A model generated the notes under the pieces. It ran no database searches. It had not been told where the DNA came from and saw only the letters and a program-made list of their open reading frames with translations. 64,000 nt of DNA, taken from positions 17,416-81,415 of the forward strand of contig SVIV01000001.1 of assembly GCA_015069325.1 (NCBI GenBank), written 5' to 3'. Position 1 is the stretch's first letter. The number at the start of each line of letters is the position of its first letter. The position numbers and the translations under genes are program-made. The DNA comes from Clostridiales bacterium. GTDB taxonomy: Bacteria > Bacillota > Clostridia > Christensenellales > UBA1242. Shown piece by piece: positions 1-64,000 of this stretch.

Positions 1-2
1 AA

Positions 3-683
3 GGAATTCTTTTTCACACAGATGCAGTTCAAGCGGTAGGGCATATCAACGTTGATGTTGAAAAAATGAATATAGATATGTTGTCAATTGCAGGACATAA
101 ATTCCACGGCCCTAAAGGAATAGGTGTCCTTTATGCAAGAAGAAAGGTTTTGCTTTCAAATTTAATTGAAGGTGGTGCTCAAGAAAGCGGGAAGCGTGGT
201 GGAACGGAAAATGTTGCTGGTGCGGTTGGGCTTGCTTATGCATTAAAAATGGCTACAGAAGAAATGGAAGAAGTCAATGCAAGATTAACAATTTTCAGAG
301 ATAAACTTATAAAAGCACTTCTTAAAATTCCGCACTCCGCATTGAATGGAGATAAGACAAAACGACTTCCAAATAATGTTAACATTTGCTTTGAAGGGAT
401 TGAAGGGGAAAGCCTATTGCTTCTTCTTGATGACGAAGGAATATGTGCTTCAAGCGGTAGCGCTTGCACCTCAGGTTCACTTGATCCAAGCCACGTGCTT
501 TTAGCAATAGGCAGACCACACGAAGTTGCGCATGGTTCACTTAGGCTCTCATTAAGCAAATATACAACTCAAGAAGAAATTGATAAAACGATTGAAATTG
601 TGCCTAAAGTGGTTGAGCATTTAAGAAAAATGTCGCCTGTTTGGCATTCGTTACAAAAAGGAGAAAGAAAATATGTTATATAG
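3..683 (+). CDS. Cysteine desulfurase (NifS/IscS family), 5' truncated by window edge
   Basis: Frame is open upstream of the listed ATG and reads [25 protein letters not shown]-site region [17 protein letters not shown] and catalytic Cys loop [11 protein letters not shown]; directly followed by iscU. Confidence 0.95.
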
Positions 684-1098
684 CGAAAAGGTTATGGACC
701 ACTTTAGGAATCCAAGAAATGTTGGCGAAATAGAAAATGCTGATGGTATCGGTGAAGTGGGCAATGCGAAGTGTGGCGATATTATGAGAATGTATATTAA
801 AGTTGAAAATAATATCATCACAGATTGCAAATTTATGACTTTTGGTTGTGGCAGTGCCATTGCAACAAGTTCAATGGCGACCGAACTGATTAAAGGAAAA
901 CCTGTTGAAGAAGCAGTTAAAATTACAAATAAAGCAGTAGTCGAAGCTCTTGACGGGCTTCCTGCACACAAGCTTCATTGTTCAGTTTTGGCAGAAGAAG
1001 CAGTTAAGGCAGCAGTAAAAGATTATTATGATAAAAATGGAATAAGTTACAACCCTGCAGATTATGCAAAAGGCGAATGGGGACACGATCATAAATAA
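673..1098 (+). CDS. iscU: Fe-S cluster scaffold protein IscU/NifU-like
   Basis: [30 protein letters not shown], conserved Cys residues; overlaps end of cysteine desulfurase. Confidence 0.95.
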
Positions 1099-1100
1099 GA

Positions 1101-1127
1101 AAGATAGCAAAAGGCTATCTTTTTATT
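1101..1127 (+). terminator. Intrinsic terminator after iscU
   Basis: agatagc-aaaag-gctatct followed by T-rich tract. Confidence 0.8.
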
Positions 1128-1161
1128 TTCAGACAACTTTAAACTGAAAATGAAACAAAAT

Positions 1162-1188
1162 AAAAAGTAGGCCAATTGCCTACTTTTT
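1162..1188 (-). terminator. Intrinsic terminator for the minus-strand HAD gene (roughly bidirectional)
   Basis: aaaaagtaggc-caatt-gcctacttttt. Confidence 0.75.
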
Positions 1189-1807
1189 ATTTGTTTGCGA
1201 AGTCTTCGCTACAAAGTAAATCGTTGATGTAATGTTTGTAATGATTGAAATCCAATATTCGTTGAACGCCTTCGCCGGGTTGTAAATCTTTATTAAATTC
1301 AGTTGTCGCCAAAAGAGCTTGACAAGGGTGAGAGTGGTTTTTAAAATGCGTTGCAACATTTGCAGTTATTTTTAAATCGTCATCAAAAAAGAAATCCGCT
1401 TGTTCAATTTCGCATATTTTTTCTTTGTCAATTCTTCCTGTGTAAAGTTTGTGATATTTTATTTTATTTTTTGCTAGCCAGAGTTTTGTTACAAGCACTG
1501 GTGTTGTGTGCCAGTCTGTTGCTCTTGCTGTGGCAATAACTATTTTATGACCATTATCAAACAGAGAATTGATAAAATCAACAGCACCTTTTTTGCAAGG
1601 AAATTCAAGCATCATTTCATCGCCATAAATTTTATACCATGTTAAAGCGATTTTTTTACTCCAATCAAATTTTCCTTCTGCAAATCTGGTATTTGCATTG
1701 GTTTTATGAAAAGGAAGATTGTGTTCTTTAATAAAATTCCATATATATTTTTGGCTGTAATCATCAGTGTCACAAACGGTGTCATCAAGGTCAAAAACAA
1801 ATGTCAT
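1187..1807 (-). CDS. HAD-superfamily hydrolase, 5' nucleotidase-like
   Basis: Motif I FDLDDTVCDTDD, IATARATDW, DFFFDDDLK. Confidence 0.75.
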   Translation of the reverse strand: MTFVFDLDDTVCDTDDYSQKYIWNFIKEHNLPFHKTNANTRFAEGKFDWSKKIALTWYKIYGDEMMLEFPCKKGAVDFINSLFDNGHKIVIATARATDWHTTPVLVTKLWLAKNKIKYHKLYTGRIDKEKICEIEQADFFFDDDLKITANVATHFKNHSHPCQALLATTEFNKDLQPGEGVQRILDFNHYKHYINDLLCSEDFANK

Positions 1808-1903
1808 AATTATTCTCCTTCATTTATACTATCATATAATTACGATTTGTCAAGTCTAAATATTCAAGATATGTATATAGCAGAAAATTCTGCTATATTT
1901 TAA

Positions 1904-2167
1904 TTAGTGAAAGCGTCTAAAAAGACAGCAGAATGGACAACGACAAGTTCTGCATCTATTTGTTTCAGGTCTTTTTTCTTCACAGCGCGTTGTTTCTTTT
2001 CTGTCGCAATTGTCGTCGTTATTTTGAGAAGGATATTGTGTGCCTACAAAATAGCCATAAAAAATCTTTTTGTCTGAATTATTATGGTCGCAGTCGCAGT
2101 TCCAATCTTGTGGGAAATTGCATTGAGATTCCCAGTTCTCGTTGTTAAAATTTTCTTGATAATTCAT
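1904..2167 (-). CDS. Small Cys/Asn-rich hypothetical protein (87 aa)
   Basis: ORF with RBS aggag upstream of ATG; MNYQENFNNENWESQC...CRTCRCPFCCLFRRFH. Confidence 0.5.
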   Translation of the reverse strand: MNYQENFNNENWESQCNFPQDWNCDCDHNNSDKKIFYGYFVGTQYPSQNNDDNCDRKETTRCEEKRPETNRCRTCRCPFCCLFRRFH

Positions 2168-2341
2168 TTGTTTTTTCTCCTGTATTGTGAAGGGTAAAAG
2201 ATTGCCTTATTTGCCCTTCACTACATAATATGGATATAAAAAATGATATGTGAAAAAGAATAAAATAAAATCATTTTACAAATATTAATATTAATTTGGA
2301 AAATTAGAATTTTTATGATAATCTATTATTAAGGAAAGCAA

Positions 2342-5300
2342 ATGAAGAAGAAATATTTTATATTTTTTTTATTTTTTATTTTATCTCTTTGTGTGGGAAT
2401 TAATTTTTTCAGCGTAGGTAGTGCTGATTTTGGTCAAGCGCAAGCATTGCCACTTTCAAAACAACTTGCTAAAATTGATCGAAACATAGAATATATTTAT
2501 TTGGATAAAGAGATCGATGTCCTTTCTTTGCAACAAAAGTTAGGAATTGAAAGTTTAGAAGGGGCAAATAATCTATTATCTAATAAAACTTTGACGCCTG
2601 TGCAAGTGGAATCTCTTTGCCATGAAAATGACTTTATTGTTGAAGATAAAGGCGATTATTATAAAGTAATAAATCAATATGCATCAAAAACCTTAATTGC
2701 TGATGCACCGCTTGCTAATACATATAATGCAAAATATACCTTTACATACGAAGACAGCGTTGCACTTTATTTTGAAAGTATTGAAGAAACAAAAGATGCA
2801 TACAGTGCGATGAAAGAAGCAGGAGAAAAGGTTGTAATTGACGTTGTGTGCTCAGTTTATGATGATTTTTCTGTGCAAAGCACAAATTATTATACTTGGG
2901 GCTATGATGCAATGGATGTTGCCACGTATAATAATTATTTATCCACAAACAACTGCGGTAAGGAATTAGTTGTTGCCGTTTTGGATACAGGAATAAACAC
3001 ATCTCATGCAATACTTAAAAATAGGATACTTAAAGATGCGTCTGGCAAATATGTAGGTGATGCAATTTATAATTCAACTTACACATATAGTGGATATAAC
3101 TTTGAAGATGACCATTATCAAATAGAAATAGCTGAGGAAGTCAAAGAAAGTTGGGGACACGGAAGCCACGTCGCAGGAATTATAACGCAACTCACCCCAA
3201 GCAATGTGAAAATTTTACCAATCAAAATAGCAAACAAGTATGGTTTGATGACAACTCAAGATATAATCGATGCTTTGCAAATGGTCATTGATTATATTGA
3301 AGACGGCTATAATGTTGTTTCAGTCAACATCAGTGCAGGTGGGGAATGTTTGGACGAACAGGACCGAAACGAAATAAAAGCTAAGTTTAATGAAAAACTT
3401 GAAGTCTTACGAGATTCTTATGCAGTTAGCACTGTTGCTGCGGCAGGTAACGATGAACAAGATTGTCAATACACATTGCCAGCGTCGGTTGATGATATGA
3501 TTACTGTGTCTGCCCTTATGGATACCGCTGGTGTTTATCAGTTTGATGCTTCTTATTCTAATTTTGGTAGTTATATAGATATAAGTGCACCAGGCAGTAT
3601 GATAGTTTCTGCAACAAATAAGAAAAATTCAAATGGAAAGTGCGAAAATGATTTGGTTTATATGTGGGGGACTTCCCAAGCAGCACCGCACGTTGCTGGC
3701 GCACTTGCACTACTTTGTTTGGATAAAAATTATTACACTGCAGGAGTAGCAAACTACACAGCCGAAGAAATTGAAAGTAGATTGTTTGCAGCTTGCAAGG
3801 TAATTGATACAAGCCATTCAAACTGGGCTAAATATTATGGACACGGAATGGTAAATCTTAAAAATGCGGTGCAGACAAATTCAACAATTTCTTACTCCGC
3901 ACAAGACACAGAAGTATTTTATGATGGCAATTATCACAACATAAAAGTTTCGGTATCAAGTCCAGCAAACTATTCAATTACATACAGTTTAAATGGCACA
4001 ACATATTTTTCGGATATAACAACAAATTCTGCGTTTAAAAATTTTACTAATGGAAATAAAAAAATATATTATAAAATTTCAGCCACAGGTCATACGACTG
4101 TTATAGGAAATGCAAACTTAAATATTAAGCGACGACCGGTTACAATAAATGTAAAAAATCAGACGTTTACATATGGAAGCGTAGCATTTGACAAAACAAA
4201 ATATTCAATTACATCTGGTTCTATTATTGCAAGCGATGCAGGGCAATTTATCCTTTCAACGACAGCATTAGCTACGAGTGGAAAAGGGAATTACAAAATT
4301 AAAATGTCTTGCTCGAGTCAAAACTACTCGCTTTCAAGCAACGAAGGGACACTTTCGATTTTTGCAAGAAGTATTGCGATTGCCATTGGAGATAAAACTG
4401 TTGGCTATGGCGAAAGTATTAGTTTAACCGATTTACCATACACTGTAACAAGTGGAAGCGTCGTGGGCGGTGATGATTTGGGATTGCGATTATCTTGCGC
4501 AGCTACAAGGGGTAGCAATGTGGGGGATTATGACATCACTCTATCAAGCTGGACCAATGACAATTATAATATTACTTCGACTTCGGGCAATTTAAAAATA
4601 GAAAGAAGAAAAATCTCATTAAAACTTAATAATCAAACCCTTGAATATGGAGATTCGTATAGTATAGATGATGCTTGTGGAAGCGCTTATAGTATTACAA
4701 GCGGAAGTTTATATAGCGGTGATAGTTTGGGTGCGGTTATCGCAAGCAGAACGATCATTACAGGTAAAGGAGAATATACTTTATATTTACAAGATTATTC
4801 AAACAAAAATTATGATGTCGTGTCTGCAACAGAAAGTAAACTTACTATTTCGCCACGAAAATTAAGTGCAATTGTATTAGACCAACATTTTGAATATGGA
4901 GAATCCGTTGCGTTTGATCAAACAAAATATTCAGTATCAGGCGATGTGCTTTCAGGGGACAACTTGGGGATAACTCTTGCGTGCGATACAACTAAGATTA
5001 AAGATGCAGGAAAATATCCAATAGCCTTTAGTTACACAAACAAAAACTATGATTTGACTGTTCAATCGGGATATATTGTAATTGATCCTAAAGAGATTAC
5101 TCTAAGTGCAGGGGAATATTCATTTACATATGGTGAAGTTGATTTGTCAGAAGTAACATATTCTGTAATAAGTGGGCAGGTCCTTGCGGGAGACGATGTG
5201 GCATTTGAGATTGATACTGCTGGAATAAACAACAAAACTCCTGCAGGTAATTACGATCTTAGTGCAACATCAAGAAATAAAAATTATATCATAACAGTTG

Positions 5301-6160
5301 AAAATGGTAAGGTGGAAATTAAAAAACGTGATATAACAGTTGCAAGTTCACAAATTAGGGTATATGGCGAAGCCAATAATTTAGATAATGATTTTTACTC
5401 ACTGGAAAGAGGGGAGATAAAGAATAATGATGATTTGCAAATAGTTTTTGGTAGCGTTGCTAGTGAAAGTGAAGGGATTGGAAGTTATCCTTTAACTGTT
5501 GAATCTTGCAATAAAAATTATAACATTACTGTTGAAGGCGAGTTGCAAATAGTTCCAAGAAATTTGAGAATTGTTTTGAAAAGACAATCATCAGAATATG
5601 GTGAAAATATCAGTCTTTTACAAAATCAGTATTATATTAAAACTCCATTGCCAGCATTTGAAAATAAAGAGAATTTAAATATTACTTTATATACCACTGC
5701 AACAAACGCAAGTTCAACGGGATTATATGAAATTACTGCAAGTTGTGATAATGCAAATTATTCGTTTTCTTATGAAAAAGCAAACTATAAAATTACACCA
5801 AGAAAACTTTACGTCAAGCTAGATGACCAACAGGTAAAATATTCAAATGATATTAAGTTGAATAATTTTGCATATCAACTTGTATCAGGTAGTTTGCTTG
5901 CTGGCGATCAACTTGACATTACAATTTATTCAACCAGCACAACATTTTCAAAGTCGGGCGGAAGTTATGTCCTGACAGCATCAATTGACAACGAAAATTA
6001 TGAGCTAGTTATAATGACTGGCACACTTATCGTTGACGCTGACTTTACTTATATGATAATTGTCCTTGCGGGTTCGGTTGGTGCAGTAGCGGTAATGACA
6101 ATGTTGCTTTGCATTTTTGGCAGACCAAGAAAAAAGAAAAATAAATTTACATTTGATTAA
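2342..6160 (+). CDS. Secreted subtilisin-like (S8) serine protease with eight MBG-type repeats and C-terminal TM anchor
   Basis: Signal peptide; Asp VVAVLDTGINTSH, His GHGSHVAGI, Ser WGTSQAAPHVAGALALL; repeats of form RK(I/L)xxxxxxxxxxYGxxxxxxxxxYxxxSGxxxxGDxL...GxYxxxxxxxNxNY; C-term IIVLAGSVGAVAVMTMLLCIFGRPRKKK. Confidence 0.93.
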   Translation: MKKKYFIFFLFFILSLCVGINFFSVGSADFGQAQALPLSKQLAKIDRNIEYIYLDKEIDVLSLQQKLGIESLEGANNLLSNKTLTPVQVESLCHENDFIVEDKGDYYKVINQYASKTLIADAPLANTYNAKYTFTYEDSVALYFESIEETKDAYSAMKEAGEKVVIDVVCSVYDDFSVQSTNYYTWGYDAMDVATYNNYLSTNNCGKELVVAVLDTGINTSHAILKNRILKDASGKYVGDAIYNSTYTYSGYNFEDDHYQIEIAEEVKESWGHGSHVAGIITQLTPSNVKILPIKIANKYGLMTTQDIIDALQMVIDYIEDGYNVVSVNISAGGECLDEQDRNEIKAKFNEKLEVLRDSYAVSTVAAAGNDEQDCQYTLPASVDDMITVSALMDTAGVYQFDASYSNFGSYIDISAPGSMIVSATNKKNSNGKCENDLVYMWGTSQAAPHVAGALALLCLDKNYYTAGVANYTAEEIESRLFAACKVIDTSHSNWAKYYGHGMVNLKNAVQTNSTISYSAQDTEVFYDGNYHNIKVSVSSPANYSITYSLNGTTYFSDITTNSAFKNFTNGNKKIYYKISATGHTTVIGNANLNIKRRPVTINVKNQTFTYGSVAFDKTKYSITSGSIIASDAGQFILSTTALATSGKGNYKIKMSCSSQNYSLSSNEGTLSIFARSIAIAIGDKTVGYGESISLTDLPYTVTSGSVVGGDDLGLRLSCAATRGSNVGDYDITLSSWTNDNYNITSTSGNLKIERRKISLKLNNQTLEYGDSYSIDDACGSAYSITSGSLYSGDSLGAVIASRTIITGKGEYTLYLQDYSNKNYDVVSATESKLTISPRKLSAIVLDQHFEYGESVAFDQTKYSVSGDVLSGDNLGITLACDTTKIKDAGKYPIAFSYTNKNYDLTVQSGYIVIDPKEITLSAGEYSFTYGEVDLSEVTYSVISGQVLAGDDVAFEIDTAGINNKTPAGNYDLSATSRNKNYIITVENGKVEIKKRDITVASSQIRVYGEANNLDNDFYSLERGEIKNNDDLQIVFGSVASESEGIGSYPLTVESCNKNYNITVEGELQIVPRNLRIVLKRQSSEYGENISLLQNQYYIKTPLPAFENKENLNITLYTTATNASSTGLYEITASCDNANYSFSYEKANYKITPRKLYVKLDDQQVKYSNDIKLNNFAYQLVSGSLLAGDQLDITIYSTSTTFSKSGGSYVLTASIDNENYELVIMTGTLIVDADFTYMIIVLAGSVGAVAVMTMLLCIFGRPRKKKNKFTFD

Positions 6161-6192
6161 AAAAAAGAGTCTAATTAAGACTCTTTTTTTAT
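6161..6192. terminator. Bidirectional intrinsic terminator between convergent genes
   Basis: aaaaagagtc-taatta-gactcttttt. Confidence 0.85.
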
Positions 6193-6872
6193 TCTGCTTT
6201 CTTTTGAAGGCTTGGGCTAAGCGCAAGTAATATTTCTGCGGGATAGTAAGATGCCAAACACAACAAACCAAATACATTGTGTAAGTTTAAATTACTGAAG
6301 TTGTCAAACAGCAACATCAAATCAGAGAAGAAGAACAGTAAACTTCCAATAAAAATAATCAAGTTGATTAAGTTTCTCTCTCTTATCAAGTTTGAAAGTG
6401 ATTTGCCAAGCATAAAGGAAATCACTATTGCGTAAATGAGTATTAAAATTTTCATTGATGCACTAAAAGTAAATACTGGAATAAACAGTATAACAAGGAC
6501 ACTAGCAAGTGATATAATTCCGCCTGCAATTAAATCAGTCCATTTGAATCTGCACAGTATGCAATATGCGATAAAGTAGATAATATGACCAACTGCAAAC
6601 AAAATTGCACCAATCATAAATTCAAGATTTAACACAATGTCTCCAAGCATTGCAAATGTCAACCCTATTACCATTGTAATTGCAAAACTTAAATTTGGCA
6701 GTTTGTGAATTTTTGTATAAACCAAACTGACTACGCCTATCCCCACGAAACTTGCGCTTGCAAGCGCTTTGACCCAAAGTTGAGTATCAAGAATATAAAA
6801 TATGTCGCCAATTAAAGTTGTTATGATTAATAGTAGATAAATAATATTGAAAGTATTAAAAATTTTTTTCAT
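6189..6872 (-). CDS. YhhN-family (lysoplasmalogenase-like) multi-TM protein
   Basis: Polytopic; MLGDIVLNLEFMIGAILFAVGHIIY, FFFSDLMLLFD, SYYPAEILLALS. Confidence 0.75.
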   Translation of the reverse strand: MKKIFNTFNIIYLLLIITTLIGDIFYILDTQLWVKALASASFVGIGVVSLVYTKIHKLPNLSFAITMVIGLTFAMLGDIVLNLEFMIGAILFAVGHIIYFIAYCILCRFKWTDLIAGGIISLASVLVILFIPVFTFSASMKILILIYAIVISFMLGKSLSNLIRERNLINLIIFIGSLLFFFSDLMLLFDNFSNLNLHNVFGLLCLASYYPAEILLALSPSLQKKAE

Positions 6873-6881
6873 AATATTCTC

Positions 6882-8258
6882 CTATTTTAAGAATCTTCTT
6901 ATAAAAAAGTATTTTATTTTGTTCATTGGTTGATATCTCATAGGAAGGTCAAGCCAAGTGCGTTTATTTACAATGCTTTTGTAATGCGAGAAAGTGTCAA
7001 AGCCAATTTTTCCATGATAAGCACCCATACCGCTTTGCTTGACCCCGCCAAATCCAAGTCGAGAAGTTGCAAGATGAATAATGCAATCATTTATGCAACC
7101 ACCGCCAAAGTCGCAAGTTGAAATTGCACGGTTTTGATTTTCTTTTGATGAAGAGAAGATGTAAAGTGCAAGCGGTTTATTCCTCATTCTGATATTTTCG
7201 ATTGCGTCACCTAAGCGGTCAAATGTGATTATAGGAAGCAGCGGCCCAAAAATTTCATTCTGCATTATTATGCTGTCCCAATCTGCTTCTATAATGGTAG
7301 GTTCAATTTTTAATTTATTTTGATTAAACTTTCCGCCAAAAATCACTTTTTCATTTTGAAGCAAATCAACCAGCCCATCAAATTGTTTTTGATTGATAAT
7401 TCTTGGATAGTTATCGTTTTCAAGTGGGTGAGTAGAGTATTGTAAGATTATTTGACGTTCTATTTCTTTAATAAGCTCATCTTTAACTGATGAATGACAA
7501 TAAACATAGTCAGGCGCTATACAAGTTTGACCAGCATTCATAAACTTGCCAAATACAAGTCTGCGAGCGGTGAGTTGAATGTTTGCAGTTTCGTCAACAA
7601 TGCAAGGACTTTTTCCACCAAGTTCAAGAGTTATAGGGGTTAATGTTTGAGCTGCTTTTTGATGAATCATTTTGCCAACGCTGGAACTGCCGGTAAAGAA
7701 GATATAATCAAATTCTTGTTCAAGCAAGAAGTCGCATTCGTCTCGTCCCCCCATAACAGTTAAAACTTGTTGTTCAGGGAATGTCATTTTCAAAAGTTTT
7801 TCGATTACAGCTTGCACATTTTTTGTTGTTCCACTAGGTTTTACTACTGCTAAGTTGCCTGCAGATATTGCATCAACTAGGGGTTCGAGAGCAAGCATAA
7901 AAGGATAGTTCCAAGGGCTAATAATTAGCACAATACCATAAGGCACGGGCATTGAATAACTTTTTGCAGGAAACTGTGCAAGGGGCGAAAGTTTTCTATT
8001 TGATTTTGCAAATTTTTTAATGTGTTTTATCATATAGTTTATTTCGCTTAACACCATTCCTACTTCGCACATATAGGCTTCTTCTTTCGATTTATTTAAG
8101 TCTTTTTTCAGTGCGTCAAAGATTTCATCTTCAAGAAGTTTGATGTTTGTTCTAAGAAGTTTGAGTGCATTGATTCTGTTTTGAACAGATAAAAGCGGAT
8201 TATATTTTAAATGCTCTCTCTGGCTTTTTATTTTTTCAATAATTAAATTACTGTCCAT
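6882..8258 (-). CDS. Aldehyde dehydrogenase
   Basis: ISPWNYPF, FTGSSSVGKMIHQKAAQ, ELGGKSPCIV, GKFMNAGQTCIAPDYV; start set at MDSN, 39 codons inside the listed ORF. Confidence 0.93.
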   Translation of the reverse strand: MDSNLIIEKIKSQREHLKYNPLLSVQNRINALKLLRTNIKLLEDEIFDALKKDLNKSKEEAYMCEVGMVLSEINYMIKHIKKFAKSNRKLSPLAQFPAKSYSMPVPYGIVLIISPWNYPFMLALEPLVDAISAGNLAVVKPSGTTKNVQAVIEKLLKMTFPEQQVLTVMGGRDECDFLLEQEFDYIFFTGSSSVGKMIHQKAAQTLTPITLELGGKSPCIVDETANIQLTARRLVFGKFMNAGQTCIAPDYVYCHSSVKDELIKEIERQIILQYSTHPLENDNYPRIINQKQFDGLVDLLQNEKVIFGGKFNQNKLKIEPTIIEADWDSIIMQNEIFGPLLPIITFDRLGDAIENIRMRNKPLALYIFSSSKENQNRAISTCDFGGGCINDCIIHLATSRLGFGGVKQSGMGAYHGKIGFDTFSHYKSIVNKRTWLDLPMRYQPMNKIKYFFIRRFLK

Positions 8259-9453
8259 TTTTAATCTCCATATAAACATTTTCAAATTTTTCTTTAGTCC
8301 ACAAAACTGGCACAGGATAAAGCGGGTTGCCTTCCTTTTCGGCGGTTTGAGCAAGATTAGGGATATCTTCATCAATAATTTGTGGTATAGATGAAGGGAT
8401 ATTCATTTGTTGGTTTAAATTTTCTATGTGGTTAATAAAAAGTTTTGCGCCCTTTTCTATGGTTGTATTTGTGTCAAATAGGCCTGCATATGTGCCCATT
8501 TCCCACAATTTAGTATAAATTTTTCTGCCATATTTTTTAAGCACAATTGGAAGAATAACCGCATTTGCTAGTCCGTGTGCAATATTGTATTTTCCACCTA
8601 GAGAATGTGCAATTGCGTGAACATATCCCACATAAGATTTTGTGAAAGCAAGCCCTGCCTTGTATGATGCAAAAAGCATATTGTGCCTTGCTTCAAAATT
8701 GTTTGGATTGTTGTAAACTTCCAAAATATTAGCAAAAATCATTTTGATTGCGTCTAACGCGTAAACTCGTGTATCTTTGGTTGTGCTTTTTCCGATATAT
8801 GCTTCAATTGCGTGAGTAAGTGCGTCCATAGCAGTTGTTGCCGTTATGTGTTTTGGAAGACCTAAAGTCAGGTTTGCATCTAAAAGTGCATAGCTTGGGA
8901 TTAGCGGGAAGTCGTTGATTGCATATTTATGCCTTGTTTCACTGTCTGTAATCACGCAGGCAAGCGTTGTTTCGCTTCCTGTTCCCGCAGTTGTTGGCAC
9001 CGCAATTAACGATGGAATCTTTTTGCGAACTTTTAAAACGCCCTTCATTTTACGTAAAGATTTCTTTGGCTTTGCAACCTTTGCACCGATTCCTTTGGCA
9101 CAATCAATCACGCTTCCACCGCCAACAGCAATAATGGCCTGGCAAGCGTTTTCTTTGTAAATTGCAAGCCCTTCTGCAACATTATTTGTCGTTGGGTTTG
9201 GCACTGTTTTGTCATAAACACAAACTTCAATGCCTTGTTCACTTAACAAATTTTCAAGTGGAAGGGTAAGATTTAAATTTCTTATTCCTTCATCAGTTAC
9301 TAAAAGCACTTTAGTGAGTTGTTTGTCTTTTAAAACCCTTGCGACATCGTCATTATTATTTAAAATTTCAGGTTCTCGATATGGAAGCATAGGAATCATC
9401 AATTTGAAAACCTTTTGATAAGTCCTTGCATAAAACTTCTTAAAAATATTCAT
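8248..9453 (-). CDS. Iron-containing alcohol dehydrogenase
   Basis: AVGGGSVIDCAKGI, PTTAGTGSETT, AMDALTHAIEAY, HAIAHSLGGKYNIAHGLANAVILP. Confidence 0.95.
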   Translation of the reverse strand: MNIFKKFYARTYQKVFKLMIPMLPYREPEILNNNDDVARVLKDKQLTKVLLVTDEGIRNLNLTLPLENLLSEQGIEVCVYDKTVPNPTTNNVAEGLAIYKENACQAIIAVGGGSVIDCAKGIGAKVAKPKKSLRKMKGVLKVRKKIPSLIAVPTTAGTGSETTLACVITDSETRHKYAINDFPLIPSYALLDANLTLGLPKHITATTAMDALTHAIEAYIGKSTTKDTRVYALDAIKMIFANILEVYNNPNNFEARHNMLFASYKAGLAFTKSYVGYVHAIAHSLGGKYNIAHGLANAVILPIVLKKYGRKIYTKLWEMGTYAGLFDTNTTIEKGAKLFINHIENLNQQMNIPSSIPQIIDEDIPNLAQTAEKEGNPLYPVPVLWTKEKFENVYMEIKNGQ

Positions 9454-9575
9454 ATTTACTCCTTTAATTATATAATTATGGTATCATATTTTTAGTTTTT
9501 AAGTCAAACTAAACTAATGAATTAAATTTTTCTTTTACCCCTTGATTTTTTAAAGGTTAACAGTATAATAAAAAT

Positions 9576-10031
9576 ATGAGATTTACTTTGTATAATGATA
9601 ATTACAAAAATGAACTAAACTCTTGGCAGGCGAAAGAAAGACTAAAGATGTTGACGGGGCTTGATGACTTTGTTGTTGTCAAAGGCACGCTTCTAGGTGA
9701 TTACCTTCAAATGATTGATAGGGAAATGCAAACAGTTTGCCTGCTCGCATTTGATAATAAAAGATTAATTGGCTTTGTTTGTTATGAGAAAAAGGATAAA
9801 GGGGAATATCATATAGAAATTATGGGTGTCAATCCCGATTTGCGTGGCAGGGGATATTGCAAAAAAATGCTAATATTGTTGAAGGAAATTTTAAGCAAAA
9901 ATCAAGATTTTGCAAAACTTTCATTGTCGGTAAATGTTAAAAATGAATTTGGCAAAAAGGCATTTGCTAAAGTATGCAATCAAAAAGGTATAAGCAAAAA
10001 TCCAAGATATGTCGAATATGAAATAAAATGA
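9576..10031 (+). CDS. GNAT-family N-acetyltransferase
   Basis: IEIMGVNPDLRGRGYCKKMLILL acetyl-CoA binding motif. Confidence 0.85.
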   Translation: MRFTLYNDNYKNELNSWQAKERLKMLTGLDDFVVVKGTLLGDYLQMIDREMQTVCLLAFDNKRLIGFVCYEKKDKGEYHIEIMGVNPDLRGRGYCKKMLILLKEILSKNQDFAKLSLSVNVKNEFGKKAFAKVCNQKGISKNPRYVEYEIK

Positions 10032-10040
10032 TTTTTAAAG

Positions 10041-10072
10041 AGAGAAATTTACAACGATTTCTCCTTTTTTTT
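10041..10072 (+). terminator. Intrinsic terminator
   Basis: agagaaat-ttacaacg-atttctcc then T8. Confidence 0.7.
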
Positions 10073-10162
10073 ATTTTGCTTAAAAAATGCTTATTTTTGC
10101 TTGACAAGAAAAGACCAAATTAAGTAAAATGATAACAAGAATAATGAAATTGGGAGATGAAA

Positions 10163-11779
10163 ATGGAAAAAGCAGTTTCAAGCAGAAAATTTAAAACGAC
10201 CATTATTTCAATGTGTTTAGGCTTTTTAATGGTTGTTGGTGCTGTAATTGGTGTATGGGCAGCAAGCACACAAAACTTAAGTGCTGGGTTTAAAATTAAT
10301 TACTCAGTTGGTGACAATGTTTCGGCTGATGTCAGGACGGAATATTACATTCCTGGCAAAAATGAAGGTGCAGTTGTGACTACAAATGAAGCAGGACAAA
10401 CAGTGACTGATTCAAATGGATATGTGACATTCTCTCCAAGTGAAAAGGATACAACGGAAAAGGGAGTTTTTATCGGAAACTTTGAGCTTGGTCCAACAAC
10501 ACCAGAAATCATTTTTTATATTACAGTGAGAAACAATCACGGTGAAGATTATTTGCAAGTTTTGGTTGGCAAAGAAATTGAAAAAACAAATATGAGCGTG
10601 ACAACAACCTATTACAATTGTGATGAAGATAGCTTTGCTGCATCACGATTTGCATCTTCAATTGCTTCTTCGCAATATCAACCTTCTTCTGCGTTAAATG
10701 CAGAACCAAAAGGCTGGAAATTGATTCGCATTTCCCTTAAAGTTGAAAACCTAAATGCGGCAGCAAGTTGTTCAGGCGATATTGTTTTAAGCCTTAATTC
10801 TTCTGATGAAGAGCAATCAGTATCAACACTTTCAAAAACGGCATTCAGAGATTATTTTTATTATGATACAACAGAAGGATATAATATCCCTGGAGTAACT
10901 GTTGGTAATTTGATTTTTGATTATGCCCAGTTTAATACTTCACTGTCAAAGACAGGCACAGATGTTTCTGAAGCTCGAGACGGAAGTATTTGGATTGTGC
11001 AATCTGCAGGAAATACCTATGTTCTTTCTGAAAAAACTATACAGTTGCCTGAAGATTCGTCTCAGTTGTTTGCGTCAAATCGTTGGGAAGATGATATGGA
11101 TGCTTCGTTTTATTATGGTTATTTCTTGAGTCTTAAAGATTATAAGTTTAATAATATTGATACTTCAAATGTTATAAATATGTCCAAAATGTTTTCTACA
11201 GAACTGGGCTATCTTGATAGTTCGACATCTACTTTAGATTTGTCAATGTTTGATACATCAAAGGTGACAGATATGTCATATATGTTTTATAATAGATGGG
11301 ACATTAACGAGCTTGATATGTCATCTTTTGATACATCAAAGGTGACAGATATGTCATATATGTTTTCAGAATGTTGGGGGCTCACAAATTTGAATGTGTC
11401 GATGTTTAATACTTCACAAGTAACAAATATGGAATCAATGTTTTATGGCTTGAACTGTAAATCTCTTGATCTTTCAAGTTTCGATACATCTAATGTAACA
11501 GATATGGGTTCTATGTTTGCACGCAGCAGTATACAGATTCTTGATCTCTCAAGTTTTAATACAAGCAAAGTGCGCAGTATGTATGCAATGTTTGGCAGCT
11601 GTTATAGCCTTAAAACAATTTATGTAAGTGATTCGTGGTCAACACAAAACGTATCCGGGTCTGAGTATATGTTTGACTCTTGCAGAAGTCTTGTAGGAGC
11701 AGTTGCTTGGAGTTCAAGTAATACAGAAAAATCAATGGCAAACTACACAACAGGATATTTGACATACAAAGCAAAATAA
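10163..11779 (+). CDS. BspA-family (DUF285) surface protein, paralogue A of the SSRKFKTT...GVWAAxTQN family
   Basis: Signal/TM segment ISMCLGFLMVVGAVIGVWAAS; six DUF285 repeats (FDTSKVTDMSYMF...) plus C-terminal cap KSMANYTTGYLTYKAK; start chosen at second ATG after RBS gggag. Confidence 0.9.
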   Translation: MEKAVSSRKFKTTIISMCLGFLMVVGAVIGVWAASTQNLSAGFKINYSVGDNVSADVRTEYYIPGKNEGAVVTTNEAGQTVTDSNGYVTFSPSEKDTTEKGVFIGNFELGPTTPEIIFYITVRNNHGEDYLQVLVGKEIEKTNMSVTTTYYNCDEDSFAASRFASSIASSQYQPSSALNAEPKGWKLIRISLKVENLNAAASCSGDIVLSLNSSDEEQSVSTLSKTAFRDYFYYDTTEGYNIPGVTVGNLIFDYAQFNTSLSKTGTDVSEARDGSIWIVQSAGNTYVLSEKTIQLPEDSSQLFASNRWEDDMDASFYYGYFLSLKDYKFNNIDTSNVINMSKMFSTELGYLDSSTSTLDLSMFDTSKVTDMSYMFYNRWDINELDMSSFDTSKVTDMSYMFSECWGLTNLNVSMFNTSQVTNMESMFYGLNCKSLDLSSFDTSNVTDMGSMFARSSIQILDLSSFNTSKVRSMYAMFGSCYSLKTIYVSDSWSTQNVSGSEYMFDSCRSLVGAVAWSSSNTEKSMANYTTGYLTYKAK

Positions 11780-11782
11780 ATA

Positions 11783-11811
11783 AAAAACTTAGCAATTTGC
11801 TAAGTTTTTTT
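11783..11811 (+). terminator. Intrinsic terminator
   Basis: aaaacttagc-aattt-gctaagttttttt. Confidence 0.85.
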
Positions 11812-11916
11812 GTTGTTTAAAACAATTGCAATGATATATATGCAGTTGTTGTTTTGCTTAAAAAGCATTATTCTTTTTTATTTTGTTAAAATTGTTTTTT
11901 ATGTTATACTCATAAT

Positions 11917-12645
11917 ATGAAAAAAGAAACAAAAGGTAAAATTGTCAGGGGAGTTGTTGCATTAGCTATACTGGCTGTTGTTGTCTTAGCAATTATTTTG
12001 CCCCTGCATTTTACAGGAGCGTTGGCAACAATTAAAAACACACAAGATCTTCAATTATTTATCCAATCGGGCGGAGTGTGGAGTTATTTAATATTTTTTG
12101 CAATTCAGTTTTTGCAGGTTACTTTTTTGCCTATTCCTGCGGCTGTTACAACAGTGGCAGGCATGCTAGCGCTAAGAAATATATGGCTGGTTGCATTGGT
12201 GAGTTTTGTTGCGGTAATGCTGGGCAGTATTTTTGCCTTCTTTTTGGGAAGAAAGGTTGGAAAAAGAATTGTCATTTGGATTGCAGGAGAAGATGATTTT
12301 AACCAATGGGCAGACAAACTTGGTAAGGGGAAATATGTGTTTTTTATTATGATGCTTTTACCCGTTTTTCCCGATGATATTTTGTGTATGGTTGCGGGCA
12401 CAACAAATATATCTTGGAAGTTTTTTGTTCTGACAAATTTTGTCACTCGTCCCATAGGCATTCTTTGCACCTGTTTTCTTGGTAGTGGAATAATTCCGTT
12501 TGCGGGGCTTTGGCTTATTTTATGGGGTGTTTTAGCGGTGGGCTGTATAATCTTGTTTATTTTGTGTTATAAATATCAACCGCAAATTGAAAAATTTATT
12601 TATAAAGTGTGTCATAAATTTGAAAGAAAGAAGAAAGAAGATTGA
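11917..12645 (+). CDS. TVP38/TMEM64 (VTT/SNARE-associated, DedA-like) membrane protein
   Basis: Polytopic; FLPIPAAVTTVAGMLAL, GSIFAFFLGRKVGKRI, LLPVFPDDILCMVAGTTNISWKFF. Confidence 0.88.
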   Translation: MKKETKGKIVRGVVALAILAVVVLAIILPLHFTGALATIKNTQDLQLFIQSGGVWSYLIFFAIQFLQVTFLPIPAAVTTVAGMLALRNIWLVALVSFVAVMLGSIFAFFLGRKVGKRIVIWIAGEDDFNQWADKLGKGKYVFFIMMLLPVFPDDILCMVAGTTNISWKFFVLTNFVTRPIGILCTCFLGSGIIPFAGLWLILWGVLAVGCIILFILCYKYQPQIEKFIYKVCHKFERKKKED

Positions 12646-12671
12646 TTAAGTTTTGAATATATTGTTATCGA

Positions 12672-12701
12672 AAAAAAAGCACTATATCTTAGTGCTTTTT
12701 T
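12672..12701. terminator. Bidirectional terminator between convergent genes
   Basis: aaaaaagcact-atatctt-agtgctttttt. Confidence 0.8.
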
Positions 12702-12702
12702 G

Positions 12703-14604
12703 TTAATTGTCAATATATTTGATTACAAAACAACCGCCAGTTCTGTATAATTTTAATACGTTGGTTGTTTGATTAAATTCATATTTCCAATATTGAAGAG
12801 TGATGTTTGTTGCGGTAACAACTCCATTAATTTTAAATTCGCTATCATCAATGATGAAAGTATTATATTCGTTCAAATCAAAATAATAATATGAGTTTTT
12901 GTTGTTATCCCAAGAAGAAAGGCTGATGCGAGTGAGTTCTCCTGAAGTAAGGTCAACATATTTAAGCAAGTTTGCGTTTGAGCCCATTGCTGTTAAGACA
13001 TTTATATAAACATTTAAATTTGAATCAACAATTGTATTTTCAGAAATTTTGTTTGTTAGTGTTTCGCTAGTATAAAAGCTTGCTGCAAGTTCAACCAAAC
13101 TTACGCCGTAATAATTGTTGTAATTTGCATTTTGAATTGTTTCTTTTGCAATATATGACCACATGGTGCCTTTTTCAAAATGAGAGTAGGTTTTCCAAAT
13201 TTTATTAGTTGCTGAGTCATAAATATTAATTGTAATAGGCGTTGTGTCTTGTTTATGCACATATTCAATTACGTTTACTGAGTTTGATCTTAACTCGAAG
13301 AAATATTCAACTTCTTGACCGTTCACATACGCTTGTTCATAATAGTATTTTCCGTCTTTGTAAAAGCGTTCTGCTTCATAAGTTTTATATTCAATTGGGT
13401 ATTCAGGGAATGTATAGTCTGTTATTTTTTCAATCGTTGGGACAACATCTTCTACTATTCGCTTTCCGTCAGTTTTTTCATAAATATATTTGCGAATTAT
13501 TGTTGAATAATCTTTTGCTGGTTGTGATACCAAATAAACGTCGGTTGATTTGTAGGAAGGAATAGTTTGATTGCTGACAAGTATAGTGTGATTTTCGTCT
13601 AAATATGCTTTATATCCAGTGGAATGTTCTTTCGCAGGCACACTTATATAATCAGAAATTAGCGAGCCGTATTCTTCAATGTAGCTGCCAAAGAATACAT
13701 TGTCTCGATAAAGATTTATTGTTTGTTTGTATTTTGTTGTTGGAATATTGCAATCCGATGTGTCAATTCTTTGGTATTGTGTTTGGTTGAAAGTGTTATC
13801 AAAGGTATAAGTCGATTTTGAGTATTGATACCATGATTCATTGCTTGGTTTAAACTTATCAAAAGATTCGGCTGTAGTATCAAAACTGATTAAAAATGAA
13901 TTGCTGAATGTGAATTTGTAATTTGTAATTTTTTGGCTTTCCGAAAATTCATTTGATTCTTGTGTTGTATAAGTGGCTTCAATGATATAGTTACCATCTT
14001 CATTACTTGTAGTAAGCGAATAAGACGCTTCGGTAATATTTTCGTTTGATAAATCAATTGATTTTTGTTGTTCGAAAAAGTTTTTGCAAGAAACATAATC
14101 AGAAAAATCATAGTTTATTCCGTCCGCGAAAATAGTTCCGCCAAAGTCTCCTTTGCTAAGAATGTTTTGTTTGATTTTATGAAGTCCAAATTCTTTTTCA
14201 ACAAGACAAGATGAATCTCCTTGTGGGAAGAATCCAATACATTGTCCGTTGAAATTTTTTGAAAAATATATTGGCTCAAAAAATTCCCATCTGTCAAGAA
14301 GCTCAAAAAATTCGCCTGTTGTGTTGTTATGGCTAAGGTAATAAGTGCTTGATTCACACCAATAACCATCAGTATTCATTAACTCTTTGCTTGGGCCAGA
14401 GAAAGATTCGTTTTTATGTGTAATGCTTAATGAGCCAGAGTATGACTCCATATGATTTTGCACAGACTCAAATATTTTAAAAGTCTGCTCTATTTGCGAG
14501 TTATTGTTGCCATCTGGTGAACCGTTATTCCCGCAGGCTACAAATGAGAGTGAAAGTGGAATTAAAAAAATTGATGCTAATAAATATTTTGAAACCTTTT
14601 TCAT
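12703..14604 (-). CDS. Large hypothetical lipoprotein
   Basis: Lipobox signal LIPLSLSFVACGNNG; start at MKKVSKY downstream of RBS aaggag; no recognised domain. Confidence 0.75.
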   Translation of the reverse strand: MKKVSKYLLASIFLIPLSLSFVACGNNGSPDGNNNSQIEQTFKIFESVQNHMESYSGSLSITHKNESFSGPSKELMNTDGYWCESSTYYLSHNNTTGEFFELLDRWEFFEPIYFSKNFNGQCIGFFPQGDSSCLVEKEFGLHKIKQNILSKGDFGGTIFADGINYDFSDYVSCKNFFEQQKSIDLSNENITEASYSLTTSNEDGNYIIEATYTTQESNEFSESQKITNYKFTFSNSFLISFDTTAESFDKFKPSNESWYQYSKSTYTFDNTFNQTQYQRIDTSDCNIPTTKYKQTINLYRDNVFFGSYIEEYGSLISDYISVPAKEHSTGYKAYLDENHTILVSNQTIPSYKSTDVYLVSQPAKDYSTIIRKYIYEKTDGKRIVEDVVPTIEKITDYTFPEYPIEYKTYEAERFYKDGKYYYEQAYVNGQEVEYFFELRSNSVNVIEYVHKQDTTPITINIYDSATNKIWKTYSHFEKGTMWSYIAKETIQNANYNNYYGVSLVELAASFYTSETLTNKISENTIVDSNLNVYINVLTAMGSNANLLKYVDLTSGELTRISLSSWDNNKNSYYYFDLNEYNTFIIDDSEFKINGVVTATNITLQYWKYEFNQTTNVLKLYRTGGCFVIKYIDN

Positions 14605-14715
14605 AAACATCTCCTTATGTAAATTATATCATATAAAATTTTTTATGTCTAATGATTTTAAATAAAGAATGAATTTTGCGAGACGACAAAAAAACAGCTT
14701 GTTTAAGCTGTTTTT

Positions 14716-14945
14716 TGGTAGAGATGAGTGGGGCGACAAGTTAAGAAAATAAGCCGGTGTGCTTATTTTTAGTCAAAGCCGGGAGCAACTAGTTTGCGGT
14801 CAGGCTCCGACAGGAGCGAACCACCGACCCCCACCTTTGAGAGCCAGGCAATTTATTTGCTTTGCGAAGTCCGTTAAGGGTGGTGCACCCTGGCAAAGTG
14901 AAACTTTGCGCTTGCTTAAAGCAAGCAATAAGGTGGGAATATAAT
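14716..14945 (-). pseudogene. tRNA-Ile-derived remnant interrupted by hairpin-rich insertions
   Basis: tggtagagatgagtgg (14716-14731), cgaaccaccgacccccacctt (14818-14838) and gggtggtgc (14878-14886) match the intact tRNA-Ile at 14981-15057 in order, separated by unrelated sequence; flanked by a copy of the tRNA terminator hairpin. Confidence 0.65.
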
Positions 14946-14954
14946 ATGCAAATA

Positions 14955-14980
14955 AAAAACAGCTTGTTTAAGCTGTTCTT
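14955..14980 (-). terminator. Terminator of tRNA-Ile (second copy at 14691-14714)
   Basis: aaaacagctt-gttt-aagctgttctt; near-identical copy aaaacagcttgtttaagctgtttt. Confidence 0.75.
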
Positions 14981-15057
14981 TGGTAGAGATGAGTGGACTC
15001 GAACCACCGACCCCCACCTTATCAGGGTGGTGCTCTAACCGGCTGAGCTACATCTCT
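14981..15057 (-). tRNA. tRNA-Ile (GAT), encodes CCA
   Basis: AGAGATG/CATCTCT acceptor stem, D-arm GTAGCTCAGCCGGTTAGAGC, anticodon loop CTGATAA, T-arm GGTGGTTCGAGTCCACT. Confidence 0.96.
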
Positions 15058-15170
15058 ATATAAAATTGTTTTAACGACTTTATCAACTGTCTTAAACCTA
15101 AGGTGGTTAGGTTTTCAAAATTGATTTCTCAAGATTGCAAAATAGATTATATATGATTTCACGGCATTTG

Positions 15171-15827
15171 TCAACTATTTTTTTGCACTTTCTTTAAATT
15201 TTTTTTGTGAGTTTGTTTTTCTTCTTTTTCTGCAAAGATAGTTGATGTTTTTGAAAGGCAATCTGGGTTTCTTGCAAGAAGTTCATCAAGAGTGATATCT
15301 TTGTCTTTACAAATTCCGCGTGCAACATAGAAAGTTGCAAGTGCATCATCGCAACTGCGATGAAATGTAAGTTTGCTATCGTCAATCTCAAGGTGTTCGA
15401 TAATTTTTTCTAAAGATTCAACGTGGGGGGTATTGTATTCTTTATGATAGATTTTTTGCATATCATAACCCTGCATATCAAAGAAAGGTAAATTATATCT
15501 TTGGCATGCATATCTTAGAAAGTGGAAATCACTTTGAATACTGTGTCCTATTAAAATGTAACTTTCTTCGCTAAGAAGTTTTTTAATATCATTATAAAAG
15601 CAAGTGAAGTTGTCTTGTTTGAAAAAAAGTTCTTCAGGATAGGCTAGCTCCATTTTAGGCCTTTTGCCTTTTGGTGCGAGAATAAATTTACTTTCAGGAT
15701 TGATTATTAAATCTTGTTTTAATAAAACCCTTAATTTTTCGCTTATAATTGCATAGCCAAAAGAGCATATATTATGCCCATTACTACATTCGATATCAAA
15801 AAATATATATTTACCTTTTGTTTTCAT
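15171..15827 (-). CDS. DEDDh-type 3'-5' exonuclease (DnaQ/epsilon-like)
   Basis: FFDIECSNG (DxE), LIGHSIQSDFHFLRY, HRSCDDALATFYVA. Confidence 0.82.
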   Translation of the reverse strand: MKTKGKYIFFDIECSNGHNICSFGYAIISEKLRVLLKQDLIINPESKFILAPKGKRPKMELAYPEELFFKQDNFTCFYNDIKKLLSEESYILIGHSIQSDFHFLRYACQRYNLPFFDMQGYDMQKIYHKEYNTPHVESLEKIIEHLEIDDSKLTFHRSCDDALATFYVARGICKDKDITLDELLARNPDCLSKTSTIFAEKEEKQTHKKNLKKVQKNS

Positions 15828-15954
15828 ATATCAAGTATATATCATCAGTATAAAAAAACAAAACAAAAAATTGCATTATAAAAAATATTGTATTTTTTTG
15901 TAGATGTTTGACATTTTCAGGTTTAAAAATTACAATATATAAAAAGGAGATAAT

Positions 15955-16353
15955 ATGGCAACAAAAAAGATTTCGAAGAACACTTCTTTAACAATCAAAA
16001 CTAAAGCAAAAAAACAATTAAAGAAAAAGCCGTGGTTAATTGCAATTGTCTTGTTGATTGGGGTGTCAGCGGTAGGTGGATTTTTTGCGGCAAAAGTTAT
16101 GACTCAAAATGATAAGTTTGAAATTTTGGGAGAAAAAACAATTTATCTTTCAGTAGGGGAAACTTATCAAGATGAAGGCGCAGTTGCGGTGTCTTTTGGC
16201 AGAGATGTTTCTGTAAATATAAAAAGCGAAAACAATATTGATTATACCACACCAGGAGATTATTACATAAAATACACAATTAAAGACATTAGATTTGGGA
16301 ATGTTTGCAGGTATAGATATATAGTTGTTCAGGGGGTGGATAATGAAGGTTAA
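15955..16353 (+). CDS. Membrane-anchored protein with DUF5011/Ig-like domain
   Basis: N-terminal TM WLIAIVLLIGVSAVGGFFAA; YLSVGETYQDEGAVAV...TTPGDYYIKYTI. Confidence 0.7.
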   Translation: MATKKISKNTSLTIKTKAKKQLKKKPWLIAIVLLIGVSAVGGFFAAKVMTQNDKFEILGEKTIYLSVGETYQDEGAVAVSFGRDVSVNIKSENNIDYTTPGDYYIKYTIKDIRFGNVCRYRYIVVQGVDNEG

Positions 16354-17464
16354 ATTTTCGGCGATAGCCCTTTCGTTTGTGATGATTATTTTAGGTTTTG
16401 TAGGTGGATTTGCATACAACATTTTTGCATACAATGTTCCACAGACAGATGTTTATGTAAGTGGCGACTTATCAATACATTTTTTAGAACTAGGCAATAA
16501 ATATTGTGGGGATAGCATTTTTATTCAATGTGGAGAAACTGATATTTTAGTTGATGCGGGGTCAGAAAATTCATCGGCTTCGGCAATTATCAATTATGTT
16601 GATCAATTTGTTGATGATAATACTCTAGAATACGTTTTTGTTACGCACGCAGATACAGATCATATTGCAGCGCTTTATTCTACAGGCGAAAGAGAAGGTA
16701 TTTTTGAGCACTATCAGGTTGAAACAATAATTGATTTTCCACTCACTAATAAGGAAAATAAAAGCACAACAAATTATGGCAAATATATTAAATATCGTGA
16801 TTTGGAAGTTCAAGCAGGTGCAGTGAGATATAGCGCACTTGAATGTTTCAACAATGAGAAGGGGGCAAAGCGCAATATTGAAATTTCAAGTGGCGTTGAA
16901 ATTGAAATTTTGTATAACTACTATTACGAAAAACCTACAAGTGATGAAAACAACTATTCAGTTTGTTTTATGATAAATCAAGGGGATAATCACTTTTTAT
17001 TCACAGGGGACTTGGAAAAATCGGGAGAAGAAAAACTAGTTAAATATTATGATGATAATTTCGGTGGTCTTCCTAAATGCGTCCTTTATAAAGCGGGACA
17101 TCACGGAAGTAAAACTTCATCAACGCTAGACCTTTTACAAGCGATAGATCCAGATTATGTGGTGGTATGTTGCTGTGCCGGATCAAGTCAACATACAGAC
17201 AACAAAGAAAATCAGTTTCCAACTCAAACTATGATTAATAACATCGCGCCATATACCGATCAGGTGTATATTACAACTGTTGTGGATAACTATGTGGATA
17301 AAGATGATTGGTCAAGTCAAGGAACTGTTAAGTCAATGAACGGAACGATTGTGTTTACGTCAAATAAAGGCAATATTACTGTTGATTGTAGCAATAACAA
17401 TTTGATTTTAAAAGAAACAGAATGGTTTAAGGCCAATAGAATTATGCCTGATGCTTGGAAGTGA
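16343..17464 (+). CDS. Secreted ComEC/Rec2-type metallo-beta-lactamase-fold hydrolase
   Basis: IHFLELGNKYCGDSIFIQCGETDILVDAG, VFVTHADTDHIAAL, FTGDLEKSGEEKL, YKAGHHGSKTSS; start at MKVKF overlapping the upstream gene. Confidence 0.88.
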   Translation: MKVKFSAIALSFVMIILGFVGGFAYNIFAYNVPQTDVYVSGDLSIHFLELGNKYCGDSIFIQCGETDILVDAGSENSSASAIINYVDQFVDDNTLEYVFVTHADTDHIAALYSTGEREGIFEHYQVETIIDFPLTNKENKSTTNYGKYIKYRDLEVQAGAVRYSALECFNNEKGAKRNIEISSGVEIEILYNYYYEKPTSDENNYSVCFMINQGDNHFLFTGDLEKSGEEKLVKYYDDNFGGLPKCVLYKAGHHGSKTSSTLDLLQAIDPDYVVVCCCAGSSQHTDNKENQFPTQTMINNIAPYTDQVYITTVVDNYVDKDDWSSQGTVKSMNGTIVFTSNKGNITVDCSNNNLILKETEWFKANRIMPDAWK

Positions 17465-17549
17465 TTTTTGTAAAAAAATGCAAAATTTTGTAAAATACAC
17501 TTGAAAAACACTGTCTTTTGTAGTATAATTATGTTTATTGGAGAGTGTT

Positions 17550-17954
17550 ATGGATGAAAGTGAGATTGTGCAAAGTATAACTGAAGTGCTTATGTCATTT
17601 AAATTTCAAACGGATATTAATGGATTTGAATATTTGCGTAGTGCGATTTTGCTGTGTTATCAAGACGAAGAATTAAAAAACAATATATCAAAAAAAGTTT
17701 ATCCAATGGTTGCAGAAATGCACAATTCAAATGCACAAACAGTTGAAAGGGGAATGCGAACTGCGATTGAAAATTGTTACAATTCTGGCGGACTATTAGA
17801 GATAAATGAAGTTTTTGGTTTGATTGTTTATAAAAATGATTTCAAGTGGACTAATGGAGAAATGATTTCGCTTTTTGTGGAAATTTTAAAAATAAAAGAA
17901 AAACGGCAACTATTAAATGAAAAATTGCTATTATTGAAGGGTGAGATAAAATAA
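17550..17954 (+). CDS. Stand-alone Spo0A C-terminal (DNA-binding) domain protein, no receiver domain
   Basis: ITEVLMSFKFQTDINGFEYLRSAILLCYQDEELKNNISKKVYPMVAEMHNSNAQTVERGMRTAIENCYNSG resembles the Spo0A effector domain; ATG with RBS ggagag. Confidence 0.82.
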   Translation: MDESEIVQSITEVLMSFKFQTDINGFEYLRSAILLCYQDEELKNNISKKVYPMVAEMHNSNAQTVERGMRTAIENCYNSGGLLEINEVFGLIVYKNDFKWTNGEMISLFVEILKIKEKRQLLNEKLLLLKGEIK

Positions 17955-17983
17955 AAAACAGCAAGTTTAATGCTGTTTTTTAT
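17953..17983. terminator. Bidirectional terminator
   Basis: aaaaacagca-agttta-atgctgttttt. Confidence 0.8.
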
Positions 17984-18798
17984 TTGAGCCAAGTAGGTTT
18001 GCTTTTAAAGTTTTTGCCGTTTAAATATTCTAGTGGGACTTTTAGTCCTTGAAGGGTTAGGCTATGGCTGTGAAGTCGTTGATTTTTTTCTTTGAATTTT
18101 TTGTTATCTTCGTTTTTGCCATATTTTCCGTCGCCTATAATGGCGTTTCCTAAATAAGCAAGAGAAGCCCTTATTTGATGGGTTTTACCTGTGATAAGAG
18201 AGCATTCAATAATGCTTGAAGATGGGTTTGATGATATAGTGTTAAAAATAGTAATAATTTCAACACTCCCCTTGACTTTCTTTTCGTAAATTTTGACTAA
18301 AGATTGTTTAGCATCTTTTAGGAGATAGGCTTTAAAGGTAAAATTTTTATAATTTGTTTTTCCCACAACTTCAGCATAATATTTTTTGATGATTGAGTGA
18401 GATTTAAAGGCTTCAGTTAATGCAATTTCGGATAGTTTGTTTTTTGCAAGAATAACAATTCCCGTTGTATTGCGATCTAATCGGTGGACGGCAATTCCCT
18501 TTGTTAATTTTTCAAGTTCTCCTTCAACTTCAACACCCGCAGATTTGTCAATTACAATAACATTATCGTCTTGATAAATTTCTTTAAATTTTTGCACATT
18601 TGATATCCCGTCGGGAGTAAAAAAGAATGTGAGTTCATCACCAACTGATAATGGTAGATTATCCTTTATTTTTTGGTCGTAAAGACGAACGTCTTTATTG
18701 CGTAACATTTTATTTGCGTAATTGTATGAAAAGCCATATTCTGTTAATGCGTTCAATACGTTGGTCTCTTTATTTATTATAATTTTATCTTTTTCCAT
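17980..18798 (-). CDS. RluA-family rRNA/tRNA pseudouridine synthase
   Basis: S4-like N-terminus; VHRLDRNTTGIVILAKN, SLITGKTHQIRASLAYLGNAIIGDGKYG. Confidence 0.93.
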   Translation of the reverse strand: MEKDKIIINKETNVLNALTEYGFSYNYANKMLRNKDVRLYDQKIKDNLPLSVGDELTFFFTPDGISNVQKFKEIYQDDNVIVIDKSAGVEVEGELEKLTKGIAVHRLDRNTTGIVILAKNKLSEIALTEAFKSHSIIKKYYAEVVGKTNYKNFTFKAYLLKDAKQSLVKIYEKKVKGSVEIITIFNTISSNPSSSIIECSLITGKTHQIRASLAYLGNAIIGDGKYGKNEDNKKFKEKNQRLHSHSLTLQGLKVPLEYLNGKNFKSKPTWLK

Positions 18799-18879
18799 AA
18801 GTATATTTTACAGTATTTAACAAAAAAAATCTATCATTTTTCTAAAAGATTTTTCATATCTTTAATTTAGGGAGAGTTT

Positions 18880-19131
18880 ATGATGGAAATTTTGCATTTG
18901 GAAGGTGAATTTTTGACTATAAAGGGGGCCACAAAAGTGATTTCAAGCACAAGTTCGCAGGCTGTAGTTGAAAGCGGAGAAAAAGTTTATGTGATAGTGG
19001 GGAACGAAATTGAAGTGAAGAAGTTGAATTTAGAAGAAGGAGAAGTCGCTTTCTCGGGAAAGTTTTCTATGATAAAGATAGGGCAATCTCAAGGCAAAAA
19101 ACAACCATTTTTAAAAAGGATTTTTAAATAG
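18880..19131 (+). CDS. yabP: YabP-family sporulation protein
   Basis: LEGEFLTIKGATKVISSTSSQAVVESGEKVYVIVGNEIEVKKLNLEEGEVAFSGKFSMIKI; followed by yabQ-like. Confidence 0.8.
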   Translation: MMEILHLEGEFLTIKGATKVISSTSSQAVVESGEKVYVIVGNEIEVKKLNLEEGEVAFSGKFSMIKIGQSQGKKQPFLKRIFK

Positions 19132-19500
19132 GTGCAACTTCTTTATCAGTCGCAAAATCAACCTTTAATAATTGTTATGATTTCTCTTGCAGGAGTCGTA
19201 AGTGGTTTTCTTTTTGATTTCGCCAGAATTCTTACTTTGTTTTTTGGTAAAGGAAAGATTGCTAAGCATTTTTTTGATTTTTGCGCAACAGCTGTTTCAG
19301 TTTTAGTTTTGTTTTTGACCAATTTGCATTTTAATTATGGGCGGTTTAGATTATATGTTTTATTAATATTTATCATTTGCTTTGCATTACAACGATTTTT
19401 TATCTCATTTTTATGGACAAAGCTATTAAAAAAGTGGTATAGTAATATTATGCAAAGGAGAAATGAAAGTGGAAAAAGAAAAAAAATCGAAAATGATTAA
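19132..19500 (+). CDS. yabQ: YabQ-like spore cortex biosynthesis membrane protein (GTG start)
   Basis: Polytopic; VSGFLFDFARILTLFFG; synteny with yabP. Confidence 0.75.
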   Translation: MQLLYQSQNQPLIIVMISLAGVVSGFLFDFARILTLFFGKGKIAKHFFDFCATAVSVLVLFLTNLHFNYGRFRLYVLLIFIICFALQRFFISFLWTKLLKKWYSNIMQRRNESGKRKKIEND

Positions 19501-19660
19501 TGTGTCTTTATGGATATTGTTGGCAGTAGTTATTCTTTTTGTTATTGTTTCATCAAGCCTTATAAAGTCGAAAGAAGATTACCTTAATGATTTGACTCAA
19601 AAAAATGAAGAAATTGAAGATAAACTAAATGAAGAGCAGGCGCAAGAATTAAAAATCTAA
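19463..19660 (+). CDS. Short DivIC/FtsB-like septum protein
   Basis: Single TM plus coiled coil (SLIKSKEDYLNDLTQKNEEIEDKLNEEQ) in yabP-yabQ-divIC order. Confidence 0.65.
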   Translation: MKVEKEKKSKMINVSLWILLAVVILFVIVSSSLIKSKEDYLNDLTQKNEEIEDKLNEEQAQELKI

Positions 19661-19688
19661 ATTTTTTTAAAAAACTTTGAAAAAATCA

Positions 19689-19717
19689 TTGACAAATAAA
19701 TTTTCATTTGCTATTAT
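19689..19717 (+). promoter_or_regulatory. Sigma-A-type promoter of tRNA-Asn
   Basis: TTGACA-17 nt-TATTAT. Confidence 0.75.
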
Positions 19718-19746
19718 TATATTGCAATCGTTGATTGCATCGATAT

Positions 19747-19821
19747 TCCCCAGTAGCTCAGTGGTGGAGCGCTCGGCTGTTAACCGATAGGTCGTAGGTT
19801 CGAATCCTACCTGGGGAGCCA
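19747..19821 (+). tRNA. tRNA-Asn (GTT), encodes CCA
   Basis: TCCCCAG/CTGGGGA acceptor, GTAGCTCAGTGGTGGAGC D-arm, CTGTTAACC anticodon region, GGTTCGAATCC T-loop. Confidence 0.97.
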
Positions 19822-19822
19822 T

Positions 19823-19854
19823 AACTTAGTGTCAGAAGGCATTAAGTTTTTTTT
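19823..19854 (+). terminator. Terminator of tRNA-Asn
   Basis: acttagtg-tcagaagg-cattaagt then T-tract. Confidence 0.75.
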
Positions 19855-19860
19855 ATTTTG

Positions 19861-19941
19861 TAGTGGCTAGTCAGATGCGTATTGCGAGAGCAATGCTAAC
19901 TATAACAAAGAGACCATCTCGTAAGCTGTGGTCTTTTTTTT
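19861..19941 (+). ncRNA. Candidate small structured RNA with own terminator
   Basis: TAGTGGC/GCTAACTA helix enclosing ATTGC-GAGA-GCAAT (GNRA loop), then AGACCA...TGGTCT-T8 terminator; no ORF. Confidence 0.35.
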
Positions 19942-20517
19942 GTTTTTTAGTTGAGCAATTTAATATAAGATAAATTCGGAGCGACTGTGTTTTTGGCACA
20001 ACTGTGTTTTGGATGAAAATTTGTTTGTAAAAATAGCATTAGTAAAATAAAGAAAGGAATAGGCATTTATTTGTAGGTATTATTGTGTTGATATTTATAA
20101 AAATAAAATTTAAATATTAGAAAATAAAATAAGAAAATATTAAAAATTAAAAATAATAATAAAAAATCAATATTTTAATTAAAATTTTATTATTTTTTTT
20201 GCAAATTATATAATTTAAAAAGGATTTTTTTTAATTCTTTTTATTTTTTATTGTAAAAATATTATTTAATTGCGGTTATATTTATGTGGTTTTGTCTAGG
20301 AAATAAATAAAGCAATAATGTTTCATATAAAAAATATTAAATTTATTAAAAAATATTAATTAGACAAAAATAATTAATTAAAACTCAATGTAAAATATTT
20401 ATTATGTATTTATATATTATAAAAATATTTTTTTATTTATTAAAATAAATATAAAAAATCGTTTGCTTGAAAAATAAAAAAATGTTAATATGATAATAAT
20501 AAATAAAGGGGTTTGTG

Positions 20518-23500
20518 ATGAAGAAAAAATATTTATTAGGAATTTTATTTTCGGTTTTTTCAATAGTCTTTGTTTCTGCCTGCAATAGTCCATCTAATAT
20601 TAAAGCCAATTTTAAGCAAGAAGAATATACTTTGTCTGTTGACGGCAGTATAAATTTTTTTGATGAATTTAGTGCAAGTGGAATAAATACTGACACAATA
20701 ACACTTGAATCTTCAAATGAAAATATCTTAAGAAAAGAAGAAGACTCTTTTATTGCGAAAAATTCAGGTTGGGCTTATGTTATTGCAAGAAGTGGAAACA
20801 ATATCCTTGCACAAGCGAAAGTCAATGTCCGATACAAATTTTCTTCTCCGCAAAATATTTCCATTTCAAACGAAGGTGTCTTGACTTGGGATCATTCATA
20901 TGTTACAAACTCAGAAAATGGGCAAACAATAAACGCACAAAAGTATTCTTTAAGTTATGGTTTGGTTCAAGAAGATACAACTGTAGCATATACAACAGCC
21001 CCAGTTATTACAACAAACTCTTACGCATTGCCTACTGACATCAAAGGCAACTATAAAATAAAACTTCAAGCAATTTCAACCAACAATTTATATGAAAATT
21101 CTGATATTATAGAAAACGAAGTAAATTATGGTGTAATGGGAAAACTTGAAAATATTATAGTTGAAAATTCATTGTCAGGCGGAGTTGTCAAAATTGCTTG
21201 GACGAAAAAGGCAAATGCTAAATACGATATTTTTGTTGAAGGATTTTTGGCCGAAGACGTTCCGGTTGCCGATGATGCAGGTCTCAGCACATTTTCATAT
21301 GATTTTTCTCCATATGAAAACGATGACAATATAAGATTAGATTTTGTTGCTAAGCCACAGTTGACAGGAAGTTCAATGCCGACCACTACGACAATTTATT
21401 TGAAAAGGGTTGCAAAACCAAGTATAAATTATTCTAATACAAATGGACAAATTTCTTTGTCTTCAGTTTCCAATACCAAGGGATATGTTTTGCAAGATGT
21501 AAACGATGTTTCTAATATAATAGATTTAGGCAAGAAAACTACATCATCGCTTGAAGATAAACAAGAAGGCGCATACACTCTGAAAGCATTGGCAATAGGG
21601 ATGGGAAAAAGTGGGACAAATTATTACATCAATGGATTGTATTCTAGTCCAATTACGGTTTATAAGCTTGCAAAGCCTGTAGTTGAATATAAAATGACTG
21701 AAAATGGAGTTTTGATTAGCATCACGCCTACTGATATAGCAACAAAGTATAAAATTACTTATGGTGCAGAAACGGCAACGGCAACTGATGCGGATATTAA
21801 TTCCGAGACTCAAAAGATTGAGAAAACAATTTCTTTATCAGCTGCAAATGCTGGCTTAGTGGAAATTTCAATTCAAGCGTTTCCACAAACTGGGGCAACC
21901 GTAAATGTTGGTGGAGAAAATTTTACAGAAAAAATTTTAAAGTCAGACGTTGAATCTTTCGCAGTTTATAAAACAGCGTCCATTAGAAACTTAGAACATT
22001 CTATTTCAGGCAAGAAATCAACAACCACATTTAATTTTAATAAGATTAGCAATGTTGAGCATAAGTTTGAGCTTTTCATAAATGACAATTTAATTTCAAA
22101 TAGTTTTGAGCATACTGGCAGTATTGTAAGGTTTGTGGTTGATGATCTTTCAAAAATAGCGTCTTTAGGCAATAAATATACTTTTAAAGTTAAGGCATAT
22201 TTAACCGATGCATATGGTGAGATTATTTCAACTACTGCTACTGAAGAAAAAATAATTTCAATTTTAGGTGTGGCAACAAAATCGGAAAGTCAAACAAATG
22301 GCTATTTCTCTTGGAACAGCATAAATGGTGCAAAGTATTTATATGAAGTATATGAAACAAATGCATCTGGAACAATTTTAAATCAAACACCTGTTCAAAC
22401 AAGCACGATAACTGGCACAACAATTGCCACAAAACTTGAGTGTGGATATTATAAAATAAGGGTATATTCAATAGGTAATAATAGAGATTTGTTGGACGCT
22501 CATTTTGAAGATGCTAGCAAATACCTTGAAATGGATTTCTTTGTAACAGAAAAAATCGCCACTCCAACAGTTGTATTTATCCCAGGCGGAGAAAACAATC
22601 AACTTGAAATCACAAGCACCGAGTATGCAAAAAAATACCAAGTTTCTGTAAATCGAATAATTGATGGTGTTGGCGTAATTGCAGCAGATGGATCGGGGAC
22701 ATATATTTTTAACAATAATTTTACTGCGGTAGGCACTTATAATGTCGAAGTAGTTGTTGATTGTGGTGATTGTCCAGAAGGTAAGGAAATTCATCTTCCT
22801 TCAGATAGTGCAAGTTTAACAGTTACTCGTATTGCAAGCGCAGCTTATGATGAAGTTGGAGATACTAATGACGGTGTAAAACTAATTAAAAACTCATATG
22901 GGCAAATTACAGGTCAACAATTGGTTGTCAAAAAAGCGGATTATTTAAAACAACTTGAAGCAAAAAGGGGAGAAACAACACTTGCCACAACTACTAATGG
23001 AGAATATTTTATAATTGATATGACTTCAAATGAGTTTGGAAGCAACTATACAATCACCCTTACAAACATTGCTCAAGATGCGGTTGAATCAAATTATTAT
23101 TTAAATTCAGCAACAACAAGCTATTCATTTGCTAAAGTTCAAACTCCAACAAATCTTTCATATAATAATGGAATTTTATCATTTGAATGTAATGACAATA
23201 AAATAGAATCAATTTATCTTTATATTACAACTTATAAAAATGATTTGGCGGGATATTGTTATATATTAGAACTGACAGAAGGAATTGGAGCTGGCACGAC
23301 TCAAATAGATTTGCAAACTGCAATTAATGACGCAATAGAAGATAATGATTATTTCAAAAATGCTTATGACTCTATGGATTACTTAAAGGTAACAATGCAA
23401 TCAGTAGCAAATACTTTATCAGGTGGCGTGCATTATTTGCCTTCTACTGTTAGTGCAGGTATAGAAATATCTGACCTTTCGCCTGTTTCATTGGCATTTG

Positions 23501-26500
23501 ATCAAGCATCAGAAACACTTTCTTGGACAACAATTGAAGATGGACTATATGATATTTATATCAATGGAACAAAAGTGATGCAAAATCAAGCAAATACATC
23601 AATTGCTCTTGCGGAAATCACAGGCTTTGATAAGACCATATTGCAAGAAATTACAGTTGTGGCAAAACATTCAAAATATTTTAATGCAAAACAATCTAAT
23701 TCAATTAAAATCAAACAGCTATCTTGTCCAACGTCGGTGAGCATAGAAAAAGACGGCGAGAAGTTTAATTTAAATATTAATTTCAGTGCAAACAATGCAA
23801 TAAGTAAAGTTCAAATAGATGCAACTGATTGCACTTATACAAAAGGAAATAATTTTGCAACAAGCGAAATTACTAGTGCGGGCAAAAAAGAAATTCTGTT
23901 GATTGCCGGTGAAGAAGCTGTTGACGGTGTGTATTATTTAGATAGTAGTAAGGTTGAATTTACGCTTCAAACAATTGGAAATATCGTGCTTACTCAAGAA
24001 GCAGATACAATCAAGTGGAATAATCCAAGTGATAATATTATGAGATATAATTCATTGAATCCATATAATGTTATCTTGACTCTTGTTGACACAGATGGCT
24101 CTATAACAAAGAGTGAAATTTGGACAAAAGAAGAGAAATACATTAGTTTAATGGAGTTAGAAGAATTGTTTGGTGTAGATTTTAATGATGAAACAAAAGA
24201 TTTTACTCTTTACGCACAAGCAGTATTTAACTTATCTTATTCACTAAACTTGACGGTTTCAGGAGCAATAGGGTTATTTGAAGATAGCGCAGTATCAAAC
24301 GTTATCACGTTATATAAATTGCAAAGCATTACAGGTGTAAATTATACAGCAAAAGATTCTTCGTTAATAACAAATGACGAAGTGGCAAAGAAAATGAATG
24401 GCAATGTGGAATTCTCATTTGCTGACAAGTGGAGTTCGCTTGATAATGTAAACTTTATAATTACAATAGGCGATACACCTTTTACAGTGCCTGCAAGAAA
24501 TGCAAGTATCACTGGCTTATATTCTGTGAAACTTGAAGGAAGCACTTGGAAGATATCAATTCCTGTGCAACTATTCAGCACAAAAACTGTAGAAATTAAA
24601 TTACAGGTTTCAAGAACTGGCAGTTTGACTTCAGATGAATCGACTTTAACTGTTGCAAGGCTTGACAAAGTGGCAGAGATGAATCTTTCTCAAGAAGGAG
24701 TATTGACAGTTACGGATAGTCAAGTTGGCGTAAAATATGCCTTGACAATAAATCACGCAGATGGCAAGAAAACTCAAGTTTTTGATAAAGATGAAATTTC
24801 TGCAATTGATATTACTACAGGCCATTGGCTTGGAGCCTTTGGTGCGGGAGATTATACTATTTTGGTTGTTGCTTATGACGAAGAAGGAAATGTTCTTCCA
24901 TCAATTCAAGCATTAGAATATAAATCTCATCAGTATGAAGGAATTAAAAATATAGATATTGATGAAGAAGGAAGAATTATTTTAACAGTAGGTGCTGACA
25001 GTTATACAAATGCTGTATTTACTGCAAAAACAACCGTTGAAGGAAAAACATATACAAAAACATTTGTTCCAACACTTATGGGTAATACTGGTGATGGAGC
25101 AGAATATATGTATTACATCTCAATGAAAGATGCAGTTGATCTTTTTGAAGCAGAACTTCTTGCAGATGGAATAGATGTTTATCGTGGTTATGAATTTTCA
25201 TTCACTGTTCGCGATGAAGACGGAATAAATACCGCTTGGAAAACAATTTCATTTGTATTCAGTGGAGATTATGACACTCAAGATCTCACACCAGAATTCA
25301 AGCGTGCAGGATTAGATGAAGACTACATTGTGTTTACTATGAGTGAAATGGTTGAGACAAGTTCAATTTATACTAAATATATTGCTTCTTACACAACAAC
25401 CGATGAAGAAGGCAATCAGGTTATTGCAAATCGAGAAAAAGAAGTTTCTTATTCTACAATCGGAATTCCACTTTCAACAATTCAAGGTTATTGGATTGAA
25501 GGGGAAAATGGCGGAAGATTTTCAAAAACAAACAATTCAAGTGGCTCAGAAGTTGCAAAAGCTTGTTATGCGGTGAAACTTAACGATGTTCTGGCTGACT
25601 TGGAATGCGGTCAATATACAATCAAAACATATAGGACCGCTATTGATGGTGAAGGCAATTATATTCAATATTCAACATTTACTCTCACCGGCTATAAACT
25701 TTGCACAGTCAAAGACTCTGATGAAGAAGGAGAAGTAAGTCTCAACGTTTCAAACGGATATCTTCTTGAATGGCAAAAAGATAATAAAGATTTAAGTGAG
25801 AAAGCACAGCAAGAAAACGCTTATTATGTTGTCGTTACTGACGGCGAAAACACAAAGAAATTCTTGACAAATGTTTTAGTTTATGATCTGCGCACTTGCG
25901 GACTTGAAATCAACAAAGAATATCAAGTGAGTGTGGTTGCATTAAGCACAGACTCAACAGTTATTGCATCAAACGAATCAAGAAGTATTACTATTAGTCA
26001 ATATGGGAAGCCAAGCAATCCAACGGTTGAACAAGGTGTGTTGGGATTTGATTTAAGTGCAACTCAAAGCGAAAGCGGAACTCTTTTTGGAGACATCGCT
26101 CTCAGCGGCAGTGCAGAAAACTATCAACAAACTATTACAGAGACTGAAATTTATAGCAGTCCATTCAGTTTCAATATCGAAAATATAGCAAAAGAAAAAA
26201 TTAGAATTAAATTTACAACAATCACTGCACAGAACGCAGAAGGAAAGGCGTATTATATTACAGTAAAAGCGATTGACTTATTATTGGATTATGAAGTAGA
26301 TGGGAAGTCTTACTTTACCCTTCTTGAAGAATATAAGGCAACAATTACTGATGAAAAAACCAGCGCAATGATTGAAAGCATTTTGGCTTCAAGGCGTGGC
26401 CTTGGCACAGACGAGTATTTGTTTGATGATGAAGGGACTATAATTCCTATGGGATTATACGAAGTATCATTTGTTCAAGTTATCAGAGAAAACGATAATG

Positions 26501-29500
26501 ACGTAAAATTTATTGAATCGGTGCCAACTTCTTCTATGAGAGTATATCTTTCTCCGGGGGCATCAATAGAACTTAAGCAAGAAGACTTCAACGGAAAAGA
26601 ACTTCAATATACTCTTACAGTGACACCAAATAAAACGGCAACAACTTCAGATGGTGTTACATACATTGAAACAACAGCAACAAAATATAGAATGTTATTT
26701 AGGGGTAAGACTCTGGATTATACTTATAAAGTTGATTTTGAATACGATGGTAGAGTTTGGACGGGCACTTTTGACGGAGAAAACATCAATAGCACATCAG
26801 TTGGGTTGGTTGTTGAAACAATGTCCCTGACAAACCACGAAGGAGTGTATTATTTTAGAATAAATATGTCTCTTCTTAGAAAGGCAATAGACAAAATCCT
26901 TTCAGCAAGTGAACAAGAGTTTGAAATTCACACAGAATATAATGTTGATATTTATGCAATGTCAAATGGCGATAAGGGCGTCCTTAATGGAAAGAGTGGT
27001 AAGTTTACCATTACTTATCAAGATTTTGATATTGAGAGTATGAGTTTAGATAAAGGTGTTATTAAACTTCCTTCAACGTCTGAAGGCAATTTGATTGTCA
27101 GATATGCATATGCAACAACAGCAAATACAGTTGAATCATTTGTTGTTGAAAAAGGGGAAACAGAGATCGATCTTGCTCCTATAGCAAAGGCAGGAGAGCT
27201 TGCTTTCATTACGTTCTCTTTGAAAGGTAATCATACATATAATTCAATGAGTGTTGAAAGTGAAATTTATGGAATTTCAAATCCATATAAACTTTCAAAA
27301 CCTTCAGTTGAATCATTAAACAACAATTTAAGAATTACATACAGTTCGGCCGACCTTGCCGATGAAGTAAAAAATGCAATGGGTGGCGAAATTTCTTACG
27401 TTGTGGCAAACAATAGTGGTGGTTCTCACATTTCAAATACAACTACAAATCAAATTGACTATCAAGTTGGTGAGTTTGTTGAAGAAAAGAATGCATCTGA
27501 ATTTTATGTGTATCTTCAAGGAAACAATGGAAACTTCAAAAAACTTGTTAGTGGTGATGCATACTTTACAAATAGCGCATATTATGATTATCAACTTGCT
27601 TTGGTTGAAAGAGAAAACTTGCTGTTTGATAGAAACGGAAATTTACTTCAAGTTATCTTTAAATCAGAAACAGATTCAATTGAGGCGAAAATGTTAAATT
27701 ATCGCCAAGAGACGGTTGATGTTTTCTATGAAGTAGAACGTGGTAGCATTAGTTTTGATATGCCACTTACATTTACAGAAAATGTATTTACTGAAGACGA
27801 TTTACTTGCAAATATTCTTTATCAAGTAACTATTAAATATTACGATAAGAGTGATGACGACAAAACTTCTAGTCCGGAATATGTTGCAACACTTTATCTT
27901 ACTCAAGAACATTTGGTTGATGGTAAGCTTTGGCTTGATGGGCAGCTTGTAAATCAAGCATATCAAAAGGCGCATTCAGATGCTCCACATTACGATTTGG
28001 CTTCATTTGAAGTTACAGCACTTGTTGCAAATGAAGTGGGCAATGGAGGGGTTGTTGCTATCAATAAGAAACATTATTCAATTGATGGAAGTTTTAAATC
28101 TGTTGATGGTGCATACTTATTAAGGTCAACTACCGAGCTTACTCTTGACGGAACCGATGAAAAGAAATTTGCTCATCCAAATCAAGCAAAAAGGCCAACA
28201 GCTCAAGGTTGGCTTACAATGCAAGATGGAGAGATTAAATTTATTACTGATCCTGAAGTGCATAAGGATGTTACCGGATCAGAATACAAAGACAGCGAAA
28301 TTATGAAAATGCTTGTTTTGCTTGATGAATATGATGTTACTGGATCAAAAATAACAGGAAAGCAATATGAAATTCAAGGGAAATTGCGAGTTACTGATGA
28401 AACTGAAGGCAGAGTTGGAAGGTTTATTCCTGACGATTTTACTGACGATGTAATTCAGTATTTAAAAGGCAACAAATTTAAAGTTTCACTTATGACTTAT
28501 AATGATGATCAGTTGCTTTCATTGCCATTAGAAATTGAAAATGTTTACAAAATGCCAGACATTAAGGGCAATTATGAAATTAGAGTCAAAGAAAATATTG
28601 GAGATGGCGGTTTGGTTACAGGATATACAACTTATATTGACTTCTCAAAATATTTTGCTAATTTTAAAGTCAATAATAGCAATACATTCTATTCAATTAA
28701 AATGATTATAGATTTAGGTGATAATAAGTCAGTTACAGTTACTTTGACTGCAAGCAACCCAACATATGATTTGAAAAATAATATTGAATCACTTTCAATT
28801 CAAGCACAAGACTCTCAGCCTTACGGGACAGACAATCGTATTTTACTTATTAATAGTGATGTCTTAGATGTTTCAGTGTTAAAGACAACCTATGAAGCAA
28901 AAGTAATTGATGGCGAAGAACAAGGAATCATTTCTTGGAATGAAGAAACTTCAGGGTTTGATTGGATTGGCGGCGAAGACGGTGTGGAATATGAATTCTT
29001 CTACAAACTGGTTATGTCTTCAAATACCGAAATAGGTATTACTTCAAATTCGTTCTATCTTCCAAAAAATATGGGAACAGTTAAATCGTTCTTAATCCAA
29101 GCAAGAAACAAGAGCTTGGTTGACGAAAAAGGTAATAATGTAATTTATTTATTCGGTGAAAGTATTGTGTCGGAAGAATTAAACGGAACAGTGAATTTGT
29201 TCCACAGCGGAGACGGAAGTAAAGGCAATCCATATTTAATTCAAACAATCAGCAATAATGCAACAGGTGTTGTTGAAAGAACTGCACTTCAGCAGTTTAA
29301 CGCAATGAGACTTCGAAATTATGAAGGCGTTCATTTCAAATTAATGGAAAATATTATTATTACGATTGGCGAAAATTTTATGCCAATGACAGAGTTCAAC
29401 GCAAACTTAAATGGTAATGGTAAGACGATTGAGATTAGAGCCGGCAATTTAAACAAAATGTCTTCAGATTATTTAGCAAAAGGCATATTAGGACAAGAAT

Positions 29501-30411
29501 ATTCATTTGGATATTACTATTCTATGTTTGAAAAACTAAATAAAACAGCGGTTGTAGAAAAGTTAAATATTAAGTATACAATTAATAATAATTCAATCTC
29601 ATCAAAATATATGATTTTTGCACCTATCGCAGCAATAAATGAAGGGACAATAAAAAATGTTACAACGATTTCATTGAACATTAATGCCTTAGGTGGAGAA
29701 GGAGACAATCGTGCTGTAATAGCGGGTATTGCTGGTGTGAATTATGGCAACATTTTAAATTGCAATAATGATAGTGATTTTACTTACACAATCGTGCAAA
29801 ACTTAAGTTGTATGACATTCTATGCAGGAATAAGTGCATTCAATGAAACCGGCAGTGCAATATTCAACTGTTGCAACAATGGAAACATTAACATTACATC
29901 ACAGACATATGGACTGAATGTTTATGTAGGGGCGATTACCATTAAAAATGCGGGCGGAGTTTACGCCTGTGCAAATAATGGAGATATAGCTGTTCAAGGT
30001 CAGTCGTCTTCATTCAAAGGGGCATACTATATTTCTGGGTGTGCAATTGTGAATAATGGCGGGACAATAAACAACAGCTTCAATAAAGGCAAGCTTAGTG
30101 CGAGCAATTATACTTCAAGCAGTATTAGTGGAATTGTTATAAAAATCGGTGCAGGATCATTACAATCAGTAGCAGATGTGGCTAATAATAAAATTGCACA
30201 GGATTGCTCACAAAATGTATCTTCAAAAGATTGTTATTATCTTTCAGGCGTTGACAAACCAGAGCATTTGAATGGATATACGCTTTCAGGTGAAGTTGAT
30301 ATGACTTTAGAAGTAATCACGATTTATGTTGACGGCGTAAACTATGACTGCTCATTATCTATTACTGGTAATAGCGCAAGTGGATACATTCCAAAAATAA
30401 CTATTAAGTAA
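20518..30411 (+). CDS. Giant lipoprotein (~3300 aa) with many Ig/FN3-like repeats and C-terminal GLUG/beta-helix-like region
   Basis: Lipobox SIVFVSACNSP; repeated beta-sandwich-like units; C-term GDGSKGNPYLIQTISN...HFKLMENIIITIG...FNANLNGNGKTI... followed by IFNCCNNGNINI-type repeats. Confidence 0.85.
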   Translation: MKKKYLLGILFSVFSIVFVSACNSPSNIKANFKQEEYTLSVDGSINFFDEFSASGINTDTITLESSNENILRKEEDSFIAKNSGWAYVIARSGNNILAQAKVNVRYKFSSPQNISISNEGVLTWDHSYVTNSENGQTINAQKYSLSYGLVQEDTTVAYTTAPVITTNSYALPTDIKGNYKIKLQAISTNNLYENSDIIENEVNYGVMGKLENIIVENSLSGGVVKIAWTKKANAKYDIFVEGFLAEDVPVADDAGLSTFSYDFSPYENDDNIRLDFVAKPQLTGSSMPTTTTIYLKRVAKPSINYSNTNGQISLSSVSNTKGYVLQDVNDVSNIIDLGKKTTSSLEDKQEGAYTLKALAIGMGKSGTNYYINGLYSSPITVYKLAKPVVEYKMTENGVLISITPTDIATKYKITYGAETATATDADINSETQKIEKTISLSAANAGLVEISIQAFPQTGATVNVGGENFTEKILKSDVESFAVYKTASIRNLEHSISGKKSTTTFNFNKISNVEHKFELFINDNLISNSFEHTGSIVRFVVDDLSKIASLGNKYTFKVKAYLTDAYGEIISTTATEEKIISILGVATKSESQTNGYFSWNSINGAKYLYEVYETNASGTILNQTPVQTSTITGTTIATKLECGYYKIRVYSIGNNRDLLDAHFEDASKYLEMDFFVTEKIATPTVVFIPGGENNQLEITSTEYAKKYQVSVNRIIDGVGVIAADGSGTYIFNNNFTAVGTYNVEVVVDCGDCPEGKEIHLPSDSASLTVTRIASAAYDEVGDTNDGVKLIKNSYGQITGQQLVVKKADYLKQLEAKRGETTLATTTNGEYFIIDMTSNEFGSNYTITLTNIAQDAVESNYYLNSATTSYSFAKVQTPTNLSYNNGILSFECNDNKIESIYLYITTYKNDLAGYCYILELTEGIGAGTTQIDLQTAINDAIEDNDYFKNAYDSMDYLKVTMQSVANTLSGGVHYLPSTVSAGIEISDLSPVSLAFDQASETLSWTTIEDGLYDIYINGTKVMQNQANTSIALAEITGFDKTILQEITVVAKHSKYFNAKQSNSIKIKQLSCPTSVSIEKDGEKFNLNINFSANNAISKVQIDATDCTYTKGNNFATSEITSAGKKEILLIAGEEAVDGVYYLDSSKVEFTLQTIGNIVLTQEADTIKWNNPSDNIMRYNSLNPYNVILTLVDTDGSITKSEIWTKEEKYISLMELEELFGVDFNDETKDFTLYAQAVFNLSYSLNLTVSGAIGLFEDSAVSNVITLYKLQSITGVNYTAKDSSLITNDEVAKKMNGNVEFSFADKWSSLDNVNFIITIGDTPFTVPARNASITGLYSVKLEGSTWKISIPVQLFSTKTVEIKLQVSRTGSLTSDESTLTVARLDKVAEMNLSQEGVLTVTDSQVGVKYALTINHADGKKTQVFDKDEISAIDITTGHWLGAFGAGDYTILVVAYDEEGNVLPSIQALEYKSHQYEGIKNIDIDEEGRIILTVGADSYTNAVFTAKTTVEGKTYTKTFVPTLMGNTGDGAEYMYYISMKDAVDLFEAELLADGIDVYRGYEFSFTVRDEDGINTAWKTISFVFSGDYDTQDLTPEFKRAGLDEDYIVFTMSEMVETSSIYTKYIASYTTTDEEGNQVIANREKEVSYSTIGIPLSTIQGYWIEGENGGRFSKTNNSSGSEVAKACYAVKLNDVLADLECGQYTIKTYRTAIDGEGNYIQYSTFTLTGYKLCTVKDSDEEGEVSLNVSNGYLLEWQKDNKDLSEKAQQENAYYVVVTDGENTKKFLTNVLVYDLRTCGLEINKEYQVSVVALSTDSTVIASNESRSITISQYGKPSNPTVEQGVLGFDLSATQSESGTLFGDIALSGSAENYQQTITETEIYSSPFSFNIENIAKEKIRIKFTTITAQNAEGKAYYITVKAIDLLLDYEVDGKSYFTLLEEYKATITDEKTSAMIESILASRRGLGTDEYLFDDEGTIIPMGLYEVSFVQVIRENDNDVKFIESVPTSSMRVYLSPGASIELKQEDFNGKELQYTLTVTPNKTATTSDGVTYIETTATKYRMLFRGKTLDYTYKVDFEYDGRVWTGTFDGENINSTSVGLVVETMSLTNHEGVYYFRINMSLLRKAIDKILSASEQEFEIHTEYNVDIYAMSNGDKGVLNGKSGKFTITYQDFDIESMSLDKGVIKLPSTSEGNLIVRYAYATTANTVESFVVEKGETEIDLAPIAKAGELAFITFSLKGNHTYNSMSVESEIYGISNPYKLSKPSVESLNNNLRITYSSADLADEVKNAMGGEISYVVANNSGGSHISNTTTNQIDYQVGEFVEEKNASEFYVYLQGNNGNFKKLVSGDAYFTNSAYYDYQLALVERENLLFDRNGNLLQVIFKSETDSIEAKMLNYRQETVDVFYEVERGSISFDMPLTFTENVFTEDDLLANILYQVTIKYYDKSDDDKTSSPEYVATLYLTQEHLVDGKLWLDGQLVNQAYQKAHSDAPHYDLASFEVTALVANEVGNGGVVAINKKHYSIDGSFKSVDGAYLLRSTTELTLDGTDEKKFAHPNQAKRPTAQGWLTMQDGEIKFITDPEVHKDVTGSEYKDSEIMKMLVLLDEYDVTGSKITGKQYEIQGKLRVTDETEGRVGRFIPDDFTDDVIQYLKGNKFKVSLMTYNDDQLLSLPLEIENVYKMPDIKGNYEIRVKENIGDGGLVTGYTTYIDFSKYFANFKVNNSNTFYSIKMIIDLGDNKSVTVTLTASNPTYDLKNNIESLSIQAQDSQPYGTDNRILLINSDVLDVSVLKTTYEAKVIDGEEQGIISWNEETSGFDWIGGEDGVEYEFFYKLVMSSNTEIGITSNSFYLPKNMGTVKSFLIQARNKSLVDEKGNNVIYLFGESIVSEELNGTVNLFHSGDGSKGNPYLIQTISNNATGVVERTALQQFNAMRLRNYEGVHFKLMENIIITIGENFMPMTEFNANLNGNGKTIEIRAGNLNKMSSDYLAKGILGQEYSFGYYYSMFEKLNKTAVVEKLNIKYTINNNSISSKYMIFAPIAAINEGTIKNVTTISLNINALGGEGDNRAVIAGIAGVNYGNILNCNNDSDFTYTIVQNLSCMTFYAGISAFNETGSAIFNCCNNGNINITSQTYGLNVYVGAITIKNAGGVYACANNGDIAVQGQSSSFKGAYYISGCAIVNNGGTINNSFNKGKLSASNYTSSSISGIVIKIGAGSLQSVADVANNKIAQDCSQNVSSKDCYYLSGVDKPEHLNGYTLSGEVDMTLEVITIYVDGVNYDCSLSITGNSASGYIPKITIK

Positions 30412-30446
30412 GTTATGAAAAAAGGATATCGAGAATATCATAAAAT

Positions 30447-31292
30447 ATGAAAAAAATAATTTTAGTTTTTACATTGATATTCTCCTTATCTTTTTTTGTT
30501 GGTTGCCAAGGCGAAGATTATTCCATTCCAACATCAAGTATAATGAATAGATTGGTTTTTTCATCAACAGGAGAGATTACGCAAACAATATCATTTAATG
30601 TTGACAGCGATTATATTAAAAGTATTTCAAAAAAAGGTGAAGATGTTGTTTTCGTAAATAATCTTGTCAAACAAGTTGATTTGTTAAGACAAAAGTTTTT
30701 GCTTTCGTTTGCACTTGTTTATCTTGATAATCCTATTGAAAATCTAAAAATTGGTCAGGGAGTGAAACTAACATTGACGTCTTATAAAACGGAATTTGAC
30801 GTTGTGTCTTTTGATATGATATTTGCGTCGAATTATTCTTTTCAATATTATCATAATGTGTTGACAAATGATGATATTCAACCGTCTGCACCATTTTTAA
30901 TTAAAAAACATAGTTCTACTTCGGCTTTTCCATTTTCTGTGAAAAATGCAAGTGGTGAAATTGTTGCAGAAGACTATAAAAATATTTATTTGTCAGCTAG
31001 CAAAGGATTATCATTTAAAGATAAATTAGAAGAAGAGTATTCGCCGAGTTTTGTGTATAATTACTGCACATTTTCAAACAAAATTAAAAGTGATGCTGAT
31101 TTTGTTTTTTCGGATAGTGAAGGTTTATACAATCACGTTTGGATAAAAGATGATATATCGTTGCAAAACTCTACTTTGACAATCTACTACTATCAAATCA
31201 ATAAAGGCAATTGGCTTATGCTTGCACTTGTTTGCCCATGTGTATGTTTAGGTGGGTATTGTTTGTTTAAGTGGATAAAAAATAAAAATTAA
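30447..31292 (+). CDS. Lipoprotein with additional C-terminal TM helix
   Basis: Lipobox LSFFVGCQG; C-term WLMLALVCPCVCLGGYCLFKWIKNKN; 35 bp downstream of giant lipoprotein gene. Confidence 0.75.
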   Translation: MKKIILVFTLIFSLSFFVGCQGEDYSIPTSSIMNRLVFSSTGEITQTISFNVDSDYIKSISKKGEDVVFVNNLVKQVDLLRQKFLLSFALVYLDNPIENLKIGQGVKLTLTSYKTEFDVVSFDMIFASNYSFQYYHNVLTNDDIQPSAPFLIKKHSSTSAFPFSVKNASGEIVAEDYKNIYLSASKGLSFKDKLEEEYSPSFVYNYCTFSNKIKSDADFVFSDSEGLYNHVWIKDDISLQNSTLTIYYYQINKGNWLMLALVCPCVCLGGYCLFKWIKNKN

Positions 31293-31318
31293 AAACAGTC
31301 GTAATGGCTGTTTTTATT
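31291..31318 (+). terminator. Intrinsic terminator
   Basis: aaaaacagtc-gtaat-ggctgttttt. Confidence 0.75.
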
Positions 31319-31448
31319 TTGCATATTATCTTTTATTTTTTACTGTTGCAAATCGCTTGACATCAAAATGCCCATAATGATAAACTAACACTAAGAAAAT
31401 ATTTGAAGAGAAATGTGTTTTAAGCATTGCTCAAAAATAGCTTTCAAA

Positions 31449-31565
31449 TCGCTATAGCGAAAATCTGGCGACTTGTAGATTAAAGCATTGCAATAATTTG
31501 ACTTAGTTGCCTATATATTAGCAAGTAATAGCTAAGTCGGGCGACATTTGGTCGCAAAGGAGAAG
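31449..31565 (+). promoter_or_regulatory. Structured 5' leader of BspA-like gene
   Basis: Palindrome TCGCTATAGCGA (31449-31460), GACTTAG/CTAAGTC (31500-31506/31532-31538), GCGAC/GTCGC (31541-31545/31551-31555) abutting RBS. Confidence 0.4.
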
Positions 31566-31568
31566 AAA

Positions 31569-33704
31569 ATGGAAAAACAAATTTCAAGCAGAAAATTTAA
31601 AACTACCGTTATTTCAATGTGCTTAGGCTTTTTCATGGTTGTTGGTGCTGTAATCGGTGTATGGGCAGCAACTACTCAAAACTATAAAGCAGGGTTCAAC
31701 GTAAGTTATTCAGTAGGCGACAATGTTGCAGCCAAAGTCCGCACAGAATATTTTATTCCAAACTTGGATAGTGATGGCGACGGTTATCAAGACGGTGCAG
31801 TTACAGTTACTACAAACGAAGCGGGTGACACGGTAACGGCAGAAGATGGCTATGTTCATTTTGGTGCAGGTGAAGATTCTAGCGAAAAGTCAGTTGAAAT
31901 AGGCAATTTAAAACTTTCTCCACAAACACCAAAGGTATATTTTTATTTCACCATTTGTAGCGAACTTGAAAATGGATATATTCAAGTAATATTAGGTGAA
32001 GATTATCAACAACAAAATATATCAGTAAAAACAAACTATTATAATACTGCTTCATTTACTTCTTCATCATCAGCGTCAACAGTTTCAAACGATGCTTATG
32101 CAAATAAACAATATGACAATGTTTCAGGCCGTGGCGTAAAAATTATTCGTGTTGAAATTGCAGTAAAAGACACAAACAAACCTGCCACAATTGAAGGTGA
32201 CTTATCTTTAGGTCTTTACTACAGTGAAAAAGAACAAAATGTATCAACTTTAAGTAAAGTGAAATTGAATGCTTTTGCTCGTGATTCTAGTAGTTTGACA
32301 TTAGATTATGCACAAAAAGGTAATTACAAGACGACCGGGATAGACCTTTCAGAAACGGGCGATGGAAGTATTTGGGGATATATAGGTTCAGATTCTGGAT
32401 ATTATGTGATTTCTCAGGATACAATCGCATTGCCACCAGATTCGTCAAGTGTATTTTCATTTTACTATTGGAATCCTGAATATGATGAAGATGCAGGATT
32501 TTGGTTAGAAGAACTTACACTTAATAATATTGACACATCAAGCGTAACTAATATGTCAAGAATGTTTGCGGTTCAATATGATAGCTATCTTGAAAATTTG
32601 GATTTGTCAAAGTTTGATACATCAAGCGTAACAGATATGTCATATATGTTTAGTGGTTGTTCTAACTTGCAAAGTTTAGATGTGACAGGATTTGATACAT
32701 CAAGCGTAACAGATATGACAGGAATGTTTATTGATTGTTTTAACTTGCAAAGTTTAGATGTTTCAGGATTTGATACATCAAAAGTGACAAAGATGGGATA
32801 TACTGAGTATACGAAATATAGTCAAGTCTCATATGGAATGTTTAGTGGTTGTTATTACTTGCAAAGTTTAGATGTTTCAGGATTTGATACATCAAGCGTA
32901 ACAGATATGTCAGGAATGTTTAGTGGTTGTAATTACTTGCAAAGTTTAGACGTATCTGGTTTTGACACATCAAGTGTGACAAATATGAAAGAAATGTTTA
33001 GTGGTTGTTTTTACTTGCAAAGTTTAGATGTTGCAGGATTTGATACATCAAGCGTAACAGATATGTCAGGAATGTTTAGAAGTTGTTCTCGCTTGCAAAG
33101 TTTAGATGTTTCAGGATTTGATACATCACAAGTGACAAAGATGGGGTTTAGTGATACTTATTCTTACTTCTATGGTAATGGAATGTTTCAGGACTGTAGA
33201 AGTCTTACAAGTTTAGACGTATCTGGTTTTGACACATCTAATGTAACAGATATGTCATATATGTTTAATTATTGTTCTCGCTTGCAAAGTTTAGATGTTT
33301 CAGGATTTGATACATCTAATGTAACAAATATGTCACATATGTTTCATTGTTGTTCTAGCTTGCAAAGTTTAGACGTATCTGGTTTTGATACATCTAATGT
33401 AACAAATATGTCATATATGTTTGGTACTTGTATTAGGCTTACAAGTTTAGATTTGTCGAATTTTGATACATCAAGTGTAACAGATATGTCATCTATGTTT
33501 GCTACAACTGGGACTGCATATTCTGATATGCAGTTAAAAACAATATATGTTAGTGAACTTTGGTCAACAGCAAAGGTGACATCTTCGACAAAGATGTTTG
33601 ATAGGTGCACAAGCCTTAAAGGTGCAGTTGCATATAATTCAAGCAAAATAGACAAGTCAATGGCAAATTACACAACAGGATATTTGACATACAAAGCAAA
33701 CTAA
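31569..33704 (+). CDS. BspA-family (DUF285) surface protein, paralogue B
   Basis: MEKQISSRKFKTTVISMCLGFFMVVGAVIGVWAATTQN N-module; about 12 DUF285 repeats (GFDTSSVTDMSGMFSGCxxLQSLDVS) plus cap KSMANYTTGYLTYKAN. Confidence 0.92.
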   Translation: MEKQISSRKFKTTVISMCLGFFMVVGAVIGVWAATTQNYKAGFNVSYSVGDNVAAKVRTEYFIPNLDSDGDGYQDGAVTVTTNEAGDTVTAEDGYVHFGAGEDSSEKSVEIGNLKLSPQTPKVYFYFTICSELENGYIQVILGEDYQQQNISVKTNYYNTASFTSSSSASTVSNDAYANKQYDNVSGRGVKIIRVEIAVKDTNKPATIEGDLSLGLYYSEKEQNVSTLSKVKLNAFARDSSSLTLDYAQKGNYKTTGIDLSETGDGSIWGYIGSDSGYYVISQDTIALPPDSSSVFSFYYWNPEYDEDAGFWLEELTLNNIDTSSVTNMSRMFAVQYDSYLENLDLSKFDTSSVTDMSYMFSGCSNLQSLDVTGFDTSSVTDMTGMFIDCFNLQSLDVSGFDTSKVTKMGYTEYTKYSQVSYGMFSGCYYLQSLDVSGFDTSSVTDMSGMFSGCNYLQSLDVSGFDTSSVTNMKEMFSGCFYLQSLDVAGFDTSSVTDMSGMFRSCSRLQSLDVSGFDTSQVTKMGFSDTYSYFYGNGMFQDCRSLTSLDVSGFDTSNVTDMSYMFNYCSRLQSLDVSGFDTSNVTNMSHMFHCCSSLQSLDVSGFDTSNVTNMSYMFGTCIRLTSLDLSNFDTSSVTDMSSMFATTGTAYSDMQLKTIYVSELWSTAKVTSSTKMFDRCTSLKGAVAYNSSKIDKSMANYTTGYLTYKAN
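32580..33480 (+). repeat. Tandem coding repeat, ~78-bp unit (DUF285)
   Basis: Recurring ttgcaaagtttagatgtttcaggatttgatacatcaagcgtaacagatatg. Confidence 0.9.
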
Positions 33705-33715
33705 ATTAAAAAATA

Positions 33716-33742
33716 AAACAGCGAAAACTTTCGCTGTTTTTT
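33716..33742 (+). terminator. Intrinsic terminator
   Basis: aaaacagcga-aaact-ttcgctgttttt. Confidence 0.85.
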
Positions 33743-33836
33743 ATTTATATAAAATAATTTAACAAAATTTATTTAGTATTCTTGAAATTTTTATAAAACT
33801 ATGCTAAACTAGATAGTTGAAAAAGGATAATGAATT

Positions 33837-35669
33837 ATGATAAACGAAAAAATTAGAAATATTGCAATTATTGCACACGTTGACCACGGAAAGACATCTC
33901 TTGTAAATGAGCTTTTAAAACAAGGAAGTGTTTTTCGTGACAATCAAGTAGTTGAAGACAGAGTGATGGATTCAAATGCCCTTGAAAGAGAAAGGGGCAT
34001 TACTATTTTGTCAAAAAATTGTTCTTGTCTATATGGCGACACAAAAATCAACATTATTGATACTCCAGGACACGCTGACTTTGGTGGTGAAGTGGAACGT
34101 GTTTTAAAAATGGTTGATGGCGTTCTTTTAGTTGTTGATGCTTATGAAGGGCCAATGCCACAAACAAGATTTGTTTTAGAAAAGGCACTTGCATTAAAAT
34201 TAAAAGTTATTGTTGTTGTAAACAAAATTGACAGACCTGACGCACGCATCAAAGAAGTTATTGATGAAGTGTTGGAACTTTTCTTAGATTTAGATGCAGA
34301 TGAAGACCAGCTTAATTCTCCATTTATGTTTGCATCAGCTCGTGCAGGTATTGCAAGTGATGACCAAAATGTGATGGGCACAGACTTTAAACCACTTTTT
34401 GAAAAAATTGTTGAATATATTCCAGCACCATCAGGTGAAGATGATAAACCTTGTCAAATGCTTGTTTCTTCTGCCGAGCAAAATGAATATGTTGGCAAAC
34501 TTGCTGTTGGAAAAATTGGCAGGGGAAGTTTAAAAGTAGGGCAAAGTGTAGTGCTTTGCAACTATCACGATCAAAGCAAACAAACTCGTTCAAAAGTAGT
34601 AAGCTTATTTGTTTTTGAAGGACTTAAAAAAGTGCCTGTTGAAAGTGCAAGCATTGGTGAAATTGTTTGTGTAGCTGGGCTTGAAGGAATCCAAATTGGT
34701 GATACAATTTGCGATAGTCAAGGGGTAGATCCTGTTGAGTTTGTGAAAATTGCAGAGCCTTCAGTTGAAATGACATTTATGGTAAACGATAGCCCTTTTG
34801 CTGGAAAGGAAGGTAAGTTTGTTACTTCTCGACATATTAGAGAAAGGTTATATAAAGAAGCCGTGAAAGATCTTTCATTAAAAGTTGAAGATGGTCAAAC
34901 TGCCGAACAATTTAAGGTTAGCGGTAGGGGCGAAATGCATCTTTCAATCTTGATTGAAAATATGCGTAGAGACGGTTATGAATTTCAAGTATCAATGCCA
35001 AAAGTTTTGATTAAAGAAATTGATGGCGTGAAATGTGAACCAATTGATAGACTTATTCTTGACGTTCCAGAAGATTGCACAGGTGTAGTTATGCAAAAAA
35101 TGGGTGTTCGAAAAGGTGAACTTCTTGGAATGGATCCACACGGATCTCGTATGAAAATGGAATTCTTAATTCCTTCTAGGGGACTATTTGGATTTAAGAG
35201 TGAACTCCTTACTGACACTAAAGGGGAAGGTGTAATCAACTCAATCTTCTATGAATATCAACCTTGGAAGGGAGAAATTAAGAGAAGAGATTATGGCTCT
35301 TTAATTGCTCACGAAGATGGGGAAGCCATTGTGTATGGTTTGTTTAATGCTCAAGAAAGGGGAGACTTGTTTATTGAAGCCGGCGTTCCTGTTTACGCTG
35401 GTATGGTAGTAGGTCAAAATCCTAAAGGAGATGATATTGTTGTAAATGTTTGCAAGAAAAAGCACCTTTCAAACTGTCGTGCATCTGGTTCTGACGAAGC
35501 ATTAAGGCTTACTCCACCAAGAAAAATGAGTTTGGAAGATGATATTGAGTTTCTAGCTGATGATGAAATTTTAGAAGTTACTCCAAAGAGTTTAAGAATT
35601 CGTAAAATTATTCTTGACCATAATTTAAGAAATAGGGAAAGAGGCAAAATTTTGCGTGGTGAAATTTAA
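33837..35669 (+). CDS. typA: GTPase TypA/BipA
   Basis: IAHVDHGKTSLVNELL, DTPGHADFGGEVERVL, NKIDRPDAR, C-terminal GRGEMHLSILIENMRRDGYEFQVS. Confidence 0.97.
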   Translation: MINEKIRNIAIIAHVDHGKTSLVNELLKQGSVFRDNQVVEDRVMDSNALERERGITILSKNCSCLYGDTKINIIDTPGHADFGGEVERVLKMVDGVLLVVDAYEGPMPQTRFVLEKALALKLKVIVVVNKIDRPDARIKEVIDEVLELFLDLDADEDQLNSPFMFASARAGIASDDQNVMGTDFKPLFEKIVEYIPAPSGEDDKPCQMLVSSAEQNEYVGKLAVGKIGRGSLKVGQSVVLCNYHDQSKQTRSKVVSLFVFEGLKKVPVESASIGEIVCVAGLEGIQIGDTICDSQGVDPVEFVKIAEPSVEMTFMVNDSPFAGKEGKFVTSRHIRERLYKEAVKDLSLKVEDGQTAEQFKVSGRGEMHLSILIENMRRDGYEFQVSMPKVLIKEIDGVKCEPIDRLILDVPEDCTGVVMQKMGVRKGELLGMDPHGSRMKMEFLIPSRGLFGFKSELLTDTKGEGVINSIFYEYQPWKGEIKRRDYGSLIAHEDGEAIVYGLFNAQERGDLFIEAGVPVYAGMVVGQNPKGDDIVVNVCKKKHLSNCRASGSDEALRLTPPRKMSLEDDIEFLADDEILEVTPKSLRIRKIILDHNLRNRERGKILRGEI

Positions 35670-35738
35670 TAAAATTTTAGTTTTCTAATCTAAACTAGTT
35701 AGTTGCAAAATGTTAATCTAAAAAGAAAAGGAGAGAGT

Positions 35739-36011
35739 ATGCCGTTAAAACCAAATGAAGCAAGAGATTTAAAAAAATCTTATAAAAGAATAGGAATTTT
35801 CTTAGTAGGCGTGATTTTGATTGATGCATTCATTGCATTTTTGCTATATTACTATGCTCCAAACTTAAATGAAGTGTTATGTGGATTTATCATAATTGTA
35901 ATTACTTCAGCTTTATATTTGTTGTATTCTTGGATTTGCGGGAAAATAGACAAAAAGAAAAAAGAAAAACTTGAAAAGTCGGGAAAACGTGATCCGTTCA
36001 CACGAAATTAA
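35739..36011 (+). CDS. Small two-TM hypothetical protein upstream of dnaB
   Basis: RBS gagagag before ATG; MPLKPNEARDLKKSYKRIGIFLVGVILIDAFIAFLLYYY... Confidence 0.65.
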   Translation: MPLKPNEARDLKKSYKRIGIFLVGVILIDAFIAFLLYYYAPNLNEVLCGFIIIVITSALYLLYSWICGKIDKKKKEKLEKSGKRDPFTRN

Positions 36012-36020
36012 GGAGAAAGT

Positions 36021-37454
36021 ATGGCAGATTATAAAATAATGCCCCATAATATTGAGGCAGAGCAAGCTGTTTTAGGCTGTATTTTAATTGACTTACAAGC
36101 ACAAACTGATATTCTTGCATTAATGAAAGAAGATGATTTTTATTCATCTTCACATAAACAAATTTATTCAACTATGTGTGCAATCTATCAAAAATCAACA
36201 CCTGTTGACTTTATCACTCTTACAGATAAACTTGACCAAGATAAAATTCTTGATAAGGTTGGTGGAATTGAATACATAACAACCCTTACAAATGTTGTGC
36301 CAAGTGCGGCAAATTTTACTTATTATTGCAACATTGTTAAAGCGGATTCAATAAGAAGAAAATTAATTTTCTCTGGACAACGAATTATTGAAAATGCTTA
36401 TGAATCTGAAGATAAAGAACAAAGTATTCAATTTGCTGAAAAAGAAGTTTTTGATGTCGCTGAAAAACAAGGTGCTAGTGCTTTAGAGCAAGTTGGTGTT
36501 CAAAACGGTGCAGTAAGCAGAGTTATTGCAAAATTCGATCAAATTGCGAAAGATCCAACTTCATTAAAAGGTATTCCAACTGGGTATAGAGATTTTGACA
36601 AAATTACAAATGGACTTCAAAATAGTGACCTTATTCTTCTTGCGGCTCGTCCGGGTGTTGGTAAAACATCATTTTCAATGAATATGGTTGTAAATGCCGC
36701 TGTTGAACAGGGCAAAAATTGCGCAATTTTTTCATTGGAAATGGGTAGAGATCAATTAATGCAAAGAGCAATTTGCTCACTCGCAAAAGTTAGTATGGCA
36801 AAAGCATTAAATGGAACAATGGATGCTGAAGAATGGAAACGAATTTGGCAGGCTACAAAAAAACTTGAATCAAGTGGACTTTATGTTGATGATTCTGCGA
36901 TGACAACACCTGCTGATGTTCTTGCGAAATGCAGAAGGCTTAAAACAAGCAAAGGGCTTGACCTTGTTATGATTGACTACCTTCAACTTATGAATTCTGG
37001 TAGCAATAAAAAAGATCAAAACAGACAAAACGAAGTTACGGATATTTCAAGAAATTTGAAGATTGCGGCGAAGGAATTGAATGTGCCAATCATAGCACTT
37101 TCTCAGCTTTCTCGTGATGTTGAAAAGTCATCTCGTCCAGACCACAGACCAGTCCTATCTGACCTTAGAGATTCTGGAGCAATCGAGCAAGATGCCGACA
37201 TTGTTTTGTTCTTATACAATCCAGAAAAATACAATGATGTTCCACAGGAAGATGAACCGGGCACAGTTGAGCTTATCATTGCAAAACATAGAAATGGTAG
37301 CACTGGCACAGTTAAACTTCGTTGGATTGGCGAATATACAACATTTGTTAATCTTGGAGAAAAGACGTTTATACCAAAAAGAGAACATATCGAAGCAGAT
37401 AAAATTGAAGAAACACCAATTGACAATTTTGATGATGATGTTTTTGATGATTAA
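36021..37454 (+). CDS. dnaB: Replicative DNA helicase DnaB
   Basis: MPHNIEAEQAVLGCIL, LAARPGVGKTSFSMNM, FSLEMGRDQLMQRAI, MIDYLQLM, DLRDSGAIEQDADIVLFLY. Confidence 0.98.
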   Translation: MADYKIMPHNIEAEQAVLGCILIDLQAQTDILALMKEDDFYSSSHKQIYSTMCAIYQKSTPVDFITLTDKLDQDKILDKVGGIEYITTLTNVVPSAANFTYYCNIVKADSIRRKLIFSGQRIIENAYESEDKEQSIQFAEKEVFDVAEKQGASALEQVGVQNGAVSRVIAKFDQIAKDPTSLKGIPTGYRDFDKITNGLQNSDLILLAARPGVGKTSFSMNMVVNAAVEQGKNCAIFSLEMGRDQLMQRAICSLAKVSMAKALNGTMDAEEWKRIWQATKKLESSGLYVDDSAMTTPADVLAKCRRLKTSKGLDLVMIDYLQLMNSGSNKKDQNRQNEVTDISRNLKIAAKELNVPIIALSQLSRDVEKSSRPDHRPVLSDLRDSGAIEQDADIVLFLYNPEKYNDVPQEDEPGTVELIIAKHRNGSTGTVKLRWIGEYTTFVNLGEKTFIPKREHIEADKIEETPIDNFDDDVFDD

Positions 37455-37463
37455 GGAGGAATT

Positions 37464-38432
37464 ATGGCAAACGAAAAGAAAAAGAAAAGCCCAAAGAAAA
37501 AGTTGCTGATTGCAATAGGCGGGCTTGTGATTTTGGTTGCATTTATTTGTGTGCTTATTGTAGTTATTCCACAAAGTAAAAACACACAAGAATCTTTAAA
37601 TGAAGTTTCAGCGGTTTCAATGGCAGATAATGAAGATGTTAAAGCAGATTATCAAGCTTTTGCAAATAGGGTGGATACTACTGCTGGGGCAAAGTATTAC
37701 TCAGACGAAATTGAAGGAATTTATAATTTAATAGAGACGCTTGACGATGTTATGGATTATTATAATGAGTTTTTGCCACTTGCAATAGATGTAAATAAAT
37801 ATGCGGGGCCTATAAATACTCATTTAAATAACATTAAAAATATTCAAAAAAATTTGAATGCGATTATGGTCGACGCGAAAAAAGATTCAACAGATGGAAT
37901 TACTCACTTGCAAAATTTTTGGATTGACTATCGTGAAACCTTTAATCAACAATTAAAAGAATATACTAGTTTGTTTTCACTTTTAAATCAAACGTATCAC
38001 GTTTCGCTTGGCAATGCGTTTGCAGTAAACGAAGCAAGTGAATTGGTTTTAAATTCTGTTGACGATTATATGAATGTTATTTCAAATATGATTAATTCAC
38101 TTGTCGAAAAAAATATCAAAGGAAGCAAGGAAACCGACTACGAATTAGGTTCATTGATTGCCAAAATTGATGGTTTTGGAAAATTTGTAGATAAACATCT
38201 TACTACCAACCGATATTTTATTGAAAGATATTATTTTGAAGGCGACGCCAACATTGAAGTGTTAAATATGTTTTATCAAAGTTTTGGTCAAGAAAACTTT
38301 GTTGCAGTTATTGAATCATTAGAATACTCATCTGATGTTTTGACAGTTAATTATTTTACAGGTCAAAATTTAGATTCGACAAAACTTGCAATTGCAAAGA
38401 TTGTGAAAACTTTTATTAAGGGGGATGCGTAA
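37464..38432 (+). CDS. Hypothetical single-TM, largely helical exported protein
   Basis: N-term KKKLLIAIGGLVILVAFICVLIVVI; RBS ggagga; no recognised domain. Confidence 0.7.
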   Translation: MANEKKKKSPKKKLLIAIGGLVILVAFICVLIVVIPQSKNTQESLNEVSAVSMADNEDVKADYQAFANRVDTTAGAKYYSDEIEGIYNLIETLDDVMDYYNEFLPLAIDVNKYAGPINTHLNNIKNIQKNLNAIMVDAKKDSTDGITHLQNFWIDYRETFNQQLKEYTSLFSLLNQTYHVSLGNAFAVNEASELVLNSVDDYMNVISNMINSLVEKNIKGSKETDYELGSLIAKIDGFGKFVDKHLTTNRYFIERYYFEGDANIEVLNMFYQSFGQENFVAVIESLEYSSDVLTVNYFTGQNLDSTKLAIAKIVKTFIKGDA

Positions 38433-38433
38433 T

Positions 38434-39390
38434 ATGAAAAAAATAATATCAATATTGTTTGCCATTGCCTTCACCTTAGTAGGAGCAATTACATTGTCTG
38501 CTTGTGGAAATGGAAAAACAGGGGTAGATATTTATAATGATATTAAAGCGCAAATGGAAGTTATGCTTGAAGCTGGCTCTCCATTTAAGACTGCATCATC
38601 AGGATATGTTACTTCAAACTATATGTTGGATAATTTTTTCAAAAAACAAGATAATTCAACAAAAGTTGATTATGGATATCAAAATGACTTAATTGGATTA
38701 GGGCTTAATTATATTGAAAAATATTATCCAAAAGTGCAAGATGTAGCTGTGCACAATTCAGCTAAATTGCTAAATTCTTTAAATGAAATGATGATAAATT
38801 ATCAATCGTTAAAAGAAGAATATCAAAGCACTAAGAAAATTTCTAATGATGAAGATATGACTATCTTTAATGGCTTTATGGCAAAATATGGTGAAGAAGC
38901 AAGAATGTTTTCAGTAAAAGTATATAATTTTGCAAATGAGCTTGCTGCATATTTAGAAAAAGATATTCAGTTTACTGCAACAAATGTAAGTGCAGAAATA
39001 GAATTATATATTGACAGCAGATTAATGGAAATTTACAGCGATTATAATGATTACCTTATGGTTAACTGTAAAGGAGCAATAGGAGTTCTTCCTTCAAATA
39101 TCACATTACTTCAAAAATCAAAAGCAAAGACAACGTTTACTGACTATGAAATTAAAAAATTCACAGCAGTTTTTGATGCGCTTAAAGCAGAAAGAAAACT
39201 CACTCAGACAGCGTTGAACAAATTTTCTTACTATGATTATAAAGTGACTTATAATGGAGATATTACTGCTTACCAAAAATCTTTGCCACTTGCAAAAGCA
39301 TATCTAAATCAAATTGATAAATATTATCTTGCTTCGGCAAATTTTATACAATTGACAACAAATTTTATGACAGATGAAATATATCAATAA
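38434..39390 (+). CDS. Hypothetical helical lipoprotein, adjacent to previous gene
   Basis: Lipobox VGAITLSACGN; start 1 nt after upstream stop. Confidence 0.75.
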   Translation: MKKIISILFAIAFTLVGAITLSACGNGKTGVDIYNDIKAQMEVMLEAGSPFKTASSGYVTSNYMLDNFFKKQDNSTKVDYGYQNDLIGLGLNYIEKYYPKVQDVAVHNSAKLLNSLNEMMINYQSLKEEYQSTKKISNDEDMTIFNGFMAKYGEEARMFSVKVYNFANELAAYLEKDIQFTATNVSAEIELYIDSRLMEIYSDYNDYLMVNCKGAIGVLPSNITLLQKSKAKTTFTDYEIKKFTAVFDALKAERKLTQTALNKFSYYDYKVTYNGDITAYQKSLPLAKAYLNQIDKYYLASANFIQLTTNFMTDEIYQ

Positions 39391-39420
39391 AAAATATCCG
39401 ATTAATTCGGATATTTTTTT
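39389..39420 (+). terminator. Intrinsic terminator
   Basis: aaaaatatccg-attaatt-cggatattttt. Confidence 0.85.
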
Positions 39421-39423
39421 TAA

Positions 39424-39545
39424 ATGATCTGCGTTAGCAACAATTCATCAATTGAAACATTAAAGATCTTTGCCACTGCAATTATATGTGAGGCTGTTGG
39501 TTCGCGAATTTCATTTTCCCAAAAAGAAATCATACCATACATTAG
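39424..39545 (-). pseudogene. Truncated XRE/HTH_3 regulator fragment
   Basis: Reverse strand reads MYGMISFWENEIREPTASHIIAVAKIFNVSIDELLLTQII*, the second half of an XRE HTH; first helices missing. Confidence 0.6.
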
Positions 39546-39831
39546 AAATTGCATATACAGTCAATACTTTACTTGCAATGGAAGAAAATGTTATTTATTG
39601 TGCTGTAGATCCTACTTGGGATAGAGCATATTGATAAAACAGATAAATTTAGTAGAAGACATTGTTGAGCAATAGATTTTTAGCGAAAAATTTCACTATA
39701 TTTACGTTGTGTATAGTTAAGAAAAAGAAATAATTATAGGGAACGCAAAAAGTTTTTTTTAAAAAAGCCAATTTTATTTGGCTTTTTTGTTTGTTTTGTG
39801 TATAATAGTCTTTGTGAAAAAAGGAGAAAAT

Positions 39832-42456
39832 ATGAAACAATACGTTTATCTTTTCAAAGAGTCTGACGGAAAAAACAAAGCACTCTTTGGCGGTAAGGGC
39901 GCAAACCTTGCTGAAATGACAAACCTTGGTATGCCTGTTCCACAAGGCTTTACTATCACTACTGAGGCTTGCACACAATATTATGTTGATGGTAGAAAAA
40001 TTAATGATGAGATTATGGCTCAAATTGATGCTAAACTTGCCCAGCTTGAAGCAATGACTGGTAAGAAACTTGGAGATATGACTAATCCACTTTTAGTATC
40101 AGTTCGTTCTGGCGCAAGAGTATCTATGCCTGGTATGATGGATACAATTCTCAACTTAGGTCTAAACGATGACGTTGTTGAAGTGATGGCAAAACTTACA
40201 AACAATCCAAGATTTGCTTATGACTCATACAGAAGATTTATCCAAATGTTCAGTGACGTTGTTATGCAACAAGAAAAATCTAAATATGAAAGAATTTTAG
40301 ATAAAGTTAAAGAAGAAAAAGGGGTTCAATTTGATAAAGACCTTACAGCAGAAGATCTTAAAGGCATTGTAAAAATGTTTAAAGACCTTTATCTTAAAGC
40401 TCAAGGGGAAGAATTCCCACAAGATCCTAAAGTTCAACTTATGGAAGCTGTTAAAGCGGTATTCCGTTCTTGGGATAATGACAGAGCAAATGTTTACAGA
40501 AGAATGCACGACATTCCTTATGAATGGGGCACTGCAGTAAACGTTCAATCAATGGTTTTCGGAAACCTTGGTGAAGCATCTGGAACAGGTGTTGCTTTCT
40601 CAAGAAACCCTGCAACAGGTGAAAATGTTCTTTACGGAGAATATCTTATGAATGCTCAAGGAGAAGACGTTGTTGCTGGTATCAGAACTCCACTTCCAAT
40701 TTCTACTCTTGCAGAGCAAAATCCAGAGGTTTATAAACAATTTGCAGATATTGCAAAGAAACTCGAACAACACAACAGAGATATGCAAGATATGGAATTT
40801 ACTATTGAAAATGGTAAACTCTATATGCTTCAAACAAGAAATGGTAAGAGAACAGCAAAGGCTGCCCTTAAAATTGCTGTTGATCTTGTAAATGAAGGTA
40901 TGATCACTGAAAAAGAAGCAATTATGATGATTGACCCTAAACAATTAGATGCTCTTCTTCACCCACAATTTGAAGCAGATGCACTTAAGAAAGGGGTAGT
41001 TATCGCTGAAGCACTTCCAGCTTCTCCAGGTGCTGCTTGTGGTAAAATTGCATTTACTGCAGAAAGAGCAAAAGAAATGTCAGCTACTGAAAAGGTAGTT
41101 CTTGTTCGTCTTGAAACATCTCCAGAAGATATTGAAGGTATGGCTGTTTCTCAAGGTGTGCTTACTGCTCGCGGTGGTATGACTTCTCACGCTGCTGTTG
41201 TTGCTCGTGGTATGGGAACTGCTTGTGTTGCAGGTTGCAGCGCAATTAAATTTGCTGAAGATGAAAAATCATTTACTCTTGCTGGAAAAACTTATGTTGA
41301 AGGAGATGAAATTTCTTTTGACGGTTCTACAGGTAAAGTTTATGACGGACTTATTAAAACTGAACCTGCTAAAATTTCAGGTGAATTTGCTACTATTATG
41401 CAGTGGGCAGATAAATATCGTGCACTTCAAGTAAGAACTAATGCTGACAATCCAAAAGATGCTAAAAATGCATTTAACTTTGGCGCACAAGGCGTTGGTC
41501 TTTGCAGAACAGAACATATGTTCTTTGAAGCTGATAGAATTCCAGCAGTAAGAGAAATGATTGTTTCTACTACTGTTGAAGAAAGAAAGAAAGCACTTGC
41601 TAAACTTCTTCCAATGCAAAGAGAAGACTTTAAAGGGATTTACAAGGCTATGGAAGGCAACCCAGTTACTATCCGTTTCCTTGACCCACCACTTCATGAA
41701 TTTGTTCCACACGATGATGCTGATATTGAAGCGCTTGCAAAAGAAATGGGGCTTACTTTCGAAAGACTTAAATCTACAATCGCAGATCTTCACGAATTCA
41801 ACCCAATGATGGGACACCGTGGACTTCGTCTTGCAGTAACTTATCCTGAAATTGCAGAAATGCAAACTCAAGCTGTTATTGAAGCTGCAATTGCAGTAAA
41901 CAAAGAATGTGGATATTCAATTGTTCCAGAAATTATGATTCCACTTACTTGCGACTGGAAAGAATTTAAATATGTTCGCGATATCGTTGCAGCTAAGGCT
42001 GACGAAACGATTAAGGCTAATGGTGCAACTCTTACTTACAAAATTGGAACTATGATTGAAATTCCTCGTGCTGCTCTTACAGCTGATGAAGTTGCTAAAT
42101 ATGCAGAATTCTTCTCATTTGGAACTAACGACCTTACTCAAATGACATACGGATTCTCTCGTGATGACGCTGGTAAGTTCTTAGATGTATATTACACAAA
42201 GAAAATTTTCGAATCTGATCCATTTGCTCGTCTCGACCAAAATGGTGTTGGCAAACTTGTAAAGATGGCTGCATCTCTTGGTAAAGAAGCAAGACCAGAC
42301 ATTAAACTTGGAATTTGTGGAGAACACGGTGGAGATCCTTCATCTGTTGAATTCTGCCACAAAGCAGGACTTACTTATGTATCTTGCTCACCATTTAGAG
42401 TTCCAATTGCTCGTCTTGCAGCAGCTCAAGCAAATATTAAATTCCCAAGAGCATAA
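39832..42456 (+). CDS. ppdK: Pyruvate, phosphate dikinase
   Basis: YLFKESDGKNKALFGGKGANLAEMTNLGMPVPQGFTIT, TARGGMTSHAAVVARGMGTACVAGC, C-term GICGEHGGDPSSVEFCHKAGLTYVSCSPFRVPIARLAAAQA. Confidence 0.98.
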   Translation: MKQYVYLFKESDGKNKALFGGKGANLAEMTNLGMPVPQGFTITTEACTQYYVDGRKINDEIMAQIDAKLAQLEAMTGKKLGDMTNPLLVSVRSGARVSMPGMMDTILNLGLNDDVVEVMAKLTNNPRFAYDSYRRFIQMFSDVVMQQEKSKYERILDKVKEEKGVQFDKDLTAEDLKGIVKMFKDLYLKAQGEEFPQDPKVQLMEAVKAVFRSWDNDRANVYRRMHDIPYEWGTAVNVQSMVFGNLGEASGTGVAFSRNPATGENVLYGEYLMNAQGEDVVAGIRTPLPISTLAEQNPEVYKQFADIAKKLEQHNRDMQDMEFTIENGKLYMLQTRNGKRTAKAALKIAVDLVNEGMITEKEAIMMIDPKQLDALLHPQFEADALKKGVVIAEALPASPGAACGKIAFTAERAKEMSATEKVVLVRLETSPEDIEGMAVSQGVLTARGGMTSHAAVVARGMGTACVAGCSAIKFAEDEKSFTLAGKTYVEGDEISFDGSTGKVYDGLIKTEPAKISGEFATIMQWADKYRALQVRTNADNPKDAKNAFNFGAQGVGLCRTEHMFFEADRIPAVREMIVSTTVEERKKALAKLLPMQREDFKGIYKAMEGNPVTIRFLDPPLHEFVPHDDADIEALAKEMGLTFERLKSTIADLHEFNPMMGHRGLRLAVTYPEIAEMQTQAVIEAAIAVNKECGYSIVPEIMIPLTCDWKEFKYVRDIVAAKADETIKANGATLTYKIGTMIEIPRAALTADEVAKYAEFFSFGTNDLTQMTYGFSRDDAGKFLDVYYTKKIFESDPFARLDQNGVGKLVKMAASLGKEARPDIKLGICGEHGGDPSSVEFCHKAGLTYVSCSPFRVPIARLAAAQANIKFPRA

Positions 42457-42480
42457 TTGTTTTTGGTTGATTAAAAAACT

Positions 42481-42508
42481 AAAAAACGGGTAAAAACCCG
42501 TTTTTTTT
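42481..42508 (+). terminator. Intrinsic terminator of ppdK
   Basis: aaaaacggg-taaaa-cccgtttttttt. Confidence 0.85.
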
Positions 42509-42600
42509 GTTCAAAAATATTTTAATTTCATAAAAAATTATTTACAAATTTGATTTTGTGTGTTATACTTTAATAGAAAATTTAAGTGAGGTGCAAAATT

Positions 42601-42798
42601 ATGATGATAGAACCATCTATTGACAAACTTTTAGACAAAACAGAAAACAACAAATATGTCCTTTGCAATGTTATTACAAAAAGGGCAAAGGAAATTGAAA
42701 GCGTGAGAAGGTTGGAGCTTGCTGATAAAGATCAAAAAGCGATTTCTCTTGCTTGTGAAGAAATAGCAGATGGAAAGGTAAAACCTAGTGATATTTAA
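42601..42798 (+). CDS. rpoZ: RNA polymerase omega subunit
   Basis: MMIEPSIDKLLDKTENNKYVLCNVITKRAKEI...DQKAISLACEEIADGKV. Confidence 0.9.
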   Translation: MMIEPSIDKLLDKTENNKYVLCNVITKRAKEIESVRRLELADKDQKAISLACEEIADGKVKPSDI

Positions 42799-42924
42799 TT
42801 TAAGGCAGTCTAATTTTAGGCTGTTTTTTATTTTGTGTTAATTTTACTTGACAAAAAAATATAATTCATTGTAATATTTAATGTATAAGGTAGAAGTGGC
42901 ACTTTTGTGCAGAAAGGGTGAAAA

Positions 42925-43554
42925 ATGAAAGAGGTAAGCGGTAATAAAAAATTTGTATTAACAATAGCATCACTTTGTATTGCATTTTTGGCAATTTGTG
43001 GCACTATTATTGGTGTATGGGCAGCAACTAGCCAATCAATCAAGTCGTCTTTTAATGTTCAATATGATGTGGGCGAAAATGTTGCAGCAAAGATAAGGAC
43101 TGAATTTACAGACAAAGGGGTAACTGAAATTGCCCATAATGATGACAAAGGCAATAAAGTTACAGATGAAAATGGTTTTGTGGTTATCAATGCTCCTGAC
43201 GAAAATGGCAAATCTGTTGAAATAGGTGATTTTTCATTGACTCCTGCAAATCAAGAAGTTGTGTTTTATTTTACGATTGAAAACATTTTAGGAGAAGGTT
43301 TTTTAAATATATCTGTAATCGTAACATTAGAAACTCAAAATAATGTTGATTATGAAATTTATTACAGTAATGAAGAAGTTGTTGCAAGTGAATCGGCAAC
43401 AGCTGTTGAATCTTGGAGTGAGACTGTATGGCCAGATAATTTGGCGTCGGGACAAACAAGAGTAATCAAGGTTGTAATAGGAGTAGTAAATGAAAACACT
43501 GCAGCTTCTTGTGCAGGAAGTGTTGATTTAGAGTTGAACTATTCAGCAACATAA
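42925..43554 (+). CDS. Stand-alone N-terminal-module protein, paralogue C of the surface family (no DUF285 repeats)
   Basis: GTIIGVWAATSQSIKSSFNVQYDVGENVAAKIRTEF...KSVEIGDFSLTPANQEVVFYFTIEN...NENTAASCAGSVDLELNYSAT aligns with N-modules at 10163 and 31569. Confidence 0.8.
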   Translation: MKEVSGNKKFVLTIASLCIAFLAICGTIIGVWAATSQSIKSSFNVQYDVGENVAAKIRTEFTDKGVTEIAHNDDKGNKVTDENGFVVINAPDENGKSVEIGDFSLTPANQEVVFYFTIENILGEGFLNISVIVTLETQNNVDYEIYYSNEEVVASESATAVESWSETVWPDNLASGQTRVIKVVIGVVNENTAASCAGSVDLELNYSAT

Positions 43555-43567
43555 TTAAATAAATTTA

Positions 43568-43597
43568 AAAGAGTGCAAGGTTGCACTCTTTTTTTTA
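43568..43597 (+). terminator. Intrinsic terminator
   Basis: agagtgcaa-ggttgcactctttttttt. Confidence 0.85.
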
Positions 43598-43631
43598 TTA
43601 CAATTTACAAAGTTATTGAATACAAATTATT

Positions 43632-43817
43632 ATGGAAAAGAAAATAGAACTTTGTGGTAGTGAACTTGTGGCGCTTGCTGGAAGTTTGGCCATTGCAATA
43701 GCAAAGAAGGTTTGCGATGAAGATTTAAGAAAACTTAGATTTTTCTTCAATTCAATTGCTTCAAATATTGCGATTATTGAAGCAGAAGGACGAGAACGTA
43801 AAGGCAATATTAAATAA
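43632..43817 (+). CDS. Small hypothetical protein (61 aa)
   Basis: MEKKIELCGSELVALAGSLAIAIAKKVCDEDLRKLRFFFNSIASNIAIIEAE; resembles short clostridial proteins of this general form. Confidence 0.6.
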   Translation: MEKKIELCGSELVALAGSLAIAIAKKVCDEDLRKLRFFFNSIASNIAIIEAEGRERKGNIK

Positions 43818-44316
43818 TTTTGCACAATAGACAGGCTACAATGCTTCCTACAAGTGCGCAAATTAGGGCTATAGGAATGGCATACAATAGTTTTTTTACT
43901 TTTGTTTGAGATGTATATAGTGCGGTTACATAAAAAATTGTTTCGCTGCACCCTAAAATTACGCAAGCACAGCGAGAAATATATGAGTCTGCGCCGTAAG
44001 AAAGTAATACATCATTAAGTAGCGCAAAACTTCCAGAGCCGGTGAATGGACGAAGAAGGACAAGCTCTACAAGCTGAGTGGGGATACCTAAAAAATTAAA
44101 AATAGGAGAGGTTAATTGAGCGAGTAAATTTGTCAATCCGCTTGCCCGAAGAAGTGCAACTGCAATCATAATAGTCGCAATGTAGGGAAATATTTCAATT
44201 GATAAAGGGATAGCTTTTTTTGCACCTTTTATAAATGTGTCGTAGGTGGCTATCTTTTTATGTTTTGCATAACAAAAAATAAAAATAAAAATTAATGGTA
44301 AAATATATCCACTCAT
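43810..44316 (-). CDS. spmB: Spore maturation protein B
   Basis: Nucleoside-recognition/Gate-type: LRPFTGSGSFALLNDVLLSYGADSYISRCACVILGCSETIFYVTALY. Confidence 0.93.
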   Translation of the reverse strand: MSGYILPLIFIFIFCYAKHKKIATYDTFIKGAKKAIPLSIEIFPYIATIMIAVALLRASGLTNLLAQLTSPIFNFLGIPTQLVELVLLRPFTGSGSFALLNDVLLSYGADSYISRCACVILGCSETIFYVTALYTSQTKVKKLLYAIPIALICALVGSIVACLLCKII

Positions 44317-44891
44317 ATATTTTTTCTCCTTATTTTTTCACGAATTTTACTGCACAACAAAACCAAAGAAATTCCTAAAACGAAAGTGCAGATAGTGGAT
44401 AGGAGCGTGGGTAAAATTATGTCGGCAGGATTTGCACTTCCTGCACTTGCGCGAAGTCCGATTATTGTTGTGGGGAGAAGTTGAATTGAAGTTGCGTTTA
44501 AAACAATAAGCATAATGATTGCGTGAGAAGCGATGGGGCTTCCTTTGTCAAGTCGTTTCATCGCTTGCAGGCCTAGCGGTGTAGATGCATTTCCCAGTCC
44601 CAACATATTAGCAGACATATTTAGCGCAATCATCTTTGCAGTTTCATTATCATTTATTTTAAAAATCTTTTTAATAAATGGCCGCAAAAGTTTTGCGAGT
44701 TTATCGCCAAGTCCACTTAGTTCCACGATTTCTAATACACCAAGCCAAACTGCATAAACGGCACAAAGTTCTAAAGATAATTTAAATGCATCGGTTGACG
44801 CATTCAGCATAACGCTAAGCGTTGTTGATGGGGCAGTCCAACATAAAGCACATAGAGATGCTACAACCATAATAAACCAAATTTTATTCAT
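44313..44891 (-). CDS. spmA: Spore maturation protein A
   Basis: NMSANMLGLGNASTPLGLQAMKRL, LNATSIQLLPTTIIGLRASAGSANPADIILPTLL; overlaps spmB. Confidence 0.93.
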   Translation of the reverse strand: MNKIWFIMVVASLCALCWTAPSTTLSVMLNASTDAFKLSLELCAVYAVWLGVLEIVELSGLGDKLAKLLRPFIKKIFKINDNETAKMIALNMSANMLGLGNASTPLGLQAMKRLDKGSPIASHAIIMLIVLNATSIQLLPTTIIGLRASAGSANPADIILPTLLSTICTFVLGISLVLLCSKIREKIRRKNI

Positions 44892-45006
44892 AATAAAATA
44901 TATTCATTGAAATTAGATTTAGAAATATCTTTTGCTTGATTTTATTGAAAAAACAATATATAATTTAATTAATAATGTAAATTTGTGGATTAAAAAAGGA
45001 AATAAA

Positions 45007-45789
45007 ATGAATTTAGAAAAAAGTAATTTAAATTTTGTTGATACTCACGCTCATCTTACAGATTGTGCTTTTGAAGGCGAAATAGAAACAGTTGTATGTC
45101 GAGCTCATGAAAATAATGTGGGTGCTATTATTACTTCGGGTTATGATTTAAAGTCATCAAAAGAAGCAATATTGATATCTGAAAAATTTAAAAATGTTTT
45201 TGCAAGTATAGGATATTATCCTGAATATTGCGAAAATTTTGATGAAAAATCATTAAAAAACCTTGCAAAAAGCGAAAAAGTTGTTGCTATTGGTGAAATT
45301 GGTTTGCAATATACAGAAAATATGCCGCCGAAAGAAAAACAAATTGATGTTTTTGAAAAACAAATAAAATTGGCGTATGAATTAAAACTTCCTATTGTTG
45401 TGCATTGTCGTGATGCTTATGGGGATTGTTTAGATATTCTAAAAAAGAATAAAGAGTTTTTAAAATTTGGTGGAACTTTGCATTGTTATGCAGGGAGCAA
45501 AGAGATGGCAGAAGAATTTGTTAAACTTGGGCTTCACATATCTATTGGTGGGGTGTCAACATTTAAAAATGCACAAAAAACCAAGGACGTGGCGAGCGTG
45601 GTTTCACTGGATAAAATTTTATTAGAAACAGATTGCCCATATCTTGCTCCAGTTCCTTTTAGGGGAAAAAGAAATGAGCCAATGTATATTTTTGTTATAG
45701 CTCAAAACTTGGCTGAAATTAAAGGATTGCAAGTGGAAGAAATCGCAAAAAAAACTACTGAAAATGCAAGGAGATTATTTGGTATATGA
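45007..45789 (+). CDS. tatD: TatD-family metal-dependent DNase
   Basis: FVDTHAHLTDCAFEG, VAIGEIGLQY, PIVVHCRDAYGDCLDIL, LLETDCPYLAPVPFRGKRNEP. Confidence 0.95.
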   Translation: MNLEKSNLNFVDTHAHLTDCAFEGEIETVVCRAHENNVGAIITSGYDLKSSKEAILISEKFKNVFASIGYYPEYCENFDEKSLKNLAKSEKVVAIGEIGLQYTENMPPKEKQIDVFEKQIKLAYELKLPIVVHCRDAYGDCLDILKKNKEFLKFGGTLHCYAGSKEMAEEFVKLGLHISIGGVSTFKNAQKTKDVASVVSLDKILLETDCPYLAPVPFRGKRNEPMYIFVIAQNLAEIKGLQVEEIAKKTTENARRLFGI

Positions 45790-46562
45790 TAAATCACGAT
45801 TTTAAAAAGAAGTTTGGTCAAAATTTTATTTCAGATAAAAATTTAATATCTGCAATTTGTGATGATGCGGGCGTTGAAAATGATGATGAAGTGCTTGAAA
45901 TTGGTGCAGGTGCGGGAAGTTTGACATCGGTTTTAAATGAAAGGGCAAAAAAAGTTGTAAGTTATGAAATAGACAAAGATTTGCAATCTCATTTATTGGG
46001 TTTAGAACTTGACAAGGCAAAGTTTGTATTTGGCGATATTATGGATTTTTCAATAGAGAACATAGAAAAAGATTTTTCTGACAATTATAAGATGATTGCA
46101 AACCTGCCTTACTATATCACAACTCCAATTATTTTTAAGTTTTTAAATGGTTCAAACAAAATAAAAAGTTTGACGATTATGGTGCAAAAAGAAGTTGCAG
46201 AAAGAATTGTTGCGTCTTCTGGCGGGAAAGATTATGGCGTGCTTTCTGTTATGATTAAATTTTTCGGTCAGGCAAAGATTACACGGATAGTATCAAGAAA
46301 AATGTTTTTCCCACAGCCAAATGTGGATTCGGCTGTTGTTTCAATTCAAATAGAAAATAAATATCCGCAAATTGATAAAGAAAAATTTTATAAATTCATT
46401 CAAAATGTGTTTGCTATGAGAAGAAAAACATTGAATAACAATCTTCAACAAGCGGGATATGATAAAGAAAAAATTAAATTGCTTGGCGAAGAAACCTTAA
46501 AGGCAAGGGCTGAAATCTTTGGTCTTGAAAAACTTATTGAAATATATAATGCGGTTAAATAA
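45786..46562 (+). CDS. rsmA: 16S rRNA dimethyladenosine transferase RsmA/KsgA
   Basis: KKKFGQNFISDKNLISAI, VLEIGAGAGSLTSVL, IANLPYYITTPIIFKFL, MRRKTLNNNL. Confidence 0.96.
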   Translation: MINHDFKKKFGQNFISDKNLISAICDDAGVENDDEVLEIGAGAGSLTSVLNERAKKVVSYEIDKDLQSHLLGLELDKAKFVFGDIMDFSIENIEKDFSDNYKMIANLPYYITTPIIFKFLNGSNKIKSLTIMVQKEVAERIVASSGGKDYGVLSVMIKFFGQAKITRIVSRKMFFPQPNVDSAVVSIQIENKYPQIDKEKFYKFIQNVFAMRRKTLNNNLQQAGYDKEKIKLLGEETLKARAEIFGLEKLIEIYNAVK

Positions 46563-46589
46563 AATGTGGAAAAAAACCACATTTTTTTT
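46562..46589 (+). terminator. Intrinsic terminator
   Basis: aaatgtgg-aaaaaa-ccacatttttttt. Confidence 0.8.
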
Positions 46590-46826
46590 GCAAATGATTG
46601 AATGATTTTTATTGGAAGGCGAAGAAACAAAACTCGTTGATAAAAAAAAATCTAAAATTTAGAAATCAAAAACAAAAGAGATGTTTTACATTTAATTTTT
46701 TTGCATTTTTTTTGGGTTTAAAAAGTTTTTTTCTTTTATTTTGTTGTCTTTTGTATTTTTATTTGTTATAATGAAAATATTAAAAGTGCTAGACAAGAGT
46801 AATTTTAAGAAAAGGCGGTAGTTGTT

Positions 46827-49376
46827 TTGGGCGGTATGCTTTTAAAATTGAGTTTCTTTGATAAGATAGGGACATTTTTTGATATTATTCCAAAGCTGGT
46901 ATATTTTTTATCAGCAGTATTTTTAAGTGCAATTGATGCACTTCAATGTTTAGTCCGAAAACTTGCCGGCCTTGATGTATATTATGTGAAACAAGCAGGG
47001 ACAAGCAGTTTAGAGTCGGTTGTGCAACAAGATCCATTATCTGAATTTATTTATGGTATTCTTGGTATGGGGGATTCTGCTCCTTTATATAAAGGCTTAA
47101 ACACTGTGTTCTGGGCATTGACGGTATTTGCAATTCTATGTTTGGCTGTTACAACTATGATTGCAATAATCAAATCACACTATAATGAAGACACTGCAGG
47201 CACTAGTCCTTGGAAATATGTTTATACTGCTTTTAAAGCGATAATGACATTTGCTATCGTTCCATTTGCGGTGATTATTGGTATGGAATTTGCTTCTTGG
47301 ACACTTCGTTCGCTTGATTCGATTACTGCCGCGTCGGCTAATGAAGAAGAGATTGTTAGTATATATGGTGGAAAGGCTGCACAGGCGTTTGAAGCGAGCT
47401 ATCTAAAAGGTGTTACCCTTGATGATCAAGGTCAGCCTGTGGAGAATCAGACAGATAAGTATTACACACATTATGACTTTTTTGGGGCAGGCACTCCAAC
47501 GAGTTCAACTCCATTTAGCGGAATGCTCTTTAAGGCGTGTGCATATGATGCAAATCGAGCTAGAAATGCTGGTGGAGATGCCGAGCTGATGACTAATATT
47601 GAGACTTCAAAGGGAATAAAAATCTTTGGTCAAACATCTCAATATAGCAGTTTGCAAACAGATGAAGAAAAAGCGGCATATATTGCCGATCAAGTGGATT
47701 ATGCTTTTGCAAATAATCTTTACATAAATGGTTATATTGGCGGAATGCAACTTACTAATATTATGAAAGGTATGGATGTTAATGTTTGGTCGGTGACAGA
47801 CGCGATTAATGGTTTGTCAGCAACAACATTTACATTTACGAAATGGAATGTTGGTTTCGTATGGATGTTTTACAATCTTTGGTCTTACAACTTCATTGTC
47901 GCATTTGGTGGTGGCGTAACAATTATGGGTATAATGCTTTCGATTATTATAGGTCTTATGTCAAGACTTATGAAGGGAGCGGTGCTATTCTTAATTTATC
48001 CATCATTACTTGGGCTTGCTCCTCTTGACAACTTTAAGGCATTTAAATCGTGGAGCCAGCAATTTATACAACAAGTCTTAATGGCGTTTGGGGCGATAGT
48101 TGGTTTAAACCTAGCGCTATTAGTATTGCCGTATGTTCAAAATATAAAGTTCTTTAATATTGCAGTTGTTGATTGTATTATTAATATTGTGCTTGTAATA
48201 ACAGCTTTGATTTTAACGAAAGATATTATTTCAATGGTTTCGACCTTTGCTGGTGGTGCCGATGCAAATAATGTAGGCGGTGGGCTTAAAGGCGAAGTCG
48301 GTAAGGCTATTGCTACAGGTGCAAAAGTTGCAGGCGTTGCTGCTGTTGGTGCAGGTGCTGCGACTGCTGGGATTGGAATGGTTGCAGCAAAAGGTGTTCG
48401 TGGCGGAATAAGAATGTTTAAAGGTCGTGGCGGCAGGGCTAAAGCCGAAATGGACGATGCCAATAATGAAGTTTCCACTGCAAAGGGCAATAAGAAAAAT
48501 GCTGAAAGCGCTTTTTATAGATTGTTAGGAACTAGCGGTAACACAAATATGTTTGATGAAATTGCTAAGGTTAAGAAAACTGATGAGTGGAAGGATGCGG
48601 ATAGTAAGGGGAGAAAAGAAATTGAACGTAGGACTATGCGTCAATATTATTCTTCTCATAAAAGCGAATTTGATCCTTCTGTAGAAACTGCTGAGAAGAG
48701 AATGTTCAATGCTGGTCTTGCAGTAGAAAAGGCTCAAAAGAGACAAGGTAAAGTTGCTAATGCATTCCATTTTAGAGAACATAAAGATTCAGAAGGGAAT
48801 ATTACTTATGATTCTCAAGACAGAGTGGACTGGAGAGAGCGTAGAGCATCTAAAAATGCGATTTTTGGAAGTATTCGAGATGGTTATACAATGGAACAGG
48901 GAAGTGATGGAAAGTGGCAATATCGCAACTCTGAAGGAGATCTTGTTTCTCGAAAAGAAGCGAGACAGGGGGGAGTTGCTTCTGTAGGACAATTATTCTC
49001 TGCATTGGGATTGCAATTCTCAGATGTGTTTGATAAAGCGTCAATTGCGGAAGCAGGTAAACATATGGCAGACGGTTTCTTGAAAGGTGTTGCAAATCTT
49101 TCGTCTCACGCAGGGCTTGATAAACTTACTAAAGGATTGGGCGATATCTTCAAAAATGGTGTTGAATTCAAGGGCGGTGTATTTGATACATCAGATCCTA
49201 AACTTGAAGGCGATAAGCTTTCTGCTCATCAACATAAAGAAGAAATGGCTAAACTTGATAAACAAGCTAGCGATACAAAGGAACTTCTGAAACAAATCAC
49301 AGAAATGAAACAAGCTACTATAAGTGGCAACACTAAACTTGCAGAAGCTCTTAATAAGTTGACTCCTAAGAAATAA
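46827..49376 (+). CDS. Large VirB6/TrbL-like polytopic membrane protein (conjugation-type), probable TTG start
   Basis: RBS aaaggcgg 8 nt upstream of TTG; several TM helices, LMSRLMKGAVLFLIYPSLLGLAPLDNFKAFKSWSQQFIQQVLMAFGAIVGLNLALLVLPY, Gly/Ala-rich segment then long charged C-terminal tail. Confidence 0.55.
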   Translation: MGGMLLKLSFFDKIGTFFDIIPKLVYFLSAVFLSAIDALQCLVRKLAGLDVYYVKQAGTSSLESVVQQDPLSEFIYGILGMGDSAPLYKGLNTVFWALTVFAILCLAVTTMIAIIKSHYNEDTAGTSPWKYVYTAFKAIMTFAIVPFAVIIGMEFASWTLRSLDSITAASANEEEIVSIYGGKAAQAFEASYLKGVTLDDQGQPVENQTDKYYTHYDFFGAGTPTSSTPFSGMLFKACAYDANRARNAGGDAELMTNIETSKGIKIFGQTSQYSSLQTDEEKAAYIADQVDYAFANNLYINGYIGGMQLTNIMKGMDVNVWSVTDAINGLSATTFTFTKWNVGFVWMFYNLWSYNFIVAFGGGVTIMGIMLSIIIGLMSRLMKGAVLFLIYPSLLGLAPLDNFKAFKSWSQQFIQQVLMAFGAIVGLNLALLVLPYVQNIKFFNIAVVDCIINIVLVITALILTKDIISMVSTFAGGADANNVGGGLKGEVGKAIATGAKVAGVAAVGAGAATAGIGMVAAKGVRGGIRMFKGRGGRAKAEMDDANNEVSTAKGNKKNAESAFYRLLGTSGNTNMFDEIAKVKKTDEWKDADSKGRKEIERRTMRQYYSSHKSEFDPSVETAEKRMFNAGLAVEKAQKRQGKVANAFHFREHKDSEGNITYDSQDRVDWRERRASKNAIFGSIRDGYTMEQGSDGKWQYRNSEGDLVSRKEARQGGVASVGQLFSALGLQFSDVFDKASIAEAGKHMADGFLKGVANLSSHAGLDKLTKGLGDIFKNGVEFKGGVFDTSDPKLEGDKLSAHQHKEEMAKLDKQASDTKELLKQITEMKQATISGNTKLAEALNKLTPKK

Positions 49377-49381
49377 CAAAC

Positions 49382-49412
49382 AAAAACACACTAAAATTTA
49401 GTGTGTTTTTTA
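49382..49412 (+). terminator. Intrinsic terminator
   Basis: aaaacacacta-aaattt-agtgtgttttt. Confidence 0.8.
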
Positions 49413-49529
49413 TTGAACAATTATGTTTTGTGATAGATTTGCGGTTAGATATGGATTAAATAACCTGCAGATTGGCGATGGGTAATTATTAAACCCGTTG
49501 CATTGATTAAAGTTTAAATTGCAATTCAT
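49410..49529 (-). CDS. Possible 39-aa small protein
   Basis: RBS aggag upstream of ATG at 49529: MNCNLNFNQCNGFNNYPSPICRLFNPYLTANLSQNIIVQ. Confidence 0.3.
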   Translation of the reverse strand: MNCNLNFNQCNGFNNYPSPICRLFNPYLTANLSQNIIVQ

Positions 49530-49643
49530 AAGTTTACTCCTAGGGCATTGTATAGAAGTTGTTTGAAAATTGTGAATGATTATGCCGTATTTGTTTTGAT
49601 TTTTTTTAATATTGTTTATAATATATATTGAAAAGGAGAACAT

Positions 49644-50315
49644 ATGAAAAAATTTTTTGCGGATTTTAAAAAATTTATTAGTCGAGGCAATGTGTTGGAC
49701 TTGGCTGTCGGCGTTATTGTTGGGGGTGCGTTCACTGCGATTGTGACATCGCTTACTAATCATATCTTAAGACCAGTTGTCAATGTCTTGATTGCACTTA
49801 TTGTTGGTGGAGACGGACTTGAATCAGCTGTGACGTTTTTAAGCAAGGCTTACAAAACAGATGCATCAGGCCAAACAATTGTTGATCTTGAAAATAGTAT
49901 TTTTATTGATTGGGGGGCGTTTATTACAGCAATAATTGATTTTATAATTATTGCATTTACAATTTTCTTGATTGTGAGAATTATAGCAAGGAGTCGAGAA
50001 TTTGCTAAAGAGTCTGCTGATAAAATAAGCAAAGCGACATTATCTCATGCAGAAAGAAAAGAACTTAAAGCAGCTGGAATTAATATTAAAGACAAAATGG
50101 CGGTATCTAAATATTTTGATGATAAAAAACTCGCAGAAGAAGAGAAAAAGGCAGAAGAAGCAGAAAAGGCAAAACTTGCAGCTGAAGAAGCCAAGAAGAA
50201 TTCAACAGAATATCTATTAAAAGAAATCAGAGATTTGCTTGCAGAAAATCAACAATTAAAAGCAAGCTCAAATGAAAAACAAAAACCAGCAAAAAAGAAA
50301 AAACAATCAGAATAG
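49644..50315 (+). CDS. mscL: Large-conductance mechanosensitive channel MscL with extended charged C-terminus
   Basis: FKKFISRGNVLDLAVGVIVGGAFTAIVTSLTNHILRPVVNVLI; IDWGAFITAIIDFIIIAFTIFLIVRII. Confidence 0.96.
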   Translation: MKKFFADFKKFISRGNVLDLAVGVIVGGAFTAIVTSLTNHILRPVVNVLIALIVGGDGLESAVTFLSKAYKTDASGQTIVDLENSIFIDWGAFITAIIDFIIIAFTIFLIVRIIARSREFAKESADKISKATLSHAERKELKAAGINIKDKMAVSKYFDDKKLAEEEKKAEEAEKAKLAAEEAKKNSTEYLLKEIRDLLAENQQLKASSNEKQKPAKKKKQSE

Positions 50316-50346
50316 AAAAAAGATTGCAATCGCAATCTTTTTTATT
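50315..50346 (+). terminator. Intrinsic terminator of mscL
   Basis: aaaaaagattgc-aatc-gcaatctttttt. Confidence 0.8.
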
Positions 50347-50370
50347 TATCCACATTTCCACAAAACAAAT

Positions 50371-50460
50371 AAAAAGCACTCCATTTTCAGTGCTTTGTAT
50401 CTGAAGGAAGATATACCGATGGTGTTCCCTTCCACTCAACCTATCGGTTGGTTTGTTTTT
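50371..50460 (+). ncRNA. Hairpin/pseudoknot-capable intergenic element ending in a terminator-like hairpin
   Basis: AAAGCACT/AGTGCTTT; GGAAG/CTTCC interleaved with ACCGAT/ATCGGT; CAACC-TATC-GGTTG followed by GTTTGTTTTT. Confidence 0.3.
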
Positions 50461-50475
50461 ATTGCATAAAAATAA

Positions 50476-50497
50476 AAAATCCGTCCGAAGACGGTTT
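50476..50497 (-). terminator. Terminator of tRNA-Val
   Basis: Minus strand: aaaaccgtcttcggacggattttttat. Confidence 0.75.
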
Positions 50498-50573
50498 TGG
50501 TGGAAGTTATAGGACTCGAACCTATGACCCTCTGCTTGTAAGGCAGATGCTCTACCAACTGAGCTAAACTTCC
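50498..50573 (-). tRNA. tRNA-Val (TAC), encodes CCA
   Basis: GGAAGTT/AACTTCC acceptor, TAGCTCAGTTGGTAGAGC D-arm, anticodon loop CTTACAA, GGTTCGAGTCC. Confidence 0.97.
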
Positions 50574-50761
50574 ATTAACGATGCTCCTTTATATTAACAC
50601 ATAAAAAAATAATAGTCAAGCATTTTTTCAAACTTTTTTAAAAAAATATTAAAAAAAATTTTATTGTGAAAGTTTAGACAAAAAATCTAAAAAGATTATA
50701 AAATTTGTTTGTAGAAAAAATTGTATTTGGTATATACTATTTACATAAGGAGGGCAATAGT

Positions 50762-50911
50762 ATGAGCGATGTTGATGAAGCGGGTATAGTGCTTGATGAG
50801 TGCTGGGAGATTTTTAGTATGACTGGCGATATAGAAGATGGCAGAATGCTTATTGATGCAATTGCAGAGTATGATTTGCTCTTACAACAGGAAGATGAGG
50901 CGGAACTTTAG
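50762..50911 (+). CDS. YqzL-like small protein upstream of recO
   Basis: RBS aggaggg; CWEIFSMTGDIEDGRMLIDAIAEYDLL resembles YqzL W-x-x-F-x-x-TG-x-I motif; immediately precedes recO. Confidence 0.6.
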   Translation: MSDVDEAGIVLDECWEIFSMTGDIEDGRMLIDAIAEYDLLLQQEDEAEL

Positions 50912-50914
50912 TTA

Positions 50915-51625
50915 ATGGCATCAACAAAAGTCAAAGCGATTGTGCTAGGTGGAACTAATGTAAAAGAAAAGGATAAAATTTTATCGCTATATACTCTCGA
51001 ACAAGGAAAGGTTTCTGTTTCTATGAAGGGAGTGCGTGGAGATAAAGCCAAAATGAAGTTTGCAAAAGAAATTTTTTGTTTTGGTGATTTTATCTTGGAA
51101 GAAGGAAGTTCGCTTCCTATTGTAACGAGCGTGGATATAATTGATAATTTTTATGGATTGTCGCAAGATATTGATAAGTATTACGAAGCTTGCGCCATTT
51201 TAGATGTAATTTCAAAACTCGGTGGAGAAAGCAGTCCTAGTCTTTTTATTGAGCTTATAAAATCATTGAAAACGCTTTGTTATGAAAATGTAAACAAGTA
51301 TTTCGTTTTTAATAAATTTTTGATTAATTATTTCAAAATTATGGGGTATGATTTTTTTACGGATAAATGTTCTTCTTGCAAGGCTACGCTTAGTCATAGA
51401 TACCTTAATTTAGAAGTAGGAGAGCAGGTTTGCCCTGCGTGTAAAAATAGCTTATCTGTTGCAATAAGCGAAAATTGTTATTTAGCTCTCAATGCTTTAA
51501 ATAAATCTGATTATGAAAATTTATCGTCCTTGCAGATTGTAGAAGGTGGGGAAATGTCGGCTTGTGGTTTGCTTGCGAAAAATTATGAGTGGCGAACGGG
51601 AAATAAAATTCTTGATATGAAATGA
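50915..51625 (+). CDS. recO: DNA repair protein RecO
   Basis: KAIVLGGTNVKEKDKILSLYTLEQGKVSVSMKGVRG; CSSCKATLSH...CPACKNSL zinc site. Confidence 0.93.
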   Translation: MASTKVKAIVLGGTNVKEKDKILSLYTLEQGKVSVSMKGVRGDKAKMKFAKEIFCFGDFILEEGSSLPIVTSVDIIDNFYGLSQDIDKYYEACAILDVISKLGGESSPSLFIELIKSLKTLCYENVNKYFVFNKFLINYFKIMGYDFFTDKCSSCKATLSHRYLNLEVGEQVCPACKNSLSVAISENCYLALNALNKSDYENLSSLQIVEGGEMSACGLLAKNYEWRTGNKILDMK

Positions 51626-51694
51626 GTTATTTGAGAACAGATTGTGCTATTGATGATAAAATTCAATAAGTTATAGTGAAAAATAGGAGAAACT

Positions 51695-52171
51695 ATGTAT
51701 TATAAAATATCTATGAGAGCAGGGCATCACGGTATAGGACAGTTTGCACAACAATCTGTGTATGTTTCGGCTAAAAATGTTTTGCAAGCGTTTGAGATTG
51801 CCAGAAGATTTCCTTCTCTAAAGCATCATCGCTCCATTCCTTTAAATACGGTGCAAATAAGTGAAGATGAGTATATTGCAAATGCAGTGATTGATTCTAG
51901 AAAAAAGCATTTTGATAATGAGATTGTGCCATTACATATTGACATCATCATTAAGAAAGTTTTACCGTCAGTGATAAGAGAAAGAAAGATAAATCCAAAC
52001 GGGGAAAAGGGCAAACTTGCACCAAAATTTTTTGAGCTTTGTTATGAATATAAAAATGCAACTTCAGATGAGCAAAAAGAAGCAGCGTTAAAAACTTTAA
52101 ACGATTGGATTGTTGAAACATATCAAAGTCAAGAAGATGCATCTTTTCAAGATGAGAGTGGACGCTTTTAA
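51695..52171 (+). CDS. Conserved-looking hypothetical protein (158 aa)
   Basis: RBS aggag; MYYKISMRAGHHGIGQFAQQSVYVSAKNVLQAFEIARRFPSLKHHRSIPL... Confidence 0.65.
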   Translation: MYYKISMRAGHHGIGQFAQQSVYVSAKNVLQAFEIARRFPSLKHHRSIPLNTVQISEDEYIANAVIDSRKKHFDNEIVPLHIDIIIKKVLPSVIRERKINPNGEKGKLAPKFFELCYEYKNATSDEQKEAALKTLNDWIVETYQSQEDASFQDESGRF

Positions 52172-52186
52172 AAGATATGTTAATAA

Positions 52187-52220
52187 AAAGAGAGATTGCA
52201 ATAAACATTCTCTTTTTTTT
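52187..52220 (+). terminator. Intrinsic terminator
   Basis: aaaagagaga...attctctttttttt. Confidence 0.65.
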
Positions 52221-52273
52221 ATGCTAAAGGTCAGTTATTGTCGAGAATGCCAAAAAACAACAAAAATTAAGGC

Positions 52274-52302
52274 TTGACAGGGTATTAGTTATATAGTATA
52301 AT
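52274..52302 (+). promoter_or_regulatory. Promoter P1 upstream of rpsJ operon
   Basis: TTGACA-17 nt-TATAAT. Confidence 0.8.
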
Positions 52303-52345
52303 ATATATGTAATTAAATCTTATTTATATTGCTGGCGGAAGTGGG

Positions 52346-52380
52346 TTTACAAAAAAGTTTCAATTTTGTAAATTTTTTTT
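52346..52380 (+). terminator. Terminator/attenuator-like hairpin between two promoters
   Basis: TTTACAAAA-aagtttcaa-TTTTGTAAA then T8. Confidence 0.6.
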
Positions 52381-52390
52381 GAAAAAACCC

Positions 52391-52419
52391 TTGACTTCTT
52401 GCTTTTGATTTGTTACAAT
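52391..52419 (+). promoter_or_regulatory. Promoter P2 upstream of rpsJ operon
   Basis: TTGACT-17 nt-TACAAT, followed by ~215-nt untranslated leader. Confidence 0.75.
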
Positions 52420-52641
52420 ACATACGCTGTGAAATACGGGTTGAAATATGAGGTTACTTTGGTTACCGGCAATCAAAGAGAATTCATATGGACAAGTTCG
52501 TGGCAACGACTACGAGCGACTAGCCGAAAAATCACATTTTTTAAAGTCCAACAGCACGATACACGCGGACGGGTTTTCCGCAAGGTCGGATAGGGCAGAA
52601 TGTGGTGGTTAGCATTGCTATTACAGGAGGTAAATTAATTA

Positions 52642-52950
52642 ATGGCAACACAAGTTATTAGAATTAAACTTAAGGCCTTTGAACACAGTCTTATCGATGA
52701 AGCTTGCAAAAGAATAATTGATACTGCTGAAAAGTTTGGCGCTAAAGTCGCTGGGCCAATCCCACTTCCAACAGATAAGGAAGTGATTACAGTAATTCGT
52801 TCACCACACAAATACAAAGACAGTCGTGAACAATTTGAGTCAAGAACTCACAAAAGACTTATTGATATCTACTCACCATCAGCTAAGGCGGTTGACGCAC
52901 TTATGAAGATTGATCTTCCAGCTGGCGTTGATATCAAAATCAAATTATAA
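52642..52950 (+). CDS. rpsJ: 30S ribosomal protein S10
   Basis: [39 protein letters not shown]. Confidence 0.99.
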
Positions 52951-52966
52951 TTGGAGGAAGATGTAA

Positions 52967-53602
52967 ATGAAAAAAGCAATAGTTGGAAAGAAACTTGGCA
53001 TGACTCAAGTCTTCACTCCAGAAGGTGTAGTTATCCCAGTTACTGTTGTAGAGGCAGGTCCTTGCCCAGTTGTTCAGGTTAAAAACAACGAAACAGACGG
53101 ATATAGTGCAGTTGTTGTTGCATTTGACAAACAAAAAGCACAAAGAGTTAACAAACCTATGACAGGAGCATTCAAAAAAGCCGGAATCGATACTTATAGA
53201 TTTGTTAAAGAATTAAGATTTGACAACGCTAGTGAATATTCACTTGGCCAAGAAATCAAAGCTGACATCTTCGCAGAAGGAGATAAAGTTGACGTTGTAG
53301 GAACTACAAGAGGTCGTGGATTTACAGGCGTTATTCAAAGATGGAACCAACACAGACTTAAAATGACTCACGGTGTTGGCCCTGTTCATAGAGAAGTCGG
53401 ATCTATGGGCGCAAACTCAACTCCATCAAGAGTATTCAAAAACAAGAATATGCCAGGACATTACGGAGTTGAAAGAGTTACTATTCAAAATCTTGAAATT
53501 GTTAAAGTTGACACTGACAGAAATGTTCTTCTTGTTAAAGGTTGCATTCCTGGACCAAAAGGTTCAATCGTAACAGTTAGAGAAGCTAAGAAAGGAAACT
53601 AA
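52967..53602 (+). CDS. rplC: 50S ribosomal protein L3
   Basis: KKAIVGKKLGMTQVFTPEG...GSMGANSTPSRVFKNKNMPGHYG. Confidence 0.99.
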   Translation: MKKAIVGKKLGMTQVFTPEGVVIPVTVVEAGPCPVVQVKNNETDGYSAVVVAFDKQKAQRVNKPMTGAFKKAGIDTYRFVKELRFDNASEYSLGQEIKADIFAEGDKVDVVGTTRGRGFTGVIQRWNQHRLKMTHGVGPVHREVGSMGANSTPSRVFKNKNMPGHYGVERVTIQNLEIVKVDTDRNVLLVKGCIPGPKGSIVTVREAKKGN

Positions 53603-53615
53603 AAGGAGATAAGAA

Positions 53616-54242
53616 ATGGCAAAAGTTAAAGTTTATAATATGTCTGCAAACGAAGTTGGTCAAATCGAACTCTCTGATGACCTTTTCGCAGTAGAATACA
53701 ACGAAGCTCTTATTCACGAAGTTTTGGTTGCTTACAATGCAAATCAAAGACAAGGAACTAAATCAGCTCTCACAAGAAGTGAAGTAAGAGGACACGCTAA
53801 GAAACCTTGGCGTCAAAAGGGAACTGGTAGAGCAAGACACGGCTCAACTAAAGGCCCACAATGGACAGGTGGTGGAGTTGTATTTGCTCCAAAGCCAAGA
53901 GACTTCTCTAAGAAAGTAAACAAACAAAAGAGAAGATATGCTCTTTTAAGTGCACTCAGCACAAAACTTGCTCAAAATGAAGTTACAGTAGTTGACAACT
54001 TCGCTTTTGAAGCACCAAAAACAAAACAAGCTAAGGCTTTCGTTGAAGCATTCAAATTTACAGGAAAAACTCTTGTAATCAATGCTGGAAACGACAAGAA
54101 TGTAAAACTTGCTACAGCAAATCTTCCTTGCCTTAGTATTCAAGAAGCATCTGATATGAACATCTATGACATTCTTTCAAATAAAAATGTTGTTCTTACT
54201 CAGTCTGCAATCAAATCTATTGAGGAGGCATACGCAGAATAA
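53616..54242 (+). CDS. rplD: 50S ribosomal protein L4
   Basis: [43 protein letters not shown]. Confidence 0.99.
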
Positions 54243-54544
54243 TGGAAGCTAACAAAATCATTATAAGACCACTTCTCACTGAGAAAAGTTACTCTGGTAT
54301 TGCAAACAAAGTTTATACTTTCGTAGTTGCAAAGAATGCTGGAAAAATTGAAATCAAAAAAGCAGTTGAAACACTTTTCGACGTTAAAGTTGAAAAAGTA
54401 AACACTGTTATCGTTAAAGGACACAAGAAAGTTCAAAATACAAAAGCTGGAAGAACAGTTGGAAAGACTAGCGATTACAAAAAAGCAATCGTTACACTTA
54501 CTGCAGAGTCTAAGACAATTGCATTCTTCGATAGCTTATCTTAA
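54242..54544 (+). CDS. rplW: 50S ribosomal protein L23
   Basis: [15 protein letters not shown]...[11 protein letters not shown]. Confidence 0.98.
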
Positions 54545-54558
54545 TAGGAGGGTATAAA

Positions 54559-55386
54559 ATGGCAATTAAAACACATAGACCTACTTCTGCTGGAAGAAGA
54601 TTTTATACTACATCTTCCTATGAAGAAATTACTAAATTTGAGCCTGAAAAATCACTTCTTGCAAAGAAAGATAAGAATGCAGGAAGAAACTCACAAGGCA
54701 AAGTTACTGTTAGACACCAAGGTGGTGGAAACAGACAAAAATATCGTATCATTGACTTTAAGAGAAATAAAGACAATATTCCTGCAAAAGTTGTAGGTAT
54801 TGAATACGATCCAAACAGAACTGCATATATCGCACTTCTTTCATACGCTGATGGAGAAAAGAGATATATTATCGCTCCTGTTGGACTTAAAGATGGTGAT
54901 ATCGTAATGAGCGGAAGCGAAGTTGAAATTAAAGTCGGCAACAATCTTCCACTTGCATCAATTCCAGTAGGTTCACTTATCCACAATATTGAACTCGAAC
55001 CAAATAAGGGCGGACAACTTGCTCGTTCTGCTGGTAGTGAAGTTCAACTTATGGCTAAAGAAGGTAAGTATGCAACTCTCAGACTTCCATCTGGAGAAAT
55101 GAGAAAAGTTCTTCTTACTTGCAGAGCAACTATCGGAACTGTTGGCAATATTGATCACGAACTTGTATCTCTCGGTAAAGCCGGAAGAAAAAGACATATG
55201 GGTGTTAGACCTGCTGTCCGTGGTGTTGCAATGAACCCTAATGACCACAAACACGGTGGTGGTGAAGGTAAGAGCCCAATCGGTATGGCTTCTCCTGTTA
55301 CACCTTGGAATAAGCCTGCTCTTGGATACAAGACTAGAAAGAGTAAAAATCGCTCTAACCGTTTAATGGTTAAGAGAGTTAATTAG
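54559..55386 (+). CDS. rplB: 50S ribosomal protein L2
   Basis: [26 protein letters not shown]...[22 protein letters not shown]. Confidence 0.99.
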
Positions 55387-55397
55387 GAGAGAAGACT

Positions 55398-55682
55398 ATG
55401 AGCAAATCATTAAAGAAAAAGCCTTATGTTCATCCAAGTTTAGTTAAGAAAGTTGCCGAAATGCAAGAAGCTGGCGTTAAAAAGCCAATCAAAACTTGGT
55501 CAAGATCATCTACAATCTATCCTGATTTTGTAGGATACACATTCGCAGTGCATAATGGTAAAAAACACGTCCCTGTTTACTGCACAGCTGATATGGTAGG
55601 ACACAAACTTGGAGAATTCGCTCCAACAAGAACATACAAGGGACACACTAAAAAGTCGGCCAACACAGTTGGTAAGAAATAA
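55398..55682 (+). CDS. rpsS: 30S ribosomal protein S19
   Basis: [30 protein letters not shown]. Confidence 0.99.
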
Positions 55683-55692
55683 GGAGTAAGTA

Positions 55693-56082
55693 ATGGCTAC
55701 AAGAATTAGACAAAAAGCAGAAAAGCACGCACAAGAAAAGAAATATCCTTATGCTATCGCTAAATATGTAAGAATGAGTCCTTCAAAAATCACTTATATC
55801 CTTGATCTCGTTCGTGGAAAGAAAGCACAAGAAGCAGTTGCTATTCTTGAAAATATGCCTGATAAAGGTGCGGACGAAAGCCTTAATGTTTTAAAGAGTG
55901 CAATTGCAAACGCTGAAAACAATATGGGTAAAAATGTTGAAACATTATTCGTTAAAGAAGCTTATGCTACAAGTGGACCACAATTCAAAAGAATGTCTGC
56001 AAGAGCAAAAGGTTCTGGAAACGTAATTCTCAAGAAAACTTCACACATTACAATTGTGCTTGATGAAGTGGTAGGAGGCTAA
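55693..56082 (+). CDS. rplV: 50S ribosomal protein L22
   Basis: YVRMSPSKITYILDLVRGKKAQEAVAIL. Confidence 0.98.
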   Translation: MATRIRQKAEKHAQEKKYPYAIAKYVRMSPSKITYILDLVRGKKAQEAVAILENMPDKGADESLNVLKSAIANAENNMGKNVETLFVKEAYATSGPQFKRMSARAKGSGNVILKKTSHITIVLDEVVGG

Positions 56083-56083
56083 G

Positions 56084-56767
56084 ATGGGACAAAAAGTTAG
56101 TCCAGTAGGACTTAGAATTGGAATTAACAAAGATTGGAATGCTACTTGGTATGCAGATAAGAAAACTTTTGCTGCAAACCTTAAGGAAGACCAAGATATT
56201 AAAAATTTCATCAACAAAGAATACAGAGCTTGCGCTATTTCAAAAGTAACAATTGAAAGAACTGAAGGCAAACTCGCAGTAAATATTTTCACTGCAAAAC
56301 CTGGTATGATTATCGGAACTAAGGGTGCAGGAATTGAAGTAATCAAAAAACAAATCGCAAAACTCATCAGACCTGTAAAACTTTTACTTGTTAATGTAAA
56401 AGAAGTAAAGAGACCTGATCTTGATGCTCAACTTGTTGCAGAAAGCATTGTAGGACAACTCGAAAAACGTGTTGCTGCTAAGAGAGCACTCAAACAGGCT
56501 ATTGAAAGAGTTATGAAAGCTGGCGCTAAAGGTTGCAAACTTCAAGTTAGTGGCGTTCTTGCAAAAGCAAATGAAAAGGCACAAGTTGAAAAGCAATTCA
56601 GAGGCTCAGTTCCACTTCATACTCTTAGAGCTGACATTGACTATGGTGAAGCAGCTGCTTATACTATTATCGGAAAGATTGGTGTTAAGTGCTGGATTTA
56701 CAAGGGAGAAATCCTTGGAAAAGCTCGTCTGACAACAAAGGAGGACAACAAAAATGTTAATGCCTAA
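56084..56767 (+). CDS. rpsC: 30S ribosomal protein S3
   Basis: [31 protein letters not shown] domain [18 protein letters not shown]. Confidence 0.99.
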
Positions 56768-57191
56768 AAGAGTTAAAAGAAGAAGAGTTCACAGAGGCAG
56801 AATGACTGGTAAAGCTACAAAAGGCAATACTCTTGCTTACGGTTCTTTCGGAATGATAGCAACAGAACCTTGCTGGATTAAGTCAAACCAAATTGAAGCT
56901 GCCAGAATCGCTCTTACAAGATATACAAGAAGAGATGGTAAAGTTTGGATTAAAATTTTCCCAGACAAGCCAGTAACAAAGAAACCTGCAGACACTCGTA
57001 TGGGTTCTGGTAAAGGTTCTCCAGAATACTGGGTAGCAGTAGTAAAACCTGGTAGAGTTCTTTTTGAAATCGAAGGGGTTTCAGAAGAAATCGCTAGAGA
57101 AGCACTCAGACTTGCTGGACACAAACTTCCTTGTAAAACAAAATTTATAAAGAAAGAAGAAGCAAAAGGTGGTGTGGAAGATGAAAATTAA
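56754..57191 (+). CDS. rplP: 50S ribosomal protein L16
   Basis: [25 protein letters not shown]. Confidence 0.99.
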
Positions 57192-57393
57192 TGATATTAA
57201 ATATCTATCTGTTGCAGAACTTAATGAAAAACTTAAAGAACTTAATAGTGAGTTATTTAATCTTAGATTCTCTCACGCTACAAGATCACTTGCAAATCCT
57301 ATGGCTATCCACAATGTAAAAAAGGATATTGCAAGAGTAAAAACAGTTCTTAGAGAAAAAGAATTAGAAGGAGGCAACAATGGAAACAACTAG
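57181..57393 (+). CDS. rpmC: 50S ribosomal protein L29
   Basis: [40 protein letters not shown]. Confidence 0.96.
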
Positions 57394-57643
57394 AAATTCA
57401 AGACTTGTTCGTCAAGGCGAAGTAGTAAGTGCTGGAAAAATGGATAAAACTGTTGTAGTTAAAGTCGTTTCCAGAGTAAAAAGCCCAATTTACAAAAAAG
57501 TCGTTCAAAAATCAAATACATTCAAAGCTCACGATGAAAACAACGAATGCGGAATGGGTGATATCGTTCGCATTATGGAAACTCGTCCACTTTCAAAAGA
57601 CAAGCATTTCCGCGTTATTGAAATCGTAGAGAAAGCGAAGTAA
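57380..57643 (+). CDS. rpsQ: 30S ribosomal protein S17
   Basis: [30 protein letters not shown]. Confidence 0.98.
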
Positions 57644-57654
57644 GGAGGAACACT

Positions 57655-58023
57655 ATGATTCAACCACAAACAAGATTAAAAGTAGCTGACAACACAGGTG
57701 CTAAAGAAATTATGTGTATTAGAGTTCTTGGTGGCTCTTACAGAAGAAGTGGAAACATTGGTGATATCATCGTTGCTTCTGTTAAGAAGGCAATTCCTGG
57801 TGGAACTGTTAAGAAGGGTGATGTTGTTAAAGCAGTTATCGTTCGTTCTTCTAAAGGTCTTCGCAGAACAGATGGTTCTCATATTAGATTTGATGATAAT
57901 GCAGCTGTTATTATCGATAATCAAAAACAACCTAAGGGAACTCGTGTATTTGGACCTATCGCCAGAGAACTTCGTGATAAAGGGTATATGAAAATTATAT
58001 CTCTTGCACCGGACGTTATATAA
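57655..58023 (+). CDS. rplN: 50S ribosomal protein L14
   Basis: [28 protein letters not shown]. Confidence 0.99.
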
Positions 58024-58035
58024 AAGGAGCGCATA

Positions 58036-58503
58036 ATGAAGATGACAATTAAAACAGGCGATAATGTTCTCGTAATCGCAGGAAAAGATAAAGGAAAAAC
58101 AGGAAAAGTTACAGCAGTTAACTCTGCTGCAAATAAAGTTCTTGTAGAAAACGTAAATGTTGTTACTAAACACCAAAAACCACGTTCTCAACAAGATAAG
58201 GGCGGAATCGTAAAGAAATCTGCTCCAATTGAAGCTTCAAATGTTCAAGTAATTTGCCCAGTTTGCGGAAAAGCAACAAGAATTGCTCACAGCGAAATCG
58301 AAGGCAAAAAAGTAAGAACTTGCAAGAAATGCAACGCATCTTTAGACAAAGAATTCGTAAAAGCAAGCAAGAAAGAAGCAAAAAAATCAACAGTTAAAGC
58401 ATCTGATCTTAAAGGTGCAAAATTAAAGGCTGCTACTGAAACTACAGAAGAAGCGCCTAAGAAAACAACAAAAAAGTCGACAGCTAAAAAGGTAAGCGAA
58501 TAG
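58036..58503 (+). CDS. rplX: 50S ribosomal protein L24 with Zn-ribbon and Lys/Ala-rich C-terminal extension
   Basis: IKTGDNVLVIAGKDKGKTGKVTAVN; CPVC...CKKC; tail KKSTVKASDLKGAKLKAATETTEEAPKKTTKKSTAKKVSE. Confidence 0.96.
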   Translation: MKMTIKTGDNVLVIAGKDKGKTGKVTAVNSAANKVLVENVNVVTKHQKPRSQQDKGGIVKKSAPIEASNVQVICPVCGKATRIAHSEIEGKKVRTCKKCNASLDKEFVKASKKEAKKSTVKASDLKGAKLKAATETTEEAPKKTTKKSTAKKVSE

Positions 58504-58512
58504 GAGTAAAAA

Positions 58513-59064
58513 ATGGCAAAAGAACTTAATAGAATCGCAGTTAAATATAAAGATGAAGTTGTTCCTGCGCTCATTAACGAATTTGGTTACAAAAACGTAA
58601 ACGAAGTTCCAAAACTTGAAAAAATTGTTCTTAATATGGGACTTGGTGAAGTTAAAGGAAACTCAAAGAGTTTTAATATCGCTGTTGATGAACTTCAAGC
58701 AATTGCTGGACAAAAACCAGTAGTAACACTTGCTAAAAAGTCAATCTCAAACTTCGGTTTAAGAGAAGGACAAAAAATCGGTGCTAAAGTTACTCTTAGA
58801 GGAGACAGAATGTATGAGTTCTTTGATAGACTCACTGCAATCGCTCTCCCAAAAGTAAGAGACTTTAGAGGAATTTCTGACAAGTCATTTGATGGAAAAG
58901 GAAATTATTCTATGGGAATTAAAGAACAATTAATTTTCCCTGAAATCGTATATGAAAAAGTCGAAAAAATCAGAGGTTTTGACATTACTTTTGTAACAAC
59001 TGCTAAGACCAATGAAGAAGCAAAATCATTACTTAAGGCACTTGGCTTGCCTTTTGCAAGATAG
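58513..59064 (+). CDS. rplE: 50S ribosomal protein L5
   Basis: [16 protein letters not shown]...[26 protein letters not shown]. Confidence 0.99.
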
Positions 59065-59074
59065 GAGTTAATTT

Positions 59075-59260
59075 ATGGCAAAGAAAGCATTAGTTGAAAA
59101 ACAACAAAGAACACAAAAGTATAAAACTCGTGAATATACAAGATGCTCTCTCTGTGGAAGACCACACGCTGTTCTTAGAAAGTATGGAATTTGCAGAGTT
59201 TGCTTCCGTGAACTTGCTAACAAAGGTGAAATTCCTGGTGTTAGAAAGTCAAGCTGGTAA
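59075..59260 (+). CDS. rpsN: 30S ribosomal protein S14, Zn-type
   Basis: [41 protein letters not shown]. Confidence 0.99.
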
Positions 59261-59271
59261 GGAGGAACATA

Positions 59272-59670
59272 ATGAGATTAACAGATCCAATCGCAGATAT
59301 GCTTACAAGAATTAGAAATGCAATCAATGCAAAACACGAAGAAGTAAGCGTTCCTGCATCAAACGAAAAACTTGCAATCACTAAAATCCTTCTTGAAGAA
59401 GGCTATATTCGTGGTTATGAAGAAAAAGAAGAAGGCTCTCACAAAAATATTCTTGTATCTTTGAAGTATGATGAAGCTGGCGACAGCGTTATTCAAGGAC
59501 TTAGAAGAATTTCTAAACCAGGTCTTCGTATCTATGCTCAAAAAGATAAACTTCCAAAAGTTATTAGCGGACTTGGAATTGCAATCATCTCTACAAACAA
59601 GGGAATTGTAACAGACAAAGTTGCTAGACAACTTGGAGTGGGCGGGGAAGTTCTCGCTTACGTATGGTAA
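59272..59670 (+). CDS. rpsH: 30S ribosomal protein S8
   Basis: [32 protein letters not shown]. Confidence 0.99.
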
Positions 59671-59679
59671 GGAGGGGTT

Positions 59680-60228
59680 ATGTCAAGAATTGGTAAAAAT
59701 CCTATTGTTATGCCTGCTGGCGTAACTGCTAAATTTGAAAATGGTCTTCTTACTGTAAATGGACCAAAAGGAGCATTAACTCAAGAAGTTAACAGTGTTA
59801 TTGGCGTAAACATTGAAGGACAAACTCTTTCATTTGTTATTGCTAAAGAAACTGCTGACTCTAATGCAAAACACGGTCTCTACAGAGCACTTGCAAACAA
59901 TATGGTTAAAGGTGTTTCTGAAGGATTTAAGAAAACACTTCTTGTTTCTGGTGTAGGTTACAAAGTAGCCGTTCAAGGAAACAAACTTGTAATGAACCTT
60001 GGACTTTCTCATCCAGTAGAATTAGAAATTCCACAAGGTCTTCAAGTTGCTTGTCCAAACACAACTGAAATTAATGTCACAGGTATTGACAAACAAGCTG
60101 TTGGACAATTCGCATCAAAAATTAAATTTACTAGACCAGTTGAACCATATCACGGATATGGAATCAGATATGCTGATCAAGTAGTTGTTAGAAAAGTCGG
60201 AAAAACTGCCGGAAAAGGCAAGAAATAG
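59680..60228 (+). CDS. rplF: 50S ribosomal protein L6
   Basis: MSRIGKNPIVMPAGVTAKFENGLLTVNGPKG. Confidence 0.99.
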   Translation: MSRIGKNPIVMPAGVTAKFENGLLTVNGPKGALTQEVNSVIGVNIEGQTLSFVIAKETADSNAKHGLYRALANNMVKGVSEGFKKTLLVSGVGYKVAVQGNKLVMNLGLSHPVELEIPQGLQVACPNTTEINVTGIDKQAVGQFASKIKFTRPVEPYHGYGIRYADQVVVRKVGKTAGKGKK

Positions 60229-60239
60229 GAGAAACTTAA

Positions 60240-60608
60240 ATGATTAACAAAACTGATAAAAATCAAGAAAGATTAGTTCGTCATAAAAGAGTTAGAAGAA
60301 AGGTTGCAGGAACGCCTTCAAGACCACGTCTTTGCGTTTACAAATCACTTAATTCTATTTATGGTCAAATTATTGACGATACAAATGGAGTAACTCTTGT
60401 TTCTGCTTCAACTCTTGATAAAGAAGTAAAAGCACTCCTTAACGGTAAGAGCAAATCTGAACAAGCAAAAATTGTTGGAGAAACAATTGCTAAGCGTGCT
60501 CTTGAAAAGAACATCACTGAAGTTGTTTTTGATAGAGGCGGATACATTTATATCGGACGTGTTCAGGCTTTGGCTGATGGTGCCAGAGAAGCTGGACTTA
60601 AATTTTAG
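60240..60608 (+). CDS. rplR: 50S ribosomal protein L18
   Basis: [34 protein letters not shown]. Confidence 0.98.
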
Positions 60609-60617
60609 GAGGAAATT

Positions 60618-61214
60618 ATGGCTGAAAACGAACAAATCATTGTAACTGCAGAAAATGCCCCAGAAGAAAACATTGCTCCAAAAGGCAAAAGAAATTTCAA
60701 AGGCAAAAACGACCGTAAAGAAAGAGCTCCTAGAAAAGAAGCTAGCGACCTTGACAAAAAAGTAGTTTGCGTTAGACGCGTAACTAAAGTTGTTAAAGGT
60801 GGTAGAACACTTCGTTTCTCTGCACTTGTAGTTGTTGGAGATAAAAAAGGTAAGGTTGGACTTGGAATTGGCAAGAGTAAAGATGTTACTTCTGCTATTG
60901 ACAAGGCAACAACTATTGCAAGAAGAAATATGAAACTTATCCCTATTATCGATGGAACTATTCCGCACGAAACAGTTGGTAAGTATTCAGCAACAAACAT
61001 TCTTCTTCTCCCAGCTCCAGAAGGAACAGGAGTTATCGCAGGCGGTAGCGCTCGTTCAGTTATCGAACTTGCTGGTATTAGAAATATTGTTACTAAGAAA
61101 CACGGCTCTTCAAACAAAATCAACGTTGTTAAAGCGACAATGGAAGGACTTCTTTCTCTTAAAACTAAGGAAGAAATCGCTCGTCGTCGTGGAAAAAGCG
61201 TAGAGGAAATTTAA
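60618..61214 (+). CDS. rpsE: 30S ribosomal protein S5
   Basis: VVCVRRVTKVVKGGRTLRFSALVVVGDKKGKVGLGIGKS. Confidence 0.99.
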   Translation: MAENEQIIVTAENAPEENIAPKGKRNFKGKNDRKERAPRKEASDLDKKVVCVRRVTKVVKGGRTLRFSALVVVGDKKGKVGLGIGKSKDVTSAIDKATTIARRNMKLIPIIDGTIPHETVGKYSATNILLLPAPEGTGVIAGGSARSVIELAGIRNIVTKKHGSSNKINVVKATMEGLLSLKTKEEIARRRGKSVEEI

Positions 61215-61224
61215 GGGGGACGAT

Positions 61225-61410
61225 ATGGCAAATAAACAACTTAAAGTTACTTGGGTAAAAAGTTGCATCGGTTACAACAAAAACCAAGCTAAAATGATTG
61301 AGGCTCTTGGATTTAAGAAACTTAATCAAACAAGAGTTCTCCCAGACAACGATTCTATCAGAGGAACACTTCACCACGTGGCACATCTCGTTAAGGTAGA
61401 AGAGGTTTAA
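61225..61410 (+). CDS. rpmD: 50S ribosomal protein L30
   Basis: LKVTWVKSCIGYNKNQAKMIEALGFKKLNQTRVLPDNDSIRGTLHHVAHLVKVEE. Confidence 0.98.
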   Translation: MANKQLKVTWVKSCIGYNKNQAKMIEALGFKKLNQTRVLPDNDSIRGTLHHVAHLVKVEEV

Positions 61411-61421
61411 TAGGAGGAAAA

Positions 61422-61865
61422 ATGAAACTTGAAAATTTAAAACCGGCTGAAGGTGCGACAACTAAAAAAGTTAGAGTTGGTCGTGGAACTGGAAGCGGAA
61501 TCGGAAAAACAAGTGGTAAAGGACATAAAGGTCAAAATGCTCGTAGTGGCGGTGGTGTTAGACCTGGGTTCGAAGGCGGAAACATCCCTATGATCAGAAA
61601 GCTTCCTATGAGAGGCTTCAACAACAAAAACTTTGCAAAAAGATATGCTTGTGTTAATGTTGGCGATTTAGAAGCTTTTGAAGCAAATGCTGTTATCGAC
61701 CAAGAACTTCTTTACCAAACAAGATTTATTGGAAAGAAATCTGAATACGGTCTTAAAGTTTTAGGGAATGGAGAAATCACAAAACCTTTAACAATTAAGG
61801 CTGCTAAAGTTACTAAACAAGCTAGAGAAAAGATTGAAAAAGTTGGTGGCAAAATAGAGGAGTAA
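61422..61865 (+). CDS. rplO: 50S ribosomal protein L15
   Basis: MKLENLKPAEGATTKKVRVGRGTGSGIGKTSGKGHKGQNARSGG. Confidence 0.99.
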   Translation: MKLENLKPAEGATTKKVRVGRGTGSGIGKTSGKGHKGQNARSGGGVRPGFEGGNIPMIRKLPMRGFNNKNFAKRYACVNVGDLEAFEANAVIDQELLYQTRFIGKKSEYGLKVLGNGEITKPLTIKAAKVTKQAREKIEKVGGKIEE

Positions 61866-61869
61866 TTAG

Positions 61870-63168
61870 ATGTTTAGAACGATTATTGACGCATTCAAAA
61901 TAAAAGATATTAGAAAGAAGATTTTTCTTACTCTTTTATTCCTTTTAATCTATAGAGTTGGATGTTGGATTCCTTGTGTAGGATTAAATAAAGACTTTGT
62001 TCTTGGAGATGGTTCTTCATTAGGATTCTTTGAACTTATGAATATGGTAAGTGGTGGTGCGCTTTCTCAAGGATCAATCCTTGCTTTAGGTGTTTCTCCA
62101 TATATTACATCATCAATCGTAATCCAACTTCTCTCAGTTGCATTTCCTGCTCTTGAAAGATTAACAAAGAGTGGTGAAGATGGAAGAAGAAAACTCAACT
62201 TCTATACTCGTATTACTGCACTTGTTTTATCAGTTGCGCAATCAATTGGTATTGTGGTAAGCTTTGCAGGTCAAGGTATATTTGACCCTAACCTTACAGC
62301 AGTTATGCCTGAATGGTTGGTTGGTATGGGTGTTGTTATTCTTCTGACAGCAGGTGCTATGTTCACTGTATGGCTTGGAGAAAGAATTACAGATTTAGGT
62401 ATTGGAAACGGAACAAGTTTACTTATCTTTGTTGGTATTCTTTCAACTGCAGGAACAAGCATTTCTGCGATTGTAAGTGCTTGCTTCACTATTAGTGCTA
62501 CTTATATTTGGTATTTAGTTATATTCTTTGCTGCACTTATTCTTATCTTTGCTTTCATCGTGTGGATGGACGGCGGAGAAAGAAAAGTTCACATTCAATA
62601 TGCTAAACAAATACGTGGTAGAAAAATCTATGGTGGACAAAGTAATCATATTCCTGTAAAAGTAAACGCAACAGGCGTAATGCCAATCATCTTAGCATCT
62701 ACATTACTTACATTCCCACAACTTATTATTTCAATATTCTGGCCAAATGTTACTTGGTATAGCGATTGGCTTGGAACAAACTCTTGGCTTTATATCATTC
62801 TTACTGCATTGTTTATTCTTCTATTTGCATTCTTCTATTCAAAAATAACTTTTGATCCAGATGATGTAGCAAAGAGAATTCAACAACAAGGTGGTTTCTT
62901 ACAAGGTATTAGACCAGGAAAAGAAACAGCTAAACATTTAGGAAAAATTTCTAATAGAATAACTTTATTTGGTGCAATTTTACTTGCAGGTATTGCACTT
63001 GTTCCATCTCTTGCATTTAAAGCAATAGGAACTATTGATGGGGCTTCACTTCTCATCAATGCATTCAGTGTTACAGGACTTATGATTGTCGTTTCTGTAG
63101 CATTAGAACTTGAAAAACAATTATCTGCTCAAATGTTTATGAGAAATCATAAAGGATTCTTGAGTTAA
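61870..63168 (+). CDS. secY: Preprotein translocase subunit SecY
   Basis: IFLTLLFLLIYRVGCWIPCVGLN, LGVSPYITSSIVIQLL, MDGGERKVHIQYAKQIRGRK. Confidence 0.99.
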   Translation: MFRTIIDAFKIKDIRKKIFLTLLFLLIYRVGCWIPCVGLNKDFVLGDGSSLGFFELMNMVSGGALSQGSILALGVSPYITSSIVIQLLSVAFPALERLTKSGEDGRRKLNFYTRITALVLSVAQSIGIVVSFAGQGIFDPNLTAVMPEWLVGMGVVILLTAGAMFTVWLGERITDLGIGNGTSLLIFVGILSTAGTSISAIVSACFTISATYIWYLVIFFAALILIFAFIVWMDGGERKVHIQYAKQIRGRKIYGGQSNHIPVKVNATGVMPIILASTLLTFPQLIISIFWPNVTWYSDWLGTNSWLYIILTALFILLFAFFYSKITFDPDDVAKRIQQQGGFLQGIRPGKETAKHLGKISNRITLFGAILLAGIALVPSLAFKAIGTIDGASLLINAFSVTGLMIVVSVALELEKQLSAQMFMRNHKGFLS

Positions 63169-63260
63169 AATAAATAATACTATTCAAGCGGGGATTTTCC
63201 CCGCTTAGAAGAATAGTAAAGTTGTTAAAATAATTTTATCTTCACAATAAAGGAGTTTTA

Positions 63261-63893
63261 ATGAAAATTATTCTTTTAGGCGCTCCGGGAAGCGGGAAGG
63301 GCACTTTGGCAAAACAAATATCTAAGGATTTTTCAATCCCACAAATTTCAACAGGAGATTTATTTAGAAAATTTGCGAAAGAAGATAGCCAGCTAGGAAG
63401 AAGTTTAAATGAGTATATGTCTTCAGGCAAACTCGTTCCAGATTCATTGACTTGTCAAATTTTAAAAACAAGAATTGAAGGAAAAGATTGCCGAAACGGA
63501 TTTATATTAGACGGATTTCCAAGAACAATAGCACAAGCACAAGCACTTGAAAAAATAACAAATATTGATACTATTATCTTAGTTGATCTTGATTTTAAAA
63601 TTATTATTGACAGACTTTCAAAACGAAGGACTTGCCCAGAATGTGGCGAAATTTACAACATTTCTTCATATAGCAACAAATCTTGTGCTAAATGTGGGGC
63701 AGAGTTGATTCAGCGTGATGACGATAAACCTGAAACAATTAAGAATCGTCTGGAAGTTTATGAAGAAAAAACTTCACCACTCATAAACTTCTACAGTGAT
63801 AGGTTGTTTAAAGTTTCTTCAGCGGGCTCGCCAGAAGAAACATATAGACCTGTAAAAACTTTTCTTGAAGCTATGGAGATTGTTAATGAATAA
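63261..63893 (+). CDS. adk: Adenylate kinase (Zn-lid type)
   Basis: IILLGAPGSGKGTLAKQISKDFSIPQISTGDLFR; CPECGEIYN...CAKCGAEL. Confidence 0.98.
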   Translation: MKIILLGAPGSGKGTLAKQISKDFSIPQISTGDLFRKFAKEDSQLGRSLNEYMSSGKLVPDSLTCQILKTRIEGKDCRNGFILDGFPRTIAQAQALEKITNIDTIILVDLDFKIIIDRLSKRRTCPECGEIYNISSYSNKSCAKCGAELIQRDDDKPETIKNRLEVYEEKTSPLINFYSDRLFKVSSAGSPEETYRPVKTFLEAMEIVNE

Positions 63894-64000
63894 CCTTTCC
63901 CCAGCAGAACTAGTGCTTGTCAAGAAGGCTTGCGAGATTACTCGTGATGCACTAAACTATTGTGAAACACTTATCAAACCAGGTATTTCAACAAAAGAAC
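63886..64000 (+). CDS. map: Methionine aminopeptidase, 3' truncated by window edge
   Basis: MNNLSPAELVLVKKACEITRDALNYCETLIKPGISTKE; position after adk. Confidence 0.85.
   Translation, partial: MNNLSPAELVLVKKACEITRDALNYCETLIKPGISTKE

Follow-up and report, generated by a model that had tools for sequence, protein, structure and literature searches.

Immediately past the 3' end of an intact tRNA-Ile gene, the window (the whole stretch of 64,000 nt from a Clostridiales bacterium that was analyzed here) carries the terminator of that gene, followed by ~220 nt of odd sequence and by a second terminator joined to a tRNA 3' end. The initial annotation took this region for a co-linear partial tRNA copy with small palindromic elements inserted in its loops, or else for a tRNA-derived structured RNA. 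Two questions arise from this locus: how such a copy came to stand beside an intact gene, and whether its hairpins belong to a family that also occurs elsewhere. The answer that we favor, with moderate confidence, is that the locus is a mosaic of a local partial duplication of tRNA-Ile and of Y, a small, non-autonomous, structure-conserved mobile repeat inserted at the DNA level by replicative strand switching. On the best reading of the data, Y represents a family of mobile repeats with a core of ~85 nt that has not been described before.

A partial copy of tRNA-Ile beside the intact gene

The features of the locus are compiled in Table 1.

Table 1. Features of the tRNA-Ile locus and its partial copy (window coordinates)
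Feature	Position	Strand	Basis
Flank D, distal copy: terminator, CCA end, acceptor 3' strand, T-stem 3' strand	14689..14731	-	43-nt direct repeat
Element Y, conserved structured repeat in the T-loop of the tRNA-Ile copy	14731..14816	+	CM R1 (built from 29 cores, the window Y among them), 95.5 bits, E 2.1e-18; covariation; second genomic copy
Y hairpin H1, AAAATAAGC/GCTTATTTT	14746..14769	+	sequence; covariation helix 3, compensatory change in 8/10 pairs
Y hairpin H2, GCAA/TTGC	14785..14797	+	covariation helix 4, compensatory change in 4/4 pairs
Y hairpin H3, GCTCC-GACA-GGAGC	14804..14817	+	sequence; varies across the family
tRNA fragment: T-arm 5' strand, variable region, anticodon-stem 3' strand	14817..14837	-	exact 21-nt repeat of 15000-15020
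X insert I1, ~39 nt, anticodon loop of the direct arm	14838..14876	.	sequence; aligned with X units of relatives
Fold-back turn AGGGTG-GTG-CACCCT: direct, then inverted anticodon-stem strand	14877..14891	.	sequence; X units of relatives
X insert I2, loop of the inverted arm: hairpins GCAAAGT-GAA-ACTTTGC and GCTTGCTT-A-AAGCAAGC	14892..14927	.	sequence; folds
Inverted anticodon arm, end: ATAAGGTGGG	14928..14937	.	sequence; folds
Flank D, proximal copy: terminator hairpin and tRNA 3' end to the T-loop/T-stem boundary	14954..14996	-	43-nt direct repeat, 98%
Intact tRNA-Ile, anticodon GAT	14981..15057	-	ARAGORN; Rfam RF00005, 71.4 bits

The two copies of flank D (14689-14731 and 14954-14996) form a direct repeat of 43 nt, 42 of which are identical, and are separated by a gap of 222 nt; the proximal copy ends at sense position 62 of tRNA-Ile. 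A second direct repeat, 21 nt long and exact, joins 14817-14837 to 15000-15020. The claim of a partial copy with a terminator of its own is supported by these two repeats, and the five palindromes listed in the initial annotation can be read directly from the sequence where it had placed them. The insert in the T-loop, which had been put at ~85 nt, is present and measures 86 nt (14731-14816), while that in the anticodon loop, also present, is ~39 nt (14838-14876) rather than ~44 nt in length.

No tRNA was found by ARAGORN in the odd region, and neither ARAGORN nor Rfam found a complete cloverleaf (tRNA or tmRNA) in the partial copy. Rfam gave no match to the region at the gathering score and no plausible match at E values up to 5. 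As a single strand, 14720-14952 folds with z = -4.12 (DNA, + strand), -4.07 (RNA, + strand) and -4.16 (RNA, - strand), and none of 200 dinucleotide shuffles was as stable in any of the three folds. With z of about -4 on either strand, the region is structured, as had been proposed.

Two other features lie close to this region. The tRNA-Ile leader contains a perfect hairpin (15095-15113, AACCTAA-GGTGG-TTAGGTT), the loop of which, GGTGG, matches the anticodon-stem strand. On the - strand, a long ORF adjoining the array (12703-14610) has a lipobox-like start (SLSFVACG) and probably encodes a lipoprotein.

Occurrence of element Y

Element Y replaces ~3 nt of the T-loop in the window and reads antisense to the tRNA. 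A search with 14730-14822 identified a second copy in the same genome, beside tRNA-Trp (G000:C7:45868-45958), and matched relatives many times, often in tandem. The exact 21-base core of Y was found in 38 stretches of Clostridia genome contigs, mostly within a partial tRNA copy adjoining an intact tRNA. By covariance model search, Y was present in 78 of 297 genomes and 35 of 125 genera of the order. A class-wide draw of 391 genomes, seven of which belong to the order, had Y in only 17. The weakest matches outside the order mostly lie beside tRNA T-arm-like sequence, and the only part common to them is the core GGCGTTAAG-hairpin-TTTTTAGCC. In some genomes Y is a high-copy element, with 10-15 copies within intergenic palindromic repeats (for example, 13 in G275 and 15 in G169). 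Moreover, it was found in three viral contigs, two of them with phage-like genes adjoining; in these contigs (L209, L210 and L211) it stands within palindromic repeats, and in L211 it lies between phage genes, beside a capsid-like ORF. Two consensus Y queries had no match among phage and plasmid records, and a comparison of Y with Rfam families yielded nothing at the gathering score and nothing credible even at permissive E values.

The check proposed initially, for the same hairpins at other tRNA-adjacent or intergenic sites, was thus positive for Y, which occurs at T-loop, anticodon-loop and D-loop boundaries, in intergenic palindromes and in phage contigs. The outcome that the initial annotation had set against its own reading, unique segments produced by simple point-mutational decay, is not what was found, since Y recurs. 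That the same architecture appears in many independently assembled genomes and tRNA isotypes, with compensatory changes, also leaves next to no room for a chimeric assembly or for a tandem tRNA duplication that has simply decayed, despite a duplicated flank of 98% identity and the many arrays that reach contig ends. Many tRNA-linked arrays begin exactly at a contig end (e.g. L016, L033 and G034:C3:1-26), and array lengths in these draft genomes are therefore underestimated.

Across tRNAs of one genome, the likeness of H1 was 0.788, compared to an expected 0.650, a difference reached by two of 500 label shuffles. This greater likeness within genomes fits a spread of Y inside genomes. Likeness at the same tRNA between genomes also fits inheritance.

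A covarying fold

Among 98 distinct sequences, 19 of the 23 pairs of the Y fold were changed on both sides, a count matched by none of 500 shuffles. There were 365 compensatory cells versus 90 in shuffles, and the covariation score was 0.485 versus 0.140 in shuffles and at most 0.082 with partners slid by 1-3 columns; the alignment was fitted to the model, which favors the structure somewhat, but in view of both kinds of control the covariation is hardly in doubt. Conserved U-G (96/98) and G-U (68/98) pairs are formed on one strand only, which is the + strand in the window, and Y also has conserved unpaired bases. The one-strand pairs hint at selection as RNA.

Y might accordingly be viewed as a functional structured RNA under selection (a cis-regulator of the tRNA operon, a tRNA mimic or a decoy), with tRNA-derived arms within its fold. 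We consider this reading possible, although rather unlikely. Y is absent from 74% of the sampled genomes of the order, it occurs in intergenic palindromes and phage contigs that have no tRNA, and the tRNA isotype that carries it varies between genomes. Its place within the tRNA leader in 5' copies would suit such a function, as would the strong covariation, the conserved unpaired bases and the conserved one-strand pairs, but in 3' copies Y lies antisense to the tRNA and beyond the terminator.

Position and anatomy of Y beside tRNA genes

Sixty-one Y units were compared with the adjoining intact tRNA (44 distinct tRNA sequences of the isotypes Ala, Arg, Asn, Gln, Glu, Ile, Leu, Lys, Pro, Ser, Thr and Trp). 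In 49 of the 61, the duplicated flank ended at one of three fixed points, namely the T-loop/T-stem boundary (28 units), the anticodon-loop/stem boundary (13, all Leu) or G19 of the D-loop (8), with the other 12 ending elsewhere; Y starts with a G-run, so shared Gs could account for up to ~3 nt of this precision. On the Y strand, the bases that precede Y are mostly GG. Lack of GG at the T boundary was rejected as the reason for the use of the anticodon arm in Leu, since Leu T boundaries end in GG too.

In 3' copies the duplicated flank includes the terminator of the tRNA itself, and in 5' copies its leader; the intact tRNA is normally retained beside the unit. The 5' end of Y faces the outside flank, and Y therefore reads antisense to the tRNA in 3' copies but in the sense direction in 5' copies, with at least one exception (L154:1762) in which the arrangement is reversed. 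Because its orientation is not tied to the direction of transcription, insertion appears to be a DNA-level event. One tRNA-Asn-type unit (L089/L125, in G229:C10) has a shortened second flank copy and no intact tRNA after it, as if tRNA-Asn had been lost or moved.

T- and anticodon loops of tRNA genes are known crossover sites of integrases. Boundaries in these loops, together with two X units that surround ~1 kb with ORFs (G021:C4), could be taken to mean that the units are leftovers of a prophage, ICE or tycheposon-like element that an integrase had inserted at a tRNA attachment site, with duplication of the tRNA 3' end. This is very unlikely, in that the units are short, boundaries also occur in the D-loop, the host's terminator or leader forms part of the flanks, arms are copied in inverted form, and Y is also found outside tRNA genes. 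Moreover, no integrase ORF was found in the 222-nt gap between the window copies of flank D or in the listed ORF neighborhood.

After Y, an inverted copy of the tRNA arm, mostly 10-18 nt long, was detected in 46 of the 61 units (shuffle p<=0.01). The commonest anatomy, from the outside in, is flank, Y, rest of the arm, short turn, inverted arm, flank repeated, and intact tRNA, as in the units of Trp (GGAAGG-[Y]-TCGAACC-TTAT-GGTTCGATTGCTTCCAC), Leu (GCGGG-[Y]-TTGATGTCCC-GTA-GGGACTCAAAATCCCGC) and Lys (GCTCAGTTGG-[Y]-GGAAGAGC-TT-GCTCTAACAACTGAGC). The inverted copy extends over both sides of the insertion point in the target and corresponds to the local tRNA arm, and the fold is possibly under RNA selection on the Y strand; both features would suit an RNA-guided mobile element, with Y as the scaffold and the inverted arm copy as a guide across the insertion point, acquired at each insertion. 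However, fold-back copying and self-pairing with the flank account for the same inverted copy, high-copy Y in intergenic repeats has no such guide, and a nuclease or recombinase partner was not found. We regard this reading as improbable, and similarly doubt its minimal form, in which an RNA-guided or RNA-templated element with an 85-nt scaffold would target tRNA hairpin arms and take a new 10-18-nt guide each time, leaving the tRNA intact.

Fold-back at the anticodon arm of tRNA-Ile

The Y unit of the window has no inverted copy of the T-arm and folds back at the anticodon arm instead. This part, X, reads CCCACCTT (14830-14837), I1, AGGGTG-GTG-CACCCT, I2 and ATAAGGTGGG (14928-14937), and CCCACCTT pairs perfectly with AAGGTGGG (14930-14937). 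CACCCT (14886-14891) and the terminal ATAAGGTGGG make up an inverted copy of the anticodon arm, with ~36 nt of hairpins in its own loop. It is this inverted copy that forms the remainder of the unit, where the 5' half of the tRNA had been thought to be replaced entirely. Part of the copy is an inverted fold-back of the tRNA arm, a feature that the initial annotation had missed.

The X arrangement also adjoins tRNA-Ile in relatives (eight aligned sequences and one more divergent), and its hairpins are preserved in the aligned units despite sequence change. X hairpins were seen beside tRNA-Ile only. The idea that palindromes had invaded the loops of a duplicated tRNA thus stands for Y in the T-loop, which is recurrent and covarying; the X hairpins are at most candidate mobile elements. 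Other relatives have a different insert in the T-loop of the tRNA-Ile copy, and some have upstream 5'-half copies bearing yet another insert. Such differing inserts, and the separate positions of Y in the T-loop and X in the anticodon arm, indicate that fold-back copies and loop inserts are partly independent events.

The 5'-half copies lie upstream of tRNA-Ile in L036, L035, L039 and L048 (G021:C9, G028:C16, G016:C14 and G026:C9, respectively); they have another hairpin insert in the anticodon loop, and some are in tandem, with a period of ~140 nt. In L037 (G021:C4:1-1700), two X-type tRNA-Ile units bracket ~1 kb that contains a further short ORF besides one of HIT-family-like type, as if X units were able to enclose cargo genes.

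Proposed origin of the units

Duplicated flanks and inverted arms match the adjoining tRNA gene, which indicates that they were made locally. In the mosaic reading that we favor, the partial duplication in the window would have been made at the site from the 3' part of tRNA-Ile and its terminator, turning back at the anticodon arm. In general, a strand may enter the tRNA gene from outside and halt at a hairpin arm, where Y would be acquired at GG. The strand could then fold back, copying the arm in reverse for 10-18 nt, and realign upstream; the flank would thereby be copied a second time and the tRNA left intact. Recombination between the repeated flanks would subsequently enlarge the arrays.

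Several candidates were rejected as drivers of Y or as identities for its parts. Reverse transcriptase (PF00078) was detected in four of 34 genomes, did not track Y and was not found in the window genome; Y1 transposase (PF01797) was found neither in the window genome nor in most Y-bearing genomes tested, and it did not track Y across the 34. Being absent or uncorrelated, both were discarded as drivers. The reading of H1 as a portable terminator was dropped because many members have no T-run (e.g. CTGTCGGTAGCC in L139-L144). By eye, the core motifs of Y do not fit the RYYYAAC/GTTRRRY pattern of integron attC sites.

Comparison with known systems

REPs are palindromes of 20-40 bp with a GTAG or CGTC tag at one end, and CGTC REPs, which have no known transposase, were reported from other phyla (PMC3733652). 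Like REPs and REPINs with RAYT (TnpA-REP), Y is a small, non-coding, palindromic intergenic repeat that is dispersed and non-autonomous, and it shares with CGTC REPs the lack of a known transposase. Unlike them, it has a core of ~85 nt with several helices (P2-H1, H2 and H3) and conserved unpaired bases, and it inserts into the arm loops of tRNA copies, where the flank is duplicated and the arm is also copied in inverted form. It also differs from RAYT-mobilized REPs in that the window genome has no Y1 transposase. We place Y in a new family of its own, made up of small, structured mobile repeats that resemble REPs but depart from their definition, and claim no named family for it.

MITEs, ERIC, BOX and Correia elements are structured, modular, non-autonomous and intergenic, and are sometimes nested in one another. 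Y resembles them in all of these respects and, as expected of a MITE-like element, is non-coding, multi-copy and dispersed at unrelated sites. No constant terminal inverted repeat was seen in the contexts displayed, and the search for an autonomous partner covered reverse transcriptase and Y1 transposase. In contrast to MITEs, Y takes its outer stems from the target (a tRNA arm or a host palindrome), and the duplicated flank of Y units is large, whereas the target-site duplication of MITEs is short.

Attachment duplications made by the integrases of prophages, ICEs and tycheposons leave a partial tRNA 3' copy beside an intact tRNA, with crossover in the T- or anticodon loop. Y units likewise show a second tRNA 3' end downstream of the intact gene. 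However, they have no integrase, their payload is tiny, some 5' copies have their boundary in the D-loop, the arm is copied in inverted form, and the tRNA's own terminator is duplicated. Fold-back template switching produces quasi-palindromes, in which an inverted hairpin-arm copy adjoins a tandem duplication. The same juxtaposition is found in Y units but, unlike in plain quasi-palindromes, mostly together with one specific conserved element that is placed at a fixed base. As for retroelements and group II introns, the reverse transcriptase expected of them did not track Y across the 34 genomes tested. Neither the sequence of Y nor its arrangement was found in the literature (open papers).

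Implications

Y would thus define a hitherto undescribed family of mobile repeats, small and folded, within an uncultured order of gut Clostridia. The anatomy of its insertions, with fixed points in tRNA arms, a duplicated flank and a fold-back copy, keeps essential tRNAs working. Arrays that flank tRNA genes call for caution, since assemblies break at them and they may be misread as tRNA pseudogenes or attachment sites. In addition, Y units provide many natural replicates of how tiny elements with no enzyme of their own spread.
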